The notes below the pieces were generated by a model, which was not told where the DNA came from, searched no databases, and saw only the letters and a list, made by a program, of their open reading frames with translations. Below, one piece after another: positions 1 through 64,000 of a DNA stretch of 64,000 bases (position 1 is its first letter; every line of letters starts with the position of its first letter). Origin of the DNA: Zhongshania aquatica (GTDB lineage Bacteria; Pseudomonadota; Gammaproteobacteria; Pseudomonadales; Spongiibacteraceae). The stretch covers positions 124,001 to 188,000 of the forward strand of contig NZ_JANZNQ010000006.1 in the NCBI RefSeq assembly GCF_027257955.1, in the 5' to 3' direction. Made by a program: the position numbers and the translations under genes.

Positions 1-690
1 GAGATTGCCCAGTCGGAAGCGGCGACTGGGCAGCGTTACGCACAAACATGGATGCATGCGGGTGCGGTTAGGGTCGATAACGAAAAAATGTCTAAATCTT
101 TGGGCAATTTTTTTACTATTCGGGAAATTCTCGACCGCTATCACCCAGAGGTAGTGCGTTATTTTCTCATTTCAAGTCACTATCGCAGTGCTATCAATTA
201 TTCGGAAGATAATTTGCTTATCGCCAAGCAAAATTTAGAACGCTTCTACCATTCATTCAAAGGTTTAGATGTCGCTGCGGCATTACCGTACGCAGAGTTG
301 GACCTGAGTGATGAATTTGTTCAACGTTTTGATGCTGCGATGGCTGACGACTTCAATGCGCCTGTTGCCTTGGCCGTGCTCTACGACATGGTGCGCGAAT
401 TAAATAGTGCGAAAGAGGCCGCAGATAATGCACGTGTCGCTCATTTAGCAATAACGCTTAAATCGTTGGCGGCGTTGCTAGGTATTTTACAATTGTCTGC
501 CGATGCCTTTTTACAAGCCGGTAGCGGTGATCAATTAGCGGCCGCGGATATTGAAGCGTTGATCGCGGAGCGCGTTCAAGCCAAAAAAGATCGCCAATTT
601 GCACGCGCTGATGAAATTCGTGACTCACTTAAGGCCCAAGGTGTCATTTTGGAAGACAGTCGCGAGGGTACTACTTGGCGACGTGAATAG
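1..690 (+). CDS. cysS: Cysteinyl-tRNA synthetase, C-terminal part (5' end outside window)
   Basis: Charges tRNA-Cys with cysteine in the cytoplasm. The frame is open from base 1, so the N-terminal catalytic half lies upstream of the window; 229 residues plus the stop codon are visible. The class I signature KMSKS is at visible residues 29-33, followed by the helical anticodon-binding and DALR-type region and the conserved family ending (ADEIRDSLKAQGV, then LEDSREGTTWRR). The KMSKS motif and this C-terminus make the assignment secure. Codon use looks like that of the neighbours. Confidence 0.97.
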   Translation, partial: EIAQSEAATGQRYAQTWMHAGAVRVDNEKMSKSLGNFFTIREILDRYHPEVVRYFLISSHYRSAINYSEDNLLIAKQNLERFYHSFKGLDVAAALPYAELDLSDEFVQRFDAAMADDFNAPVALAVLYDMVRELNSAKEAADNARVAHLAITLKSLAALLGILQLSADAFLQAGSGDQLAAADIEALIAERVQAKKDRQFARADEIRDSLKAQGVILEDSREGTTWRRE

Positions 691-754
691 CGGCGTTTCT
701 GTTGCATGGGATTATCTTTCATAGTTCTGCTTAAAATTCTGTGGGGTCGTTGCG

Positions 755-1465
755 GTGAAGAAAGTAATATTTCTGATGTCGGCGGTCGTGCTATTAGCTG
801 CGTGTACAACAGCTAATCTTTTGTTGGATAGTCGCTTTTTAGCTTCTGCAGATTATTTTCCGGTGACGGGCAGGCAGGGCTGGCTACTCAATCAGCGGCT
901 TGGATTCGGCACGTTTGTATCTGGAAAAGTGGATCGAGATTGGGATACCACTGACACACTGGCGATTGGCGGATTTGAACGTGTTCGCCAAGCCGGTGCA
1001 TATCGCTTTTCGTTCTCCGATGGCGAAGACAATGTCGCCCAGCTTGACTGCAAAAATGGCGATGATACTGATCATGTGAATCTTCGAGGTGTGCTTGGCG
1101 GCGATGCTCGATGGATCGTTGATGCTGACTCGTTTCTAGAATGCTCGATACTAGAATGGGGTGAAACCCTTAGCTGGAAGCTGCTGATGTCCTCTAAAGG
1201 CGAACTTTTACGCGGCTATTTGTACTCTGAAAATAAGGCATTGCCGGTATACGAGGTACTTAGCAGCGTCGAGCTAGAAGGAGCTGCATGGGCTATCGGC
1301 GAGATTGCTGGATACCTGATTTACCGTGACGGCGTTCAAGTTGCTGCAATTCAAGTAGTTAACGAAGGCGGGGTATGGGTTGGCAACACATTGCCGCTTA
1401 TTGAGCGACGCAGACTTGCAAGTCTTGCTGCGGCCTTACTACTTTATCGTCCCAGTGAATCCTGA
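755..1465 (+). CDS. Putative lipoprotein, function unknown
   Basis: A 236-residue protein with a GTG start. Residues 1-17 form a typical lipoprotein signal (two lysines, a hydrophobic stretch, lipobox LLAAC), so Cys17 is probably lipidated and the protein anchored in the envelope. The rest is soluble, beta-rich by eye and without a motif I recognise. The reading frame overlaps the 3' end of the convergent VanZ-like gene by 22 bp. A few bases upstream of the GTG there is no strong Shine-Dalgarno sequence, but no later start would preserve the signal peptide. I cannot assign a function. Confidence 0.75.
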   Translation: MKKVIFLMSAVVLLAACTTANLLLDSRFLASADYFPVTGRQGWLLNQRLGFGTFVSGKVDRDWDTTDTLAIGGFERVRQAGAYRFSFSDGEDNVAQLDCKNGDDTDHVNLRGVLGGDARWIVDADSFLECSILEWGETLSWKLLMSSKGELLRGYLYSENKALPVYEVLSSVELEGAAWAIGEIAGYLIYRDGVQVAAIQVVNEGGVWVGNTLPLIERRRLASLAAALLLYRPSES

Positions 1466-1824
1466 ATAGGTCTTGGTTTGTTAGTTGATAGAAAAATTTT
1501 TAAAAGTAATAAACCGGAAAGTGCCCCCAAACTATTGGCAATGAAATCTAAAAACGAGGCATAGCGACCGGGTGAGAAGACTTGGGCTAGTTCTAATGCG
1601 CCGCCATAAGCACAAATTGCAATGACGATCAGGTGTAAATTGCGAGGCTGAAGCGTTAGCGGATATGCCAATAATACAAACAATAAGTAGGCGCCAAAGT
1701 GTTGAAGTTTGTCCCACACATTAAGGTCTGGCATTTCTGCTGATGGCAGTGTTGATGCATACCCGATGAAGACCGCGTAGCCTAGAAGTGGCAGGGCTCT
1801 TAGGGTGTTGATGACATATTTCAT
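1444..1824 (-). CDS. VanZ-like family membrane protein
   Basis: A 126-residue integral membrane protein with about four hydrophobic segments. The features WDKLQHFGAYLLF and a later FLDFIANSLGALSGLL segment are typical of the small VanZ-like family found beside many gammaproteobacterial lipid genes. Its role is not established; family members are linked to envelope physiology or glycopeptide tolerance, and this one should not be read as a resistance gene. Its start overlaps the stop of the upstream DUF374 acyltransferase gene by 4 bp, indicating translational coupling in one minus-strand operon. Confidence 0.8.
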   Translation of the reverse strand: MKYVINTLRALPLLGYAVFIGYASTLPSAEMPDLNVWDKLQHFGAYLLFVLLAYPLTLQPRNLHLIVIAICAYGGALELAQVFSPGRYASFLDFIANSLGALSGLLLLKIFLSTNKPRPIQDSLGR

Positions 1825-2468
1825 TTGGCCTGATAATCGTCTGGTAAAAGTGCTGCTAATCGCACTTCGGCAGCACTAACAATTTGATCTGTGTCTTGGC
1901 CTTCAAAGTCTTCCAGTGGAAAACGCTCGCTGTGCAAGGTCACATGGCCGAAGGGTTTTGGGAATTTAGATTTATCCCAGGTCGATTCGATTCTCCAGCC
2001 TTGGTACTCCGCACGAATGAGGTAGAGCGGCACCTTTGCTCTCATCGCCAGCACGATCGCGCCAGCTTTCATTTCATGACGCGGCCCGCGTGAGCCATCG
2101 ACGGCAAAAGCGACGGTTTTTCCCTTTCTCGCCGCTTTAAGTAATTGCACAAAAGCGTCTTTGCCGCCCCGGCTGGGCGAGCCTAGTGCGACTTCATAGG
2201 TATAGCGTTCCATAACCATTGCGATTGAATAGCCGAAATGATTTTGCGAGGCAATCGCTGCGATATTCTGGTTTTTATATCTGTGGACGATGGGGAGGAG
2301 TTCGTCGTGATATACCGCCATAACACAAGGGTGTTCTATATCTAGCTGGCCTTTAAAGCGCAGGGTATTCATTACCCAGAAAAAAATTTGCAGAATGCCG
2401 CTCAGCAGAACCCGCGCGAACTTCTGCGCGGGTCCTATTTTCTTAGGTGGTTTGTTAACCCTAGCCAT
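1821..2468 (-). CDS. Lysophospholipid acyltransferase-like protein (DUF374)
   Basis: A 215-residue protein of the DUF374 group of the PlsC/LPLAT acyltransferase superfamily. The HDELLP motif near residue 54 matches the HX4D-type catalytic site, and DGSRGPRHEMKAG near residues 124-136 is the DUF374 hallmark. A hydrophobic N-terminal segment suggests inner-membrane association. Members are thought to acylate lipid or lipid A-like acceptors; the substrate here is unknown. It is followed with a 4-bp overlap by the VanZ-like gene and preceded by folD on the same strand, so it probably belongs to a folD-DUF374-vanZ transcript. Confidence 0.85.
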   Translation of the reverse strand: MARVNKPPKKIGPAQKFARVLLSGILQIFFWVMNTLRFKGQLDIEHPCVMAVYHDELLPIVHRYKNQNIAAIASQNHFGYSIAMVMERYTYEVALGSPSRGGKDAFVQLLKAARKGKTVAFAVDGSRGPRHEMKAGAIVLAMRAKVPLYLIRAEYQGWRIESTWDKSKFPKPFGHVTLHSERFPLEDFEGQDTDQIVSAAEVRLAALLPDDYQAK

Positions 2469-2482
2469 GATTGCAGTCCGTG

Positions 2483-3328
2483 TTAGGCGATGGCTTTTTC
2501 GCCGGAGTCCACGCTTTGGAATATAAGGGTATTGATTGTCATAGGGCCGACGCCACCGGGAACCGGTGTGTAGGCGCTGACGCGATCGACTAGTGGAGCG
2601 AGTTCAATGTCACCAACACCACCAGGATGGTAGCCGGCGTCTACAACCACAGCGCCGTCTTTTATCCAGTCTGCTTTTATGAATTCGGGTTTGCCGACTG
2701 CGCCGACGAGAATGTCCGCTTGTTTTACTAAGTCAGGAAGGTTTTTTGTGCGTGAATGGCAAATAGTGACTGTGGCATTTGCTTCGAGCAACATCATTGC
2801 CATTGGTTTGCCTAGTATGGCACTTCGACCCACTACGACCGCATGCTTGCCCTCTATATCGATCTTATAGTGCTCTAGGATGCGCATGATGCCCTTTGGA
2901 GTGGCGCAGCCATAAGCTGTTTCGCCCATTGCCATGCGGCCAAAGCCTAGGCAGGTTACGCCGTCTACGTCCTTGTGCAGCGCTATGGCGTCAAAGCAGG
3001 CGCGCTCGTCAATTTGTTCTGGCACCGGGTGTTGCAAAAGAATGCCGTGAACATTTTCGTTATTATTTAATTCATCTATTTTGGCTAGTAGCTGCTCTGT
3101 TGTCGTCGTGCCGGGCATTTCTACTGCCATTGAATCCATGCCCACGCGTCGACAGGCATTGCCTTTCATTTTCACGTAAGTGGCAGAGGCGGGGTCGTCA
3201 CCGACGAGTATTGTCGCGAGAATGGGGGTGCGGCCGTTTGAGCGGCTTTTTAATGCCGTTACGCGGCTGCTTAGTTGTTCTTCCCAGCTTGCCGCCAGTG
3301 TTTTGCCGTCTAAAATCAAAGCCGTCAT
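2483..3328 (-). CDS. folD: Bifunctional methylenetetrahydrofolate dehydrogenase/cyclohydrolase FolD
   Basis: Interconverts 5,10-methylene-, methenyl- and 10-formyl-tetrahydrofolate with NADP, feeding one-carbon units to purine and formyl-Met synthesis. The 281-residue length is normal for the family. Visible hallmarks are the catalytic YVKMK segment (Lys near residue 54), the [14 protein letters not shown] stretch, [14 protein letters not shown] for the cofactor fold, and the C-terminal [11 protein letters not shown]. The gene lies head to head with the tRNA cluster and upstream of DUF374 on the same strand. In many gammaproteobacteria folD also lies near cysS and tRNA genes. Confidence 0.97.
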
Positions 3329-3432
3329 TCAGATAGGTCTCGCAAAAAAAGATGATTTAAATTAGAGTGTTATTGTCTCATGGGCTTAAACCGCTGGCCA
3401 ACAAATCAAACGAATAAATTTTCTCAAAATCG

Positions 3433-3461
3433 TTGACGAGGCAAAAAGGTCTGCGTATCAT
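3433..3461 (+). promoter_or_regulatory. Sigma-70 promoter of the tRNA cluster
   Basis: TTGACG at 3433-3438, a 17-bp spacer and TATCAT at 3456-3461 form a near-consensus promoter. It is followed by a GC-rich initial transcribed region and by the tRNA-Pro gene 39 bases after the -10 box. It should drive tRNA-Pro, -Arg and -His as one precursor. Confidence 0.75.
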
Positions 3462-3499
3462 GCGCAGCTCCTGTAGCGGGGCACACGGGAAACGAAAAA

Positions 3500-3576
3500 C
3501 GGGGTATAGCGCAGTCTGGTAGCGCGCCTGCTTTGGGAGCAGGATGTCGGGAGTTCGAATCTCTCTACCCCGACCA
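3500..3576 (+). tRNA. tRNA-Pro (anticodon TGG)
   Basis: 77 bases including an encoded CCA. The acceptor stem pairs CGGGGTA with TACCCCG. The D-arm AGCGCAGTCTGGTAGCGC, the anticodon loop CTTTGGGA with TGG, and the T-arm with GTTCGAATC are all present. It matches bacterial proline tRNAs that start with C1. Confidence 0.97.
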
Positions 3577-3604
3577 TTTTTCGTAACTCAGTTCGGTCGG
3601 TTTT

Positions 3605-3681
<77 letters not shown>

Positions 3682-3703
3682 TTTACAGGACAGTATTTCC
3701 AAT

Positions 3704-3780
3704 GGTGGCCGTAGCTCAGTTGGTAGAGTCCAGGATTGTGATTCCTGTTGTCGCGGGTTCGAGCCCCGTCGGCCACCCCA
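3704..3780 (+). tRNA. tRNA-His (anticodon GTG)
   Basis: 77 bases including CCA and the extra 5' G (position -1) characteristic of histidine tRNA. GTGGCCG pairs with CGGCCAC, the anticodon GTG sits in TTGTGAT, and the T-loop is GTTCGAGCC. It is the last gene of the cluster; a run of six T follows at once (3784-3789) without an obvious stem other than the tRNA itself. Confidence 0.97.
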
Positions 3781-3851
3781 TTCATTTTTTCAACCTCAAC
3801 GCCAAGATAAAATTACTCCAGCTCTACCCAATCAACGGGGCTTGGCACTTA

Positions 3852-4103
3852 TTAAACCCTGTTAATCACACCGTCCCACCCAAGATGGGCTTCAACCATT
3901 AGCGCAATGTGTTCACTAGCGCTCGTAGTGGGCGGGCTCTCAGCTAACTCATCAAGCAATCTCATACACACCGGCAACTTGATACTGGCTTTCTTACGCG
4001 TCAGGGTCTTGAGCAACACAAACCGGATTAATCCTTGCTTGGCCGCATACAGTGCTTGCAGGGCGGTCTGCGCGCAGCCTTTGCCCAGACCTTGATTTCT
4101 TTC
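3852..4103 (-). pseudogene. Possible gene remnant, 83 open codons without a proper start
   Basis: On the minus strand an open frame runs from just after a TAG at 4104-4106 to tandem stops (TAA TAA at 3849-3854). The translation is protein-like (for example QALYAAKQGLIRFVLLKTL and MRLLDELAE) with many Leu, Ala and Lys residues. There is no ATG until the last third and no Shine-Dalgarno sequence. It could be the C-terminal part of a lost gene or a chance frame. I do not recognise the family. Confidence 0.3.
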
Positions 4104-4179
4104 CTACGTATTACACGGTCAATCTAAAGGCCAAGTATGCCTATAATTCTTTCTGCGTGAGGCATCGGTATTCTCCATG

Positions 4180-4455
4180 AAATGGATCGTCGCAAAATCA
4201 TTTTAATGAATGCCGGTGTCCGCCGTTAATGATGAAGAGCCAATACGGAACTGCGCGCTTTGAGAATGGGAGCGGCATCCTGGATGATGAGAGAAGTCTC
4301 ACGGACGTCGGTGGCCGTATTGCTGCGAAATTGGTCTGGGGTGTAGCGTTGACGCTGTGGTGGCAACATTGGTCATGGACGATGGGTTTGGCTCATAGGA
4401 TGAGCTGGAAAAGCTGGAAGCTGACTTTTACATTGTGCTTAAAAAGGTGTTCTAG
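4180..4455 (+). pseudogene. Possible degraded coding remnant
   Basis: Short protein-like pieces appear in different frames. ATG at 4180 gives MDRRKIILMNAGVRR and then a stop. From 4348 another frame reads VDAVVATLVMDDGFGS, a TAG, then DELEKLEADFYIVLKKVF and a stop at 4453-4455. A single in-frame stop between two plausible segments and a shift relative to the first piece suggest decay. The family is not recognised, and the evidence is only the look of the translation. Confidence 0.25.
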
Positions 4456-4558
4456 TTAATTATTTGAGCGTGGTGTTTTTACTCTCTTATAAGCAGGAAA
4501 TTAATGTCGCCGTTTTGCATTTCTGGCATTGTCGACGGCGGTCAGCTTTTTTTAATAT

Positions 4559-5317
4559 TTAGCGCAGGCAGTTAAGATAGGATTTTACGCAATTGTCCAA
4601 GCCTAGCTCTATGGCGTCTACCGTGAATGCGTGACCAATAGACACTTCCAGCAAGTTTTGAACACTATTTTTAAATAAGAATAGATTATGAAGATTGAGA
4701 TCGTGCCCGGCGTTTAGTCCGAGGTTTTCTTCAGCGGCTGTATTACTCGCGGCTATGAACTGATTTAAAACCGCATCTTGATGAACTGAGCCAAAGTTTT
4801 CGGCGTAGGGGCCGGTGTAAAGCTCTATTCGGTCAGCGCCGACCTGTTTGGCTAGCCGTATTTGCGCTTCATCGGGGTCCATAAATAAACTTACTCGCAC
4901 ACCTAAGCGTTTGAGTTCGTCAATTATGGGGGCAATTCGGTCGCCGTCTTTACGTAAGTCAAAACCATGGTCTGAGGTAAGTTGGCTGTCGGTATCAGGA
5001 ACCAGCGTGCACTGCGCCGGTTTTGTTACGCGGACTATCTCCATAAACCCCGGATAGTCGCTTACGCCGCGTCTATCGCTTTTCGTTGCCGGCGCAAATG
5101 GGTTGCCTTCAATATTGAATTCTACGTCAAGCATGCCTGCTAATTCATAGCAGTCGTCTGCTCTAATGTGTCGCTGATCAGGCCTAGGGTGAACCGTGAT
5201 GCCGTGAGCGCCTGCTGCAATGCATCTCGCTGCATGTAGAGCCACGCTTGGGTATTCGGTATCACGAGAATTGCGAATTAATGCAATTTTATTTAGGTTG
5301 ATACTTAGCGCAGTCAA
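4559..5317 (-). CDS. pdxJ: Pyridoxine 5'-phosphate synthase PdxJ (FNIEG-type)
   Basis: Condenses 1-deoxy-D-xylulose 5-phosphate with 3-amino-2-oxopropyl phosphate to make pyridoxine 5'-phosphate, the last ring-forming step of vitamin B6 synthesis. 252 residues. The TIM-barrel hallmarks are an N-terminal NLNKIALIRNSR, GITVHPRPDQRHIR, FNIEGNP, TLVPDTDSQLTSDHGFD, IELYTGPYA, LNAGHDLN and IGHAFTVDAIELGL. The FNIEG and HPRPDQRHIR versions resemble, from memory, the Bacteroidota-type PdxJ rather than the E. coli type (NLEMA, HLREDRRHI). It also stands outside the usual recO-pdxJ-acpS operon. It may be a second or transferred copy. Confidence 0.9.
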   Translation of the reverse strand: MTALSINLNKIALIRNSRDTEYPSVALHAARCIAAGAHGITVHPRPDQRHIRADDCYELAGMLDVEFNIEGNPFAPATKSDRRGVSDYPGFMEIVRVTKPAQCTLVPDTDSQLTSDHGFDLRKDGDRIAPIIDELKRLGVRVSLFMDPDEAQIRLAKQVGADRIELYTGPYAENFGSVHQDAVLNQFIAASNTAAEENLGLNAGHDLNLHNLFLFKNSVQNLLEVSIGHAFTVDAIELGLDNCVKSYLNCLR

Positions 5318-5351
5318 AATGACCCCTCGCGCCTAGGCGCAATATTGTCGC

Positions 5352-5927
5352 TTACTTCAGTGTAGTGCTAATAATCAGTATCGGTTCTACTGGCACGTCG
5401 TCCATGTGACCGACGGAATGAGTTTTGCTGATGGCAATATCGCGAACTATGTTTTGGCCGTCAATAACTTTACCGAATACGGCATAACCATCGCGTCCCA
5501 TACGAGAATCTAGGTCTAGGTTCATGCGCATATTGATAAAAAACTGTGAGCGGGCGCTATTTGGATCGTCTGTACGAGCCATTGCAACTGTCCAGCGGTC
5601 ATTGCTGAGTTTGCTGGTTTTTGATTCGTTAATAATGGGTTCGCCGTTGGGCTTTTCGACCATGTCAGCAGTAAAGCCGCCGCCCTGCACTGCAAAGCGG
5701 CGTATAACGCGGTGGAAAATAGTGCCGTTGTAAAAACCGCTTTTTACATATCCTAAAAAGTTTTCAACCGTCACTGGCGCTTTGGCAGGCAATAGCTCAA
5801 TTGTGATGTCACCCTTTGAGGTAGTTAGAACTACAATTGGATTGGCTGCCGGTTCCTCAGCCATCGCAAAGGTAGAGAAAAGGCCAGATATAACGAGTAG
5901 CAGCGCTGGAATCAGTCGCATGATCAA
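5352..5927 (-). CDS. Periplasmic cyclophilin-type peptidyl-prolyl isomerase
   Basis: Catalyses cis-trans isomerisation of prolyl bonds in exported proteins. 191 residues: an N-terminal signal peptide (about residues 1-23, ending AMA) followed by a bacterial cyclophilin domain. Visible core motifs are VENFLGYVKSGFYNGTIFHRVI, FAVQGGGF, WTVAMAR and SARSQFFIN. The active-site arginine of FHRVI and the QGG and SQFFIN stretches are intact. It overlaps the end of the upstream SH3-domain gene by 4 bp, so the two are translationally coupled. It resembles PpiA of E. coli, but I leave the symbol open. Confidence 0.92.
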   Translation of the reverse strand: MIMRLIPALLLVISGLFSTFAMAEEPAANPIVVLTTSKGDITIELLPAKAPVTVENFLGYVKSGFYNGTIFHRVIRRFAVQGGGFTADMVEKPNGEPIINESKTSKLSNDRWTVAMARTDDPNSARSQFFINMRMNLDLDSRMGRDGYAVFGKVIDGQNIVRDIAISKTHSVGHMDDVPVEPILIISTTLK

Positions 5928-6595
5928 CCCCAGTCCGAGCGACGTTTAGGCATCATTCTCGGCACGAAGAGTGCGATAAAGACGCCGATCAGTACAGCAA
6001 AAGCGCCATTTAAAAAGAATTCATTTTCTTTGTTTTCGCGCAGGCGAGCGTTATCAGTTTTCAATACGTCAACTTCGCTGCTTAACATTTGATTAGACTC
6101 AAGTAGGCGACGGTTGTCGTCGTCTAGCTTAATGCTATTTGCAGAGATTCGTTTGATTTCCTCAAGCTCATCGACCAGTGATTTATTTTCTGACTTGAGT
6201 TCGTCGACGATACTATTGGTTTCTTTGCTGTTTTGCGTAGTGTTCTCAAGCTGTGCGCGTAAATCTTTATTTGCGGTGGCTAATTCTTCGATCTGTTTTT
6301 TATTTTCAGCCAGCTGGCTTCTTGCGGCAGGTGTAGAAACTAGGTAATGACTGGGCAGCCATCCTTCTATGCCTTTGTCAGTTCTTACTTTTGAATAGCC
6401 GCTGTCTTCGTTACTGCTGATGAGATCTAGCTTTTCGCCGCTGGGTAGGCCGCGGTGAATAATTCGATATTTAGATCCATCACCGACACGGAGTGGTACA
6501 TAAATTTTATCGCTGATGAAACGGGTTTCGGCGATGGATGCGCTTGCGAGGCTAAGTAAGAGTGCTGAAACGCCAAATATAATAGATTTCTTCAC
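5924..6595 (-). CDS. SH3-domain, coiled-coil membrane protein (YgiM/TIGR04211 type)
   Basis: 223 residues from the preferred GTG start at 6595, which has GGAAAA just upstream and begins a clean signal sequence (VKKSIIFGVSALLLSLASASIAE); a longer TTG-started frame to 6640 is less likely. Order: signal peptide, a bacterial SH3-like domain (about residues 25-90), a long coiled coil rich in Glu, Lys, Asn and Leu (about 90-190), one transmembrane helix and a basic C-terminal tail. This is the architecture of YgiM-like proteins: periplasmic, anchored by the C-terminal helix, role unclear. It is coupled to the cyclophilin gene. Confidence 0.85.
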   Translation of the reverse strand: MKKSIIFGVSALLLSLASASIAETRFISDKIYVPLRVGDGSKYRIIHRGLPSGEKLDLISSNEDSGYSKVRTDKGIEGWLPSHYLVSTPAARSQLAENKKQIEELATANKDLRAQLENTTQNSKETNSIVDELKSENKSLVDELEEIKRISANSIKLDDDNRRLLESNQMLSSEVDVLKTDNARLRENKENEFFLNGAFAVLIGVFIALFVPRMMPKRRSDWG

Positions 6596-6677
6596 TGTAT
6601 TTTCCACGTTAATAAGCTGCGCTAAATAATTAACAAGCAAGGATAAAGCACTTACAAGAGTAGTTCAATTCCGCTTG

Positions 6678-6977
6678 CTACGGCAGCACTTTTTTGTAGG
6701 GTTTAACGGTAACTTTGCCGTATACACCTGCGTCAATGTAGGGGTCTGTGTCTGCCCATGATTGCGCATCTTCCAGAGAGGGGAATTCGGCAACGATTAA
6801 GCTGCCGGTGAATCCTGCTTCACCGGGATCTTCACTGTCGATTGCTGGGTGTGGTCCGGCTAAGACTAAACGCCCTTGATTTTTGAGTTCTTGTAAACGA
6901 GCGATGTGTGCAGCACGAGCGCCCAGTCGCTTACTAAGGCTATCGGCAACGTCTTCACTAATTATGGCGTAAAGCAT
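6678..6977 (-). CDS. yciI: YciI-family protein
   Basis: 99 residues, the usual length of the YciI family of small ferredoxin-like alpha/beta proteins. Conserved features seen are the His in the [17 protein letters not shown] segment, LAGPHPAID, and the [22 protein letters not shown] block. The conserved His and Asp suggest an enzymatic role, but the substrate is unknown. It lies 8 bases downstream of the VC0807-family gene on the same strand, the position YciI commonly occupies near YciB and PHP genes in Pseudomonadales. Confidence 0.92.
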
Positions 6978-6985
6978 AATGTTTC

Positions 6986-7687
6986 CTAATTTATTCTGAA
7001 TATGTCTTCAAAGCTAAGTGCGGTTAATTTTTCTATTTGTTTTACCAAGTAAAATAGCGCGCCGACCATGACTAAAGTGCAAGGTAGGGCGATTACTGGA
7101 AAGCTTAACCCCGTCATTTTACCTAGTTCCGCGCTATATTCCGCGCTCCCCGGTGGGCTGACCAGTAGCACCTTGGCAAGAATATAGTTAAGTGCGGATG
7201 ACATGAAAAACGAGAAAGCGACTAAGTACGTGGCGTTGCGGAGTGCGGCATCGAATAGGGAGGCATTACCGCGTTGAGCTAGCGCGTCGCTTATTTTGTC
7301 CGTGTAGATTACTTGGTCATTGAAGAGGAAGGTTTTGATCAATGGATAAGGTGTATACAGAGATACTAGAGTTGCGATGCCGATAATGGCCGGAATACTG
7401 GCTTCTTTTATCGCGATATACTCGGCGTCTAGCTCCAGTAGGCTGATACCGCCGGTTAACAGTACGCTGATAAAACCCAGAATGGCAAAGGCATTGGCGC
7501 GTTGGGTTTTTACAAAATCATAAATGCCAAAAGCTAATGGGAAGGCGAGGGCAATCACGATACTATAGCGGGGCCCCAGATACTCATCGCCACTGAGTTT
7601 GGTTAGTATCAGGGTGGGTATGATGATATTGAATAATAGATTAACAACAACGCTGTGTCGTTGGGGAGAATTTGCCTGCTCCGGCAT
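6986..7687 (-). CDS. VC0807-family integral membrane protein
   Basis: 233 residues with about six hydrophobic segments. Features are [30 protein letters not shown], the [21 protein letters not shown] block, [28 protein letters not shown] and a final [15 protein letters not shown]. These match my memory of the VC0807 family, often mislabelled MFS transporter. Its position between yciI and the PHP gene is where yciB/ispZ lies in many relatives, but the sequence does not read as YciB. Function unknown; the first gene of a yciI-containing minus-strand unit, divergent from the PHP gene. Confidence 0.75.
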
Positions 7688-7776
7688 GGTGTTTCCTGTC
7701 GGTTATTTTGGAAGACGGTAATCCGCCCACTATACCCATTTTACTTTTTCACCACTAGTCTAGGAGAGGAATTGGC

Positions 7777-8604
7777 ATGATAGTCGATTTGCATACCCAT
7801 ACCACTGCCTCGGACGGTGGACTGAGTCCTGAAGAATTGATTCTTAGGGCAAAGGAGCGCGGTGTTCAATTACTCGCGGTGACCGACCACGATACCATTG
7901 ATGGCTATGATGATATCGTTCGCTTGAACAGCGAAGGCTTGCAGATTGTTGCCGGTATTGAGCTATCTTGCACCTGGTCAGGTGTGAATATCCACGTGCT
8001 CGGTCTCGGGATTGACGTAAGCAGCGAGGCCTTGCGAAAGGAGTTAGCTGATCAGCGAGAAGCTCGTGGCGAGCGCGCAAAGATTATTGCCAGTAAATTA
8101 ACAAAGTTGGGATTTGAAGGTACATACGAGGGTGCCTCTGAACTAGCGAGTGGGCGTGCAATAGGTCGTCCGGATTTTGCGCGGTTTATGGTTGCTCAGG
8201 GTTATGTCGACACTATGGCGACAGCCTTTGATAAGTATTTGGGCGCCGGAAAAGTCGGTGATGTCAAAGCGATGTGGCCTTCATTAGAAGCCATCGTTGG
8301 GTGGATAAGGGCTGCGGGCGGTGTGGCAGTCTTGGCCCACCCGCTGCATTACAAACTGACCAATGCGAAATTGCGGCGAATGTTGGCTGAGTTTAAAGAG
8401 GCCGGCGGTGAAGGGCTTGAGGTGTGTAACGGTCGTCCTTCACCGTCGGATTTAAACTACTTACGACAGCTGTGTAACGACTACGATTTTGAAGCCTCTG
8501 CTGGTAGTGACTTTCATCAGCCTACTAGTTGGTTAGAATTGGGTTGCGATGCGGCTATTATTGCACCTTGTAAGCCGGTATGGGCGCGATGGTTGCCCGC
8601 TTAA
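7777..8604 (+). CDS. PHP-domain phosphoesterase (YciV/RNase AM-like)
   Basis: 275 residues. The PHP metal-binding motifs are complete: DLHTHTTASDG at the N-terminus, TDHDTIDG, GIELSCTW, AHPLHYK and GSDFHQ near the C-terminus. Characterised relatives hydrolyse 3',5'-nucleoside bisphosphates and trim 5' ends of RNA (RNase AM, gene rnm/trpH/yciV in E. coli). A good AGGAGAGG Shine-Dalgarno sequence precedes the ATG. It opens a plus-strand cluster with yciO, scpA, scpB and rluB, a conserved gammaproteobacterial arrangement. The precise substrate here is inferred from the family. Confidence 0.93.
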   Translation: MIVDLHTHTTASDGGLSPEELILRAKERGVQLLAVTDHDTIDGYDDIVRLNSEGLQIVAGIELSCTWSGVNIHVLGLGIDVSSEALRKELADQREARGERAKIIASKLTKLGFEGTYEGASELASGRAIGRPDFARFMVAQGYVDTMATAFDKYLGAGKVGDVKAMWPSLEAIVGWIRAAGGVAVLAHPLHYKLTNAKLRRMLAEFKEAGGEGLEVCNGRPSPSDLNYLRQLCNDYDFEASAGSDFHQPTSWLELGCDAAIIAPCKPVWARWLPA

Positions 8605-8629
8605 TTATTTGTATAAACCCATTGGGGAT

Positions 8630-9265
8630 ATGGCATTGAGTCAGTTTTTTCAAATACATCCAGAAAATCCGCAAGCTCGTTTGATAAAGCAAGCTGCGGA
8701 CATTATTCGTGGCGGCGGTGTGGTAGCGTATCCTACGGACTCGGCGTACGCCTTGGGCTGCCATTTGGGCGATAAAACGGCAATGGAGCGTGTGCGGGCA
8801 ATACGCCGGCTTGACGACAAACATAACTTCACATTGATGTGTAGTGATCTATCTGAACTTGGTACTTATGCCAAGGTAGATAACAGTGCGTTTCGACTGC
8901 TAAAGGCGCATATCCCCGGTCCCTACACGTTTATACTGCGTGCGACGCCTGAAGTGCCCAAGCGTCTTTTGCATCCAAAGCGAAAGAGTATTGGGTTGCG
9001 TGTGCCCGCAAATCAAATATGTTTAGATTTAATGGCGGAGCTGGGTGAGCCACTTATGAGTGTTACGCTCATTCTGCCGGGAGAGGATCTGCCAATGACA
9101 GATCCCTACGATATCCGCGACACCATTGGTAATTTGGTCGACCTCGTTATCGATGGTGGGTATTGCGGAATGGAAGCAACGACAGTGATTGATTTGGTGG
9201 ACGATGTCCCCGTCGTAATTCGCCGTGGCCTAGGTGATGTCAGTCAATTTGAGGATTCGCTGTGA
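8630..9265 (+). CDS. yciO: YciO-type Sua5/YrdC-domain protein
   Basis: 211 residues from ATG 8630, chosen because it starts the conserved MALSQFFQIHPENPQARL; upstream open codons overlap the PHP gene. The YrdC-like dsRNA-binding/nucleotide fold is shown by GGGVVAYPTDSAYALGCHLGD, KHNFTLMCSDLSELGTYA, PGPYTFILRAT and KRKSIGLRVP. The C-terminal part (LPGEDLPMTDPYDI, DLVIDGGYCGMEATTVIDL) follows E. coli YciO rather than TsaC. TsaC makes threonylcarbamoyl-AMP for tRNA t6A; YciO has a related fold with a weaker or uncertain role. The gene is 63 bases upstream of scpA. Confidence 0.9.
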   Translation: MALSQFFQIHPENPQARLIKQAADIIRGGGVVAYPTDSAYALGCHLGDKTAMERVRAIRRLDDKHNFTLMCSDLSELGTYAKVDNSAFRLLKAHIPGPYTFILRATPEVPKRLLHPKRKSIGLRVPANQICLDLMAELGEPLMSVTLILPGEDLPMTDPYDIRDTIGNLVDLVIDGGYCGMEATTVIDLVDDVPVVIRRGLGDVSQFEDSL

Positions 9266-9328
9266 CCTGCGCCAAGATCAACGTATAATCGCGCCCTTGG
9301 TAAATGATATCGTGAGATCTCAGTAACA

Positions 9329-10282
9329 GTGCAAGAAGAATCCTCAGAAAAGCCCGCCGTAAAGCAATTAGGAGCAGCTCCGCCAGAAGAGCGGCAAAAC
9401 GCTGCGTCTGAAATAACGGCGGGCCGCTTAGAGCCAGTGCCAGAAGGCGTATTGGAAGCGATTGATATCGTCAGTCTCAAAGCAATTCGGCAGCAACCTC
9501 AGCAGGGCGAAATGCCCTTTGCCGTGGTGCAGGGCAGGCCAGTCACTGAAATACCTAAAGATTTATACATCCCGCCGGAAGCCCTAGAAGTCTTTCTTGA
9601 GGCATTCGAGGGGCCGCTTGATCTACTTTTGTACCTTATAAAGCGCCAAAATCTCGATATTCTGGAAATAAACGTCGCCCAGATCACTGAGCAGTACATG
9701 CAGTACGTGAATATGATGAGCGCGATGCAGTTCGAGTTGGCGTCGGAATATCTGCTTATGGCCGCAATGCTTGCAGAAATTAAGTCACGTATGTTGCTGC
9801 CGCGCTCAGCCGATGTACTTGATGATGAAGAAGATCCCCGCGCCCAATTGATTCGGCGCCTACAAGAATATGAGCGCTTCAAACAAGCGGCTGAAAATAT
9901 CGACCAGCTGCCGCGAATGGGCCGTGACAATTATGCGGTGGTTATCGAACCGCCGCCAATGTCTAAGCTGCGCGCCGAACCCGATGTAGATTTAAGAGAG
10001 CTACTGCTTGTTCTTGGCGAGGTGCTGCGTCGAGCCGATCTATTTGAAAGCCATCAGATTCAACGTGAAAAGCTATCTACGCGTGAGCGTATGTCGCAGG
10101 TGCTGGCCGTGTTGCGCTCAGATAGTTTTGTTCCTTTTGTTACCTTGTTCAAAGCTGAGGAGGGGCGTTTAGGCGTTGTTGTTACCTTTTTAGCGATCAT
10201 GGAATTAATTAAAGAGTCATTGGTGGAAATTGTTCAATCAGAGGCCTTCGCGCCAATTCACGTAAAAGCGAAAGTTATATGA
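9329..10282 (+). CDS. scpA: Segregation and condensation protein A
   Basis: Kleisin subunit of the SMC-ScpAB condensin that organises and segregates the chromosome. 317 residues from a GTG start; the core begins near residue 85 with the family signature VFLEAFEGPLDLLLYLI, followed by AQITEQYMQYV, the ASEYLLMAAMLAEIKSRMLLP helix and the winged-helix C-terminal region. About 80 residues precede the conserved domain, so the true start is uncertain (an ATG at 9512 is possible), and no strong ribosome site is seen at 9329. It overlaps scpB by 4 bp (ATGA), indicating coupled translation. The SMC partner is not in this window. Confidence 0.93.
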   Translation: MQEESSEKPAVKQLGAAPPEERQNAASEITAGRLEPVPEGVLEAIDIVSLKAIRQQPQQGEMPFAVVQGRPVTEIPKDLYIPPEALEVFLEAFEGPLDLLLYLIKRQNLDILEINVAQITEQYMQYVNMMSAMQFELASEYLLMAAMLAEIKSRMLLPRSADVLDDEEDPRAQLIRRLQEYERFKQAAENIDQLPRMGRDNYAVVIEPPPMSKLRAEPDVDLRELLLVLGEVLRRADLFESHQIQREKLSTRERMSQVLAVLRSDSFVPFVTLFKAEEGRLGVVVTFLAIMELIKESLVEIVQSEAFAPIHVKAKVI

Positions 10283-11028
10283 TGCCGGATTCACAGCAGT
10301 TAAAGCGTATTATCGAAGCGACCTTAATGGCTGTCGGCCGACCTTTGTCGCTGCAACATATTGCCGAGTTGTTTGACGCAGAAGATCGTCCGACAACGGG
10401 TGATATTCAAGATGCGCTTAATGCCATCGGTCAAGATTGCGAAGGCCGAGGCTTTGAGTTGAAAGTTGTTGCCAGTGGCTACCGTTTGCAGGTTTGTGAA
10501 GACTTAGCGCCATGGGTCGGCCGTTTATGGGAAGAAAAGCCTCAACGCTATTCGCGGGCCATGCTAGAGACCTTGGCGCTTATAGCCTACCGCCAGCCCA
10601 TTACCCGTGGCGATATTGAAGATATTCGCGGTGTTGCGGTGAGCTCGCAAATTATTAAGACCATGTTAGAGCGCGAATGGGTTCGGGTTGTTGGCCATAA
10701 AGATGTGCCTGGTCGTCCGGCGATGTACGCGACGACGCGCAAATTTTTAGATTATTTTAATTTGCGCAATTTAGATGAGCTGCCAAGTCTGGCAGAAATT
10801 ACAGATCTTGATACGCTTAACGGCGAACTTGAATTGCACACCGGAGAGTTTGTCGCTGAGTCGGCTGGCACCGATACTAATCCTGCCGATGCCGATGCCG
10901 ATGCCGATGCCGATGCCGATGCCGATGCCGATGTCGATGCCGATGCCGATGCCGATGCCGAGCCTGATAATGGCATTCTGCCTGATCAAGTCTACGATCA
11001 AGAATACCCACCCGAGACAAACTTTTAA
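10279..11028 (+). CDS. scpB: Segregation and condensation protein B with an Asp-Ala repeat tail
   Basis: Dimeric winged-helix partner of ScpA in the SMC complex. 249 residues; the conserved core spans roughly residues 5-175 (LKRIIEATLMAVGRPLS, ALETLALIAYRQP-like segment, RGDIEDIRGVAVSSQIIKTM, GRPAMYATTRKFLDYFNL). The remaining ~75 residues are an acidic, low-complexity tail that includes about twelve Asp-Ala dipeptides encoded by GCCGAT hexamers. Such tails vary between species and are unlikely to be structured. The gene overlaps scpA by 4 bp and rluB by one base. Confidence 0.95.
   Translation: MMPDSQQLKRIIEATLMAVGRPLSLQHIAELFDAEDRPTTGDIQDALNAIGQDCEGRGFELKVVASGYRLQVCEDLAPWVGRLWEEKPQRYSRAMLETLALIAYRQPITRGDIEDIRGVAVSSQIIKTMLEREWVRVVGHKDVPGRPAMYATTRKFLDYFNLRNLDELPSLAEITDLDTLNGELELHTGEFVAESAGTDTNPADADADADADADADADVDADADADAEPDNGILPDQVYDQEYPPETNF
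10885..10956 (+). repeat. Tandem hexanucleotide repeat (GCCGAT)12 inside scpB
   Basis: Twelve successive six-base units, eleven GCCGAT and one GTCGAT (10933-10938), followed by a degenerate GCCGAG. Because the unit is two codons, length changes keep the frame and simply lengthen or shorten the Asp-Ala tail of ScpB. Confidence 0.97.
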
Positions 11029-11819
11029 TGATACAAACAGATGAAAAATTACAAAAAGTACTGGCTCGTGCTGGCTTGGGTTCGCGCAGAGAAATGGAAA
11101 AAGTTATCAGCGAAGGACGTGTTCTTGTTGATGGCAGAGTTGCGACCCTCGGTGATCGTGTAACGAGTGCGGTCAAGATTCAGGTAGATGGTAAGCCGTT
11201 GCGCCTAGAAACTGCCGCCGCAAGGCCGCGTATTTTGCTCTACAACAAGCCAGAGGGTGAGATTTGTAGCCGTAAAGACCCAGAGGGTCGTCGCTCGGTA
11301 TTTGATCGTTTACCCCGTTTGCAAGGTGAGCGTTGGATTTCAGTGGGGCGTTTAGATTTTAATACTACAGGTTTGTTGTTGTTCACCACAGATGGCGATC
11401 TGGCAAATAAGTTGATGCATCCGTCAACCACAATCGAGCGTGAGTATCTCTGTCGCGTTATGGGTGGAGCCAATGAAGATACCCTAAAGCGCCTAAAAGA
11501 AGGTGTGCAATTAGAAGATGGTGTTGCGCGCTTTACCGATATTGTCGATGGTGGTGGCGAAGGCATTAATCATTGGTATTACGTCGTTATTATGGAAGGG
11601 CGTAACCGAGAGGTGCGACGTTTGTGGGAATCGCAAGATTTGCAGGTTAACCGCTTAAAGCGCGTGCGCTACGGCTCAGTTTTTATTCCTTCGAAGGTGA
11701 AGGTGGGGCAGTGGACAGAATTGGACGACAAAGATATTGCCGACGTTTACGCGATGGCGGATTTACCTGTGCCAGTGACTGCGGCGCCTCCGGGTGGTCG
11801 CGGACGTAGAACGCGTTAG
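11028..11819 (+). CDS. rluB: 23S rRNA pseudouridine(2605) synthase RluB
   Basis: Converts a uridine in helix 93 of 23S rRNA to pseudouridine (U2605 in E. coli). 263 residues: an S4 RNA-binding domain at residues 3-50 (KLQKVLARAGLGSRREMEKVI), then the RsuA/RluB/E/F catalytic domain with GRLDFNTTGLLLFT around residue 108 (catalytic Asp110) and the RNREVRRLWE block. The C-terminal basic tail is short. It overlaps the scpB stop by one base and is followed by a stem-loop terminator at 11831, so it ends the operon. RluE/F paralogues differ in the catalytic surroundings, so RluB is favoured, also by context next to scpB. Confidence 0.93.
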   Translation: MIQTDEKLQKVLARAGLGSRREMEKVISEGRVLVDGRVATLGDRVTSAVKIQVDGKPLRLETAAARPRILLYNKPEGEICSRKDPEGRRSVFDRLPRLQGERWISVGRLDFNTTGLLLFTTDGDLANKLMHPSTTIEREYLCRVMGGANEDTLKRLKEGVQLEDGVARFTDIVDGGGEGINHWYYVVIMEGRNREVRRLWESQDLQVNRLKRVRYGSVFIPSKVKVGQWTELDDKDIADVYAMADLPVPVTAAPPGGRGRRTR

Positions 11820-11830
11820 GCAGAAATGAC

Positions 11831-11853
11831 AAAAGGCCTGTTAGGCCTTTTGT
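11831..11853. terminator. Bidirectional terminator between rluB and rmf
   Basis: AAAAGGCCT and AGGCCTTTT pair perfectly around a GTT loop. A U-tract is present on the plus strand and, because of the A-run, on the minus strand too, so it can end both rluB and the convergent rmf transcript. Confidence 0.85.
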
Positions 11854-11879
11854 TGTTGGTGTTGATGTTTGGTATTTAC

Positions 11880-12083
11880 TTAGTGAAACGCCTGTTTTTG
11901 AAGAGCAGTGGCGGTATCTATACCATCCCAGTGATCGGTGCGTCCCTCTCGCCAGCCTGACATCCACTCCTGTTTAAGTTGCTCTTGATTATGGGGACAA
12001 TTGTCTTTTTGTCTACCGGAAATGCCGGCTTGATAACCACGTTGATATGCTCTTTCTGTCATGTCGCGTTTCTGTCTTCTCAT
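11880..12083 (-). CDS. rmf: Ribosome modulation factor
   Basis: Small basic protein that dimerises 70S ribosomes into inactive 100S particles in stationary phase. 67 residues, close to the usual length. The family signature is clear: MRRQKRD, RAYQRGYQAGISGRQKDNCP (the conserved GY-GR-CP pattern) and WMSGWREGR near residue 45. It is a single gene convergent to rluB and followed by the shared terminator. Confidence 0.95.
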   Translation of the reverse strand: MRRQKRDMTERAYQRGYQAGISGRQKDNCPHNQEQLKQEWMSGWREGRTDHWDGIDTATALQKQAFH

Positions 12084-12163
12084 AGGGCATCTGCCTCCAC
12101 GTATTTAGTCAACATGTCGCTACGGTATCGCTTGGTCGCGCAACAACCGATTTTCTGTCACCA

Positions 12164-12184
12164 TCGCGATTCGTCGTATCGCGA
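12164..12184. other. Inverted repeat upstream of rmf and rlmKL
   Basis: TCGCGAT and ATCGCGA separated by seven bases, with partly matching TGTC/GACA flanks, lie in the divergent gap between rmf and rlmKL. On either strand it could be an RNA hairpin or an operator; nothing else shows its role. Confidence 0.4.
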
Positions 12185-12333
12185 CAGGATCTTTATGTAA
12201 TCAAATTTTCATACACTTAGTCGAAGACCTATTACTTCTAAGTAGGGGATCCCTTATTCGCTAGGTGTATAAGTAGTTAAGTCGTTGTTTAGTTTATTAA
12301 ATATACATTTCACTAGTGCTCAGTAGAGGTTTT

Positions 12334-14511
12334 ATGAGTCAAACCAATTCATTTATTGCTACCTGTCCAAAGGGCTTGGAGCAATTATTGGCATCAGAAA
12401 TTGCTAGCCTGGGCGCGGAAGTCGGTCGTGAGAGTGTTGGATCAATCAGTTTTGTTGCCAATATCGCCACTGCTTACCGCATATGCTTATGGTCGAGGTT
12501 AGCAAATAGGGTCTTACTCGTTCTTTCTGAGTTTAGAGGAGAGAATGCGGATGCTTTGTATCAAGGTATGTTGGCGGTTGAATGGAGCGAGCATTTGGCG
12601 GCCACCAGTCGCATTACCGTAGACTTTAATGGTCAGTCTGATGATATTCGCAACACCCATTTTGGCGCTTTGAAAAGCAAGGATGCGATCGTTGATTATT
12701 TTATGGCGAAGGGCGCACAGCGTCCGAGTGTTGATAAAGACAATCCCGATGTGCGCATAAATGTGCGTCTGCGCAAAGGCTATATAACCATTGCAGTGGA
12801 TTTGTCCGGTGAAAGCCTGCATCGCCGCGCCTACCGCAGCAGTGGTGCAATGGCGCCACTTAAAGAAAATCTTGCCGCGGTTTTGTTATTGCGCGCGGAC
12901 TGGCCTGGTATGGCAAGTCGTGGCGGAGGGTTAATTGATCCCATGTGTGGTTCCGGTACGCTGCTTATTGAGGCGGCGATGATGGCGATGCATATAGCAC
13001 CCGGTTTACTTCGCACTCGTTGGGGATTTACAGGTTGGTGCGGTCACGAGCCAAAAACATGGGAGCATCTTCTCGACGAAGCAAGAACCCGGCGCGCGAA
13101 GTCGTTAATGCGTGAGTGGCCAGAAATTCGCGGCTACGACGCCAATGGCAAAGTCGTTGCACAGGCAGAAGAAAATATCGCTAATGCGGGCTTAGAAAAA
13201 TTTGTAAAAGTGTCGCGACGTGAATTGGCGCAACTGTCTATGCCGACTCACAAGGCATTACCTGAGGGTTTATTAATTACTAATCCACCCTACGGTGAAC
13301 GTTTAGGTGAGCAGGCAGAATTATTGCATTTGTATCGCCACCTAGGCCAAGCAATGAAAGAACATTTTCTTGGTTGGCAGGGTGCCATATTTACCGGTAA
13401 CCCCGATCTCGGTAAGCGCATGGGTTTGCGAAGCAATAAACAATATCAGTTATTAAATGGCACCATTCCAGCAAAATTATTGCTTTTTAATATTACGCCA
13501 GACGCTTTTGTGGTCGAGCGTGATCACGCGCCCCAAAAAGACAATAAGCCTGTATCCGATGCGCCTCTCACTGCGGGCGGGCAGATGTTTGCCAATCGAC
13601 TTCGTAAAAATATAAAGCGATTGAGTAAATGGAAAAATAAAAACGCGATTGAATGCTACCGTGTATACGACGCCGATATGCCGGAGTATTCAGTAGCTGT
13701 CGATTGCTATGGTAGCTCGGTACATATTGCTGAATACATGGCGCCCATTACGATTTCAGAAGAAGACGCCGAGCGGCGGCTGCGCGAAGTTATTGAAGCG
13801 GTCAGCCAGGTTTTTTCAGTGTCAGCGGGAAATATTGCAATCAAAGAGCGTCGACGTCAGCGCGGAAAAGATCAGTACCAGCGCCAGGCACCACGCAATT
13901 CTTTTATGGAAGTAAGCGAAGGGCAGGCAAAGTTATTAGTTAATCTTTTCGACTATCTCGATACTGGTTTGTTTTTAGACCATCGGCCTGTGCGTTTAGA
14001 TATTGCCGAGCGGGCGCGGGGTAAACGGTTTCTAAACTTGTTTAGCTATACCGGGGTTGCGTCAGTGCAGGCTGGCATTGGCGGCGCACGTTTTACCACC
14101 TCAGTAGACATGTCTCGTACGTATTTGCAGTGGGCTCGGCGTAATCTATCTTTAAATGGGTTAAGTGAATCTCGACATAGAACGGAGCATGCCGACTGTA
14201 GAAAATGGTTAAAAGACTGCGAAGATCAATACGATCTTATTTTGTTGGACCCGCCGACATTCTCAAATTCAAAACGTATGGATGATGTTTTGGATACTCA
14301 AAAAGATCATCCTGATTTGATTGCAGATGCTATGCGTTGTTTGGCGCCCGATGGCGTTTTGATATTTTCGACGAATAAGCGCGATTTTGTTCTTGATGAA
14401 AACGTGGCTGAGAAATATAAAATTGAAGACAAAACTCGGTGGTCTTTAGACGAGGATTTTTCACGCGGCGGTAAGCCAATACACTACTGCTGGTATATCG
14501 AGCATAAATAA
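12334..14511 (+). CDS. rlmL: Bifunctional 23S rRNA methyltransferase RlmK/L
   Basis: Fused enzyme that makes m2G2445 (N-terminal RlmL half) and m7G2069 (C-terminal RlmK half) in 23S rRNA. 725 residues from ATG 12334, selected for the TAGAGG ribosome site; an upstream in-frame start at 12316 lacks one. Order: THUMP domain (about 1-150), first Rossmann methyltransferase with DPMCGSGTLLIEAAMMA and the NPPYGERLG catalytic motif (near 195-345), then the second methyltransferase with LNLFSYTGVASVQAGIGGA and LLDPPTFSNSKRMD (about 565-660). Length matches the E. coli protein (about 700). Confidence 0.96.
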   Translation: MSQTNSFIATCPKGLEQLLASEIASLGAEVGRESVGSISFVANIATAYRICLWSRLANRVLLVLSEFRGENADALYQGMLAVEWSEHLAATSRITVDFNGQSDDIRNTHFGALKSKDAIVDYFMAKGAQRPSVDKDNPDVRINVRLRKGYITIAVDLSGESLHRRAYRSSGAMAPLKENLAAVLLLRADWPGMASRGGGLIDPMCGSGTLLIEAAMMAMHIAPGLLRTRWGFTGWCGHEPKTWEHLLDEARTRRAKSLMREWPEIRGYDANGKVVAQAEENIANAGLEKFVKVSRRELAQLSMPTHKALPEGLLITNPPYGERLGEQAELLHLYRHLGQAMKEHFLGWQGAIFTGNPDLGKRMGLRSNKQYQLLNGTIPAKLLLFNITPDAFVVERDHAPQKDNKPVSDAPLTAGGQMFANRLRKNIKRLSKWKNKNAIECYRVYDADMPEYSVAVDCYGSSVHIAEYMAPITISEEDAERRLREVIEAVSQVFSVSAGNIAIKERRRQRGKDQYQRQAPRNSFMEVSEGQAKLLVNLFDYLDTGLFLDHRPVRLDIAERARGKRFLNLFSYTGVASVQAGIGGARFTTSVDMSRTYLQWARRNLSLNGLSESRHRTEHADCRKWLKDCEDQYDLILLDPPTFSNSKRMDDVLDTQKDHPDLIADAMRCLAPDGVLIFSTNKRDFVLDENVAEKYKIEDKTRWSLDEDFSRGGKPIHYCWYIEHK

Positions 14512-14601
14512 ATAGCTCTACTGAGATTTCAAAGCTTGAGTGGGTACTTGGATTTTATGGTGTGAGTAACTGATTAGATTTGCAGAGAGGAGTATAAATT
14601 A

Positions 14602-14626
14602 AGCGGCGGCCGTTGCGACCGCCGCT
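14602..14626 (-). terminator. Stem-loop after the cold-shock gene
   Basis: AGCGGCGG and CCGCCGCT form an eight-base GC-rich stem just past the cspA-type stop on the minus strand. The following tract (TTAATTTATA) is only moderately U-rich, so it is a probable rather than a model terminator. Confidence 0.6.
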
Positions 14627-14632
14627 AAGCGT

Positions 14633-14839
14633 TCAAAGGACAGTTACATTAGCTGCCTGTGGGCCTTTTTGACCGGTAGTTACGTCAAACTCAACTGCTT
14701 GACCTTCTGCCAGTGTTTTAAAGCCTGAACCGCCAATGGCGCTAAAGTGAACAAAAACATCTGGGCCGGAGTCTTGCTCAATAAAACCAAAGCCTTTAGT
14801 TTCGTTAAACCATTTTACTTTTCCAGTGCTTCTGGACAT
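14633..14839 (-). CDS. CspA-family cold-shock protein
   Basis: RNA chaperone with an OB fold, binding single-stranded RNA/DNA. 68 residues, typical of the family; [15 protein letters not shown] carries the RNP1 motif, and DVFVHFSAI the RNP2 motif. An AGG-containing ribosome site lies eight bases upstream. The gap of 200 bases before it is consistent with the long leader of cold-inducible csp genes, with a TATAAT -10 at 14981-14986 (minus strand) that would give a leader of about 135 bases. Which CspA paralogue it is cannot be told. Confidence 0.95.
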
Positions 14840-14980
14840 GTTGTGTACCTCGTTACGTGGTTGCCTTTTTTGGTGCTTGAGCTGAGATAGGCAGGGACTT
14901 ATGAAACAGAACGAGGTACTAAAATCGACTTCGTGGTGCTATATACATAAAACCAAGCTGCATCCGTAGCCAGCAAATCC

Positions 14981-14986
14981 ATTATA
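14981..14986 (-). promoter_or_regulatory. Probable -10 box of the cold-shock gene
   Basis: A perfect TATAAT on the minus strand, about 140 bases before the cold-shock start codon. No convincing -35 at 17 bp spacing is seen, so the promoter call rests on the -10 and the expected long leader only. Confidence 0.4.
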
Positions 14987-15039
14987 TACATACTCAAAAG
15001 CACAATAGGAAGACTTTTGCACCTAAAATAATGAATTTT

Positions 15040-17220
15040 TTATTTCGTTTTGCGGGGCGGCAATCCCGTGTGCTGAGTTAGTATTCGGCGACCTTTTCCG
15101 TTTTTGGGCGTCCAGTTTGCTGGCTGGCGCGGCGGCACTAAGTGCTTTTTGCCGTAACCGATAAGATCTTTGCGTCCCATGCTGAGTAGTGATTCTCTTA
15201 TTGACGGCCAACCCTCGGGGTCATGGTAGCGTAAATAGGCCTTGTGCAGGCGTCGCTGTTTTAATCCTTTTGCACTCACCACGTCCTCGCTGGTACGAGA
15301 TACTTTTTTGAGCGGGTTTTTGCCGGAATAATACATGGCCGTCGCGTTCGCCATGGGGGATGGATAAAACGCCTGAACCTGATCGGCACGGAAGCCATTG
15401 TTTTTCAGCCACATGGCGAGATTCATCATGTCTTTGTCGCTGGTGCCTGGATGCGCCGCGATAAAGTAGGGGATCAAATATTGCTCTTTTCCTGCCAGTT
15501 TTGAATATTTGTCGAACATGGCTTTGAACTTGTCATAGCTGCCCATGCCGGGCTTCATCATTTTTGACAGCGGCCCGTCCTCGGAATGCTCAGGCGCTAT
15601 TTTTAAATAGCCCCCAACATGGTGAGTCACAAGCTCCTTTACGTATTCTGGGGTTTCTATTGCTAGATCGTAACGTAGCCCAGATGCGATAAGTACTTTT
15701 TTGACGCCATCTAATGAGCGAACGTCTCGGTACAAATCGATTAGTGGTGTTTGGTCGGTGTTTAGACTTTTACAAATACCGGGGTACACGCAGGACAATC
15801 TGCGGCAGCGCTGTTCAATTTCAGTACTCTTACAATTCAGGCGCCACATATTGGCGGTGGGGCCGCCAAGGTCTGAAATTACCCCGGTAAATTCTGGGGT
15901 TTTATCACGGATTTTTTCTACCTCTTTCACGATTGACTCGTGCGAGCGGCTTTGAATTATGCGGCCTTCATGTTCTGTAATTGAGCAAAAACTACAGCCA
16001 CCAAAACAGCCTCGCATGATATTTACCGAGAAACGTATCATGTCGTAGGCAGGTATTTTTGCCTTACCGTAAACTGGATGTGGTTTGCGCTGATAAGGCA
16101 GCTCAAATACCCAGTCTAACTCTTCGGTGGTTAGTGGAATTGGTGGTGGGTTCAGCCACACTTCTTGATCACCGTGACGCTGAACCAACGCGCGCGCATT
16201 ACCTGGGTTAGTTTCTAAGTGAAGAACTCGCGCTGCATGGGCATAGTTTACTGGGTCGTCTTTCACGACGTCGTAATCGGGTAAACGAATAACGGTTTTT
16301 GCGGCGTCAGTTCCAGCTTTGCGTGCCTGCAAAGGGTCTATTATGCGAACGGTTTGAATGTCTTCTACCGTTTTCGCAACAGCTTCTTCATCGTTTTTCT
16401 TGCAGCTTTCTGTCGCACTGGTATCGACATAGGGGCTGGTGATAGGGTCGACTTTGCCGAGTTGATCGACGCTTGCCGAATCAATGACCGTCCAGCCGGC
16501 TGGAATTTCTCGGATTACATAGGCGGTGCCGCGCAAATCGGTAATAGTGTCGATAGCATCGCCACGGCCGAGCCGATGGGCAACATCGATAATGGCGCGC
16601 TCCGCATTCCCGTAAAGCAGCAAATCAGCTCGGGAATCTAGCAGAACAGAACGACGAACTTTGTCGCTCCAGTAATCGTAATGCGCTATGCGGCGAAGAC
16701 TGGCTTCTATCGAGCCAATAATAATCGGTGTGTCTTTATAGGCTTCGCGACAGCGTTGCGAATAGACAATGACGGCTCGATCCGGACGTTTTCCGCCCTC
16801 GTTGTTTGGTGAATAAGCATCGTCATGACGCAGGCGACGATCCGCTGTATAGCGGTTGATCATAGAATCCATATTGCCGGAAGCAACGCCAAAGAACAGA
16901 TTGGGCTGGCCTAGCTGCTTGAAGGGCTCAGCCGACTGCCAGTCAGGCTGCGATATAATACCCACCCTAAAGCCCTGTGCTTCAAGAACTCGGCCGATGA
17001 CTGCCATGCCAAAACTGGGATGATCGACATAGGCATCGCCGGTCACAATAATAATATCGCAACTGTCCCAGCCTAAAGCTTCCATCTCGGCTCGAGATGT
17101 TGGCAGGTAGGTCGCGGTGCCGAAACATTCGGCCCAATATTGGCGATGACTAAAAATTACTTTGGGTGTTTGCATAACTGATGACATGGTGCTGACGCAG
17201 AATTCTGAATGAGGAGGCAT
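15040..17220 (-). CDS. YgiQ-family radical SAM protein
   Basis: 726 residues, the length of the YgiQ group. An N-terminal region (about 1-300) resembling B12-binding/YgiQ N-terminal domains has [17 protein letters not shown] and [20 protein letters not shown]. The radical SAM core carries CFGGCSFC (CX3CX2C), which binds the 4Fe-4S cluster, followed by SITEHEGR. A conserved C-terminal YgiQ domain ends in a basic tail. The exact start is uncertain: several ATGs (17220, then MSSVM, MQTPKV) are in frame with no clear ribosome site. Substrate and product of the family are unknown to me. Confidence 0.93.
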
Positions 17221-17360
17221 TATACGTGATAATGTGGCTTGTTGCTGGTCTGTTCGAACTCACCTTAAAATATAAAATTGAGCAGTAAGTGCTTGAATAT
17301 TTAAAGGAATAATTAGTAAATAGTCGACTAGTTGGTTGGCATTTTGTAAAGGGGCGCAAA

Positions 17361-17837
17361 ATGGAGTGGTTAAACACCAATATTGCATACTGGCACTGGA
17401 TGGTTTTCGGTATGTTGCTGGTGGCAAGTGAAATTTTTATACCCAGTTTTGTGATGATCTGGTTTGGTGCCAGTGGCATTGCGGTCGGGCTAATTTTGGC
17501 CGCAATAGAGATGTCATTTAGCGTTCAAATACTGATTTGGTTGCTAATGTCGGTGATTGATTTGGCGGTGTGGTTTAAGTTTGTACACCCCAAAATGAAA
17601 AACAAAACACTGTCCGGAATGTCTCGTGAGCAGGTAGTAGGGCAGGAGGCGATGGTTATTAAACTAGGCTCAGAATTTGGTCATGGCACCTTGCGATTTT
17701 CGATTCCTATGTTAGGTAGCGACGAGTGGCTGTTTATATGTCGAGACCCTGTTTCAGTTGGCGATCGTGTTGTAGTCGAAGATGTCTCCGGCAATTCGCT
17801 TATTGTAAAACTCGCAATCGGTCAGACTCCGGCATAA
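17361..17837 (+). CDS. NfeD-like membrane protein
   Basis: 158 residues with three hydrophobic segments (about residues 12-75, starting HWMVFGMLLVASEIF) followed by a soluble OB-fold domain (VGQEAMVIK to the end). This is the short NfeD form, normally encoded with an SPFH/stomatin protein. Here the SPFH gene begins 41 bases later, so the pair is one operon. NfeD proteins are thought to assemble with SPFH proteins in membrane microdomains; no enzyme activity is predicted because the long-form protease domain is absent. Confidence 0.9.
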   Translation: MEWLNTNIAYWHWMVFGMLLVASEIFIPSFVMIWFGASGIAVGLILAAIEMSFSVQILIWLLMSVIDLAVWFKFVHPKMKNKTLSGMSREQVVGQEAMVIKLGSEFGHGTLRFSIPMLGSDEWLFICRDPVSVGDRVVVEDVSGNSLIVKLAIGQTPA

Positions 17838-17878
17838 ATGCGTTTATCTAGACAGTAGTTAATTTAAGGAGAAGTGCG

Positions 17879-18727
17879 ATGGATGGCTTAGCAGTAGCAG
17901 TGGCGTTGGCAATTTTAGTTGTTGTGACGATCGCTAAAGGGGTGCGTACTGTTCCTCAAGGGTATAAACACATTGTTCAGCGCTTGGGAAAATATCACGT
18001 TACGCTTAATCCCGGTTTGAATTTTATTATTCCTTACATCGATGCAGTGGCTTACAAACTTACCACCAAAGATATCGTGCTTGATATTCCGTCTCAGGAA
18101 GTTATCACCGAGGATAACGCGGTCATTATTGCTAATGCCGTGGCGTATATAAATATTGTGTCCCCTGAAAAGGCAGTATACGGAGTGGAGGACTATACCT
18201 TTGCGATTCAAAACTTGGTGCAAACAGCGCTTCGTTCGATTGTTGGTGAAATGGCCTTGGACTCGGCGCTGTCGTCACGTGATCAGATAAAAGCGAAATT
18301 GAAAGCCGCTATTTCAGACGATATTGCTGATTGGGGCATCACCCTTAAAACAGTAGAAATTCAAGACATAAATCCGTCGATGACCATGCAACACGCGATG
18401 GAAGAACAGGCTGCGGCGGAACGTCAACGTCGCGCTGCGGTAACTAAGGCGGAAGGTGAGAAGCAGGCGGCGATATTAGAAGCCGATGGCCGTCTTGAGG
18501 CGTCTCGTCGCGATGCACAGGCGCAAGTCGTTTTGGCAAAAGCCAGCGGTGCCGCGATTACCTTGGTATCTGAAGCCGTCGGAAACGACGAATTGCCGGT
18601 GTTGTATTTATTAGGTGAAAAATACGCCGATGCACTGGTGAAACTGTCGACGTCCGGGAATGCAAAAACCGTCGTTTTGCCAGCAGATTTACCACAGGCT
18701 TTGCGCGGAATATTGAATAAGGGATAA
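17879..18727 (+). CDS. SPFH-domain (stomatin/QmcA-like) protein
   Basis: 282 residues: an N-terminal membrane segment (about 4-18), the SPFH domain beginning VRTVPQGYKHIVQRLGKYHVTLNPGLNFIIPYID, and a long Ala/Glu/Arg-rich coiled coil (about 175-235) with the EEQAAAERQRRAAVTKAEGEKQAAI type pattern. It forms large membrane-bound rings and may control membrane protease or microdomain function in concert with NfeD upstream. QmcA of E. coli is the nearest named relative I recall. GGAG ribosome site present. Confidence 0.92.
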   Translation: MDGLAVAVALAILVVVTIAKGVRTVPQGYKHIVQRLGKYHVTLNPGLNFIIPYIDAVAYKLTTKDIVLDIPSQEVITEDNAVIIANAVAYINIVSPEKAVYGVEDYTFAIQNLVQTALRSIVGEMALDSALSSRDQIKAKLKAAISDDIADWGITLKTVEIQDINPSMTMQHAMEEQAAAERQRRAAVTKAEGEKQAAILEADGRLEASRRDAQAQVVLAKASGAAITLVSEAVGNDELPVLYLLGEKYADALVKLSTSGNAKTVVLPADLPQALRGILNKG

Positions 18728-18777
18728 GGCCCTTATTGCTATTTAAGAAAACTGAAATAAAGGGTTGAAGAGTTTTC

Positions 18778-19632
18778 ATGGATCATACATATCGTTTAGT
18801 CATCAGTTGCCCTGACCGGGTTGGTATTGTTGCCCGTGTCAGCCAATTTGTGGCAGATCAGGGCGGCTGGCTGACCGAGGCTAATTACCATGCCGACGCG
18901 GACAATAACTGGTTTTTTATGCGTAACGAAATTCGTGCAGATTCCCTGAGTATGGGGCCTGAAGCCTGCCGAGCTGCCTTTGCACCGATTGCCAAAGAAT
19001 ACGGTATGCACTGGGAACTAGTGGATTCGTCGGTGAAGCGTAAAGTAGTTATTCTGGCGAGTCACGCCTCGCACTGTATCGCCGATATTTTGCATCGCTG
19101 GCATAGTGGTGAACTCGATTGTGACATTCCTTGTGTTATTTCAAACCATGAGAACCTGCGTAGCATGGTGGAGTGGCACGGGATTCCCTTTGAATATGTT
19201 GCCATCGATCCAGACAATAAAGCGCCATCACACGCACGTATTATGGCGTTAACAGGAGAGTACGGGGCAGATTGCGTGGTGTTAGCGCGCTATATGCAGA
19301 TTATTCAACCCGAGTTTTGTCGTGCATACACCGGTCGCATGATTAATATTCATCATAGCTTTTTGCCCTCATTCATTGGTGCAAATCCCTACCAGAAAGC
19401 ATTTGATCGGGGAGTAAAACTGATTGGCGCCACCTGCCATTATGTGACTGAGCAGCTAGATGAGGGGCCGATCATTGAACAAGATGTCATTCGTGTGTCA
19501 CATCGCCATAGCAAAGACGATCTCGTTCGCCTGGGTAAAGATGTTGAAAAAGCGGTTCTGGCGCGGGCACTTAGGAACCATTTAGAGGACCGTGTTCTCG
19601 TGCTCGGCAACAAGACTGTTGTTTTCGATTAA
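18778..19632 (+). CDS. purU: Formyltetrahydrofolate deformylase
   Basis: Hydrolyses 10-formyl-tetrahydrofolate to formate and tetrahydrofolate, balancing the one-carbon pool. 284 residues: an N-terminal ACT domain (about 5-85) and a formyltransferase-like hydrolase domain. Active-site features seen are ISNHENL, LARYMQIIQPEF, INIHHSFLPSFIGANPYQ (catalytic His within IHHSFLP) and GATCHYVTEQLDEGPIIEQD. The gene stands between the SPFH gene and phoB, with no terminator apparent, and a Pho box lies a few bases after its stop. Confidence 0.96.
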   Translation: MDHTYRLVISCPDRVGIVARVSQFVADQGGWLTEANYHADADNNWFFMRNEIRADSLSMGPEACRAAFAPIAKEYGMHWELVDSSVKRKVVILASHASHCIADILHRWHSGELDCDIPCVISNHENLRSMVEWHGIPFEYVAIDPDNKAPSHARIMALTGEYGADCVVLARYMQIIQPEFCRAYTGRMINIHHSFLPSFIGANPYQKAFDRGVKLIGATCHYVTEQLDEGPIIEQDVIRVSHRHSKDDLVRLGKDVEKAVLARALRNHLEDRVLVLGNKTVVFD

Positions 19633-19647
19633 GCTAGAAAATGGCTT

Positions 19648-19681
19648 CTGTCATAAAATTGTCACCAAATGTCGTTTTAAT
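19648..19681 (+). promoter_or_regulatory. Pho box and -10 upstream of phoB
   Basis: CTGTCAT at 19648-19654 and TTGTCAC at 19659-19665 are two PhoB half-sites exactly 11 bp apart. TTTAAT at 19676-19681 sits ten bases downstream, the right distance for a PhoB-activated -10. It predicts autoregulation of phoBR. Confidence 0.8.
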
Positions 19682-19716
19682 GCTGCTTACATATATTGTT
19701 AAAAAAGGGTAGAGGG

Positions 19717-20424
19717 ATGACTGCGAGTACAATACTGATTGTCGACGATGAGGCCGCAATACGGGAAATGATCCGTGTCGGTCTTGAACTAGCCGGCTAC
19801 GAGTGTCTAGAGGCAAGCAATGCACAGGACGCTCACGGTATTATCGTCGATCAGCGACCAGATCTCGTTTTGCTGGATTGGATGATGCCCGTCACTAGTG
19901 GTTTAGAGTTGCTGCGTAGGCTGAGAAGAGACGATCTCACCCGCGACTTGTTAGTGATTATGCTCACCGCAAAAGACGACGAAGATAATCGAGTGCAGGG
20001 CTTAGATGTGGGTGCGGACGACTACATCACAAAACCATTCTCATCCCGTGAGTTAATGGCGCGTATTAAAGCCATCATGCGCCGTTCTACAACGCGTGAA
20101 CAGGAGGCGTCGATAGAAGTCGGGGGATTAAAATTAGACCCGGCTAGCCACCGCGTATTTGTCGATACTCAACCTTTAGATATGGGGCCGACGGAGTTTA
20201 AATTACTCAAATTCTTTATGACCCACCAAGAGCGAGCCTATAGCCGCGGTCAGTTACTTGATCAAGTTTGGGGCAGTAATGTCTATGTTGAAGAGCGCAC
20301 GGTAGATGTTCATATCCGTCGTCTGCGCAAGGCATTGCAAACCGACCAGCGTGACTGCGGACTTCTCATTCAAACCGTGCGCGGTACTGGCTACCGCTTT
20401 TCTACGACAGGTGTCTGCGCCTAG
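19717..20424 (+). CDS. phoB: Phosphate regulon response regulator PhoB
   Basis: OmpR-type response regulator that binds Pho boxes when phosphorylated by PhoR. 235 residues from ATG 19717, preferred over an upstream TTG because AAGGGT precedes it at a good distance. Receiver domain residues 1-120: acidic pair IVDDEAA, phospho-acceptor Asp54 in LVLLDWMMPV, and KPF near 112. The C-terminal winged helix (about 130-230) includes GPTEFKLLKFFM and VDVHIRRLRKAL. phoR follows 13 bases after the stop. A Pho box upstream implies positive autoregulation. Confidence 0.97.
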   Translation: MTASTILIVDDEAAIREMIRVGLELAGYECLEASNAQDAHGIIVDQRPDLVLLDWMMPVTSGLELLRRLRRDDLTRDLLVIMLTAKDDEDNRVQGLDVGADDYITKPFSSRELMARIKAIMRRSTTREQEASIEVGGLKLDPASHRVFVDTQPLDMGPTEFKLLKFFMTHQERAYSRGQLLDQVWGSNVYVEERTVDVHIRRLRKALQTDQRDCGLLIQTVRGTGYRFSTTGVCA

Positions 20425-20437
20425 CGCAAAATGATTA

Positions 20438-21739
20438 ATGCGCTACTACAACTGGAAAACGGAATTATTGCGTGTCAGTCTGCCGATTACGGTTGTGGCG
20501 GGCGCCTGCGCAGTTTTTGAATTAGGAATTTGGCCTTTATTTATTGCTTCGCTACTCACCTGTGCTTGGTTGTTGCGCAATCTTCAGCACCTGTCTGACT
20601 GGCTTTACAACGACGTAGATAAAGAGCCTCCAGAGGCAACAGGTATGTGGGGCCAAGTTTTTGATGTCATCTATGACATGCAGCGTGATGGTACGCAGAA
20701 TACGAACAAATTACAGGCAATGATCGACTATCTTCACTCGTCATTTGCCTCTATGTCAGATGCCGTGGTGATGCTAGATCAGCAGGGTAATATCGAGTGG
20801 TGTAACGCCTCCGCGCACGATTTGTTAGGTTTGCGTGAATCCGACGACAAGGGGCGCCAGCTGGTTAATTTGATTCGTAGCCCAGCATTTCTCCGTTATT
20901 TTGACGCCGAGCATTATCAAGCACCTTTGGAGATGCCGTCACCGGTGAATAGCACCCTGAGCCTGAGCATTAGCCTAAGCTTTTTTGGTCAAGGTAACCG
21001 TCTACTTTTTGCTCGGGACGTGACAAGAACTCATCGGCTCGAAAAAATGCGTAAAGACTTTGTGGCGAATGTTTCCCACGAGTTGCGTACTCCTTTGACG
21101 GTCATCAATGGCTATTTAGAAACCTTCTCGGAGCATGGCGGTGAAAATCCGCGGTGGGATCGTGCAGTGAGTCAAATGCTGCAGCAATCCCGTCGTATGC
21201 ATTTGCTTATTCAGGATCTCATGTTGCTGTCCCGCTTAGAGGCCGTCCCAAAGGCCGGCGATGATACTGTGATTCGCTTGCGGCCATTAATGGAAATGAT
21301 CAGAGAAGAGTGCGGTTCTGCAGCAAAGGGAGAGCGGCGCATTGTTATCGATTGTGACGATAATATTGCAATAAATGGCAATGCCAATGAATTACGCAGT
21401 GCATTTTCTAATTTAGCGATTAATGCGGCCCGATATACCGCTGAAAATGACACGATTACTCTGCGTTGGTATCGCGACGATGACCACGCATATTTTGAAG
21501 TAGAAGATACCGGTATCGGTATTGAGCCGCAGTACATTCCTCGGTTAACTGAGCGTTTTTACCGCGTGGATCAGAGTCGCTCCTTAGATACTGGCGGTAC
21601 GGGCTTGGGTTTGGCGATTGTTAAGCATGTATTGCTTCGTCATCGCGCGGAATTACGTATTCGCAGTGTGCCGGATAAGGGCAGCACTTTTACCTGTGTT
21701 TTTCCTCGGTCAGCCGCGGTGCTAGTCAAGAAATCGTGA
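20438..21739 (+). CDS. phoR: Phosphate regulon sensor histidine kinase PhoR
   Basis: 433 residues: two N-terminal membrane segments (about 10-47), a short linker, a PAS domain (about 95-195, with MSDAVVMLDQQGNIEWCNASA), the HisKA domain with the phosphorylated His214 in NVSHELRTPL, and the HATPase domain with N, G1 (DTGIG) and G2 (TGLGLAI) boxes. There is no large periplasmic loop, as in PhoR, which senses phosphate through the Pst-PhoU complex. It forms the phoBR operon with phoB. Confidence 0.97.
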   Translation: MRYYNWKTELLRVSLPITVVAGACAVFELGIWPLFIASLLTCAWLLRNLQHLSDWLYNDVDKEPPEATGMWGQVFDVIYDMQRDGTQNTNKLQAMIDYLHSSFASMSDAVVMLDQQGNIEWCNASAHDLLGLRESDDKGRQLVNLIRSPAFLRYFDAEHYQAPLEMPSPVNSTLSLSISLSFFGQGNRLLFARDVTRTHRLEKMRKDFVANVSHELRTPLTVINGYLETFSEHGGENPRWDRAVSQMLQQSRRMHLLIQDLMLLSRLEAVPKAGDDTVIRLRPLMEMIREECGSAAKGERRIVIDCDDNIAINGNANELRSAFSNLAINAARYTAENDTITLRWYRDDDHAYFEVEDTGIGIEPQYIPRLTERFYRVDQSRSLDTGGTGLGLAIVKHVLLRHRAELRIRSVPDKGSTFTCVFPRSAAVLVKKS

Positions 21740-21760
21740 GTCCCGTCATTTTCAATGCAG

Positions 21761-21792
21761 CTGTCACAAAGTTGTCATAATTCGTCTATAAA
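21761..21792 (+). promoter_or_regulatory. Pho box and -10 upstream of pstS
   Basis: CTGTCAC at 21761-21767 and TTGTCAT at 21772-21778 have the required 11-bp spacing, and TATAAA at 21787-21792 serves as a -10. The start codon of pstS lies 42 bases further on. Confidence 0.85.
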
Positions 21793-21833
21793 GTGGCTGC
21801 GTTGAAGTAATTAATTGGTTTGGGAGTTGGATT

Positions 21834-22802
21834 GTGAAGATAAAGCAATATGTTGCAGGAACCATTGTAGCCTTGTCATCTGTCGTAGCGATGGCGTCGA
21901 CGGGTGTCGACGAGTCCTTGCCTGATTACACCAGTGCGTCTGGTGTGTCCGGTAATTTGTCTAGCGTGGGTTCCGATACCTTAGCAAACCTGATGACCTT
22001 GTGGGGCGAAGATTTCAAGCGAATCTACCCTAATATCAATATTCAAATTCAAGCAGCAGGCTCATCTACTGCGCCGCCAGCGCTTACCGAGGGTACGTCA
22101 AATATCGGCCCGATGAGCCGGAAAATGAAAGACAAAGAGATTGAGGCTTTCGAAACTAAATATGGTTATAAACCTACTGCCATTCCAGTTGCCATCGATG
22201 CCCTAGCTGTATTTGTACATAAAGACAATCCGATTCCTGGTATGACCATGGCACAAGTGGATGCTGTATTTTCCAGTACCCATAAATGCGGCCATGCTGA
22301 TAACGTTGATACTTGGGGCGCATTAGGAATGACTGGTGCATGGGTAGGGCGCGATATTCAAATGTTCGGCCGTAACTCAGTGTCTGGTACCTACGGTTAC
22401 TTTAAAGAAGCGGCACTGTGTAAAGGTGACTTTAAGAATGGTGTAAATGAACAGCCTGGTTCAGCTTCGGTAGTGCAGTCTGTGTCCACGTCGGTAAATG
22501 GTATCGGCTACTCTGGTATTGGCTACAAGACCTCTAGTGTTCGAGCTATTCCATTAGCCAAAGATGATAAAAGCGGCTTTGTAGAAGCCACGGCAGATAA
22601 CGCTACCGCAGGCCGGTATCCACTGTCTCGGTTCTTGTATGTTTACGTCAACAAAGCGCCGAACAAGCCATTAGCGCCATTAGAAAAAGAATTTGTGAAA
22701 ATGGTGTTATCTAAACAAGGCCAAGAAGTCGTTGTAAAAGATGGCTATATCCCGCTGCCAGCAAGCGTGGTTGAAAAAATCCGGACAAAACTAGAGCTGT
22801 AA
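21834..22802 (+). CDS. pstS: Periplasmic phosphate-binding protein PstS
   Basis: High-affinity phosphate receptor of the Pst ABC importer. 322 residues from a GTG start; signal peptide of about 21 residues (ending VAMAS). The phosphate-binding family pattern is clear: [55 protein letters not shown] and a [11 protein letters not shown] segment. It is the two-domain PstS type seen in Pseudomonas and Vibrio relatives. It is separated from pstC by a terminator (22823-22855) and a further Pho box, so PstS can be made in excess over the membrane part. Confidence 0.96.
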
Positions 22803-22822
22803 AGGCGACTAGTTAATTATCA

Positions 22823-22856
22823 AAATGCCGCAGAACTCGATGCGGCATTTTTTTTG
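22823..22856 (+). terminator. Rho-independent terminator after pstS
   Basis: AAATGCCGCA and TGCGGCATTT form a ten-base stem around an eight-base loop, followed by a run of T to about 22855. It splits pstS from pstCAB-phoU. Confidence 0.93.
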
Positions 22857-22866
22857 AGATTGGCCA

Positions 22867-22895
22867 TTGTCATCAAAATGTAACAAAAGTGTCAT
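22867..22895 (+). promoter_or_regulatory. Three-repeat Pho box upstream of pstC
   Basis: TTGTCAT (22867-22873), ATGTAAC (22878-22884) and GTGTCAT (22889-22895) recur every 11 bp, the PhoB spacing. A good -10 is not obvious. It supports an independent Pho promoter for pstCAB-phoU behind the pstS terminator. Confidence 0.75.
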
Positions 22896-22927
22896 ATTGT
22901 GTTGGTGTTTTTTCAGAGAGCTAGGAA

Positions 22928-25159
22928 ATGAGTCAATCTGAGGTACGAGCTACAGCCTCCGCTTACCGCAAGTGGCGGCAAGTTAAGGATGGGATTGCGA
23001 CGGTAACAATCACTGCTGGGGGCATTAGTGTGCTCTTCGCGATATTGCTTATCTTTTTCTACCTGCTTTACGAAATTATGCCTTTGTTTCAATCTGCGTC
23101 GCTTGAACCTGATGCGCAGTTCAATGCAGGCACTGATTCGCCGTCGCTTTACCTTGCTATAGAGGAGCAGGCCGAGGTGGGCTTTCGGCTTGATAAAGAT
23201 GGCAACGCGGATTTCTTCAAGTTAAGTACTGGCGACACACTTTCTGAAAGTCATTTACCACTTCATGACGCCGATATTCTGAGTTTCGCATTGGAATCAG
23301 AAGACAGTCGATTATTCGCGTTAGGTTTAAGCAACGGTGGTGTGCTGATTGCAAAACACGATTATCGCAGTAGCTATCCGAATGATCAGCGTGTGATCAC
23401 GCCGGAATTGCGTTATCCCTATGGCGAGCAAACCTTCATGCTGTCAGAGGGTGTTGGGCTTGAGCAAGTCGCTATCAGTGATAGCGACGACGCGTTGCTT
23501 CTAATAGGTGTAAGTGCAGGTAAGTTGTTGGGTCGTCGCTGGGTAAAAGAAGAAGATTTTCTCAGTGAGGAAGTGACCTTAAGCGAAGAGGACGTGCTTT
23601 TACCTGAACTCGATATTGTGCCAAATCGTGTACTTATCGGTCCGGGCCAACAGTGGCTGTATGTACTAGCAGCAGATGGTGGTTTTCGACTAATTGATTT
23701 GCCGAAGCAGACGGTTAGTGATCGTGGTTATTTGTTTGATAACGGCAAACTGAGTCAGGCGCGATTTTTGTTGGGTGGTATCTCCCTACTTGTTGCGAGC
23801 GATCACGGTTCCATAGGCCAGTGGTTTGTGGTTAGAGATAAAGAACGCGAGTCCGGCTATAAACTCGAGCCCGTTCGCCAGTTCGATATTCCTAATGGTG
23901 GTAGTGCTGCCTTAGTGACCGAGCATCGCCGAAAGGGTTTTGTGAATGTGAATAAAGAGGGTGAATTAGATTTGTTCTATACCACCTCTCATCGGCGTCT
24001 ACTAAGTAAGAGTCTCGATGTTGGCAAGGTCAGCGCCATGGCAATTTCGCCACGCGCAGACAAGCTTTTGGTCGAAAATAGTTCTGGCGGATTAGCTACC
24101 TACGATTTGCATAATGAACATCCCGAGCTGTCTTGGACTGCGCTGTGGAGCAAGGTTTGGTACGAGAGTTACCCCGAGCCAGATTATGTTTGGCAGTCGT
24201 CCGCGTCCAGTAATGATTTTGAGCCAAAGTACAGTTTTGCGCCCTTAGCGTTTGGTACCTTAAAAGCGGCGTTCTATGCGATGCTTATTGCCGCGCCACT
24301 AGCAATTTGCGGTGCTATTTACACTGCGTATTTTATGGCTCCTGCACTGCGTAGAAAAACCAAACCCTTAATCGAATTGATGGAAGCATTGCCAACGGTC
24401 ATTCTCGGTTTTTTGGCGGGACTTTGGTTGGCGCCGTTTATAGAGAAAAATCTACCCGCTATCTTCTCACTGTTCCTGCTTTTACCCGTTGGGATTTTGC
24501 TTTTCGCCTGGTGCTGGTCAAAATTACCCGCTAATTTCCGTCGTCATATTCCAGATGGTTGGCATCCACTGCTACTGGTGCCGATTGTGCTTGCGGTTGT
24601 TTTAGGCTGTGTAGAAATGAGTGCACCCATGGAGCGTTTGTTTTTTGCAGGTGATATGCGGGCGTGGTTAACAAACGATATTGGTGTGTCATTCGATCAG
24701 CGTAACGCGCTTGTAGTCGGTATTGCGATGGGCTTTGCGGTTATCCCGACTATTTTTTCAATTGCTGAAGATGCGATTTTCTCTGTGCCTAAGCACCTTA
24801 GTTACGGCTCTTTAGCATTGGGTGCAACGCCATGGCAAAGTTTGGTTGGCGTAGTGATGCCAACGGCTAGCCCGGGGATTTTTTCCGCGCTGATGATAGG
24901 CATGGGGCGCGCAGTTGGTGAGACTATGATCGTACTAATGGCCACCGGTAATACGCCCATTATGGATGCCAATATATTTGAGGGAATGCGGACCTTGGCA
25001 GCAAATATTGCTGTCGAGATTGGCGAGACCGAAGTAGATAGCTCTCATTATCGCGTGCTGTTTTTAGCAGCATTTGTGCTGTTTATGTTTACCTTTGCGG
25101 TGAATACGATTGCTGAAACCGTGCGCCAACGTCTGCGTATGCGTTATGGAAATCTTTGA
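22928..25159 (+). CDS. pstC: Phosphate ABC transporter permease PstC (long form)
   Basis: 743 residues, more than twice the E. coli PstC. One membrane helix at about 33-52 is followed by a ~370-residue soluble insert, probably periplasmic and beta-propeller-like (repeats such as GPGQQWLYVLAADGGFRLIDL), and then the standard permease domain from about residue 435. The permease carries the ABC EAA-type loop [21 protein letters not shown] and GMGRAVGETMIVLM. Long PstC forms are known in marine gammaproteobacteria and Pseudomonas. It is cotranscribed with pstA, pstB and phoU. Confidence 0.94.
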   Translation: MSQSEVRATASAYRKWRQVKDGIATVTITAGGISVLFAILLIFFYLLYEIMPLFQSASLEPDAQFNAGTDSPSLYLAIEEQAEVGFRLDKDGNADFFKLSTGDTLSESHLPLHDADILSFALESEDSRLFALGLSNGGVLIAKHDYRSSYPNDQRVITPELRYPYGEQTFMLSEGVGLEQVAISDSDDALLLIGVSAGKLLGRRWVKEEDFLSEEVTLSEEDVLLPELDIVPNRVLIGPGQQWLYVLAADGGFRLIDLPKQTVSDRGYLFDNGKLSQARFLLGGISLLVASDHGSIGQWFVVRDKERESGYKLEPVRQFDIPNGGSAALVTEHRRKGFVNVNKEGELDLFYTTSHRRLLSKSLDVGKVSAMAISPRADKLLVENSSGGLATYDLHNEHPELSWTALWSKVWYESYPEPDYVWQSSASSNDFEPKYSFAPLAFGTLKAAFYAMLIAAPLAICGAIYTAYFMAPALRRKTKPLIELMEALPTVILGFLAGLWLAPFIEKNLPAIFSLFLLLPVGILLFAWCWSKLPANFRRHIPDGWHPLLLVPIVLAVVLGCVEMSAPMERLFFAGDMRAWLTNDIGVSFDQRNALVVGIAMGFAVIPTIFSIAEDAIFSVPKHLSYGSLALGATPWQSLVGVVMPTASPGIFSALMIGMGRAVGETMIVLMATGNTPIMDANIFEGMRTLAANIAVEIGETEVDSSHYRVLFLAAFVLFMFTFAVNTIAETVRQRLRMRYGNL

Positions 25160-25215
25160 TTTGTTATTGCTAAATTCGCCAGTGTGCCAGCGCAAGAGAT
25201 ACAGGAAATTAAGTC

Positions 25216-26916
25216 ATGTCATTGCACGATGATAACAAGCAAGGCTTTATAGAGTGGTGTAAACGCGGTGAGCCAATGATTTGGTTGAATGCCGCAGCGG
25301 TGACAGTCAGCACTTTAGCGGTCATCGGGTTGTTACTTTTGTTGACCGTTCGGGGCATGGGCCATTTTTGGCCTGCATCTGTTATGCAAGCGCAGTATCA
25401 ACTTCCCAGTGAAACTGTAGCGTCAATTCTGGCAGAGCGAGTCGAGTCAGAACAGGTGCCGATTGAACAACTGCTTAGTGCAGGGTTTAAGATTGATACA
25501 AACGATGCCTTTGTTAAACGTGAACTAGTTAAGTTGGGCAACAGAGATATCGGTGGTGCGGACTTTAAGTGGGTTATCTCCCGTTATTTAAGCGACGTAA
25601 GCTATCCCAAAGACGCGGTCGTTATTGAACGTCGCGAATGGGGTAATTTCTATGGTTTCTTACAGAATGTAAAACAGCAAGGCCAGATTGTTGCCAGTCT
25701 AGAAGAGGGCGACGCGTGGAGTGAGTTTCAAGCTCGGGTTAGCCGCGCCAATGAAATCCATGACAAAATCACAAAAATAGAAAAGAAAGATATTGGTTCG
25801 ATTAATTATCGTCTCGAAAAACTACGACTAAGAGATCGCGGCTTAGAGCTAGATACGTCAATGGCCGACGCTCAACGCCAGCAAGAAAAAGCTGATATCG
25901 CTCTGGAGCGTGCCGAGTTAGATTCGCAATATAAGGGGATGCAGCAACAGCTTGCGGATCTTTATCAGCAGTGGCATCGCGACACCTTTACCGTGAAAAC
26001 GGCGTCTGGGCAGACCAAAGAACAACGCATAGCGACGGTGGTGCATGCCTATCAACCCAATGGTATGAATGTCTTTCAGAAATTGGGTTTTTACTTCGCT
26101 AAATTTGCTGAGTTCTTGACCGACGAACCCCGCGAGGCCAATACCGAGGGCGGCATATTTCCTGCCATTTTTGGCACGGTGATTATGGTATTAATCATGT
26201 CTGTGCTGGTGACTCCCTTTGGTGTGGTGGCTGCAGTTTATTTGCGTGAATACGCTAAACAGGGCTTTATGACTAGGGTAGTCCGGATAGCGGTGAATAA
26301 CCTCGCTGGGGTACCTTCTATCGTTTACGGTGTTTTTGGTTTAGGTTTCTTTATCTACTTTCTCGGTTCAGAAATGGACAAAGCTTTCTTTCCAGAGGCT
26401 TTGCCAGCGCCGACCTTTGGTACGCCTGGTTTGTTGTGGGCTTCGGTAACTTTGGCGCTTTTGACCTTGCCGGTCGTAATCGTTGCCACAGAAGAAGGGT
26501 TGGCGCGTATTCCGCGCAATTTGCGCGAAGGTAGTTTGGCCTTAGGTGCAACGAAGGCAGAAACCCTTTGGCGGGTTGTGTTGCCGATGGCTAGCCCGGC
26601 GATGATGACAGGGTTGATACTTGCGGTCGCTAGAGCGGCAGGTGAGGTTGCACCGTTAATGCTCGTGGGTGTGGTTAAACTGGCGCCATCGCTACCCGTA
26701 GATGGAAATTTTCCCTACTTTCATTTAGACCAGAAATTTATGCATTTGGGTTTCCACATTTATGATGTCGGTTTCCAAAGTCCAAATGTCGAAGCGGCGC
26801 GACCCTTGGTGTATGCCACGGCCTTGCTGCTGGTAGTTATCATCGCTCTGCTTAACTTAAGTGCGGTGGCTTTGCGCAATCATTTGCGCGAGAAATATAA
26901 ATCACTGGAAATGTAA
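25216..26916 (+). CDS. pstA: Phosphate ABC transporter permease PstA (long form)
   Basis: 566 residues: an N-terminal helix (about 26-48), a long soluble, partly coiled-coil segment (about 60-290, with the charged stretch around residues 180-250), then the six-helix permease from about 310. EAA-type loop: [30 protein letters not shown], followed by [14 protein letters not shown]. The extension parallels that in PstC, so the two may pair outside the membrane core. pstB follows three bases after the stop. Confidence 0.95.
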
Positions 26917-26918
26917 GC

Positions 26919-27794
26919 GTGAATGATGTGAACGATAAGGCGGCGAATTTTATGACAAGTGACAAATCAAATGTAAAGGCGCACGCTATAAATATAGAGT
27001 CGCTGGGACGTAATAGAGTGGAACAATCTATTCACGACGAAGACATTACATTGACAGTAGACAACCTCGATTTGTACTACGGTGAAAAACAGGCATTGTT
27101 CGACGTCAATATGGTTATACCGCGTAAAAAGGTAACCGCGTTTATTGGACCAAGTGGCTGCGGTAAGTCGACGTTGTTGCGTTGTTTTAACCGCATGAAC
27201 GACCTGATCGACACCTGCAGAGTTGACGGCGGGATTTCGCTGGATGGCTCAAATATTTTCGATAAGCGGGTTGATGTTGCAACGCTGCGTCGTCGCGTTG
27301 GCATGGTATTCCAAAAGCCAAACCCGTTTCCTAAATCTATATACGAAAATGTTGCGTATGGATTGCGGATTCAGGGAATAAATAAAAAACGTGTACTTGA
27401 TGAAGTTGTTGAGCGCTCCCTTCGAGGAGCTGCGTTGTGGGAAGAAGTTAAAGACCGCTTGCATGATAATGCCTTAGGTATGTCTGGTGGTCAGCAGCAA
27501 CGTCTTGTAATCGCGCGTACGATTGCCGTAGAGCCAGAAGTACTACTACTAGATGAGCCCGCGTCCGCACTTGATCCTATCTCAACCCTTAAAATTGAAG
27601 AGCTAATTTACGAGCTCAAAGACAAGTACACGATTGTTATTGTTACCCATAATATGCAGCAGGCGGCCCGTGTTTCTGACTATACAGCGTTTATGTATAT
27701 GGGTAAGTTAATAGAGTTTGATAATACGGATATCCTTTTTACAAACCCCAGTAACAAGCAAACCGAAGATTATATTACTGGTCGCTATGGTTAA
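26919..27794 (+). CDS. pstB: Phosphate ABC transporter ATPase PstB
   Basis: ATP-hydrolysing subunit of the Pst importer. 291 residues from GTG 26919; an in-frame ATG at 26952 (280 residues) with AAGGCGG upstream is an equally good start. Walker [10 protein letters not shown] at residues 77-85, the characteristic [12 protein letters not shown]-loop [19 protein letters not shown] signature LSGGQQQR-like ([13 protein letters not shown]), Walker [14 protein letters not shown] and switch His in VTHNMQQA are all intact. Confidence 0.97.
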
Positions 27795-27825
27795 GGTTTG
27801 CCGATAGATTTTTGGGAGATTAATA

Positions 27826-28542
27826 ATGAAAGACAAGATTTCACATGCGCACCATATATCTCAGCAGTTCAACACGGAACTCGACGATATTAAAACTCGG
27901 ATGCTGGAAATGGGTGGCTTGGTTGAGAAGCAAGTTGCCGATGCGACGAATGCCTTTATGAATTTAGATACCGGTTTAGCTACGGATGTTAAGCAGGGCG
28001 ATAAGGTCGTTAATAGCTTAGAAGTGTCTATTGATGAAGAGTGCACCATTATTTTGGCGCGTCGGCAGCCTGCGGCCAGTGATTTGCGTTTGGTGTTATC
28101 TATTAGCAAAATCTTAAGCGATCTTGAGCGAATGGGCGATGAGGCCAGCAAGGTTGCTGATAGCGCGATTAAACTAACTGAACTTGGTGGTTTGCCACGC
28201 AGTGTTTTGGAAATTCGCCATATCGGCGATCATGTTTCGGGCATGGTTCGTAATGCCTTAGATTCGTTCGCGCGTCTTGATCTCGACTTGGCTTTGGAAG
28301 TTGCTGAGGAAGATAAAGCGGTTGATCTAGAATATGGCACGGCAATGCGCAGTTTAGTGACCTATATGATCGAAGATCCACGCACAATCTCGTCTGTGCT
28401 GCAGGTCATGTGGGCGTTACGCTCTTTGGAGCGCGTAGGAGACCATGCCCGTAACATTGCAGAGCATGTTATCTATCTTGTTAAGGGCGCCAATGTTCGC
28501 CATGTTGATATTGACGAAATGGCAGCGACCATTCAAGAGTAG
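27826..28542 (+). CDS. phoU: Phosphate transport regulator PhoU
   Basis: Links the Pst transporter to PhoR, keeping the regulon off when phosphate is plentiful. 238 residues, two repeated three-helix PhoU domains: ARRQPAASDLRLVLSISKILSDLERMGDEA (first half) and MIEDPRTISSVLQVMWALRSLERVGDHARNIAEHVIYL (second half) carry the metal-binding ExxxD patterns. It ends the pstCAB-phoU operon, convergent to the AbgT-family gene, with only 38 bases between the two stops. Confidence 0.97.
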   Translation: MKDKISHAHHISQQFNTELDDIKTRMLEMGGLVEKQVADATNAFMNLDTGLATDVKQGDKVVNSLEVSIDEECTIILARRQPAASDLRLVLSISKILSDLERMGDEASKVADSAIKLTELGGLPRSVLEIRHIGDHVSGMVRNALDSFARLDLDLALEVAEEDKAVDLEYGTAMRSLVTYMIEDPRTISSVLQVMWALRSLERVGDHARNIAEHVIYLVKGANVRHVDIDEMAATIQE

Positions 28543-28580
28543 GTCGCTCCGCATCATCAAGTGCTGGGCTAGTAAAGTTA

Positions 28581-30095
28581 CTAGCTCGGCCCTAACGGTA
28601 AGCCAGATGCTAACCACAGGCTGAGCAATACCGACCAGCCAAGTAAAAATATTACCGAGTAGGGCAGCATTAATGCGATTAAGGTGCCCATTCCCGCTGT
28701 ATTGTCATGACGTTGCATAAACGCCACCACAACGCCGAAGTAGGGCATGAGCGGTGTGATGATGTTAGTGCTTGAGTCGCCGATTCGATAGGCCATCTGC
28801 GCTGATTCAGGATCAACCCCCAGAAGGTATAGCATGGGAATAAAAATGGGCGCCATTAAGGCCCATTTTGCCGATGCGCTACCAATTAACAGATTGATAC
28901 TGGCGCTAATTAAAATAAAACTAATTAATAAGCTTGTTTTAGATAGCGCCAACCCTGCAAGCCAAGTGGCGCCATTTATGGCAGAAATTGCCCCGAGTCC
29001 AGTCCAGTTAAAATAATTAACAAACTGCGCGGCGAAAAACATCAAGACGAGATAACCAGAAAGGGTAGTAACGCCTTTTTCCATGCCGGCTATCCAGTCG
29101 TTATGACGCTGATATTTACCTGTTGTATAGCCAAAAATTAAACCACTTATAGTTGCGTAAAGTGCAATGAAAACGACGATGCCGTTGGGGAGTGGTAGGG
29201 CGGCCAGACCGTTAGGGTCGGTGTTACGCATTAATCCGTCACTTGGCATGACCAGCCAGAACAAAAGTAAAACAAAGGCGATACTGAATATGCCCACGCG
29301 TCTGATAGCCTTAGATAAACGTTGACTATCAATCGTTGTTTCTTGATCTTCGTCGATATAATTCCCGGTAGGTTTTGCTAGGCGGGGTTCAACAAGCTTT
29401 TCGTTTATCCACGCGCCAGTAATCGTAATAAACAGGGTAGAGACCACGGTAAAATAATAATTCGCACTGGTTAGTACTTCTCGGCCAGGCGCTACTAATT
29501 CCACGGCTTCTGAACTTATGCCTGAAAGAATTGCATCGACGGGGCCGAGCAGTAGATTGGCGCTGTATCCGCCGGATACTCCAGCAAATGCGGCGGCGAT
29601 GCCGGCCAGTGGTGATCGGCCTGCGGCGCGGAATATCAGTGCCGCCAACGGAATAAGCACAACATAACCTGAGTCGAAACCTATGCTAGACATTACGCCA
29701 GCAAATACGACAAAGCTGCTTAGTATTCTCGGTGGTGCGTTTGCCGCCAACCGTTTTAGAACATGTCCTAAAAGGCCCGAATCCTCAGCCACCGCGATAC
29801 CCAAAATTGCGACGAGCACGGAACCGACTGGGGCGAAATGTATGAAATTACTAACTGCGCTGCTCACCATCCATTTTATGCCGTTGCCGCTGAGCAAAGA
29901 CTTTGCGGCGATCGTTTCGTGCGTTACAGGATGTATAGCGGTAAAACTGAGGTATTGAGCGAGCGCAGAGAAAACTATGATGACTGCGCAAAAATAAATA
30001 AATAGTAGGACGGGGTGTGGTAGTCGATTGCCCATCGCTTCTAGGCCGTTTAGCCAGCGTTGAACGAATGACTGGCGCACTCTGGTATCACTCAT
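28581..30095 (-). CDS. AbgT-family transporter
   Basis: 504 residues with about a dozen hydrophobic segments. Family features: PHPVLLFIYFCAVIIVFSALA, GLLGHVLKRLA, SSIGFDSGYVVLIPLAALIF, GVSGGYSANLLLGPVDAILSGIS, LIGSASAKWALMAPIFIPML and RIGDSSTNIITPLMPYF. AbgT of E. coli imports p-aminobenzoyl-glutamate, a folate breakdown product; MtrF and YdaH of the family have been described as sulfonamide exporters. The substrate here is unknown. Upstream lies the remnant of an AraC-type regulator on the same strand. Confidence 0.95.
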   Translation of the reverse strand: MSDTRVRQSFVQRWLNGLEAMGNRLPHPVLLFIYFCAVIIVFSALAQYLSFTAIHPVTHETIAAKSLLSGNGIKWMVSSAVSNFIHFAPVGSVLVAILGIAVAEDSGLLGHVLKRLAANAPPRILSSFVVFAGVMSSIGFDSGYVVLIPLAALIFRAAGRSPLAGIAAAFAGVSGGYSANLLLGPVDAILSGISSEAVELVAPGREVLTSANYYFTVVSTLFITITGAWINEKLVEPRLAKPTGNYIDEDQETTIDSQRLSKAIRRVGIFSIAFVLLLFWLVMPSDGLMRNTDPNGLAALPLPNGIVVFIALYATISGLIFGYTTGKYQRHNDWIAGMEKGVTTLSGYLVLMFFAAQFVNYFNWTGLGAISAINGATWLAGLALSKTSLLISFILISASINLLIGSASAKWALMAPIFIPMLYLLGVDPESAQMAYRIGDSSTNIITPLMPYFGVVVAFMQRHDNTAGMGTLIALMLPYSVIFLLGWSVLLSLWLASGLPLGPS

Positions 30096-30175
30096 ATCCT
30101 TTGCCTGTATTTAGCTTAGCGTCATTTATTCAACAGTATAACGATAGCCCACAGAATTATTAGTTATCTTTGGCC

Positions 30176-30447
30176 TTAAGTTTTGTTTTTCATCCTGAAT
30201 GCTTCGGGTGGAGTTGAGTACCAACGCATAAATATGCGTCTAAAGTTGGAGCCGTCGCGGTAGTTTAATAGAATCGCAATCGTATCTACAGAGAGCTACG
30301 TATCAAGTAAATACCCCGTCGCAAGGGAGGAAAAGGCATTGTCGCCAACTTCTCTAAATTCTGTTTCCTCTGCGTCCAAGCGCCTTGCCAGGTATCGTTT
30401 GCTAGCAAGCATGGTTGGCGCCACGTCTTCCTCGGTTAACGAATGAT
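30176..30447 (-). pseudogene. Broken AraC-family transcriptional regulator (C-terminal DNA-binding domain remnant)
   Basis: On the minus strand a frame reads TEEDVAPTMLASKRYLARRL, then about 27 residues to GYLLDT, a TAG stop, and then LSVDTIAILLNYRDGSNFRR with an ending IFMRWYSTPPEAFRMKNKT. This is the two-helix AraC DNA-binding domain: the first HTH (VAxxMxxSxRxLxRRL), and the second with the hallmark IAxLLNYxDxSNFxRxFxRWxxxxPxxFR. The in-frame stop lies between the two HTH units, and upstream the frame is closed by TGA with no recognisable effector domain. It is a real but dead gene. Original target unknown, possibly the adjacent abgT-like gene. Confidence 0.85.
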
Positions 30448-30595
30448 ATCGGTGTCATGGTTGGGCGTAATCATAGGTATACTCATGAGCTTTATCGTAA
30501 GCAGCGTACGTTGATGAAGTTTATTGGAACTTACTGCAAGGTAATCTATCTGGACGCCTCTAGGGATATCTGACATCGAATTGGTCACCACTTGG

Positions 30596-30892
30596 ATGTT
30601 GGAACACTGGATGATTGCGATACTGCGTCTCGAGGGGCCAATCTTTATTTTTTTGCTCTTAGTTGTATACGAAAGTATCGTCGTTGCTTGGCGCTTAGAA
30701 AGTGAAGTGATGATGAAGCGCCGTAGATCCCGCTGGCCAGTACACCATCGAGTGTGGAGAGCGATTTTAGCCTTTGTATTGTTCGATTTTGTTTTGTTTG
30801 AACATGGTGGTGCAGATGCAGCGATTTGCGGTTTAGCTGGTGCAAGTATTGCGCGCCTCTGGATTGAGACATTTAACTATTACCAACATTAA
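30596..30892 (+). CDS. Doubtful small membrane protein
   Basis: 98 residues from ATG 30596 (a TTG start five codons earlier is also open). Two hydrophobic stretches (around residues 6-26 and 55-70) are separated by a very basic MMKRRRSRW segment, which would suit an inner-membrane protein. No ribosome site, no recognised family, and the surroundings (a pseudogene on one side and a blank stretch on the other) are eroded, so it may be a chance frame. Confidence 0.3.
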   Translation: MLEHWMIAILRLEGPIFIFLLLVVYESIVVAWRLESEVMMKRRRSRWPVHHRVWRAILAFVLFDFVLFEHGGADAAICGLAGASIARLWIETFNYYQH

Positions 30893-31328
30893 GGTCAAGT
30901 TCGCCTCTCTAGCATGCCAGTTGGTCGTCGCCATGTTTGGAATCATCTGAGGTCGATGAGTCGCGTGGTTGCCTTTAAAATAACAAACCATGCGAGCGCG
31001 TCCAAGTTTGGGTGAGTCACCCAGCTTGGATTGCGGTTTACTGAGAGCCTCTCTTAATATCAATCTGACTGTTCAAATCGCGCCTCTTGCCCCATCTCGT
31101 TATTTCCTCTCAATGTCAGAACTACTTCAAATTAAGTAGAGTTGCTCTAATAGCAAGGCATCACAGTATTGTCAGTTTCTGACGTGCTAAACTGCCCTTC
31201 AAAAATTTAATCATTAACTGCCTAATCGTATTCACGGGAACCTACTGCCCGGTGTAAGCAGGCAAATATTGAATTTTTGTGACAGCCATTAACAATGTAA
31301 TGCTGCGTGTTCCTAGCATGCTTGGCAG
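30893..31328. other. Intergenic stretch, nothing recognised
   Basis: About 435 bases between the doubtful small ORF and the MFS gene. Frames on both strands are short and not protein-like. I see no terminator hairpin, tRNA or repeat. It may be decayed DNA continuous with the AraC remnant. Confidence 0.5.
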
Positions 31329-32615
31329 ATGAGGATGTTTCACTTGGGTAATTCCGAAGTAAATGTGGGTAAGCCCAACAATAAAGCAATGTTTAGTCTG
31401 TACCTCGCGATGATGAGTGTTGGGATGGGACAGACCGTCGTATTTGCCATATTGCCTATGCTTGGCCGTGAACTTCATCTCGATTTGTTGGTATTTCAAT
31501 TCCCTTTCCTAGACATGGTTGTACAGCCCAAGGAGCTGGCAATAACCTCTCTGTCGGCATTGACGGCGTTTGTGTTTTTTATTGCAGCCCCTAAATGGGG
31601 GCGTCTTAGCGACCGACTTGGACGCAAGCCATTGATTATTTTTGGTTTGTTTGGCTATGTTGTCGGAACGCTGCTGTTTAACGGTATCGCGTACTTGGGT
31701 TTGACCGGTGTTTGGTTTGGGGGCTTGTTATTCTTTTGTTTGATTATTAGTCGTATTTTCCACGCCTTGGTTATGTCCGCTTCACACCCATCGTCGACAG
31801 CGTATATGGTGGATGTAACCTCTGTTCATGAGCGAACAAAAGGCATGGGTAAGCTACAGGCGGCTAACCAGATTGGCGTAATGATCGGCCCGGCATTAGC
31901 CTGGTTTGTTAGCATACATTACCTCGCGCCACTTTATATTCAAGCAGGCATATTCTTTGTTGCTGGTCTTCTCGTTTGGCGCTACCTTCCCGGCATACCG
32001 CCTGCAGACAGAAGTGACAGAAAGACCGTTAAAATGTCATTTTTTGATCCGCGATATCGATTATTTATGTTTGTTGGCTTTTCTATATTTAGCTTGGTCG
32101 GCATGGTTCAGCAAACCTTGGGTTTTTACTTCCAAGATATCTTGCAGCTTGACGGTATTCGAGCCGCTCAGCTATTTTCAACCGCAATGGTGTGTTCTTC
32201 TGTTTTGATTCTTGTCGCACAGATAGCTGTTGTTAGGCGGTACCGAGGATTGCCCATGCGCTTATTACGGCTTGGTCTACCCTTTATGCTGATATCTTAT
32301 TTAATATTGGCGAATGCGCACTCCTTAACTATGCTTTATATCGCTATGGGCTTTTTTGGTTTTGGGATGGGGCTAACGGGGCCGTCCTTTGCTGCGAGTG
32401 CGACGATGTCTGTGGAACCCCATGAACAGGGTGGATTGGCGGGTTTGACGGGCGCCATTGCTGGTTTAGGCTTTATGCTGGGGCCATTGCTTGGCGGAAC
32501 TCTGTACCGAATTTCTCCAAGCTATACCTACTGGTGTGCGGCGATAGTAATGGTACTCATTATTTTAGTCTTGCTTGTTTTTGAAAAGTCGTGGCGCAAA
32601 CAAAGCACAGTTTGA
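31329..32615 (+). CDS. Major facilitator superfamily transporter
   Basis: 428 residues with twelve predicted membrane helices. The MFS loop 2-3 signature is GRLSDRLGRKPLIIFGLFGYVVG, and the motif-C-like region of helix 5 is QIGVMIGPALAWFV. It resembles the TetA/DHA1 drug-proton antiporter group, but the substrate cannot be inferred and no drug phenotype is implied. The start is uncertain: ATGs at 31329 and 31335, no good ribosome site. It stands alone, between an eroded region and the DnaA-box cluster. Confidence 0.88.
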   Translation: MRMFHLGNSEVNVGKPNNKAMFSLYLAMMSVGMGQTVVFAILPMLGRELHLDLLVFQFPFLDMVVQPKELAITSLSALTAFVFFIAAPKWGRLSDRLGRKPLIIFGLFGYVVGTLLFNGIAYLGLTGVWFGGLLFFCLIISRIFHALVMSASHPSSTAYMVDVTSVHERTKGMGKLQAANQIGVMIGPALAWFVSIHYLAPLYIQAGIFFVAGLLVWRYLPGIPPADRSDRKTVKMSFFDPRYRLFMFVGFSIFSLVGMVQQTLGFYFQDILQLDGIRAAQLFSTAMVCSSVLILVAQIAVVRRYRGLPMRLLRLGLPFMLISYLILANAHSLTMLYIAMGFFGFGMGLTGPSFAASATMSVEPHEQGGLAGLTGAIAGLGFMLGPLLGGTLYRISPSYTYWCAAIVMVLIILVLLVFEKSWRKQSTV

Positions 32616-32689
32616 TGACAGTCTGGTTAAAATTTATGCTGATTTACGCATCCACCGTGAACGCTACCTCAAGCACGTAATCTACATGC

Positions 32690-32763
32690 TTATCCACAGC
32701 CTTATTCACCTTAATTGGGGAAAACTCTGATTTGCGCTGGTGTAGATCAAATAGTTATGCACA
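32690..32763 (+). promoter_or_regulatory. Cluster of DnaA-box-like sites upstream of fimV
   Basis: TTATCCACA at 32690-32698 and TTATGCACA at 32755-32763 match the DnaA-box consensus TTATNCACA perfectly, and TTATTCACC at 32702-32710 has one mismatch. All three lie on the same strand in 74 bases of otherwise empty DNA (32616-32941). There is no dnaA, dnaN, gidA or AT-rich unwinding element nearby, so it is not an obvious origin. Binding by DnaA is a prediction from sequence only. Confidence 0.55.
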
Positions 32764-32941
32764 TAGGGCTGTCTGCAGGACTTAATAGGCGTAATATCAC
32801 AGATATAACTCAAGATTGTGATTGTCTTCACGTTTTTGCAGGCGTTTAATAGGTTTTAGCTAAGGTGGAGAGGCGAAACCTTTTTAGCCGTTTTGTGTAA
32901 GCTGTTATTTAAGTCGGTATTTGATACCAGAAAAAGTAGAG

Positions 32942-35107
32942 ATGTTTGTCATGGGCTATCGTAAATTACCAACAATGTTGCCCCTGTGCTTAGCGGTGTT
33001 TATGGCACGGGATGCCTTGGGCTTGGGTTTGGGATCTGCCAATTTAGATTCCAAGCTGGGGCAGCCATTGTTTGCTCGAATTCCGATTTTTGGTGCAGAA
33101 GGCATTGGTAGTGAGGATGTTAGGGTAAGTTTACGGTCGGTTACCGATGCAAAAACAGGCGTCGAGATAGGTAGTGTTGATACTCGTTCGATTTCAGCTG
33201 TGGGTGAAATGAATGAATCGGGGACGGGCACCATCTACTTACGCAGCAATCGTCCTGTTGAAGAGCCTTATCTCCACTTTCTTATCAGTGTGCGTTGGCC
33301 CGGTGGCGAGCTAAGTCGGGCGTATACTTTATTGTTGGATTTACCGGAGAATCTTGCCAGCGACGCCGTTAACAATACTCAAGCGATAAGTACCGCTAGT
33401 TCTATTATTGGCGCCCGGAATACATCTGCTGAAGTCTTATCCACCGTATCTAACTCGTCGAATATAATAAGACGCGACTCTGCTGCCCAATCGATCAATG
33501 CTGATACCTCATTTTATACCAGTGTTCGGGGCGATAATCTGTGGAGCATTTCCAAACGTGTCGCTAACGCGAAGGGCGGGAATGCGTCGGTTTGGATGGA
33601 GCGCTTGTACCGAAATAATCCAAAGGCCTTTATTCGCAATAATAGAAACTTATTAAAAGAGCGTGTGACGCTCGATTTGTTTGAAAGCGTTGTCGAGCCG
33701 GAATCTACGTTGGCCTACAAAGACGAGTCCGTCGGTTTGAAACAGAAAGCGGAACACGTGTTGCAATCTACACCACTTGAAAAACCTTTGGCAGGCGCTG
33801 TTCGCGCGCCGACAGTCTCTCGCAGGGATTTGGAGCCGCTGGCCGAGGAGAGCACTGGGGCGCTAACCGAACAGCAGCTCATTCTCCAGAATTTAAATGA
33901 CGTGCGAAATCAGGTGGCTGACGCTTCAGCCAGTATTGTGGCGATGAGCGAAAAATTAGTCGCATTGCAGGCGCAATTGGAAAGTCTGAACCTTGAATAC
34001 GCTAGGTTAAATAGCTCCGATAGCGCGGATTTAGTTCCCATGTCAGTACCGACAGCTGTGCAGCTTGATGGCGATATAATGCAAGTAACCGACGGGATGC
34101 CAAGCGACGAGGAGATCGGGGCTGATCTACTAGGTGCAGCGCAAACCGATGAAATAGATCTAACGGGCTTAATAGGCGAGAGTGAAACTACGAATAGTGC
34201 CGCGCAAGCTGAATTTATTGCGGCGTCAGATGATCAGTCGACTTTAAATAGTGACGCAACGGTTAACCCAGTAATACCTCGTCAGTCATGGACTTGGCTT
34301 TGGTGGTTGCTCCCGCTTTTTGCTGGTGCTCTTTTGTTTTTGCGCAAGCGTGGCGACAAGCAGGCCGTCTCTCTCGTTGATAATTCGCATGAAGATGAAG
34401 ATTCCGAAAGTCTGTCTGACGTGAATGCCGCAGTGGCGGCCCACGCGCAGGCTCAAAGAGCGCTTTCCAAAGACCACTTTAACGATATATTCTCGGCGCT
34501 TGATGCTAAAACCGTCGGAGCTCGCCATGGTGTAGCTACGTCCCCAAGTAAAACGTTAGGCCAAGAGTCTTTGGCAGAAACCTCTTCAACGGCGAGTCAC
34601 AGGAAAACCACGGCCGAACTAGATGACATTGCCTTGTCGTCGGCGCGTCGAGCAGCCACTACCAGCTTGGCTGATATCGATGATGACTTTTTTGCAGATC
34701 TCGATGAGGATGCCTTGTTACAGGGGGGTGGGTTAGAAGACGAGTCAGAGTTTTTAGCGCTAGACATTCCTGATTTCGACCTTCCAGACGCAGGTGAAAG
34801 TTGGTCTTTGCAAAAGCCCGAAAAAGGATCAGATACACTTGCTAGGGTTTCGGCGTGTATTGAATTGGGTGATTATGAGGGGGCTCGTCAGATACTGGAG
34901 GAGAATATCGCCACCAACGATGATTTTGATCTTAAAATGCACTTGTTGGATGTTTATGCCCGCTGTGGCGACCAAGACGAATTTGAAAGTTTGGCCGCGC
35001 AGATGGAAATTACGAATTCTGATAGCGGATTACTTGGCGAGATTGAAAGCTTGCGCGATCAGTTGAAAAGTAATGTCTTTTTCTTAGGTAAAGGTCGAGC
35101 TGATTAA
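32942..35107 (+). CDS. FimV-like polar hub protein
   Basis: 721 residues from ATG 32942; ATG 32951 and an upstream TTG at 32921 are alternatives. Order: signal peptide, the FimV N-terminal domain (LGLGSANLDSKLGQPLFARIPI, LRSV, IYLRSNRPVEEPYLHFLISVRWPGGELSRAYTLLLD), a LysM-like peptidoglycan-binding segment (VRGDNLWSISKRVA, about 190-245), a coiled coil, one membrane helix (WTWLWWLLPLFAGALLFL, about 440-465), and an acidic cytoplasmic part with a C-terminal helical FimV domain. FimV organises the cell pole and type IV pili in Pseudomonas. It is shorter than the P. aeruginosa protein. Confidence 0.9.
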   Translation: MFVMGYRKLPTMLPLCLAVFMARDALGLGLGSANLDSKLGQPLFARIPIFGAEGIGSEDVRVSLRSVTDAKTGVEIGSVDTRSISAVGEMNESGTGTIYLRSNRPVEEPYLHFLISVRWPGGELSRAYTLLLDLPENLASDAVNNTQAISTASSIIGARNTSAEVLSTVSNSSNIIRRDSAAQSINADTSFYTSVRGDNLWSISKRVANAKGGNASVWMERLYRNNPKAFIRNNRNLLKERVTLDLFESVVEPESTLAYKDESVGLKQKAEHVLQSTPLEKPLAGAVRAPTVSRRDLEPLAEESTGALTEQQLILQNLNDVRNQVADASASIVAMSEKLVALQAQLESLNLEYARLNSSDSADLVPMSVPTAVQLDGDIMQVTDGMPSDEEIGADLLGAAQTDEIDLTGLIGESETTNSAAQAEFIAASDDQSTLNSDATVNPVIPRQSWTWLWWLLPLFAGALLFLRKRGDKQAVSLVDNSHEDEDSESLSDVNAAVAAHAQAQRALSKDHFNDIFSALDAKTVGARHGVATSPSKTLGQESLAETSSTASHRKTTAELDDIALSSARRAATTSLADIDDDFFADLDEDALLQGGGLEDESEFLALDIPDFDLPDAGESWSLQKPEKGSDTLARVSACIELGDYEGARQILEENIATNDDFDLKMHLLDVYARCGDQDEFESLAAQMEITNSDSGLLGEIESLRDQLKSNVFFLGKGRAD

Positions 35108-35114
35108 CGTATTC

Positions 35115-35819
35115 ATGGCGACTGATCGTGAGATGGGCTATCGAGTGATAGAAAATAATGAGGACTACCTCGTTATTGATAAAGAGCCAGGCGTTAATTT
35201 ACATCGTAATCAGCATGCCCAAAGTTTGATAGATGTAGTTCACGCAGACTTTCCCAGCGAATCATTTCATTTGGTGCATAGACTCGATGATGCAACATCC
35301 GGCTTGCTTCTACTGGCTAAAAGTCCAGCTGCAGCTGCTGAATTTGGTGAGTTGTTTTCTAATCGGGAGATTGAAAAATACTATTTCGCGATAGCCGATG
35401 GGAAGCCACTTAAAAAGCAAGGCATGATTGTTGGAGACATAAAAAAGAGTCGCAGTGGCAGTTATTTACTCAGTCGCACACGAACGAATCCATCGGTAAC
35501 TCAATTTTTTAGTTATGCTACTCAGGATGGCCGACGTGCCTATCTTTTAAAGCCCCGCACAGGTAAAACCCATCAATTACGTGTAGTAATGAAAAGTCTC
35601 GGTGTGCCTATATTAGGTGATCGTCGCTATGGCCCTAGTGTTCAAGACGCGGATCGAATGTATCTGCACGCCATGGCATTACGATTCCATTTTCGCGGTA
35701 CTGAGCGTAGTTATGTGTCCATGCCTTCAAGCGGTGAAGTGTTTCTTGATGGAGGCTTGCAAGCAGTGTTGTTAAACTGTGGCTCGCCCTGGGACATGGC
35801 GTGGCCAGATTTGAACTAG
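35115..35819 (+). CDS. RluA-family pseudouridine synthase
   Basis: 234 residues. The catalytic motif HRLDDATSGLLLLAKS is near residues 55-70 (catalytic Asp58), followed by EKYYFAIADG and the C-terminal TGKTHQLRVVMKSLGVPILGDRRYG block. There is no N-terminal S4 domain, so it is a short single-domain form like RluA or TruC, acting on an rRNA or tRNA uridine that I cannot specify. It follows fimV by seven bases; upstream GTCGAGC is not a strong ribosome site. Confidence 0.92.
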   Translation: MATDREMGYRVIENNEDYLVIDKEPGVNLHRNQHAQSLIDVVHADFPSESFHLVHRLDDATSGLLLLAKSPAAAAEFGELFSNREIEKYYFAIADGKPLKKQGMIVGDIKKSRSGSYLLSRTRTNPSVTQFFSYATQDGRRAYLLKPRTGKTHQLRVVMKSLGVPILGDRRYGPSVQDADRMYLHAMALRFHFRGTERSYVSMPSSGEVFLDGGLQAVLLNCGSPWDMAWPDLN

Positions 35820-35900
35820 CGATGTTTTAAGTTCGCGAGTGTCACCGCACAATGGTTTTTCCAATCGAATATAAAATGACAAAGTTAAGGTTAATACGAG

Positions 35901-36209
35901 ATGTTAGACGAATCCTCTGACGTGATGGTGAAACTAAACCGAGAAACGTCGCGAATTCTGTGGAAAGATTTACAACGATTTTACGCGCAGGGTGCAGTTT
36001 TGATTGTTGCTGGAGAGCTTGATCTTGTTGCCACCGCAGCGGCAGTTGCCAATGACGATGCCACTGCGGTGTCAGCGTGGATGAAGTCGAATCAGTTAAC
36101 AAAGGCGACAGAAGATATCGCGATTAGTTGGTTGGATGAAAATTGCGAAGTGTGGGCGGTGGTTGTCGCGCCTTGGGTATTAGTGCAGCGCGAGCGGGTG
36201 TCGGTGTGA
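35901..36209 (+). CDS. DUF2288 protein
   Basis: 102 residues of the DUF2288 family: LNRETSRILWKDLQRFYAQGAVLIV, LDLVATAAAVANDDATAVSAWM, ISWLDENCEVWAVVVAPWVLVQ. The family is small, gammaproteobacterial, alpha-helical and of unknown function. Its stop overlaps the GTG start of the next small gene by 4 bp (GTGA), so the two are translationally coupled. Confidence 0.88.
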   Translation: MLDESSDVMVKLNRETSRILWKDLQRFYAQGAVLIVAGELDLVATAAAVANDDATAVSAWMKSNQLTKATEDIAISWLDENCEVWAVVVAPWVLVQRERVSV

Positions 36210-36514
36210 CGCTCAATGCGAGTGCTGGTGATGCATCGGCAAACTATCTTTTCCAGCTAGAGGCTAGGTTAAAGTCTTTTTTCAGTGATCAATCCCAGGG
36301 CTTTGATATTCCTCCTGCGGTCTTATACCGGCTAGAGGGCTTTATTGAAGCTGGAGTTGTATCCGGCTTTGTTACAAAGATAGAAATGCGGGATCGTCTA
36401 ATTGCATTCGCAGAGCACTATACGGGGGCTGATTCCGCTATGGTTTATCGTAGCGACGATCGGATAATACTTCATGTATGTATGCCGGAAGCGCCGGTAT
36501 ATCCGTCGACCTAA
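36206..36514 (+). CDS. Small protein of unknown function, coupled to DUF2288
   Basis: 102 residues starting at a GTG that overlaps the TGA of the DUF2288 gene; a longer frame to 36143 is open but overlaps that gene heavily. The sequence is soluble, with a helical middle (NYLFQLEARLKSFF and LYRLEGFIEAGVVSG) and an acidic C-terminal region. I do not recognise it. The next gene, tmcA, starts 34 bases later with no terminator between, so it probably belongs to the same transcript. Confidence 0.65.
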   Translation: MTLNASAGDASANYLFQLEARLKSFFSDQSQGFDIPPAVLYRLEGFIEAGVVSGFVTKIEMRDRLIAFAEHYTGADSAMVYRSDDRIILHVCMPEAPVYPST

Positions 36515-36547
36515 TCGTGAGTTTATTTTCTGTATGACAATGCTGAT

Positions 36548-38632
36548 ATGAACACATTTATTCAGCAACTTCGCTCGGTAGGTAAGCACAACGGACATCG
36601 TTATCTCCTGTTTTTAAGTGGTTCGTCATCTTGGGCGCAGGCGCAACTTGGCGAATTAGATCTAGCCAATGATGAGAGTTTATTACTGGCTGAGAGCGCA
36701 GTGTGCGGTCTATCTCCTAATATTGCTAAACGACATTTAGGTCAGGAATTCAGCACGGTCGTGATTGATGCCTATTCTTGGCAATCTGTCGACGACTGGC
36801 TTGCGGCAGTGGGCACTCTGCGGGCGGGTGGTATTTTAATTTTTATGTGTCCTGAGTTTGATGAATGGCCGCCTTATTTTCAATCGCGTTCTGACTTATC
36901 AAATGATGAAAGTGATTCATTTTTTATACAACGCGTTCTGTCTTACGTGTCAGCGAGTGATGGTGTTTATCACCTCAGCGAACGTGACAGCGTTAGCAAT
37001 TCCTCTGAATTTCAACTTCCCTCGTTAACATATACATGGGAGCCGATGCTGCCAAGTCGAGATCAGCAGATTGCAGTAGAAGCTATTCTAAAAGTCGTTC
37101 GCGGCAGGGCAAAACGACCGCTGGTTATCCGATCCGACAGGGGGCGTGGCAAAACGTCGGCGCTGGGTATTGCTGCTTCGGCGCTTTTTAAAGCGGGTGA
37201 TTGTCAGCGAATAGCCATTACTGCCCCACATCAAGACGCGGTTGCGGCGGCATTTCGACAACTTCATCAAGAGCTTCCTGGTGGAGAACTCTCGGGTTCT
37301 CACTACAAGATTGACGACTGTGAGATGACATTTCTGCCAGCGTTTGAGCTTTGTGACGAAACTGCTTGGGATTTGGTGTTTGTCGATGAGGCCGCCGCTT
37401 TACCTATTGTGGTATTAGAAAAGCTGGTACGCCAGCACCCAAGACTCGTTTTTTCGACGACGGTGCATGGCTACGAAGGCAGCGGTCGTGGTTTTGATAT
37501 TCGTTTTAAGGAGATTTTAGATAGTCAATTTCCGCAATGGCGTCGTGCTGAGTTGCGAGAACCTGTGCGCTGGGCGGTGGATGATCCCCTTGAGCATTAT
37601 TTGAGTGAGGCTTTTTTATTAAACGCTGAACCAATATTGATTGATTGTGGAGATCTGGGCGCAATTCAATTTCGCGTTCTTGATAAAGAGGAATTGACGC
37701 AGGAAGCCATGGTTAAACAGGTCTTTGGATTATTAGTGCAGGCGCACTATCAAACCTCGCCAAGAGATCTGCAGTATTTGTTGGATTCGTCCTGCATTCT
37801 CATTGTTGCAGAGTGCGAAGGATGGATCGTGGGTGTCTGTCAGCTGCTACCGGAAGGGCGATTAGGCGCTGAACTTGTCAAAGGGGTTATTGGCGGTGAG
37901 CGCAGACCAAAGGGACATTTGGTTGCCCAACGTTTGGCGCACATAAATGCGCGCGCCTATTATGCGGAGTGCTTGAGCTACCGGGTGAATAGAATTGCTG
38001 TTGCAGAAGGTCAGCGTCGCTTGGGAGTAGGGCGAGAATTATTATCTCAGGCAGAAAGATATACGCGAAATATAGGTGCGGCCTATCTATCGTCCAGTTT
38101 TGCTGCGACTCCAGATGTTATTGATTTTTGGCAGCATAGTGGATTCACATCCGTGTGGCTTGGCAGTCGTCGTGACACTTCTAGTGGCGTATATTCGTTA
38201 ATTGTCGCGAAGAGCCTTGATGCCAAACTTGTTCACGATTTTGACTTAATGCATCGTCGACTGATGATGGATGTGCCTTTAACCCTGCGACATGTGCATT
38301 CAGATATGAGCGCTGATACGTTAGTGGCACTGCTAATTGGCGATGAAGCAAATAATAGCGATGTTGAATTCGACCTTAGAACGGTTAAACGTTATTGCGA
38401 TAAAGAGTTAATTTTTGAGCAGGCTGCGGCGAGTATGATCAGGTTGTGTTGTCGATCTAATATGCAACTGTTTGAGCATGCCGAATTAGCGGTTAGCGTA
38501 CTCTTGCTAGGTAGGAGTTGGCCTCGCGTTTCTGTAGATTATAACTTGAATGGTCGCGCTGAGGTTGAGGATAAATTGCGAGTGACATTCGCTCAAATAG
38601 CACGGTTATCAGACAAAGAGGAAAAAGAATGA
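36548..38632 (+). CDS. tmcA: tRNA(Met) cytidine acetyltransferase TmcA
   Basis: Makes N4-acetylcytidine at the wobble position of elongator tRNA-Met. 694 residues, the usual size. Order: an N-terminal DUF1726-type domain, an ATPase/helicase-like module with Walker A SDRGRGKTSA at about 196-205 and Walker B DLVFVDEAAALP near 280, then a GNAT acetyltransferase domain (VNRIAVAEGQRRLGVGRELLSQAE around 475-500) and a C-terminal tRNA-binding part. It overlaps the HIT gene by 4 bp (ATGA). Confidence 0.96.
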   Translation: MNTFIQQLRSVGKHNGHRYLLFLSGSSSWAQAQLGELDLANDESLLLAESAVCGLSPNIAKRHLGQEFSTVVIDAYSWQSVDDWLAAVGTLRAGGILIFMCPEFDEWPPYFQSRSDLSNDESDSFFIQRVLSYVSASDGVYHLSERDSVSNSSEFQLPSLTYTWEPMLPSRDQQIAVEAILKVVRGRAKRPLVIRSDRGRGKTSALGIAASALFKAGDCQRIAITAPHQDAVAAAFRQLHQELPGGELSGSHYKIDDCEMTFLPAFELCDETAWDLVFVDEAAALPIVVLEKLVRQHPRLVFSTTVHGYEGSGRGFDIRFKEILDSQFPQWRRAELREPVRWAVDDPLEHYLSEAFLLNAEPILIDCGDLGAIQFRVLDKEELTQEAMVKQVFGLLVQAHYQTSPRDLQYLLDSSCILIVAECEGWIVGVCQLLPEGRLGAELVKGVIGGERRPKGHLVAQRLAHINARAYYAECLSYRVNRIAVAEGQRRLGVGRELLSQAERYTRNIGAAYLSSSFAATPDVIDFWQHSGFTSVWLGSRRDTSSGVYSLIVAKSLDAKLVHDFDLMHRRLMMDVPLTLRHVHSDMSADTLVALLIGDEANNSDVEFDLRTVKRYCDKELIFEQAAASMIRLCCRSNMQLFEHAELAVSVLLLGRSWPRVSVDYNLNGRAEVEDKLRVTFAQIARLSDKEEKE

Positions 38633-39021
38633 CTAGCATTTTTACACGAATTATTCAGGGTGAATTACCCGGTCATTGCGTTTGGGAAGATGAACACGCT
38701 TTCGCAATTTTGACCATTGAACCTATTCAGGAAGGACATCTTTTACTCATACCCAGACTAGAAATAGACCATTGGGATGATTTGCCAGAGGACCTAGCTA
38801 GCCATCTGATGTCGGTTTCGCAAATATTAGCGAAAGCATTGAAGAAAGCGTTTGAGTGTCGACGCGTGAGTATGATGATTATTGGCTTAGAAGTGCCTCA
38901 TACCCATATTCATCTTTCGCCAATTAATGAGATGGCTGATGCAAATATCGGCAATGCCAAGCGAGCTGATGGCGAAGCGCTAGCCGCTGCAGCTGAGAAA
39001 ATACGAGCTGCTTTAAACTAA
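38629..39021 (+). CDS. HIT-domain hydrolase
   Basis: 130 residues. The histidine triad is intact at His91, His93 and His95 (VPHTHIHLSPI); the N-terminal IFTRIIQGELPGHCVWEDEHAFAIL and GHLLLIP segments are typical of HIT enzymes, which split nucleoside phosphoramidates or AMP-lysine/aminoacyl-AMP. It is closest to the bacterial HIT/HinT-like group with a short C-terminus. Coupling to tmcA by a 4-bp overlap suggests a role in aminoacyl-AMP or acyl-AMP cleanup, but that is inference. Confidence 0.93.
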   Translation: MTSIFTRIIQGELPGHCVWEDEHAFAILTIEPIQEGHLLLIPRLEIDHWDDLPEDLASHLMSVSQILAKALKKAFECRRVSMMIIGLEVPHTHIHLSPINEMADANIGNAKRADGEALAAAAEKIRAALN

Positions 39022-39043
39022 ACGCTGTGCCATCTTTGCCCGG

Positions 39044-40966
39044 TCACATGGGTAGAGCAGGTTTAACATTGGGGTGAACAATTCGCACGGTCTGCACATC
39101 GAGTGGTCTGTGTTGAATTTCACCTCTTAGCCAAGCGCCGCCATCTGGATCTTTTAAAATACTGCCGACACCCCCCGGTGATTTGACTGTCAGGATCTGC
39201 AGCGTTTGCGTACTTAAGTCCTCTGCGTCGGGAAGGCTAAGGCAGTCGAGTGCGGCTTTTGTGCTAATAACATCAAAGTTAAATTCATAATCTAGTTCAC
39301 TGGCCTCACCACGGCGGGGAGAGAGTGCGCGATCCAATGCCAATATGTTCCGACTAGCTGAGATCAAATGTGTATTTTCTGTTTGTTCCAGATAATGCAC
39401 TATTTCCGTTTCCAGTAATGAATACAAGCGTATTGGATCGGCCAAAATGGTGGTGAAGATATCGGCTCGGCTTTCATACACCGTCATTCTATCTTGTAGG
39501 TTTAATGAGGGCATATCTGTTTGGTAGTGAGTGCAAACGGCGCGCAGCAGTGCGCGAAGCAGCGGTGCAGTGGTGATGCTGTTGTGTAACGCTAAATAGC
39601 GTATGGTTAATGGAATCAGATGGCCGTGGGCAAAAAGAATGTGCGCGGTAATCAGAAAATAGCCTTCAATTCCCTCGTTTCTGTCGAAGGTATGACAGGC
39701 AACAACATATTCTCCCTTCGCTTTTCCGTAGCCAGCTACTGGGATTGTTTCAATTTCATATTCTATGCGTTTTTCATAAAACTCTGTGCCGGGCAGCAAG
39801 GTATAAGCAAATATATTGAGATTAGGGAATGTTCTTAGAAGCTGATCTAAATTGGTTTCAAAGTCGGCAAGATTATCGCCCGGTAATCCCCAAATAAGTT
39901 CGGCGGCGATGGGTACACCTTCTTCAGCCATTTGGCGCGCGATGGGCTCATATTTATTTGCCGCCATGTTTTGACGATTGCTCAGCTCCAACGCCAAGGG
40001 CGTTAGTGTTTGCAGCGCTAATTGGTAGTGGGGGAGCAGTCCATTTTTATGTAGCAGCAGCACTATTTCCTGAACCCGAGGGCTGTGCTTTTTAGACCAA
40101 GACGTTGCAAAGCTACTCGGTAATCCGGTCTTTTCTTTTAGCTCACAAATAAGCTGAGCTTTTGCAAGATCTTCTTTGAGCGCGCCAAAATTAGAGTCTG
40201 CTAACCAGATATCTTTGATACCAGCATCAACAATTCGGTGCCAGTCACTGCGTACTCGCTCCATAGAAAATTGATACATTTTAGACCCTATGGCGCCAGT
40301 GCCCCATTCACAGAATGCGCATTTAAAGGGGCAGCCGCGGCTTGTTTCGTAGGATATGGAATCGTAGAGCGGTTTACCTTGGGCATCGCACAGATCGATA
40401 ACATCGAGTGGAGAAGGCAGTTCATCAAGCAGCTTTCTACGCTGGCGTTCTGCTGTTTTAGTAATGACGTTGTTTTCAAGATAGGCGATTCCCATGATAG
40501 TGTGCCATTCATTACGCGAGGGGTTGTCTAGAATCTCCTGAAACGTTGTCTCGCCTTCGCCGAGGATAATAATGTCGATAGGGTCTTCGCCCAGATAGTC
40601 TTCGGCTTGCTGTACATGCGGTCCGCCTGCGATACACAGGATATCGGGGCAGTCCGTTTTGATATTGTGGATTAGGTCGAGGAATTCGGCGGCATTCCAT
40701 GTGTACATGCTAAAGCCAATAATAGCCTTTTCATTCTGTAAACATGCCTTTTTAATCAGCGGTAAATAGTGCTCCTGCCAGCGCTGTTGCCAAGTAACAA
40801 TGGCGTTTTCATTTTTAAAATGAATTAACTCGATATGATAGCTGTCATTATTTTCGCCGTATTTTTCATAGTAGGCTTTTAAACCGCCGGTGGTTGTTGG
40901 TGCTGCCCAAAATTGATCTGAGTCCATACTAAACAGCAGCACAGGCGTGGCAGGTTTACCCTTCAT
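39044..40966 (-). CDS. Cobalamin-binding radical SAM protein of unknown substrate
   Basis: 640 residues: an N-terminal B12-binding Rossmann domain (about 8-160, with GGPHVQQAEDYLGEDPIDII and LGEGETTFQEIL; no DXHXXG seen), then a radical SAM core with CPFKCAFCEWG (cluster cysteines 212, 216, 219), and a long helical C-terminal domain (about 430-640). This is the class B architecture of methylases and related enzymes; the Trp after the third Cys (CXWG) is seen in some natural-product and lipid enzymes. It is transcribed opposite to its flanking genes and has no obvious biosynthetic neighbours. Product not known. Confidence 0.88.
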   Translation of the reverse strand: MKGKPATPVLLFSMDSDQFWAAPTTTGGLKAYYEKYGENNDSYHIELIHFKNENAIVTWQQRWQEHYLPLIKKACLQNEKAIIGFSMYTWNAAEFLDLIHNIKTDCPDILCIAGGPHVQQAEDYLGEDPIDIIILGEGETTFQEILDNPSRNEWHTIMGIAYLENNVITKTAERQRRKLLDELPSPLDVIDLCDAQGKPLYDSISYETSRGCPFKCAFCEWGTGAIGSKMYQFSMERVRSDWHRIVDAGIKDIWLADSNFGALKEDLAKAQLICELKEKTGLPSSFATSWSKKHSPRVQEIVLLLHKNGLLPHYQLALQTLTPLALELSNRQNMAANKYEPIARQMAEEGVPIAAELIWGLPGDNLADFETNLDQLLRTFPNLNIFAYTLLPGTEFYEKRIEYEIETIPVAGYGKAKGEYVVACHTFDRNEGIEGYFLITAHILFAHGHLIPLTIRYLALHNSITTAPLLRALLRAVCTHYQTDMPSLNLQDRMTVYESRADIFTTILADPIRLYSLLETEIVHYLEQTENTHLISASRNILALDRALSPRRGEASELDYEFNFDVISTKAALDCLSLPDAEDLSTQTLQILTVKSPGGVGSILKDPDGGAWLRGEIQHRPLDVQTVRIVHPNVKPALPM

Positions 40967-41189
40967 AATGTTGTTCCGGCCGATTGGCGTTTTATTGATG
41001 TTGTATGTGTATAGTTATTGGTTTGTTACCTGTTTTAAGAGTACCAGTGTTTAAAGGGGGCGCCAATTGTCGAGTGAGAATGTTACAAAAGCGTTAGGAA
41101 TGAATGAGCTAGGCCGTTCGGGTGAGGTGCCGTGAAGGATGTTGGGGCATGATTGCCGAAATAAATAATTTAGCAGGGCAGTATCGATT

Positions 41190-41618
41190 ATGGTTGAAGC
41201 GCATTTAACGCGAGATTTTAATTTTCCAGCGAGTAAGATCTGGGGGCTATTAGAAAATTTTGGCGACATCAATTGGGCGCCAGGCATCGATAAAATAGAA
41301 ATTATCGGTGAAGGAATTGGAATGATTCGCCGATTGCATATTACCGGCATGGATCCGATAGATGAGCAACTGACTGCACAGGACTCGTCGGCAATGACTT
41401 TTGCTTATGATATTCCGCGAGGCATTCCAATGCCGGTAACGGATTATTCAGCCAATGCGAAAGTGACTGCGCTCGATGACACGCGCTGTCGTGTAGATTG
41501 GTATGGTCGTGCAGAGCCAACGGGCGTGAGCGAGGAAGACGCTATTGCGATGATCGCTGGCGCCTATGAAATGTTGCTACAGTGGATTGACGATTGGTTT
41601 TCGGCCAAAGGTAACTAG
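41190..41618 (+). CDS. SRPBCC-fold (START/Bet v1-like) protein
   Basis: 142 residues with the SRPBCC pattern: FPASKIWGLLENFGDINWAPGIDKIEIIGEG, GMIRRLHI, a central beta sheet, and the long C-terminal helix AYEMLLQWIDDWF. Such proteins bind hydrophobic ligands in a cavity; some are polyketide cyclases. It is divergent from the radical SAM gene, separated by 223 bases, and could share regulation, but no direct link is seen. Confidence 0.85.
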   Translation: MVEAHLTRDFNFPASKIWGLLENFGDINWAPGIDKIEIIGEGIGMIRRLHITGMDPIDEQLTAQDSSAMTFAYDIPRGIPMPVTDYSANAKVTALDDTRCRVDWYGRAEPTGVSEEDAIAMIAGAYEMLLQWIDDWFSAKGN

Positions 41619-41657
41619 CCTTGACCGGTTTGCCGCCGTCTTTTATCCCGAATTAAA

Positions 41658-42926
41658 TTAGGCCCTTCGTCTAGTCATAAGCTCCGGTAGACCAGGGATA
41701 TTTAAGATGTATCGCCTGATGAGGTCTAAACCGAGGGCGGTGACCAGTGTCTGGAATAATGCGCGGTCGACGGGGAGTAAGAACTTTTCTACTCGGAGGT
41801 CCTTGGCAGTGCCCCATGCAATCCAAACTGTCCCAACGGGCTTCTCTTCGCAGCCGCCGTCTGGTCCGGCTATGCCGGTCACAGCAACAACAAGGTTTGC
41901 CCCTAATTTAGCTAAGGCACCTAACGCCATTTCTCGTGCGACGGTCTCACTGACCGCGCCATGATTGGCTAAGCTTGTTTCTGAAACATCGAGAAATTGC
42001 TGTTTTATTTGGTTGGAGTAGCTGACCACGCTGCCGGGAAATACGTGCGATGATCCTGCGACGCTGGTCAATTCAGCTGCAATTCTGCCCCCTGTGCAAG
42101 ACTCGGCTGTACACACTGTAAGGTTGTGTTTCTTAGCGGCGGAAATTACCGCTTCCGCTAGTGTTAGCGGCATATCTCCTAGTAAGTGGTCGTCAATCAA
42201 ACGGATGATATTGCCGCGCCATTCATTCAATTTGGCACCAGCGTTTTCGCCCCTTGTCGTGAGCTTAACCTCAAGTACTGGCATAGAGGCGCGAAAGCCA
42301 AGTTCTACATCTTCGGGCCAGTCTGGATATTGTGCGTTTACCTTCTCCTGAATAGAGGATTCGCCCAGTCCAAATACAGCTAAGCGCTGTGTTTGAATGT
42401 GGTCGGATTCGAACTGAGATTCCAGCAATGGCAGAATTTCATTCTTCATCATTACCCGTAATTCGCTTGGCACCCCCGGAGTCGCTAGGATAATGCAATG
42501 ATTGTGCACGAGGTGGATTCCCACTGCGCTGCCCCTAACGTTGGCAATGATATTGCAGCCCGCAGGTAGTATGGTTTGCTTGAGATTCGATGCGTTGAGC
42601 CGAAACCCTTTTTGTTCGCACCATGTGCGCAGGTGGGTGAGGGCCTCGGGATGCTCAGTTAGCCTATTACCGCTAACATTGGCCAGCGCCTGTGAAGTCA
42701 TGTCGTCGACGGTCGGCCCCAAGCCGCCATTTATAATTAACACATCACAGTTTCGGCTTAATTCATCGATTTCTTTGGCAAGCAGCTTCATGTCGTCACC
42801 TACGGTGACTTTCTTCTCAATCCGCCAACCATAATCGGTAATAAGTTCTGCAATCATTGAGGAGTTTGAGTCAATGGTGTCGCCGGCCATGAGTTCATTG
42901 CCGGTCAGTAGTAACTTCAATTTCAT
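41658..42926 (-). CDS. cinA: CinA-type protein (MoCF domain plus nicotinamide-nucleotide amidohydrolase)
   Basis: 422 residues. The N-terminal MoCF-like domain (about 1-175: LLLTGNELMAGDTIDSNS, INGGLGPTVDDMTSQAL, ATPGVPSEL) and the C-terminal PncC domain (about 255-415: TAESCTGGRIAAELTSVAGSSHVFPGSVVSYSN, VTGIAGPDGG, GTVWIAWG). The PncC part deamidates NMN to recycle NAD by-products; the N-terminal half acts on ADP-ribose-type nucleotides in characterised CinA proteins. Both domains look intact. It is convergent with the SRPBCC gene (39 bases between stops). Confidence 0.92.
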   Translation of the reverse strand: MKLKLLLTGNELMAGDTIDSNSSMIAELITDYGWRIEKKVTVGDDMKLLAKEIDELSRNCDVLIINGGLGPTVDDMTSQALANVSGNRLTEHPEALTHLRTWCEQKGFRLNASNLKQTILPAGCNIIANVRGSAVGIHLVHNHCIILATPGVPSELRVMMKNEILPLLESQFESDHIQTQRLAVFGLGESSIQEKVNAQYPDWPEDVELGFRASMPVLEVKLTTRGENAGAKLNEWRGNIIRLIDDHLLGDMPLTLAEAVISAAKKHNLTVCTAESCTGGRIAAELTSVAGSSHVFPGSVVSYSNQIKQQFLDVSETSLANHGAVSETVAREMALGALAKLGANLVVAVTGIAGPDGGCEEKPVGTVWIAWGTAKDLRVEKFLLPVDRALFQTLVTALGLDLIRRYILNIPGLPELMTRRRA

Positions 42927-43075
42927 TTTGTGATGTTTCCCGATACTGAAATCAGTGTCGTTATTGTGTTTTGCGATGCATGATTTGAGCGCTATGCTTT
43001 CTTGTCATAGCATAGTAATGTCTTTGCTTAGTAAGCTCTAATTTTTTGTGTTTTGACGTAACTTAGGAGTAAGAA

Positions 43076-43462
43076 ATGAGAACGTCGATGAGTGTCTTTA
43101 TGGCGGCGATCATTGTTGTCGTATTACTTGGTCTTGAGTATTGGCAATACAGGGATGCGCAGGCCTATAGGAAAACCGTTGATGCACAATTAATACTTTT
43201 ATCAGAACGCGTTAATGGCATTGACGAGCGAGTACGGATTGCTAAAAATGAGTTAGACGAAATCCAACAAAATTCGTTGGGAGGCTTAATTGAAAGTGCG
43301 AATGACGCCTTAATCGAAGGTTGGTCAGCCATGATTAATTCTGTAGAAAAAGAGCTTGAGCGTGCGAAGAGGGGGATTGATAAGAAAATCCCGAGTGCAG
43401 CACCAGATAATTCATCGCCATCCGCTGATCCCGCGCCGATAAATGGTCAGGGTTCGCTTTAA
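43076..43462 (+). CDS. Membrane-anchored coiled-coil protein of unknown function
   Basis: 128 residues. A single N-terminal membrane helix (about residues 7-22, MAAIIVVVLLGLEYWQY) is followed by a long amphipathic, charged helix (about 30-108) and a Pro/Ser-rich tail. An AGGAG ribosome site precedes the ATG. It is followed 15 bases later by the zinc-ribbon gene and is probably cotranscribed with it. I do not recognise a family. Confidence 0.65.
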   Translation: MRTSMSVFMAAIIVVVLLGLEYWQYRDAQAYRKTVDAQLILLSERVNGIDERVRIAKNELDEIQQNSLGGLIESANDALIEGWSAMINSVEKELERAKRGIDKKIPSAAPDNSSPSADPAPINGQGSL

Positions 43463-43477
43463 TACGAGACGCTAGTA

Positions 43478-43687
43478 ATGCCTGAAATAAAACGCCCAGT
43501 TCAACCGATAGAGGTAAATTATGTCTGCGACAAATGCGGGCATGGCATGATGGTAAGCGCCGGAGAGATGAATCCCACCACCGGTGAGATTCCACATAAG
43601 TGTATGATCTGCAGTTATCAGCAGATTTTTAAATGGGTGTCATATCCCAAAATTAGCTATATAGGTTTAGATGAGGGAAATAGCTAA
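43478..43687 (+). CDS. Small zinc-ribbon protein
   Basis: 69 residues. Two Cys pairs, CDKCG near residue 18 and CMIC near residue 47, spaced for a zinc ribbon, in a compact protein with a hydrophobic C-terminal half (YQQIFKWVSYPKISYIGLDE). Such proteins often bind nucleic acid or a partner, but the target is unknown. It lies directly downstream of the coiled-coil gene and is convergent with the DUF2789 gene. Confidence 0.7.
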   Translation: MPEIKRPVQPIEVNYVCDKCGHGMMVSAGEMNPTTGEIPHKCMICSYQQIFKWVSYPKISYIGLDEGNS

Positions 43688-43709
43688 TTTTCCGACAGCA
43701 TCGCCTGCG

Positions 43710-43943
43710 CTAATAGCGCAGGCGCGCATCTAGTTCATCGACAAGTTCGGCCCATTCTGCGTCTATATCTAAAGATTCCTTCAGAAACTTAGCTTGTGCT
43801 GGCTTCCAAAAGCTGGCTTCGTGTATTTGCAAGCCTCTTGGCAGCGGGCGATGTCGGACAATGAATCGCTCAATCTCTTTGTCTTCACTTGGTAGACCAA
43901 GCTGGTCAAAGAGCAGGTTCATTGTGTGTAGATCGGTGTCCAT
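43710..43943 (-). CDS. DUF2789 protein
   Basis: 77 residues, full length for DUF2789: MNLLFDQLGLPSEDKEIERFI, HRPLPRGLQIHEASFWKPAQAKFLKE and AEWAELVDELDARLR. Found mainly in Pseudomonas and relatives, all-helical by eye, function unknown. A GGAGG-like ribosome site precedes the ATG. It is an isolated gene, convergent with the zinc-ribbon gene. Confidence 0.9.
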   Translation of the reverse strand: MDTDLHTMNLLFDQLGLPSEDKEIERFIVRHRPLPRGLQIHEASFWKPAQAKFLKESLDIDAEWAELVDELDARLRY

Positions 43944-44032
43944 TGGGTCCTCCGCAGACTAAATTAAAATTACATGCCCAATATAGAAGACCCTTTGATC
44001 GCTTTCCAGTGTTTGTTTTGTACGGAATTAAT

Positions 44033-44806
44033 TCATGAGCTGGGTAACATGCTGAGCCTCATCCCGGCCTGCCAGCCACCGTCCACTAAGAACTCAGCAC
44101 CAGTGGAATAGCTGCTTTCATCTGAGGCTAAAAACAAGGACATATTTGCCACTTCTATAGGGAGACCAACCCGTGGAAGAGCGTGGTTTACGTAAAACGC
44201 ATTGTCTTGTTCTGATGGCTCAGTTTTGCCTTCGGCACCATGCATCGCTGTGAAAATACCACCGGGATGGACGGTATTAACTCGGATGTTATAGGGCCCA
44301 AGTTCAATGGCGGCTGACTTGCTAAGTCCTCTTACGGCCCACTTGCTCGACGCATAGGCCGAGAGCCCATTTTTTGCTTGCAGTCCGTCGATGGAAGAAA
44401 TGTTAATGATAGATCCGCTACCTGCCTTTTTCATCGGTTCGATTGCGGCGCGAATGCCGAGGTAGGTGCCAAGTTGGTTTATTTTGATGACGCGCATATA
44501 GTCATCACCGTCTGAGTCCGCAATCGACGAGGCGTGCAGAATGGCGGCGTTATTTACTAGAATATTGAGTGGGCCAAGGGATTCTGCTTTTTCAACTAGA
44601 CGTTGCCAGTCAGCTTCATTTGAAACGTCTGTGTGAACATAATGCGCATTTTTGCCGATTGAAGCGGCCAGTGCCTCTCCAGCCTCGTCAAGAATGTCGG
44701 CGATAACTACTTGTGCGCCATGTTCAGCAAACAATTTTGCCGTTACTGCGCCCATCCCGCGTGCAGCGCCCGTGATAATTGCTACTTTTCCCGCAAGTCT
44801 GCTCAT
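44033..44806 (-). CDS. Short-chain dehydrogenase/reductase
   Basis: 257 residues, classical SDR. The cofactor motif TGAARGMG is at 12-19, followed by Asp37 at the end of beta2, which points to NAD(H). NNAA is at 85-88, the catalytic Ser in NISSIDG (137-138), and YASSK with Tyr151 and Lys155. The set resembles 3-alpha(20-beta)-hydroxysteroid or other secondary-alcohol dehydrogenases; the substrate is unknown. The gene is divergent from a lipoprotein gene, with a 26-bp near-palindrome in the gap. Confidence 0.93.
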   Translation of the reverse strand: MSRLAGKVAIITGAARGMGAVTAKLFAEHGAQVVIADILDEAGEALAASIGKNAHYVHTDVSNEADWQRLVEKAESLGPLNILVNNAAILHASSIADSDGDDYMRVIKINQLGTYLGIRAAIEPMKKAGSGSIINISSIDGLQAKNGLSAYASSKWAVRGLSKSAAIELGPYNIRVNTVHPGGIFTAMHGAEGKTEPSEQDNAFYVNHALPRVGLPIEVANMSLFLASDESSYSTGAEFLVDGGWQAGMRLSMLPSS

Positions 44807-44868
44807 TTGATCCCCGTTGAACCGTCATTGTGTAAAATGGGCATAATTTATACGTCACCTTTTATGTT

Positions 44869-44894
44869 AACCATTGTCCAATCGGACGATGGTT
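44869..44894. promoter_or_regulatory. 26-bp near-palindrome between SDR and lipoprotein genes
   Basis: AACCAT-T-GTCC, a four-base centre AATC, then GGAC-G-ATGGTT. Only one base pair of the two arms fails to match. It lies in the 122-bp divergent gap and has the look of an operator for a dimeric repressor, though no regulator gene adjoins. Confidence 0.5.
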
Positions 44895-44928
44895 GTTAGA
44901 TCTGTGTTTGAATTAGGTAGTAAAAAGT

Positions 44929-45381
44929 ATGTTTAATCGTCGTTATTCTATCGCTCTACTGTTTCTAACCCTTGTCGCCTGTGGGAAAAAACCTGCGATA
45001 GAACGTGAGGCGGCAGACGTGACTAACACTGAAGTTATATCTTCTGTTGAGGAAAATATCGCTGTCGAACTGAGCAAAGTCGATGCAAGTATAGTGTCCT
45101 CAGAGTCATCCGCACCTGAATCTAAGAGTGAAGTGACACTAGATCTGAGCGTACCCCGAGAAAGTCAGTCTGAAGTTCGAGATTGGCAGAGCGATGAGGG
45201 TGGTCGTTACGGGGTGGAATCTTGGTTCGATCAAAAAAGTAACGAGGACGACAAGCGTCTAACATTGAAAACTAAATTGCGTATGAAAGACGGTGTCGAA
45301 TTCGATAAAAATAGTAATCTCAGTAATTATGGTGATTCGGTAGATGGCGCTGAGATGGGGTTTGAGTATAAGACACGCTAA
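44929..45381 (+). CDS. Putative lipoprotein, unknown function
   Basis: 150 residues. Signal sequence of about 18 residues (RRYSIALLFLTLVACG) with lipobox LVAC, so Cys18 is probably lipidated. The mature part is acidic, rich in Ser, Glu and Asp, with the more ordered end WQSDEGGRYGVESWFDQKS and LTLKTKLRMKDGVEFD. Not recognised. A terminator common to the convergent gltA gene follows. Confidence 0.65.
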   Translation: MFNRRYSIALLFLTLVACGKKPAIEREAADVTNTEVISSVEENIAVELSKVDASIVSSESSAPESKSEVTLDLSVPRESQSEVRDWQSDEGGRYGVESWFDQKSNEDDKRLTLKTKLRMKDGVEFDKNSNLSNYGDSVDGAEMGFEYKTR

Positions 45382-45433
45382 TCTTTGATGCTTAGCTGAG
45401 TTTTAAATGATGTTTTACTATTGGGTAGCGCAT

Positions 45434-45461
45434 AAAAAAGGCCGCATTTGCGGCCTTTTTT
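45434..45461. terminator. Bidirectional terminator between the lipoprotein gene and gltA
   Basis: AAAAAAGGCCGC and GCGGCCTTTTTT form a 12-base stem around ATTT. The A-run and T-run give a U-tract on both strands, so it should end both convergent genes. Confidence 0.93.
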
Positions 45462-45467
45462 CGTTTC

Positions 45468-46751
45468 TTAACGCTTATCTAGCGGTACGAAGTCGCGTTG
45501 AACTGGTCCGGTATAAAGCTGGCGAGGGCGACCGATACGGTAGCTGCCACTGATCATTTCGTTCCAGTGTGCAATCCAACCTGGCGTGCGCCCTAGAGCA
45601 AAAATAACGGTAAACATGCTAGTAGGAATACCAATTGCCTTCAAGATAATGCCCGAGTAAAAATCAACGTTCGGGTAAAGTTTTCTTTCAACAAAGTATT
45701 CGTCTTCAAGGGCAATCTGCTCAAGACGTTTAGCAATGACCAGCAGTGGATCGTCCTCCAAGCCTAGTTCAGCTAGTACTTCGTCCGCAGCCTGTTTCAT
45801 CACTTTGGCGCGCGGGTCGAAGTTTTTGTAAACGCGATGACCAAAGCCCATTAGGCGGAATGGATCGTCTTTGTCTTTTGCTTTCGCTACAAACTCTTCG
45901 ATTCTTGATTCGTCGCCAATCTCGTTAAGCATGTCTAGTACTGCTTCGTTCGCGCCGCCGTGTGAGGGTCCCCAAAGCGCTGCAATACCTGCAGAAATAC
46001 AGGCGAATGGGTTGGCGCCAGTAGATCCCGCCAAGCGTACGGTTGAGGTTGACGCGTTTTGCTCGTGGTCTGCGTGTAATAGGAAAATCTTGTCCATTGC
46101 TTTCGCGAGTACTGGGTTTACTTTGTCTTGCTCGCAGGGATTGCCAAACATCATGTGCAGGAAGTTTTCAGAGTAGCTCAGGTGATTCTGCGGATACATG
46201 AACGGCTGGCCGATGGTGTATTTATAGGTCATTGCCGCCAGTGTAGGCATTTTTGCAATTAGGCGAATCGCTGAAATTTCGCGGTGTTTTTCATCGGTAA
46301 TGTCTAGCGAGTCGTGATAGAACGCTGATAATGCGCCAACTACGCCACACATGATCGCCATTGGGTGGGCGTCGCGGCGGAAGCCTTTGAAAAACGTGCT
46401 CATTTGGTCGTTGACCATGGTGTGCATTCGAACTTTGTTTACAAACTTTTCTTTCTGCTCTGCGTTTGGTAACGCACCATAAAGTAATAGGTAGCAGGTT
46501 TCTAAGTAGTCTGAATGTTCAGCGAGTTGCTCAATAGGGTAACCGCCATGAAGCAGTATTCCTTTATCGCCATCAATATAGGTGATTTTTGACTCGCAAG
46601 CTGCGGTGGAGACAAAACCGGGATCATAGGTGAAATAGCCGTTACCCGTCAGGGCGCTTACTTCGATGACGTCTGGTCCGATGGTGCCGGAATGGACTTT
46701 AAGGTCCAGCGTTTTGCCATCGATACTCAGACTTGCTTTCTTATCGCTCAT
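45468..46751 (-). CDS. gltA: Citrate synthase
   Basis: Condenses oxaloacetate and acetyl-CoA to citrate, the entry to the TCA cycle. 427 residues, the type II hexameric form of gammaproteobacteria. The active-site His segments are [27 protein letters not shown] and [13 protein letters not shown], and the Asp is in [24 protein letters not shown] and [13 protein letters not shown] are also typical. Ribosome site AGGAGC and a sigma-70 promoter lie upstream. It is divergent from sdhC. Confidence 0.97.
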
Positions 46752-46868
46752 GGGGACGGGCTCCTGTAACTTTGTAATCTTGCTTGTGGCATTGGCTCCC
46801 AGTATCTAGCATCCGGCAAGGTATTGCCTAGAAGTAACACGGGGAGATCCGCTTTCGCGGGAGTGACA

Positions 46869-46896
46869 AATATAGAGCGCTGAAATGTTTTGTCAA
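46869..46896 (-). promoter_or_regulatory. Sigma-70 promoter of gltA
   Basis: TTGACA (46891-46896 on the minus strand), a 16-bp spacer and TATATT (46869-46874). Gives a leader of about 110 bases before gltA. Confidence 0.75.
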
Positions 46897-47108
46897 CGGT
46901 GTGCACATTTTAGCGCGCTATTGACTCGGATGGAATTCTAAATATCAAGGTCTGATCTCTTTTTATAATTTGTGAATAAATGTTCGCTAATTGGGTACGC
47001 TGTTTTCATCGCTTTTCAAATTTGTTATGGCGCCATAATAGTGCGAAATGGTGGCTTAAGCCCTTGATATACACGTTTTTTGAGCGCATTGCTCGCTTGT
47101 TTAAGGGT

Positions 47109-47137
47109 TTGTAATTGCACTTGGATGGCCCTATAAT
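47109..47137 (+). promoter_or_regulatory. Sigma-70 promoter of the sdh-suc operon
   Basis: TTGTAA at 47109-47114, a 17-bp spacer and a consensus TATAAT at 47132-47137, 128 bases before the sdhC start. Confidence 0.75.
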
Positions 47138-47265
47138 GCGCGGCGTTTCTTTGGGAGTTTAAACACTCCTGTCTCTAAGGAAGCAGTACCGGATTGGAGA
47201 GTTCGGTATTTGATTGATCCACTCCCTTTAAACCGCTCGTATTTTTCGGGCCAGAAATTAAAAGT

Positions 47266-47652
47266 GTGGCAAAAACCGTGAACGATAAACGACCTGTGAA
47301 CTTGGATATCGGAACAATCGCGCTGCCGATTACCGCATATACCTCAATTTTACACCGCGTAAGTGGTGTGTTTCTTGTGGCGGGCGTAGCCCTGCTGTTT
47401 TGGTTTCTTGGCACTAGCTTGGACGGTCCTGAGGGCTTTGAGCAGGCGAAGGCGTGCTTGGCTTCCTTCTGGGGCAAACTAAGTATTTGGGCCGTGTTGA
47501 TCGGTTTGAGTTACCACTCGGCCGCAGGTGTGAAACATTTGGTCATGGATGCCGGTATTGGCGAGACTATGGAAGGTGGCGTAGCTGGTGCGAAGTTGGT
47601 GCTAGCTGTAACAGCGGTATTGGTTCTGCTGACGGGGTTGTGGATATGGTAA
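47266..47652 (+). CDS. sdhC: Succinate dehydrogenase cytochrome b556 subunit SdhC
   Basis: Membrane anchor that binds haem and ubiquinone in complex II. 128 residues from GTG 47266 (a second GTG at 47278 is possible); three helices. Signature: RPVNLDIGTIALPITAYTSILHRVSGVFL and SYHSAAGVKHLVMDAG, with the haem-ligand His in SYHSAAGVKH. It overlaps sdhD by 7 bp and starts the operon sdhCDAB-sucAB-lpd-sucCD. Confidence 0.96.
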   Translation: MAKTVNDKRPVNLDIGTIALPITAYTSILHRVSGVFLVAGVALLFWFLGTSLDGPEGFEQAKACLASFWGKLSIWAVLIGLSYHSAAGVKHLVMDAGIGETMEGGVAGAKLVLAVTAVLVLLTGLWIW

Positions 47653-48014
47653 GTTCAGTAACGAATTTAGGACGCAGTGGTTTATCTGACTGGTTAGTGC
47701 AGCGGGTGTCCGGTGTGGTTCTGCTGGCATATATGTTAGTAGTTGGTTTTTATTTGGTGTGCGGTGGTTCAGATATCACCTATGCAGAGTGGAGTGCGTA
47801 TTTTGACAGCACCTTCATGCGTGTTTTCAGCACCGCGGCAGTGTTGTCCATTGTTTCACACGCTTGGATTGGTTTGTGGTCAGTATCGACTGACTACCTA
47901 ACTGAACGAATGATGGGTGGCCGAGGCACAATTTTGCGCTTGGCATTTCAAGCAGCTTCGGCTGTTGTTTTGTTCACCTACCTCGTTTGGGGCATCCAGA
48001 TTCTTTGGAGTTAA
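47646..48014 (+). CDS. sdhD: Succinate dehydrogenase membrane anchor SdhD
   Basis: 122 residues from ATG 47646 (overlapping the sdhC end; a longer upstream frame is a shadow). Three helices; GLSDWLVQRVSGVVLLAYMLVV, a conserved Arg, and SHAWIGLWSVSTDYL with the haem-ligand His and a quinone-site Asp-Tyr. Length is normal for the family. sdhA follows after 3 bases. Confidence 0.95.
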   Translation: MVSSVTNLGRSGLSDWLVQRVSGVVLLAYMLVVGFYLVCGGSDITYAEWSAYFDSTFMRVFSTAAVLSIVSHAWIGLWSVSTDYLTERMMGGRGTILRLAFQAASAVVLFTYLVWGIQILWS

Positions 48015-48017
48015 GCA

Positions 48018-49790
48018 ATGGCTAATATTCGTACAATTTCTTTTGATGGTGTAATTGTTGGTGGCGGCGGCGCAGGTATGCGCGCGGCTTTGCAGTTGGC
48101 CCAGTCTGGGTATAAGACGGCAGTAATTTCTAAAGTATTCCCCACACGCTCACATACAGTTTCTGCTCAAGGCGGTATTACCTGTGCGATCGCTAGCGCG
48201 GATCCTCAGGATCAGTGGCAGTGGCATATGTATGACACTGTAAAAGGCTCTGATTACATTGGTGATCAGGAAGCCATTGAATATATGTGTCAAGTTGGTC
48301 CCGAGGCGGTTTTTGAGCTGGATCATATGGGTTTACCTTTTTCTCGTACAGAGGAAGGTCGTATTTATCAACGTCCTTTCGGCGGGCAGTCAAAAGCATT
48401 TGGTGAGGGCGGTCAGGCCGCTCGTACTTGTGCAGCGGCAGACCGTACAGGTCACGCACTGTTGCATACGCTTTATCAGGGTAACTTGAAAAACAACACC
48501 GTGTTTTTCAACGAGTGGTATGCAACGGATCTGGTCAAAAACCAAGACGGCGCAGTTGTTGGTGTTATCGCTATCTGCATCGAAACGGGTGAAGTTGTCT
48601 ACGTTAAATCCAAGGCGACTGTATTTGCCACCGGTGGTGCGGGGCGTATTTATGCCTCCACGACTAATGCCCATATCAATACTGGTGATGGCGTTGGTAT
48701 GGCGTTGCGCGCGGGCTTCCCAGTCCAAGATATCGAAATGTGGCAGTTCCACCCAACGGGTATTGCAGGCGCTGGCACATTGGTTACTGAAGGTTGTCGC
48801 GGCGAAGGCGGTTACTTAATAAATAAAGATGGCGAGCGCTTCATGGAGCGTTACGCGCCAAATGCGAAAGATTTGGCGGGCCGTGATGTCGTAGCGCGTT
48901 CTATGACGTTGGAAATTCTCGAAGGTCGTGGCTGTGGTCCAAATGGCGATCACGTATTCTTGAAGCTAGATCATCTCGGTGAAGAAGTATTGGAAAGCCG
49001 TTTGCCTGGTATTTGCGAATTGTCTCGTACCTTTGCTCATGCGGATCCAGTAAAAGAGCCGATTCCCGTTGTACCTACTTGTCACTATATGATGGGTGGT
49101 ATTCCAACGAATGTTAATGGGCAGGCGCTGTCGATTGACGAAGAAGGCAACGATGTCGTCATCCCAGGCTTGTATGCCTGCGGTGAGGTTGCCTGTGTAT
49201 CTGTTCACGGAGCTAACCGTCTAGGTGGTAATTCACTGCTAGATTTGGTTGTCTTTGGTCGTGCCTCAGGATTGTTTATCGAGAAATCACTGCGTGAAGG
49301 TATCGAATTGCGCGATGCGACGGAAGCGGAGATTGCTCAAGCGACTGCGCGTCTTGATCGCATAAACAGTTCAACCGGTGGTGAGAAAGTTGCCGATCTG
49401 CGCAAAGAGCTTCAGAACGTAATGCAGAACCATTTCGGCGTATTCCGCCGTGGTGATTTCATGCAAGAGGGTGTTAAGAAGCTACAAGATTTGCGTACTC
49501 GTATAGAGAATGCTCATCTAGAAGATAAGAGTGACGTATATAACACCGCTCGTATTGAAGCGCTTGAGCTGCACAACCTTCTTGAAGTTGCAGAGGCGAC
49601 AGCTATTGCTGCTGAAGCACGTACAGAAAGTCGCGGCGCTCACGCGCGTGACGACTTCCCAGAGCGTGACGATGATAATTGGCTATGTCACTCTGTGTAT
49701 TTCCCTAATGATAAGCGTGTTGGTAAGCGGGCGGTTAACTTTACGCCTAAAACACGTGAAGCGTTTGCGCCAAAAATTCGTACGTACTGA
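48018..49790 (+). CDS. sdhA: Succinate dehydrogenase flavoprotein subunit SdhA
   Basis: Oxidises succinate to fumarate with covalently bound FAD. 590 residues. FAD motif [15 protein letters not shown] near residue 15, covalent FAD His in [10 protein letters not shown], substrate site [23 protein letters not shown], catalytic Arg region [19 protein letters not shown], and the C-terminal [12 protein letters not shown]. All features are intact. Confidence 0.98.
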
Positions 49791-49807
49791 TTCAGGGGAA
49801 AACGAAT

Positions 49808-50524
49808 ATGTTGAAAGTCAGTCTCTACCGTTACAATCCTGAAACTGATCAGGAACCGTACATGCAGGAAGTGGAAGTGGATACCGCAGGCAAAGACCTG
49901 ATGGTGCTGGACGTCCTCGAACTGCTAAAACGTGCTGATCCGTCACTGTCTTACCGTCGTTCTTGCCGTGAGGGTGTATGTGGCTCTGACGGCATGAACA
50001 TCAACGGCAAAAATGGCCTAGCGTGTATTACACCCATTTCTGAAGCGCTTAAAAATGGTAAAGGTGGCAATAAATTAGTGTTGCGTCCGTTACCTGGGTT
50101 GCCGGTTATTCGCGATCTCGTTATAGATATGAGTCTTTTCTACAAGCAGTACGAAAAGATTAAACCATTCTTGATAAACGATACGCCTGCGCCGGCAATT
50201 GAGCGTCTGCAGTCTCCAGAAGATCGCGAGAAGTTAGATGGTTTGTACGAGTGTATTCTCTGTGCGTGCTGTTCAACCGCTTGCCCGTCGTTCTGGTGGA
50301 ACCCTGATCGCTTTATTGGTCCAAGTGGTTTGTTACAGGCTTATCGCTTTTTAGCAGATAGCCGCGACACCGCAACCGAGGAGCGTTTGAGCGATCTTGA
50401 TGATCCGTTCAGCGTGTTCCGCTGCCACGGCATTCAGAACTGCGTCAACGTTTGCCCTAAGGGTCTAAACCCTACAAAGGCCATTGGTCATATTCGGAAT
50501 ATGTTGCTAAGCAGAGCAACTTAA
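49808..50524 (+). CDS. sdhB: Succinate dehydrogenase iron-sulfur subunit SdhB
   Basis: Carries electrons from FAD to quinone through three Fe-S clusters. 238 residues. 2Fe-2S ligands in SCREGVCGSDGMNINGKNGLAC, 4Fe-4S/3Fe-4S ligands in CILCACCSTACPSFWWN and CHGIQNCVNVCPKGLNP. Completes sdhCDAB. A 222-base gap with two hairpins precedes sucA. Confidence 0.98.
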   Translation: MLKVSLYRYNPETDQEPYMQEVEVDTAGKDLMVLDVLELLKRADPSLSYRRSCREGVCGSDGMNINGKNGLACITPISEALKNGKGGNKLVLRPLPGLPVIRDLVIDMSLFYKQYEKIKPFLINDTPAPAIERLQSPEDREKLDGLYECILCACCSTACPSFWWNPDRFIGPSGLLQAYRFLADSRDTATEERLSDLDDPFSVFRCHGIQNCVNVCPKGLNPTKAIGHIRNMLLSRAT

Positions 50525-50531
50525 GTATTCC

Positions 50532-50547
50532 CTCGGCTTCGGCCGAG
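50532..50547 (+). other. Short hairpin after sdhB
   Basis: CTCGGC-TTCG-GCCGAG: six pairs closed by a stable UUCG tetraloop, starting eight bases past the sdhB stop and followed by AAATAAAA rather than a T-run. More likely an RNA stabiliser or processing element than a terminator. Confidence 0.6.
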
Positions 50548-50576
50548 AAATAAAACTCTGCGTAAAGTTAGTCCTC

Positions 50577-50600
50577 TGGCGCTGTTTACGAACAGCGCCA
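50577..50600 (+). other. Ten-base hairpin between sdhB and sucA
   Basis: TGGCGCTGTT and AACAGCGCCA pair perfectly around TACG. It is followed by AATAAAA with no U-tract on the plus strand. With the UUCG hairpin just upstream it may stabilise the sdh part of the message or attenuate it. Confidence 0.65.
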
Positions 50601-50791
50601 AATAAAATACAACTCGGTGCTTACCGGCACTATATGAGCGTTAAAGCGTATAAGAGGGAAGGGACGTTCCCTGTGGTGCGAGTCGGTTCTGCGGCGTACA
50701 CTGAATGCTGCTGGGCTAAACAGGATGAGAAGAGCCTTATCGGGCAATGATCATTCAGACTGCCACTTCCCTTATTTTTAGGTGGACAGGA

Positions 50792-53626
50792 ATGCAGAAA
50801 AATTCGATGGAGCTTCTATGGAAAAGCTCACATATATCAGGCGGTAATGCGACTTACGTAGAAGAGTTGTATGAAGCCTACCTCACAGATCCAAATGCCG
50901 TTTCTGACGAATGGCGCAATTACTTTCAGCAATTACCCCGCGTAAGTGAAAACACGACACACGATATCCCTCACTCGCCGGTTCGCGATCATTTTGCCCA
51001 GCTTGCAAAAACCCCTATCCGCTATAGCGGCCCCCAGAACAACGATATTAGTGTTCATGAGCGCAAGCAGGTAAGAGTTATTCAGTTGGTGAGCGCCTAT
51101 CGTCAGCGCGGGCATCAAGAGGCGGAACTCGACCCTCTCGGTTTGTGGCAGCGTAAGCGCGTGCCCGATCTTGAATTGCAATATCACCAGTTGAGCGAAG
51201 CGGATTTTGATACCACCTTTCAGACCGGTAGTCTGTATATCGGTAAAGATCAGGCTAGTCTGAAAGAGATATACAACTCTCTACGCGCGACTTACTGTCG
51301 CTCTGTCGGCGCGGAGTTCATGCATATTGTTGATACCCGTGAGCGCACGTGGATTCAGCAGCGTATGGAAAGTGTTCGCTCTCAGCCTCAATACGGCCTC
51401 GATATTCGTACGCACTTGTTGGAACGCTTAACTGCTGCCGAAGGTTTGGAAAAGTCTCTGGGCTCGAAATATCCAGGCACTAAGCGCTTCGGTCTTGAGG
51501 GTGGCGAAAGCTTAATTCCGATGATGGATGCCATTATTCAGCGCGCCGGTTCCTATGGCGCAAAGGAAATGGTTATAGGTATGGCGCACCGTGGCCGTCT
51601 AAATCTGCTGGTGAATATCCTAGGTAAAAACCCCGCCGAGTTATTTGATGAATTTGAAGGCAAGGTGAAGTACCAAGGGTCAGCGGATGTTAAATACCAC
51701 CAAGGTTTCTCATCAAATGTTATGACGCCCGGTGGCGAAGTTCATTTGGCCTTGGCGTTTAACCCATCGCATTTAGAAATTGTATCGCCAGTTGTTGAAG
51801 GTTCTGTGCGCGCACGACAAGATCGTCGCAACGACCCAATCGGTGACAAGGTTGTTCCTATCGTGCTTCACGGTGACGCTGCTTTTGCAGGGCAGGGTGT
51901 GGTTATGGAGACGTTCCAAATGTCTCAAACCCGCGCGTATAAAACCGGTGGTACGGTTCATATCGTGATAAATAACCAGGTTGGTTTCACTACGAGCTTG
52001 CAGGAAGATGCACGCTCTACCGAATATTGTACCGATGTTGCCAAAATGGTCCAGGCGCCAATATTCCACGTGAATGCCGATGACCCTGAAGCTGTATGGT
52101 TTGTTAGCCAGCTGGCCGCTGATTTCCGTCAAGAGTTTAAAAAAGACGTGGTTGTCGATCTTATTTGTTATCGTCGTCGCGGCCATAACGAAGCTGATGA
52201 GCCATCTGGCACCCAGCCGCTGATGTATAACAAAATCAGTAAACAAAAAACCACCCGCGAGCTGTATGTTAATAAACTGCTTGAAGAAGGTGCGATAACC
52301 AAAGAGCTGGCCGATAAAATGGCTGACGAATATCGCCAAGCACTCGACAATGGTGAGCATGTCGCGAAAAGCCTCGTCATGCAGCCGAACACTGAGCTGT
52401 TTGTTGATTGGACTCCTTATCTTGGGCACGCATGGGATGTTGCCGGCGATACTTCGATAGATCCTAAGCTCTTAAAAGAAACTGCTGAGCTTGTTAACGC
52501 GATTCCTGAGGGCATCGTTGTGCAGCGACAAGTGGCGAAGATCTACGAAGACCGTAACAAAATGGCCGCTGGCGCAATGCCGATCAACTGGGGATTTGCT
52601 GAAACACTGGCCTACGGTACCTTGCTAAAGCAAGGGCATAAAGTGCGTTTAACCGGTCAGGACGTTGGTCGTGGTACGTTCTCTCACCGCCACGCTGTTT
52701 TGCATAGCCAGACTGATGCTCGCCGTTACGTGCCACTTCAAAATATGGCGCCAGATCAACCAGCGTTTTCGATTTTTGACTCGCTTTTGTCAGAGGAGGC
52801 GGTACTCGCTTTCGAATATGGCTATTCAACAACCCAGCCAGACGCTTTGGTTATCTGGGAAGCGCAGTTTGGTGATTTTGCCAACGGTGCCCAAGTTGTT
52901 ATCGATCAATTCATTAGTAGTGGTGAATTAAAGTGGGGCCGCTTGTGTGGTTTAACGATGCTGCTGCCGCACGGTTACGAAGGCCAAGGTCCTGAGCATT
53001 CATCGGCAAAACTAGAGCGATTCTTGCAGCTGTGTGCGGAGCACAATATTCAGGTTTGCGTGCCGTCAACGCCTGCTCAGGTTTATCACATGCTGCGCCG
53101 TCAAGCGATTCGTCCATTGCGTCGTCCGCTGGTTGTCATGTCGCCAAAGAGTTTGCTTCGTCATAAAGAAGCAGTGTCGAGCCTAGAGGAATTAACCGAC
53201 GGTCACTTCCAGAATGTGATTGACGAGACTGATGATATCGATAAATCAAAAGTCACGCGCATGATTCTGTGCAGTGGTAAGGTCTATTACGATCTTCGCG
53301 CCGCACGTCGTGAACACGGTAAAGATTCGGTAGCGATAGTTCGTCTTGAACAAGTTTACCCCTTCCCGTATGACGATTTGCGTAACGCTATTGCTGGATA
53401 TCCAAACCTTAAGAAAGTGGTTTGGTGTCAGGAAGAGCCGCGTAACCAAGGTGCGTGGTATAACAGTCGCCATCGTATGACGCGCGTGATTCGCAGCTTT
53501 AAGCCTGATAAGAATCTGTTGTTGGGTTATGTGGGGCGCGAACCGTCTGCTTCGCCTGCTGCGGGATACATGGCCTTGCACATGGCACAGCAAGAAAAAT
53601 TCATTAAACAGGCATTGAAACTTTAA
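50792..53626 (+). CDS. sucA: 2-oxoglutarate dehydrogenase E1 component
   Basis: Thiamin-dependent decarboxylase of the 2-oxoglutarate dehydrogenase complex. 944 residues from ATG 50792, preferred to the upstream ATG 50747 because TAGGTGG lies just before it and the family starts near this point. Features: N-terminal lipoyl-E2-binding ELYEAYLTDPNAVSDEWRNYF, KRFGLEGGESLIPMMD, ThDP-binding GDAAFAGQGVVMETFQMS and HIVINNQVGFTTS, and GQDVGRGTFSHRHAVLH. Ends YVGREPSASPAAGY. sucB follows 56 bases later. Confidence 0.97.
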   Translation: MQKNSMELLWKSSHISGGNATYVEELYEAYLTDPNAVSDEWRNYFQQLPRVSENTTHDIPHSPVRDHFAQLAKTPIRYSGPQNNDISVHERKQVRVIQLVSAYRQRGHQEAELDPLGLWQRKRVPDLELQYHQLSEADFDTTFQTGSLYIGKDQASLKEIYNSLRATYCRSVGAEFMHIVDTRERTWIQQRMESVRSQPQYGLDIRTHLLERLTAAEGLEKSLGSKYPGTKRFGLEGGESLIPMMDAIIQRAGSYGAKEMVIGMAHRGRLNLLVNILGKNPAELFDEFEGKVKYQGSADVKYHQGFSSNVMTPGGEVHLALAFNPSHLEIVSPVVEGSVRARQDRRNDPIGDKVVPIVLHGDAAFAGQGVVMETFQMSQTRAYKTGGTVHIVINNQVGFTTSLQEDARSTEYCTDVAKMVQAPIFHVNADDPEAVWFVSQLAADFRQEFKKDVVVDLICYRRRGHNEADEPSGTQPLMYNKISKQKTTRELYVNKLLEEGAITKELADKMADEYRQALDNGEHVAKSLVMQPNTELFVDWTPYLGHAWDVAGDTSIDPKLLKETAELVNAIPEGIVVQRQVAKIYEDRNKMAAGAMPINWGFAETLAYGTLLKQGHKVRLTGQDVGRGTFSHRHAVLHSQTDARRYVPLQNMAPDQPAFSIFDSLLSEEAVLAFEYGYSTTQPDALVIWEAQFGDFANGAQVVIDQFISSGELKWGRLCGLTMLLPHGYEGQGPEHSSAKLERFLQLCAEHNIQVCVPSTPAQVYHMLRRQAIRPLRRPLVVMSPKSLLRHKEAVSSLEELTDGHFQNVIDETDDIDKSKVTRMILCSGKVYYDLRAARREHGKDSVAIVRLEQVYPFPYDDLRNAIAGYPNLKKVVWCQEEPRNQGAWYNSRHRMTRVIRSFKPDKNLLLGYVGREPSASPAAGYMALHMAQQEKFIKQALKL

Positions 53627-53682
53627 GGTTTTAATCAACTTATAAAGACTGTCTTGTACAGCGATATTAATTGACAGGAAGA

Positions 53683-54891
53683 ATGATGAGTACTGAAATA
53701 AAAGCGCCAACTTTTCCAGAATCAGTCGCAGATGGCTCCATCGCAACATGGCATAAGCAGGTCGGCGAGGCTGTAACACGTGATGAACCGCTTGTTGATA
53801 TAGAAACCGATAAAGTTGTTCTTGAGGTCGTTGCGCCTGCCGATGGCGTCCTGAAGGAAATCATTAAGGGCGAAGGCGATACCGTACTGAGCGATGAGCT
53901 TATTGCGCTGTTTGAAGAAGGCGCTGCAGCTAGCGCTACTTCGGCTCCAGCCCAAGAGGAAGCCGCCGCCACACCCGCGTCTGCTGACTTAAAAATCAGT
54001 CCAGCTGCACGCAAAATGCTGGAAGAAAAAGGCATTGAAGCGGCGGCGGTAACGGGCACCGGTAAAGGTGGCGTTATCACAAAAGAAGACGTTGCTAACT
54101 TTAAACCTGCAGCAGCGGCTCCTGCGGCGGCGCCAGCAGCGAAATCTACTCCAGCCGCTGCGCCGGCAGTGGATGTGCCTGCAGGGGAGCGCGTAGAAAA
54201 ACGCGTGCCGATGACTCGCTTGCGTAAGCGTATCGCCGAGCGACTACTTGAGGCGACGCACACCACCGCCATGTTGACCACCTTTAACGAGGTCAACATG
54301 GAGCCAATTATGTCTCTGCGCAATCAATACAAGGACTTGTTTGAAAAGTCTCACAACGGCACGCGCCTTGGCTTTATGGGATTTTTTGTAAAAGCAGCCT
54401 GTGAAGCGCTTAAACGTTATCCTGCGGTAAATGCCTCAATTGATGGCGACGATGTTGTTTATCATGGCTTCCAAGATGTCGGTGTGGCAGTTTCTACTGA
54501 GAAGGGCTTGGTTGTGCCCGTGCTTCGCGACGCAGAGAATATGAGCCTTGCCAAGATTGAGGAGAAAATTCGCGAGTACGGTTTGCGCGCTAAAGACGGC
54601 AAGCTATCGATTGAAGATATGACCGGCGGCACCTTTACTATCACTAACGGCGGTGTTTTTGGTTCTTTGTTATCGACGCCAATTTTGAATCCTCCGCAAA
54701 CCGCTATTTTGGGTATGCATAAAATTCAAGACCGTCCGATGGCTGTCAACGGTGAGGTTGTTATTCAGCCGATGATGTATTTAGCGCTGTCTTACGATCA
54801 CCGATTGGTCGATGGTAAGGACGCTGTTCAATTTCTTGTGACCATCAAGGATCTACTCGAAGATCCAGCTCGAATCTTGCTAGAAGTTTAA
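53683..54891 (+). CDS. sucB: Dihydrolipoamide succinyltransferase (E2) of 2-oxoglutarate dehydrogenase
   Basis: 402 residues from ATG 53683 (ATG 53686 also possible; ACAGGAAG precedes). Lipoyl domain residues 1-75, lipoyl-Lys in [11 protein letters not shown], an Ala/Pro-rich linker, the E1/E3-binding domain ([14 protein letters not shown], about 100-140), a second Ala/Pro linker, and the catalytic domain with [20 protein letters not shown], whose His and Asp are catalytic. Transfers the succinyl group to CoA. Confidence 0.97.
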
Positions 54892-54985
54892 CGATGTGAT
54901 GGCCGACGCCGGCCAATCCGGTGCGTGACCCATTTAGATGTGCTTGGCCATTGTATGCGATGGCCGAATACGAACTAAAGAATAG

Positions 54986-56431
<1,446 letters not shown>

Positions 56432-56444
56432 ATTTGCGGTAGTG

Positions 56445-56480
56445 CGCGAAATTCGGGAAAATACGCATCCCGATTTCGCG
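56445..56480 (+). other. Strong hairpin between lpd and sucC
   Basis: CGCGAAATTCGGGA and TCCCGATTTCGCG pair with one bulged T around a ~10-base loop. The following TTGTTACT is only weakly U-rich. It could be a partial terminator or an RNA-processing/stability element in the suc operon. Confidence 0.6.
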
Positions 56481-56571
56481 TTGTTACTGCAATGTGCAGA
56501 GGGAGCGGGCCAAGTCACTGACAGGATCTAACTCGCTTAACACTTCCACAGACCGAGATGGTAATTCCAAC

Positions 56572-57738
56572 ATGAACCTTCACGAGTACCAGGGCAAACA
56601 GTTGTTTGCTGAATACGGGCTACCTGTTTCAACAGGATATGCCTGTGATACCCCGGAAGAAGCTGCAGCTGCAGCTGATAAAATTGGCGGTGACAAATGG
56701 GTTGTTAAAGCCCAGGTTCACGCTGGTGGCCGTGGCAAAGCTGGCGGCGTTAAGCTAGTTAGCAGCAAAGAAGAGATCAAAGCATTTGCTGAGAAGTGGC
56801 TGGGTAAAAACCTAGTAACCTATCAAACAGATGAGCATGGTCAGCCAGTATCTAAGATCTTGGTTGAATCGTGCACTGACATTGATCAAGAATTGTATTT
56901 GGGCGCGGTTGTAGACCGTTCATCACGTCGTATCGTTTTCATGGCATCTACCGAAGGTGGTGTTGAAATCGAGAAAGTTGCAGAAGAGACTCCAGAGAAG
57001 ATTCTCAAAGCAATTATCGACCCGATGACTGGCGCACAGCCATATCAAGGTCGCGAGCTTGCTTTCCAATTGGGTTTAAACCCAACTCAGGTTAAGCAGT
57101 TTGTAAATATTTTCTTGGGTTTGGCTAAATTGTTCCAAGATAAAGACCTAGCGTTGATGGAAATCAACCCGCTGGTTATTACTAGCGAAGGTAATCTGCA
57201 CTGCCTAGACGCCAAATTGGTTGTCGATAGCAACGCGATGTACCGTCATCCTGAATTGAAAAAAATGCATGATCCTTCACAGGAAGATGCACGTGAGGCG
57301 CATGCCGCTAGCTTTGAGCTGAACTATGTCGCGCTCGATGGCAACATCGGCTGCATGGTAAACGGCGCTGGTTTGGCTATGGGCACCATGGATATCGTTA
57401 AATTACACGGTGGTGCACCGGCTAACTTCCTAGACGTTGGCGGCGGCGCAACTAAAGAACGTGTTTCTGAAGCATTCAAAATTATCTTGTCAGACGACAG
57501 CGTTAAAGCTGTGCTGGTAAATATTTTTGGCGGTATCGTACGTTGCGACTTGATCGCTGACGGTATCATCGGTGCTGTACAAGAAGTTGGTGTGAAGATT
57601 CCTGTTGTTGTTCGTCTAGAAGGTAACAATGCAGACGTCGGCGCTAAGATTCTTGCAGAAAGCGGTCTGAACATTATCGCTGCAAACAGCCTCACTGAAG
57701 CGGCTGAAACAGTCGTTAAAGCAGCGGAGGGTAAATAA
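56572..57738 (+). CDS. sucC: Succinyl-CoA synthetase beta subunit
   Basis: 388 residues from ATG 56572, the same length as E. coli SucC; a longer upstream frame is rejected. ATP-grasp domain with [47 protein letters not shown] and the CoA-ligase half [13 protein letters not shown], ...[14 protein letters not shown]. Overlaps the sucD start by one base (TAATG), which couples the two subunits. Confidence 0.98.
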
Positions 57739-58610
57739 TGAGCGTTTTAATTAACAAAGACACCAAGGTGATTTGCCAAGGTTTCACTGGCGCACAGGGT
57801 ACTTTCCACTCTGAGCAAGCGATTGCATACGGCACTAAAATGGTTGGTGGCGTGACGCCGGGTAAAGGCGGTCAAGAGCACCTAGGTTTGCCAGTATTTA
57901 ATACTGTTGCAGACGCTGTTGTGGCGACGGGTGCTGAAGCATCTGTTATCTATGTGCCTGCAGCATTCTGTAAAGATTCTATCCTTGAAGCCGCTAATTC
58001 TGGCATCAAGCTGATCGTTTGTATTACAGAAGGCATTCCAACGTTGGATATGCTGGAATGTAAAGTGAAGTGCGACGAGTTAGGCGTGCGTCTAATCGGA
58101 CCAAACTGCCCAGGTGTTATCACCCCAGGCGAATGTAAGATCGGCATTATGCCTGGTCACATTCACTTGCCAGGCAAAGTAGGTATCGTATCTCGTTCAG
58201 GTACTTTAACCTATGAAGCGGTTAAGCAGACAACTGATTACGGTTTCGGCCAATCTACTTGCGTAGGTATTGGCGGTGACCCGATACCTGGTTCTAACTT
58301 CATCGATATTCTGGAGATGTTCCAGAATGATCCACAAACCGAAGCGATTGTTATGATCGGTGAGATTGGTGGTACCGCTGAAGAAGAAGCGGCTGCTTAC
58401 ATCAAAGCAAACGTGACCAAGCCTGTTGTGTCTTACATTGCCGGTGTTACTGCACCTGCTGGTAAGCGCATGGGTCATGCTGGTGCGATCATCTCTGGCG
58501 GGAAAGGTACTGCTGATGAGAAGTTTGCCGCGCTGCAAGATGCAGGCGTTAAAACCGTTCGCTCACTGGCGGACATTGGCAAAGCTCTAAAAGAAATTAC
58601 CGGCTGGTAA
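57738..58610 (+). CDS. sucD: Succinyl-CoA synthetase alpha subunit
   Basis: 290 residues. CoA-binding [54 protein letters not shown], and the phosphorylated His in [15 protein letters not shown] near residue 247. Last gene of the sdh-suc operon, followed by a terminator at 58630. Confidence 0.98.
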
Positions 58611-58629
58611 GGTTTAGATGTTTTGTTAG

Positions 58630-58655
58630 AAAAGGCGGCTTCGGCCGCCTTTTTG
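58630..58655 (+). terminator. Terminator of the sdh-suc operon
   Basis: AAAAGGCGGC-TTCG-GCCGCCTTTTT: a stem of up to ten pairs with a UUCG loop and a U-tract, twenty bases after sucD. Confidence 0.95.
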
Positions 58656-58692
58656 CGTTTTTGGCATCGAGTAAATCACGCATCTAATTCTT

Positions 58693-58728
58693 GATCAAAC
58701 AAGTGAATCATGATTCACTTGTTTGATC
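58693..58728. promoter_or_regulatory. Perfect 36-bp palindrome upstream of the TetR gene (operator)
   Basis: The left arm GATCAAACAAGTGAATCA is the exact reverse complement of the right arm TGATTCACTTGTTTGATC. It ends 15 bases before the ATG of the regulator, exactly where an autoregulatory TetR operator is expected. The central TGAATCATGATTCA is the likely core. Confidence 0.85.
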
Positions 58729-58743
58729 CTTGTCGGAGTCTCT

Positions 58744-59358
58744 ATGGCGTATCGCGAAACCCCCTTAGTAACGCAGCGCAAACTGGCGCAAAAGTCGGCC
58801 CTGCTTCATGCGGCAGAATCCTTGGTGAGGGAAGGTGGATTCGGTGCATTAACGATACAGGCATTAGCCTCAGCCGCAGGTGTCGGTGTGGGCACGGTAT
58901 ACCGATATTTTAGTAATAAAGATGAATTGACCACCGAGGTGTTCAGGCGGGCGACTATCCGCGAGGTAGACGCTGTATCGGCTGTTTTAGATATCAACGG
59001 AACTATGTCAGATCGTCTTGCTGCCGCAGCAGAAGTGTTTTCGCAACGAGCTTTTGCTGCGCCGAAACTGGCATGGGCACTTATTGCCGAGCCCGTCGAG
59101 CCGGCAGTGGATATTGCGCGCCTTAAGTACCGTAAGAAGTATGCGGCCCTATTCGAAAAAGTTATCGCAAAAGGTGTCGATAGCGGCGAGTTAGTACCTC
59201 AAATACCGGCCTTGTCGGCTGCCGCCTTGGTTGGGGCAATGGCAGAAAGTTTATTGGGGCCATTGGATCACCTTGAATGTCGTGAGTTAACCACTGCAGC
59301 GCTGCGTGATTTTTGCTTGCGAGCGGTCGGGGTGGTAGTCGAAAGCAAGTGTCCGTAA
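58744..59358 (+). CDS. TetR-family transcriptional regulator
   Basis: 204 residues from ATG 58744 (GGAG ribosome site; an upstream frame to 58723 runs through the operator). N-terminal HTH residues about 10-60: LLHAAESLVREGGFGALTIQ and AGVGVGTVYRYFSNKDEL are textbook TetR. The C-terminal ligand-binding domain is helical and not diagnostic. It sits 21 bases upstream of the acyl-CoA dehydrogenase gene, which it probably controls together with itself through the palindrome. Confidence 0.95.
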   Translation: MAYRETPLVTQRKLAQKSALLHAAESLVREGGFGALTIQALASAAGVGVGTVYRYFSNKDELTTEVFRRATIREVDAVSAVLDINGTMSDRLAAAAEVFSQRAFAAPKLAWALIAEPVEPAVDIARLKYRKKYAALFEKVIAKGVDSGELVPQIPALSAAALVGAMAESLLGPLDHLECRELTTAALRDFCLRAVGVVVESKCP

Positions 59359-59379
59359 AAATTCTTTAGGAATGTATCT

Positions 59380-61062
59380 ATGTCGTTGATTCACAACAAA
59401 CCAGACTTTGATCTCGTTGACTCAAGCACAGAGACACACGAGGTCTTCAATCAATCGTCGGCATTGGAAAACTACAATCTTTATTGTAGTGATATTCCAC
59501 TTCAAGAAGCGGTGAAGTATGCAGGTTTGCTAGACACAGTTGCCGTTTCTAGACACGGAGAACGATGCGGCCGTGCAGAGACCATCGCTTGGGGCTTTGA
59601 TGCCAATGAAAATAAACCGCAGTTTGACAGTCATGATCGATTTGGCCACCGGGTAGACCTTGTTAAGTTTCATCCTAGCTATCATCAGTTAATGAACATG
59701 GCGCTTAGCGAAGGACTACATTCAGGTCCGTGGCAAGCAGGCGAGAAGAATGCCCACGTAAAGCGTGCTGCTCTGAGTTATATGCAGGCACAGATTGATG
59801 CCGGCCACGGTTGCCCTTTAACCATGACATTTGCCTCGGTACCCACCATAAAATTAAGCCCTTCTGTGGCCGATGTTTGGCTCCCTAAAATTCTTGCCAA
59901 TGATTATCAGCCTGAGAACGTGCCGTATTTCGAGAAGCGTGCGGTGACGATTGGTATGGGAATGACCGAAAAGCAGGGCGGTTCAGATGTTCGCGCAAAT
60001 ACAACCAACGCAGTGGCAATAAGTGGCTCGGGGAACGGTGCTTTATATAGTCTTTCTGGTCATAAATGGTTTTTGTCCGCGCCGATGTGTGATGCCTTTC
60101 TCGTGCTGGCTAAAACATCTGTCGGGCTGAGTTGTTTTCTTGTGCCTCGTTGGCGCGAAGATGGTCTTAAAAATGGCCTCTATGTTCAACGCCTTAAAAA
60201 CAAAATGGGCAATGTATCAAATGCCTCATCGGAACTAGAGTTGCGGCAGGCACATGGCTGGATGATAGGAGAGGAGGGGCGTGGTGTGCCGGCCATTATT
60301 GAAATGGTGGCGTTAACGCGTTTTGATTGCATGGTTGGGTCAACGGCGGGGCAGCGGCAAGCTGTTGCACAGGCGGTAAATCATGCTCGACAGCGTTCGT
60401 CTTTTGGTGCGCGTCTTATTGATCAACCTTTAATGCAAAATGTATTGGCAGATTTGCAACTTGAGGTCGAGGGCTCCCTAGCGTTGACGATGCGGATGGC
60501 CCGCGCCTTGGATAATGCCGAAGATCCAACAGAGCAGCTTTTGATGCGTCTAGGTACTGCCGTTGGGAAATTCTGGATATGTAAGCGAACGCCAGGTCAC
60601 GCTTATGAAGCGATGGAGTGCCTCGGCGGGAACGGCGTTATTGAAAATTGCATCATGCCAAGGCTTTACAGAGAAGCGCCTATTAATGCGATTTGGGAGG
60701 GGTCTGGCAATATTCAGGCCTTAGACGTGTTGCGTGCGCTACAGAAGACACCGGCGGTATTGGCTTGCTGGTTCGATGAAATGGAAAAAAGTTGGGGGCA
60801 ATACGAATTGCTGGATAGTGCGATTGCGAACCTAAGGGCGCTTTTTACCACGGCTGATCGGCTTGAGTTTCGCGCGCGTTATCTGGTTGAACAGCTTGCC
60901 TTAACCATGCAGTCAGCCTTGTTGGTTAAAGCCGCGCCGGCTTTCGTTGCGGAAGCCTTTATTCGCTCACGCCTCAGCGGGGGGCAGGGTGTATATGGCT
61001 GCCTTCCTAATAATCTCGATATTCAGGCCATTTTATCGCGTGTGTTACCAGAGAATCATTGA
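59380..61062 (+). CDS. AidB-like acyl-CoA dehydrogenase
   Basis: 560 residues, longer than ordinary acyl-CoA dehydrogenases and like AidB of E. coli (about 540). MTEKQGGSDVRANTTNA (about 196-212), SGHKWFLSAPMCDAFLVLA and LVPRWREDG are the AidB-type flavin/substrate region; YEAMECLGGNGVIENCIMPRLYREAPINAIWEGSGNIQALDVLR is the conserved end of the dehydrogenase core (shown here only as a description of its order). A C-terminal extension of about 100 residues follows. It may act on isovaleryl- or related acyl-CoA; DNA-alkylation protection has been described for AidB. Probable target of the preceding TetR gene. Confidence 0.9.
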   Translation: MSLIHNKPDFDLVDSSTETHEVFNQSSALENYNLYCSDIPLQEAVKYAGLLDTVAVSRHGERCGRAETIAWGFDANENKPQFDSHDRFGHRVDLVKFHPSYHQLMNMALSEGLHSGPWQAGEKNAHVKRAALSYMQAQIDAGHGCPLTMTFASVPTIKLSPSVADVWLPKILANDYQPENVPYFEKRAVTIGMGMTEKQGGSDVRANTTNAVAISGSGNGALYSLSGHKWFLSAPMCDAFLVLAKTSVGLSCFLVPRWREDGLKNGLYVQRLKNKMGNVSNASSELELRQAHGWMIGEEGRGVPAIIEMVALTRFDCMVGSTAGQRQAVAQAVNHARQRSSFGARLIDQPLMQNVLADLQLEVEGSLALTMRMARALDNAEDPTEQLLMRLGTAVGKFWICKRTPGHAYEAMECLGGNGVIENCIMPRLYREAPINAIWEGSGNIQALDVLRALQKTPAVLACWFDEMEKSWGQYELLDSAIANLRALFTTADRLEFRARYLVEQLALTMQSALLVKAAPAFVAEAFIRSRLSGGQGVYGCLPNNLDIQAILSRVLPENH

Positions 61063-61069
61063 TTCTAGT

Positions 61070-61095
61070 CTTGAAAAAATAAGCTGTGGCCCCAT
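61070..61095 (+). promoter_or_regulatory. Sigma-32 heat-shock promoter of htpG
   Basis: CTTGAAA at 61070-61076, a 13-bp spacer and CCCCAT at 61090-61095 match the RpoH consensus. The htpG start is 64 bases downstream. Confidence 0.9.
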
Positions 61096-61158
61096 CTTAT
61101 AAGCACTGACCGTACAAGCTGCGGCCACACTTAATTTTTTTGAAGAAAGGTAGAAACA

Positions 61159-63063
61159 ATGTCGACAGCAGAAAAAGAAACTCTGGGTTTTCAAACTGAA
61201 GCGAAGCAAATGCTGCAGTTAATGATTCACTCAATGTATAGCAATAAAGAAATTTTTCTTAGAGAGCTGGTTTCCAATGCCTCGGATGCGGCTGACAAAT
61301 TACGTTATGAAGCGCTTTCAGATAGCGCTTTGTATGAAAATGACTCTGATTTGAGAGTTCGGGTTAGCCTCGATAAAGAAAAGAATACTTTGACCATTAG
61401 CGATAACGGCATCGGCATGTCCCGCGATGAAGTTGTAGCGAATTTGGGTACCATTGCACGTTCTGGTACCGCTGAGTTTTTGAAAAACCTTAGCGGCGAC
61501 GGCAAAAAAGATTCTCAGCTGATTGGTCAGTTTGGTGTCGGCTTTTACTCAGCGTTTATCGTCGCTGAGCGGGTTGAAGTATTTACCCGTCGGGCGGGTG
61601 ATAAGCCTGAGTCTGCGACACATTGGGAGTCTACTGGAGAGGCAGACTTCTCAGTAGAAGAGTGCGAAAAAGCAGATCGCGGCACCGAAGTAGTGCTTCA
61701 CTTACGTAAAGAAGACTCTGAGTTTGCCGATGATTGGCGCGTTCGCTCAATCATTAAAAAATACTCCGACCACATCAGCATTCCAGTACAAATGTTAAAC
61801 ACGCCACCCGCCGCCAAAGAAGGGGAAGAGCAAGAGGCGCCGACATTTGAGGCGGTGAACAGTGCCACTGCATTGTGGACACGCTCGCGCAGTGAAGTAA
61901 CAGATGACGAATATCAGGCTTTCTACAAGCACGTCAGTCACGACTTTAGTCCAGCGCTCTATTGGAGCCACAATAAGGTTGAGGGTAAATTAGAGTACAC
62001 AAGCCTGTTGTATTTACCTGGTCAGGCGCCAATGGATTTGTGGAATCGCGATGCCGCACGTGGACTGAAGTTGTATGTTCAGCGCACGTTTATTATGGAC
62101 GATGCTGAGCAGTTTTTACCGCTGTATCTGCGCTTCGTGAAAGGGGTTATCGATTCCAACGATTTGTCGTTGAATGTTTCCCGTGAGATTTTGCAGCAAG
62201 ATCCCGCCGTTGACGCAATGAAGAGCGCATTGACCAAACGTGTGTTGGACATGTTGAGTAAGCTCGCAAAGAGCGATGTAGAGAAATATCAGCAATTCTG
62301 GAAAGCCTTTGGTCAAGTGCTAAAAGAGGGACCGGCAGAAGACTTTAGCAACAAAGAGAAAATTGCCAAGTTGCTACGTTTTGCGACTACCCACGACAGT
62401 AGCAAGGATCAAACCCACTCTCTTGAAGACTATGTGGCGCGAATGAAAGAGGGTCAGGCCAAGATTTACTACGTGGTTGGCGAAAGTCATAAGACCGCGT
62501 CGAATAGTCCGCATCTAGAGGTATTCCGCAAAAAAGGCATAGAAGTGTTATTACTGTCTGAGCGAGTCGATGATTGGCTAATGAATCACCTGTCAGAATT
62601 TGACGGTAAACCATTCCAAGACGTCGGTCGCGGTGAACTTGATCTGGGCGATTTGGAAGACGAAGCCGAGAAAAAAGCGCAGGAAACGCTGGCAGAAGAG
62701 CATAAAGACCTCGTTGAACGCGTAAACAAGGTCTTGGCAGATAAGGTTGAGAAGGTACGTGTAACTAGCCGTTTAACTGAATCGCCAGCATGCTTGGTGG
62801 TGACGGAAGATGATATGGGTGCGCAGATGCGCCGAATGCTTGAGGCTGCTGGTCAGGCCTTGCCACCTAGCAAGCCTATTTTCGAGCTTAACCCAGAGCA
62901 TCCTCTGGTCGTTAAGTTAGACCAAGAAAGCGATGAAGATCGTTTTGCTGATTTAGTGGACGTGTTATTTGATCAGGCCCATTTAGCCGAGGGGGCGCAA
63001 TTGGAAGATCCTGCCAGTTATGTTCACAAGCTAAATAAACTACTACTTGAGTTAAGCGCGTAG
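61159..63063 (+). CDS. htpG: Molecular chaperone HtpG (Hsp90)
   Basis: ATP-driven chaperone. 634 residues, full length. N-terminal ATPase: [22 protein letters not shown] (with catalytic Glu and ADP-binding Asn), [23 protein letters not shown] and [15 protein letters not shown]; middle domain with [14 protein letters not shown]-terminal dimerisation domain. A GAAAGG ribosome site and a heat-shock promoter precede it. Confidence 0.98.
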
Positions 63064-63071
63064 AGACTAAC

Positions 63072-63099
63072 AAAAAGGGCGGCGAAAGCCGCCTTTATT
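63072..63099 (+). terminator. Terminator after htpG
   Basis: AAAGGGCGGC-GAAA-GCCGCCTTTATT: a GC-rich stem with a GAAA loop starting about ten bases after the stop, followed by a short U-tract. Confidence 0.85.
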
Positions 63100-63159
63100 G
63101 TTTTAGTCTTGTGTAGCAGTGATAAACTCTCGGTAAATAAGACAATAGTAGGGTGTAGC

Positions 63160-64000
63160 ATGTGCAATAAATATAAAGTTGCGATAATTGGTGGTGGCAG
63201 CTTTGGTACCGCGATTGCCAATATAATGGCGGACAATGGACACGACACCTGTCAATGGATGAGAACAGAAGAGCGTGTTAGTGAAGTTAATGAACGTCAC
63301 AGCAATGAAGTTTATCTCCCTGGTATAAAGCTAAATCCTTCGCTCCGTGCGAGCAGTAATCTTGAAGAAACGGTTGCCGGTTGTGATGCGGTGTTTTTTT
63401 CCATTCCTAGTAAATCAAGCAGAGAGGTAGCACGCCAGTTAGTGGGTCTTCTCGCTCCCGGCACGATATTAGTCAGCACGACCAAGGGCATCGAGTTTGA
63501 AAGTAATAAATTAATGAGTGAAGTCTTACGGGAAGAGCTTCCTCAGGTTCGTTTGGGCATAATGAGTGGCCCCAATCTTGCCAAAGAATTAGCCGCCAGA
63601 ATGATAACTGGAACGGTAATAGCGAGCGAGGATCCAGAGGTCAACACTGTCATCCAAGATATACTGCAGTGCTCTTATTTTAGGGTTTACGCTGGCAATG
63701 ATATGTACGGTGTTGAATTGGCCGGCGCCTTAAAAAACGTCTATGCCATAACTGCCGGAATGGCGGCGGCTATGGGTTGTGGTCACAATACCATCAGTAT
63801 GTTGATAACCCGCAGTTTGGCTGAAATGAGTCGTTATGCCGTTGTTAAAGGAGCTGATCCGCTTACTTTTATGGGCCTTGCTGGGGTTGGTGATTTATTT
63901 GTTACCTGCACATCGCCACTGAGCCGCAACTATCGAGTTGGCTTTGAGTTAGGGCAGGGTAGAGATCTAAATGAAGTTGTTGCCAGCCTCGGTCAAGTTG
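63160..64000 (+). CDS. gpsA: NAD(P)H-dependent glycerol-3-phosphate dehydrogenase, N-terminal part (truncated by window end)
   Basis: Reduces dihydroxyacetone phosphate to sn-glycerol 3-phosphate for phospholipid synthesis. The start ATG 63160 and 280 codons are visible with no stop before the window ends; a full family member has about 330-340. Features: NAD-binding IGGGSFGTAIANIMA, VFFSIPSKSS, TKGIEFE, the MSGPNLAKELAA substrate loop, and catalytic-Lys region ELAGALKNVYAI, then GLAGVGDLFVTCTSPLSRNYRVG. It is a monocistronic-looking gene behind the htpG terminator. Confidence 0.95.
   Translation, partial: MCNKYKVAIIGGGSFGTAIANIMADNGHDTCQWMRTEERVSEVNERHSNEVYLPGIKLNPSLRASSNLEETVAGCDAVFFSIPSKSSREVARQLVGLLAPGTILVSTTKGIEFESNKLMSEVLREELPQVRLGIMSGPNLAKELAARMITGTVIASEDPEVNTVIQDILQCSYFRVYAGNDMYGVELAGALKNVYAITAGMAAAMGCGHNTISMLITRSLAEMSRYAVVKGADPLTFMGLAGVGDLFVTCTSPLSRNYRVGFELGQGRDLNEVVASLGQV

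Follow-up and report, generated by a model that had tools for sequence, protein, structure and literature searches.

A cobalamin-binding radical SAM protein of Zhongshania aquatica for which genome comparison suggests an action on steroids

The window analysed here is a 64,000-nt stretch of the Zhongshania aquatica assembly GCF_027257955.1 (contig NZ_JANZNQ010000006.1, positions 124,001-188,000, forward strand). As an earlier note on this DNA had described, it carries a gene for a B12-binding radical SAM protein, here called rSAM, which is divergent from a gene for an SRPBCC protein; both open reading frames were found, with their start codons 223 bp apart. The features of the locus are as follows:

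39044..40966, minus strand: cobalamin-binding radical SAM protein (rSAM), 640 aa, ATG start, from the ORF, Pfam, NCBIfam and PDB searches and homologues
39107..39682, minus strand: predicted C-terminal domain, mostly helical, rSAM residues about 429-620, from an AlphaFold2 model and a nearly full-length TokK/CysS alignment
39845..40351, minus strand: radical SAM domain, rSAM residues 206-374 (Pfam PF04055, 5.7e-10)
40310..40333, minus strand: CX3CX2C iron-sulfur cluster motif (C212, C216, C219), then W221, invariant in 36 of 36 sequences
40532..40726, minus strand: B12-binding domain, rSAM residues 81-145 (Pfam PF02310, 8.9e-11)
40697..40699, minus strand: codon of Trp90, aligned to TokK Trp76 and CysS Trp75 below cobalt (sequence alignment, residues counted by hand)
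41112..41127, plus strand: conserved intergenic 16-mer GGCCGTTCGGGTGAGG in the rSAM/SRPBCC gap, with 0-1 mismatches in 12 of 15 genomes that have the pair
41190..41618, plus strand: SRPBCC (Polyketide_cyc2) protein, 142 aa, divergent from the rSAM gene (PF10604, 2.2e-18)

PF02310 and PF04055 both score above their Pfam cut-offs, and the B12 domain combined with CX3CX2C indicates that rSAM is of cobalamin-dependent (class B) radical SAM architecture as judged from its sequence. The earlier note had proposed this architecture, and the B12 domain, the cysteine motif and a helical C-terminus (in the predicted model) all stand, with one correction: the motif reads CPFKCAFCEW from C212, placing the Trp two residues past the third Cys (C219-E220-W221). 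The AlphaFold2 model has a mean pLDDT of 66, and its domain placement is unsure.

Within the window's family, 18 of the 21 genomes searched have rSAM, its own and 17 more with homologues at 63-84% identity; in an order sample it is present in 31 of 293 genomes, again including its own, with homologues at 52-84% identity. The gene is therefore not a chance open reading frame. The count of 31 excludes G150, which has only a 30% paralogue; the G110 match begins at residue 68, and in G003 a contig end leaves only a fragment of rSAM. In a tree built without L060 (a near-copy of L061), L072 (which shares its contig with L010) and fragments no longer than 500 aa, rSAM and its homologues formed a separate 36-member clade on a long, fully supported branch. 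Trp90, the three cluster cysteines and W221 are invariant in all 36 members, and a motif scan found no DXHXXG in the B12 domain of any of them. The sole DXHXXG match in the clade lies at residue 607 of L062, outside that domain.

The top NCBIfam model for rSAM is the KedN5 family NF033712 (1.5e-85, residues 69-444), and a protein annotated as a KedN5-family methylase (L203) is among the rows nearest the clade in the tree. However, rSAM reaches 287.7 bits against a curated cut-off of 700, residues past 444 are unmatched and the clade stands apart on its long branch; identity with the KedN5 equivalog was rejected on the score. Polycyclic terpenoids are methylated by the class B radical SAM enzymes HpnR and HpnP. 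The models for HpnR (TIGR04367) and HpnJ match rSAM weakly, at 43.5 and 50.6 bits against cut-offs of 650 and 577.6, and no hopanoid genes were recognised in the rSAM surroundings that were read; identity with HpnR was likewise rejected.

By sequence, the best solved relatives in the PDB are TokK (4e-39) and CysS (3.2e-32). Foldseek aligned the rSAM model with both nearly over its full length (1.7e-18 to 2.4e-17, 633-670 alignment columns), with TokK again the best match, and VIA-align gave Z scores of 12.0-13.2 at an rmsd of 15-17. The best VIA-align scores, for TsrM (13.4), TokK (13.2), CysS (12.9) and OxsB (12.6), are so close that the fold alone cannot choose among these four. Structure matches ranked below the cobalamin/radical SAM enzymes in either program were set aside as B12-domain or chance matches. 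TokK, the carbapenam C6 methylase (PDB 7kdx/7kdy), shares with rSAM the domain order, the CX3CX2C motif with a Trp after it and the Trp under cobalt, but is only about 19-20% identical in the structural alignment, and no carbapenem genes were recognised near rSAM. CysS, an iterative methoxy methylase (PDB 9n1b-d), has the same three-domain layout and a full-length fold match, and its Trp75 corresponds to Trp90; TokK Trp76 and CysS Trp75 sit below the cobalt according to excerpts of PMC13331322 and PMC12667779. In contrast, CysS Trp188 and Trp271, which contact the substrate (PMC12667779, in excerpt), align with Ser203 and Ala287 of rSAM by a hand count of the alignment. With these contacts replaced, the substrate should differ, and nothing indicates pantetheine binding. 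Like the TokK/CysS/ThnK type, rSAM has the fold with a C-terminal domain (model pLDDT 66), a Trp aligned below the cobalt and no His ligand motif. Sequence and model together place rSAM with the TokK/CysS/KedN5 type, apparently in a subfamily of its own so far without a name. To this extent the earlier note is supported: rSAM reaches no characterised subfamily, given the KedN5 score, and lies in a separate clade.

The window genes scanned around rSAM include TmcA, HIT and CinA homologues, citrate synthase and similar genes, among which, as had been noted before, there are no biosynthetic neighbours; nor was a conserved biosynthetic cluster recognised in the rSAM loci compared across genomes. 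A rhodanese-domain (SelU-like) gene recurs near rSAM at L030, L054 and L055 (three genomes, two families). These genes and TmcA could be read as neighbours of an RNA- or protein-modifying enzyme, but TmcA adjoins rSAM as part of a block that is syntenic in a single family, models of RNA-modifying radical SAM enzymes give much lower scores (MiaB/RimO, 38.5 bits) and there is no RNA-binding domain among the Pfam matches. We consider such an activity very improbable and, on the scores, rejected a role in RNA modification.

The earlier note had asked whether the two divergent genes stay together across genomes, and the outcome is divided. Of the 18 genomes of the window's family with rSAM, 15 have the two genes side by side and divergent; in G003 the contig stops at this point. 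In 20 rSAM genomes from other families of the order sample, however, SRPBCC was never seen as the neighbour of rSAM, some of the rSAM contigs being very short; 8 of these 20 have an SRPBCC homologue, always on another contig. Since the TmcA-HIT-rSAM-SRPBCC-CinA block is syntenic as a whole within the family and the adjacency was not seen in the other families, the pairing is weak evidence of a functional link. Each gene also occurs without the other: G013 has the SRPBCC gene at the same place without rSAM, and G017 and G001 keep rSAM without SRPBCC. The 16-mer GGCCGTTCGGGTGAGG was not found at this place in G002, G014 and G019 among the 15 family genomes with the pair. It is perhaps a local promoter or operator element. 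As a steroid-regulon marker it was rejected, with 24 genome matches at up to 3 mismatches against 59 for a reversed control, and the genome scan with it revealed no shared promoter motif linking rSAM with steroid genes. A copy with 2 mismatches near the isomerase gene (L122:4373) lies within the first part of another ORF and was judged a chance match.

SRPBCC homologues elsewhere stand among steroid-type genes. In G074 and G181 they lie between two ketosteroid-1-dehydrogenase homologues (SRPBCC 44% identical), and in G023 and G066 beside a ketosteroid isomerase homologue (33-34% identical), G066 being without rSAM; the G023 locus is also near a steroid thiolase (608 against an NCBIfam cut-off of 515). 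Because of these neighbours, the hint in the earlier note that the SRPBCC ligand is hydrophobic may hold. That note's further idea, a working pair in which SRPBCC carries or presents the rSAM substrate, draws on the adjacency within the family and the conserved element in between (12/15). It also draws on the frequency of SRPBCC (E ≤ 1e-20, a threshold passed by 26 of 54 genomes with a match) among ketosteroid-dehydrogenase genomes, at 16/28 with rSAM versus 10/56 without. We regard it as unlikely, given the single synteny block, the 20 genomes of other families in which the genes were not seen adjacent, their separate occurrence and an enrichment that falls to 7/18 versus 9/55 (p 0.06) when the window's family is left out.

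One of these steroid-type genes also adjoins rSAM itself in some genomes. A ketosteroid isomerase homologue is the direct neighbour of rSAM in G064, G188, G074 and G181, which represent two arrangements and three families other than the window's, and adjacency in 3 of 10 families would arise by chance with a probability of about 4e-8, assuming 2 in 3000 per genome. The G188 isomerase matches PDB entry 1ocv at 2.9e-25 with Y14, D38 and D99 conserved, and the other isomerase homologues match the G188 protein at 2.4e-27 to 7.5e-24. At most of the compared rSAM loci, neither direct neighbour is steroid-like as judged by eye.

Across the order sample, 28 of the 31 genomes with rSAM have a ketosteroid-1-dehydrogenase homologue, versus 56 of 262 others. 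The association persists with the window's family left out (18/20 versus 55/260) and when counted by genus (13/14 versus 27/104). The genome lists for these statistics were transcribed by hand from search tables, and the association p-values ignore the relatedness of genomes. At about 500-562 bits, the dehydrogenase proteins tested fall short of the NCBIfam cut-offs (788-789) and are therefore family members, not proven equivalogs. IpdA is present in 25 of the 31 rSAM genomes; G064, G137 and G200 are among those that lack it. Genes of the steroid ring-degradation type occur in the window's genome: a CoA transferase resembling IpdA, which lies within a beta-oxidation cluster, and homologues of ketosteroid-1-dehydrogenase and ketosteroid isomerase. 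A control with PHA synthase (E ≤ 1e-100, 82 of 128 genomes with a match) showed no positive association, at 4/31 rSAM genomes versus 78/262 others, or 9/31 versus 119/262 by hand recount at the looser E ≤ 0.001. Among the 84 dehydrogenase genomes, the isomerase was not significantly enriched with rSAM (25/28 versus 41/56 without, p 0.16). The steroid thiolase NF005889 passed its cut-off in 26 of 80 genomes, but in none of 13 from the window's family; it failed as a discriminator, occurring in 13/31 genomes with rSAM and 13/49 without. Cultured Spongiibacteraceae grow on cholesterol according to an excerpt of PMC5790920. Among the openly licensed PMC papers searched, we found none that reports steroid catabolism involving a radical SAM enzyme, steroid use by Zhongshania or this rSAM subfamily.

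Genome comparison thus suggests that rSAM acts on steroids. Our main reading, to which we assign a probability of about 0.48, is that rSAM is a radical C-methylase of the TokK/CysS/KedN5 type acting on a steroid or steroid-derived acid, possibly as a CoA thioester, in steroid-degrading Gammaproteobacteria. In the proposed mechanism, SAM would methylate cob(I)alamin, held base-off over Trp90, and a second SAM would undergo cleavage at the 4Fe-4S cluster that C212, C216 and C219 coordinate. The resulting 5'-deoxyadenosyl radical would abstract a hydrogen from an unactivated substrate carbon, and the substrate radical would receive the methyl group from methylcobalamin.

A rather less likely reading makes rSAM a TokK/CysS-like tailoring methylase of a carrier- or CoA-bound non-steroid metabolite, with scattered partner genes and steroid genes that mark only the lifestyle of the lineage. 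The nearest relatives of solved structure tailor natural products (PMC12667779, in excerpt), and three genomes that count against a steroid substrate have the enzyme and no match for any of the four markers (dehydrogenase, isomerase, IpdA and SRPBCC): G017, which is complete, belongs to the window's genus and has an intact rSAM, and G031 and G088, which are 81 and 86% complete. About 6 kb from rSAM at L056 in G031 there is an AMP-ligase/methyltransferase pair; the window's genome has homologues of this pair (61 and 75% identical over the portions available) at L122, some 7 kb from the isomerase. Against a non-steroid metabolite we weigh the direct isomerase neighbours in three families, the persistence of the dehydrogenase association by genus and outside the window's family, and compared loci in which no conserved biosynthetic cluster was recognised.

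Methyl addition would be an odd step for a degradative pathway, which counts against a steroid methylase and in favour of an enzyme that contracts a ring of a steroid or oxidises, desaturates or rearranges it, and that uses cobalamin in some other way. The superclass has such members in OxsB, BchE and ThnL (excerpts of PMC13331322). Yet rSAM shares with the methylases TokK and CysS a Trp under the cobalt, whereas the same source gives OxsB an Asn with waters, and a protein annotated as a KedN5-family methylase is among the nearest tree rows; we hold a non-methylating reaction to be improbable. Returning to C-methylation of a steroid, a parallel is the estrogen methyltransferase EmtAB, which carries out cobalamin- and SAM-dependent steroid C-methylation in a degradative pathway (PMC7448270). 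The excerpts of that paper do not present EmtAB as a radical SAM enzyme, in contrast to rSAM; its EmtA is MtmB-related, with a separate corrinoid protein EmtB.

A bolder and doubtful extension is that the whole clade consists of radical SAM steroid C-methylases, which would methylate an unactivated carbon in the steroid nucleus or in a side-chain CoA thioester and thereby admit unusual marine or 19-nor steroids to the normal pathway, or make a new methylated steroid. Named strains in culture exist in the host genera of rSAM (Zhongshania, Spongiibacter and their kin), and gene deletion and feeding tests are therefore feasible; Spongiibacter marinus and Zhongshania aliphaticivorans each have an orthologue of rSAM. 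If the subfamily is kept by steroid degraders, radical B12 methylation would be extended from antibiotic and natural-product tailoring to steroids and, if true, this would bear on the breakdown and remodelling of sponge- and plankton-derived steroids.

Both of the divergent genes claimed by the earlier note are present in the window, which is part of a 4.49-Mb genome (contig C74), with 223 bp between their starts:

39044-40966, minus strand: rSAM, 640 aa, B12-binding and radical SAM domains
41190-41618, plus strand: SRPBCC, 142 aa, Polyketide_cyc2/SRPBCC protein

The genome holds one full copy of rSAM, a second match being 25% identical over residues 190-394 only, and the closest named relatives of the protein are from Zhongshania (82-84% identical), followed by Spongiibacter and kin. 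Among NCBIfam models the KedN5-family C-methyltransferase scores best, reaching 287.7 bits where the cut-off is 700, and the best solved relatives by sequence are TokK (4e-39) and CysS (3.2e-32). A predicted structure (mean pLDDT 66, built on nine sequences) aligned with both of these enzymes almost end to end, at 1.7e-18 to 2.4e-17. In a VIA comparison the model gave Z scores of 12.0-13.4 for TsrM, TokK and CysS, with the B12 domain of OxsB nearby at 12.6, and because model confidence is low its domain placement is unsure (rmsd 15-19).

In a maximum-likelihood tree built quickly from 50 sequences, 36 rSAM orthologues formed a single group with a long stem and 100% SH-aLRT support. At an unresolved fork the group meets three proteins, one from a plasmid and annotated as KedN5 family (L203), the others from Tistrella (L204) and Sinorhizobium (L208). 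Very long branches carry several of the outer rows, and therefore only the unity of the rSAM group is reliable. Orthologues were found in 18 of the 21 Spongiibacteraceae genomes (the G003 copy is a fragment at a contig end) and in 31/293 genomes of the order. A search of 369 genomes sampled from the class added one more, G337, at 56% identity; in four others the only relatives are at 31-34%. We conclude that the rSAM clade is a real, so far nameless subfamily of TokK/CysS-type enzymes. Some genomes of the order carry a second, distant KedN5-like radical SAM group (L081, L082, L083 and L084; ~30% identical), whose gene at L082 comes after an apparent cytochrome P450 gene, as judged by eye. The window also encodes another radical SAM protein (15040-17220; Radical_SAM_N and DUF3362 domains), of the YgiQ type.

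Trp90 of rSAM aligns with TokK Trp76 and CysS Trp75 (sequence alignment, counted by hand), and Trp90, C212, C216, C219 and W221 are identical in 36/36 orthologues. In the passages of PMC13331322 and PMC12667779 that bear on them, the TokK and CysS tryptophans lie under the cobalt, replacing a ligand. On the model drawn from the same passages, a first SAM would put a methyl on cob(I)alamin, a second, cleaved at the cluster, would yield the 5'-deoxyadenosyl radical, a hydrogen would be abstracted from an unactivated substrate carbon, and methylcobalamin would donate its methyl to the substrate. With these residues present, rSAM probably works by methyl transfer of the TokK/CysS type. In CysS, Trp188 and Trp271 contact the substrate carbonyl (PMC12667779, in the part concerned), whereas rSAM has Ser203 (28 Ser, 7 Ala and 1 Cys among orthologues) and Ala287 (36/36) at these positions. 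Since both are replaced, the alignment indicates that the substrate of rSAM should differ from that of CysS.

The proposed link between rSAM and SRPBCC proved weak. The SRPBCC gene is present in 16/21 genomes of the family, adjacent and divergent to rSAM in 15, but the whole block is syntenic, with the order TmcA, HIT, rSAM, SRPBCC, CinA and beyond being kept, and each gene occurs alone: SRPBCC is in place without rSAM in G013 (L085), and rSAM without SRPBCC in G017 and G001. In the 20 further rSAM genomes sampled from the order, where some rSAM contigs span no more than 3-4 kb, SRPBCC was not seen beside rSAM; eight of these 20 have a homologue, always on a different contig. For these reasons the adjacency by itself is weak evidence of a common function. 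A 16-base element between the genes (41112-41127) is conserved in the family: of the 15 genomes with the pair, 12 carry it with at most one mismatch. A genome-wide search with it found no family of copies in the window's genome and no shared promoter motif.

A better candidate partner is found outside the family, where one protein family is the direct neighbour of rSAM in L010 and L072 (one contig of G064), L054 (G188), L060 (G074) and L061 (G181). The best PDB relatives of the G188 protein are ketosteroid isomerases (1ocv, 2.9e-25), and it keeps Tyr14, Asp38 and Asp99, the catalytic residues of that enzyme; the homologues of G064, G074 and G181 match it at 2.4e-27 to 7.5e-24, and the two scanned in Pfam (L060, L010) are SnoaL-like. 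The isomerase gene is divergent from rSAM in two families, and in the third it lies immediately upstream in the same orientation. Assuming 2 in 3000 per genome, the chance of such a neighbour in 3/10 families is ~4e-8, or 7e-7 when 25 genomes are counted, and the arrangements may have a common ancestor. In most rSAM loci outside these three families neither direct neighbour was steroid-gene-like by eye. Two acyl-CoA dehydrogenase-type genes adjoin the end of rSAM in G337 (L070). A rhodanese-domain gene (Pfam Rhodanese only), presumably SelU/MnmH (tRNA 2-selenouridine synthase), lies beside rSAM in L030 and L055 (one family); in L054, from another family, a single gene separates the two.

The surroundings of SRPBCC homologues also include steroid-type genes. 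A homologue 44% identical lies between two ketosteroid-1-dehydrogenase-family proteins in G074 (L165), as it does in G181 judging from coordinates; the flanking dehydrogenase has 3-oxosteroid 1-dehydrogenase as top PDB match (7p18, 1.4e-125) and scores ~500 bits in NCBIfam, under the cut-offs of 788-789. More distant homologues (33-34%) adjoin the isomerase in G023 (L123) and G066 (L168); G066 has no rSAM match. The L123 stretch encodes a thiolase that exceeds the steroid 3-ketoacyl-CoA thiolase model NF005889 (608 vs 515) and matches FadA5 in the PDB (3.5e-147). The window's genome has an isomerase homologue on contig C41, with acyl-CoA genes nearby. Its contig C19 carries an IpdA-type CoA transferase (PDB 6co6, 3.3e-70) in a gene cluster with CoA-transferase, enoyl-CoA hydratase, acyl-CoA dehydrogenase and thiolase members, 30 kb from a ketosteroid-1-dehydrogenase homologue. 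About 3 kb from rSAM, and syntenic in most family loci examined, is a short-chain dehydrogenase (44033-44806) whose closest PDB entries are Rv2002 and 3-alpha,20-beta-hydroxysteroid dehydrogenase. Possibly a small mobile biosynthetic cluster, an AMP-ligase (934 aa) and methyltransferase pair lies ~6 kb from rSAM in G031 (L056:1-3419); a homologous pair, accompanied by an iron-containing haem-oxygenase-like protein, lies ~7 kb from the isomerase in the window's genome (L122:2-2818, AMP-ligase cut by the stretch end).

We compared 31 genomes with and 262 without rSAM among the 293 of the order (E <= 1e-70 for dehydrogenase, 1e-10 for isomerase, 1e-20 for SRPBCC, 1e-100 for PHA synthase). The dehydrogenase was found in 28/31 versus 56/262 (p 3e-14) and the isomerase in 25/31 versus 42/262 (p 4e-13), p-values that ignore kinship; SRPBCC gave 16/31 versus 10/262, and PHA synthase, an unrelated control, 4/31 versus 78/262. 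The dehydrogenase difference persisted by genus (13/14 versus 27/104) and with the window's family left out (18/20 versus 55/260). IpdA is in 25/31 rSAM genomes (absent from G017, G031, G064, G088, G137 and G200) and in 1/11 chosen genomes lacking rSAM. That one is G013, a dehydrogenase carrier; the remaining 10 had been selected as dehydrogenase-free. Among the 84 dehydrogenase genomes the isomerase does not discriminate rSAM carriers (25/28 versus 41/56, p 0.16, kinship ignored), and the steroid thiolase does not track rSAM, with none over cut-off in the window's family. Against a steroid link, rSAM is intact in the complete G017 genome, which belongs to the same genus and gave no dehydrogenase, isomerase, IpdA or SRPBCC match, and the incomplete G031 and G088 have rSAM and lack all four. 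The thiolase pattern, the neighbours in most loci, the recurring rhodanese gene and the lack of a shared promoter motif also speak against it. G017, G031 and G088, the three rSAM genomes lacking the dehydrogenase, account for three of the only four with PHA synthase at E <= 1e-100.

In the portion of the literature examined, the only cobalamin-dependent steroid C-methylation is that of EmtAB (PMC7448270), which the passages concerned, in contrast to rSAM, do not present as a radical SAM enzyme. We suggest a steroid substrate for rSAM because of the genomic associations, namely the isomerase neighbour, the surroundings of SRPBCC and the co-occurrence, and we regard the steroid link as moderately supported. 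Sponge-derived Spongiibacteraceae isolates are described, in the part of the report concerned, as using cholesterol for growth (PMC5790920). By analogy, the substrate of rSAM might be a CoA thioester, for two reasons: the substrates of TokK and CysS are pantetheinylated, and steroid side-chain degradation proceeds through CoA thioesters.
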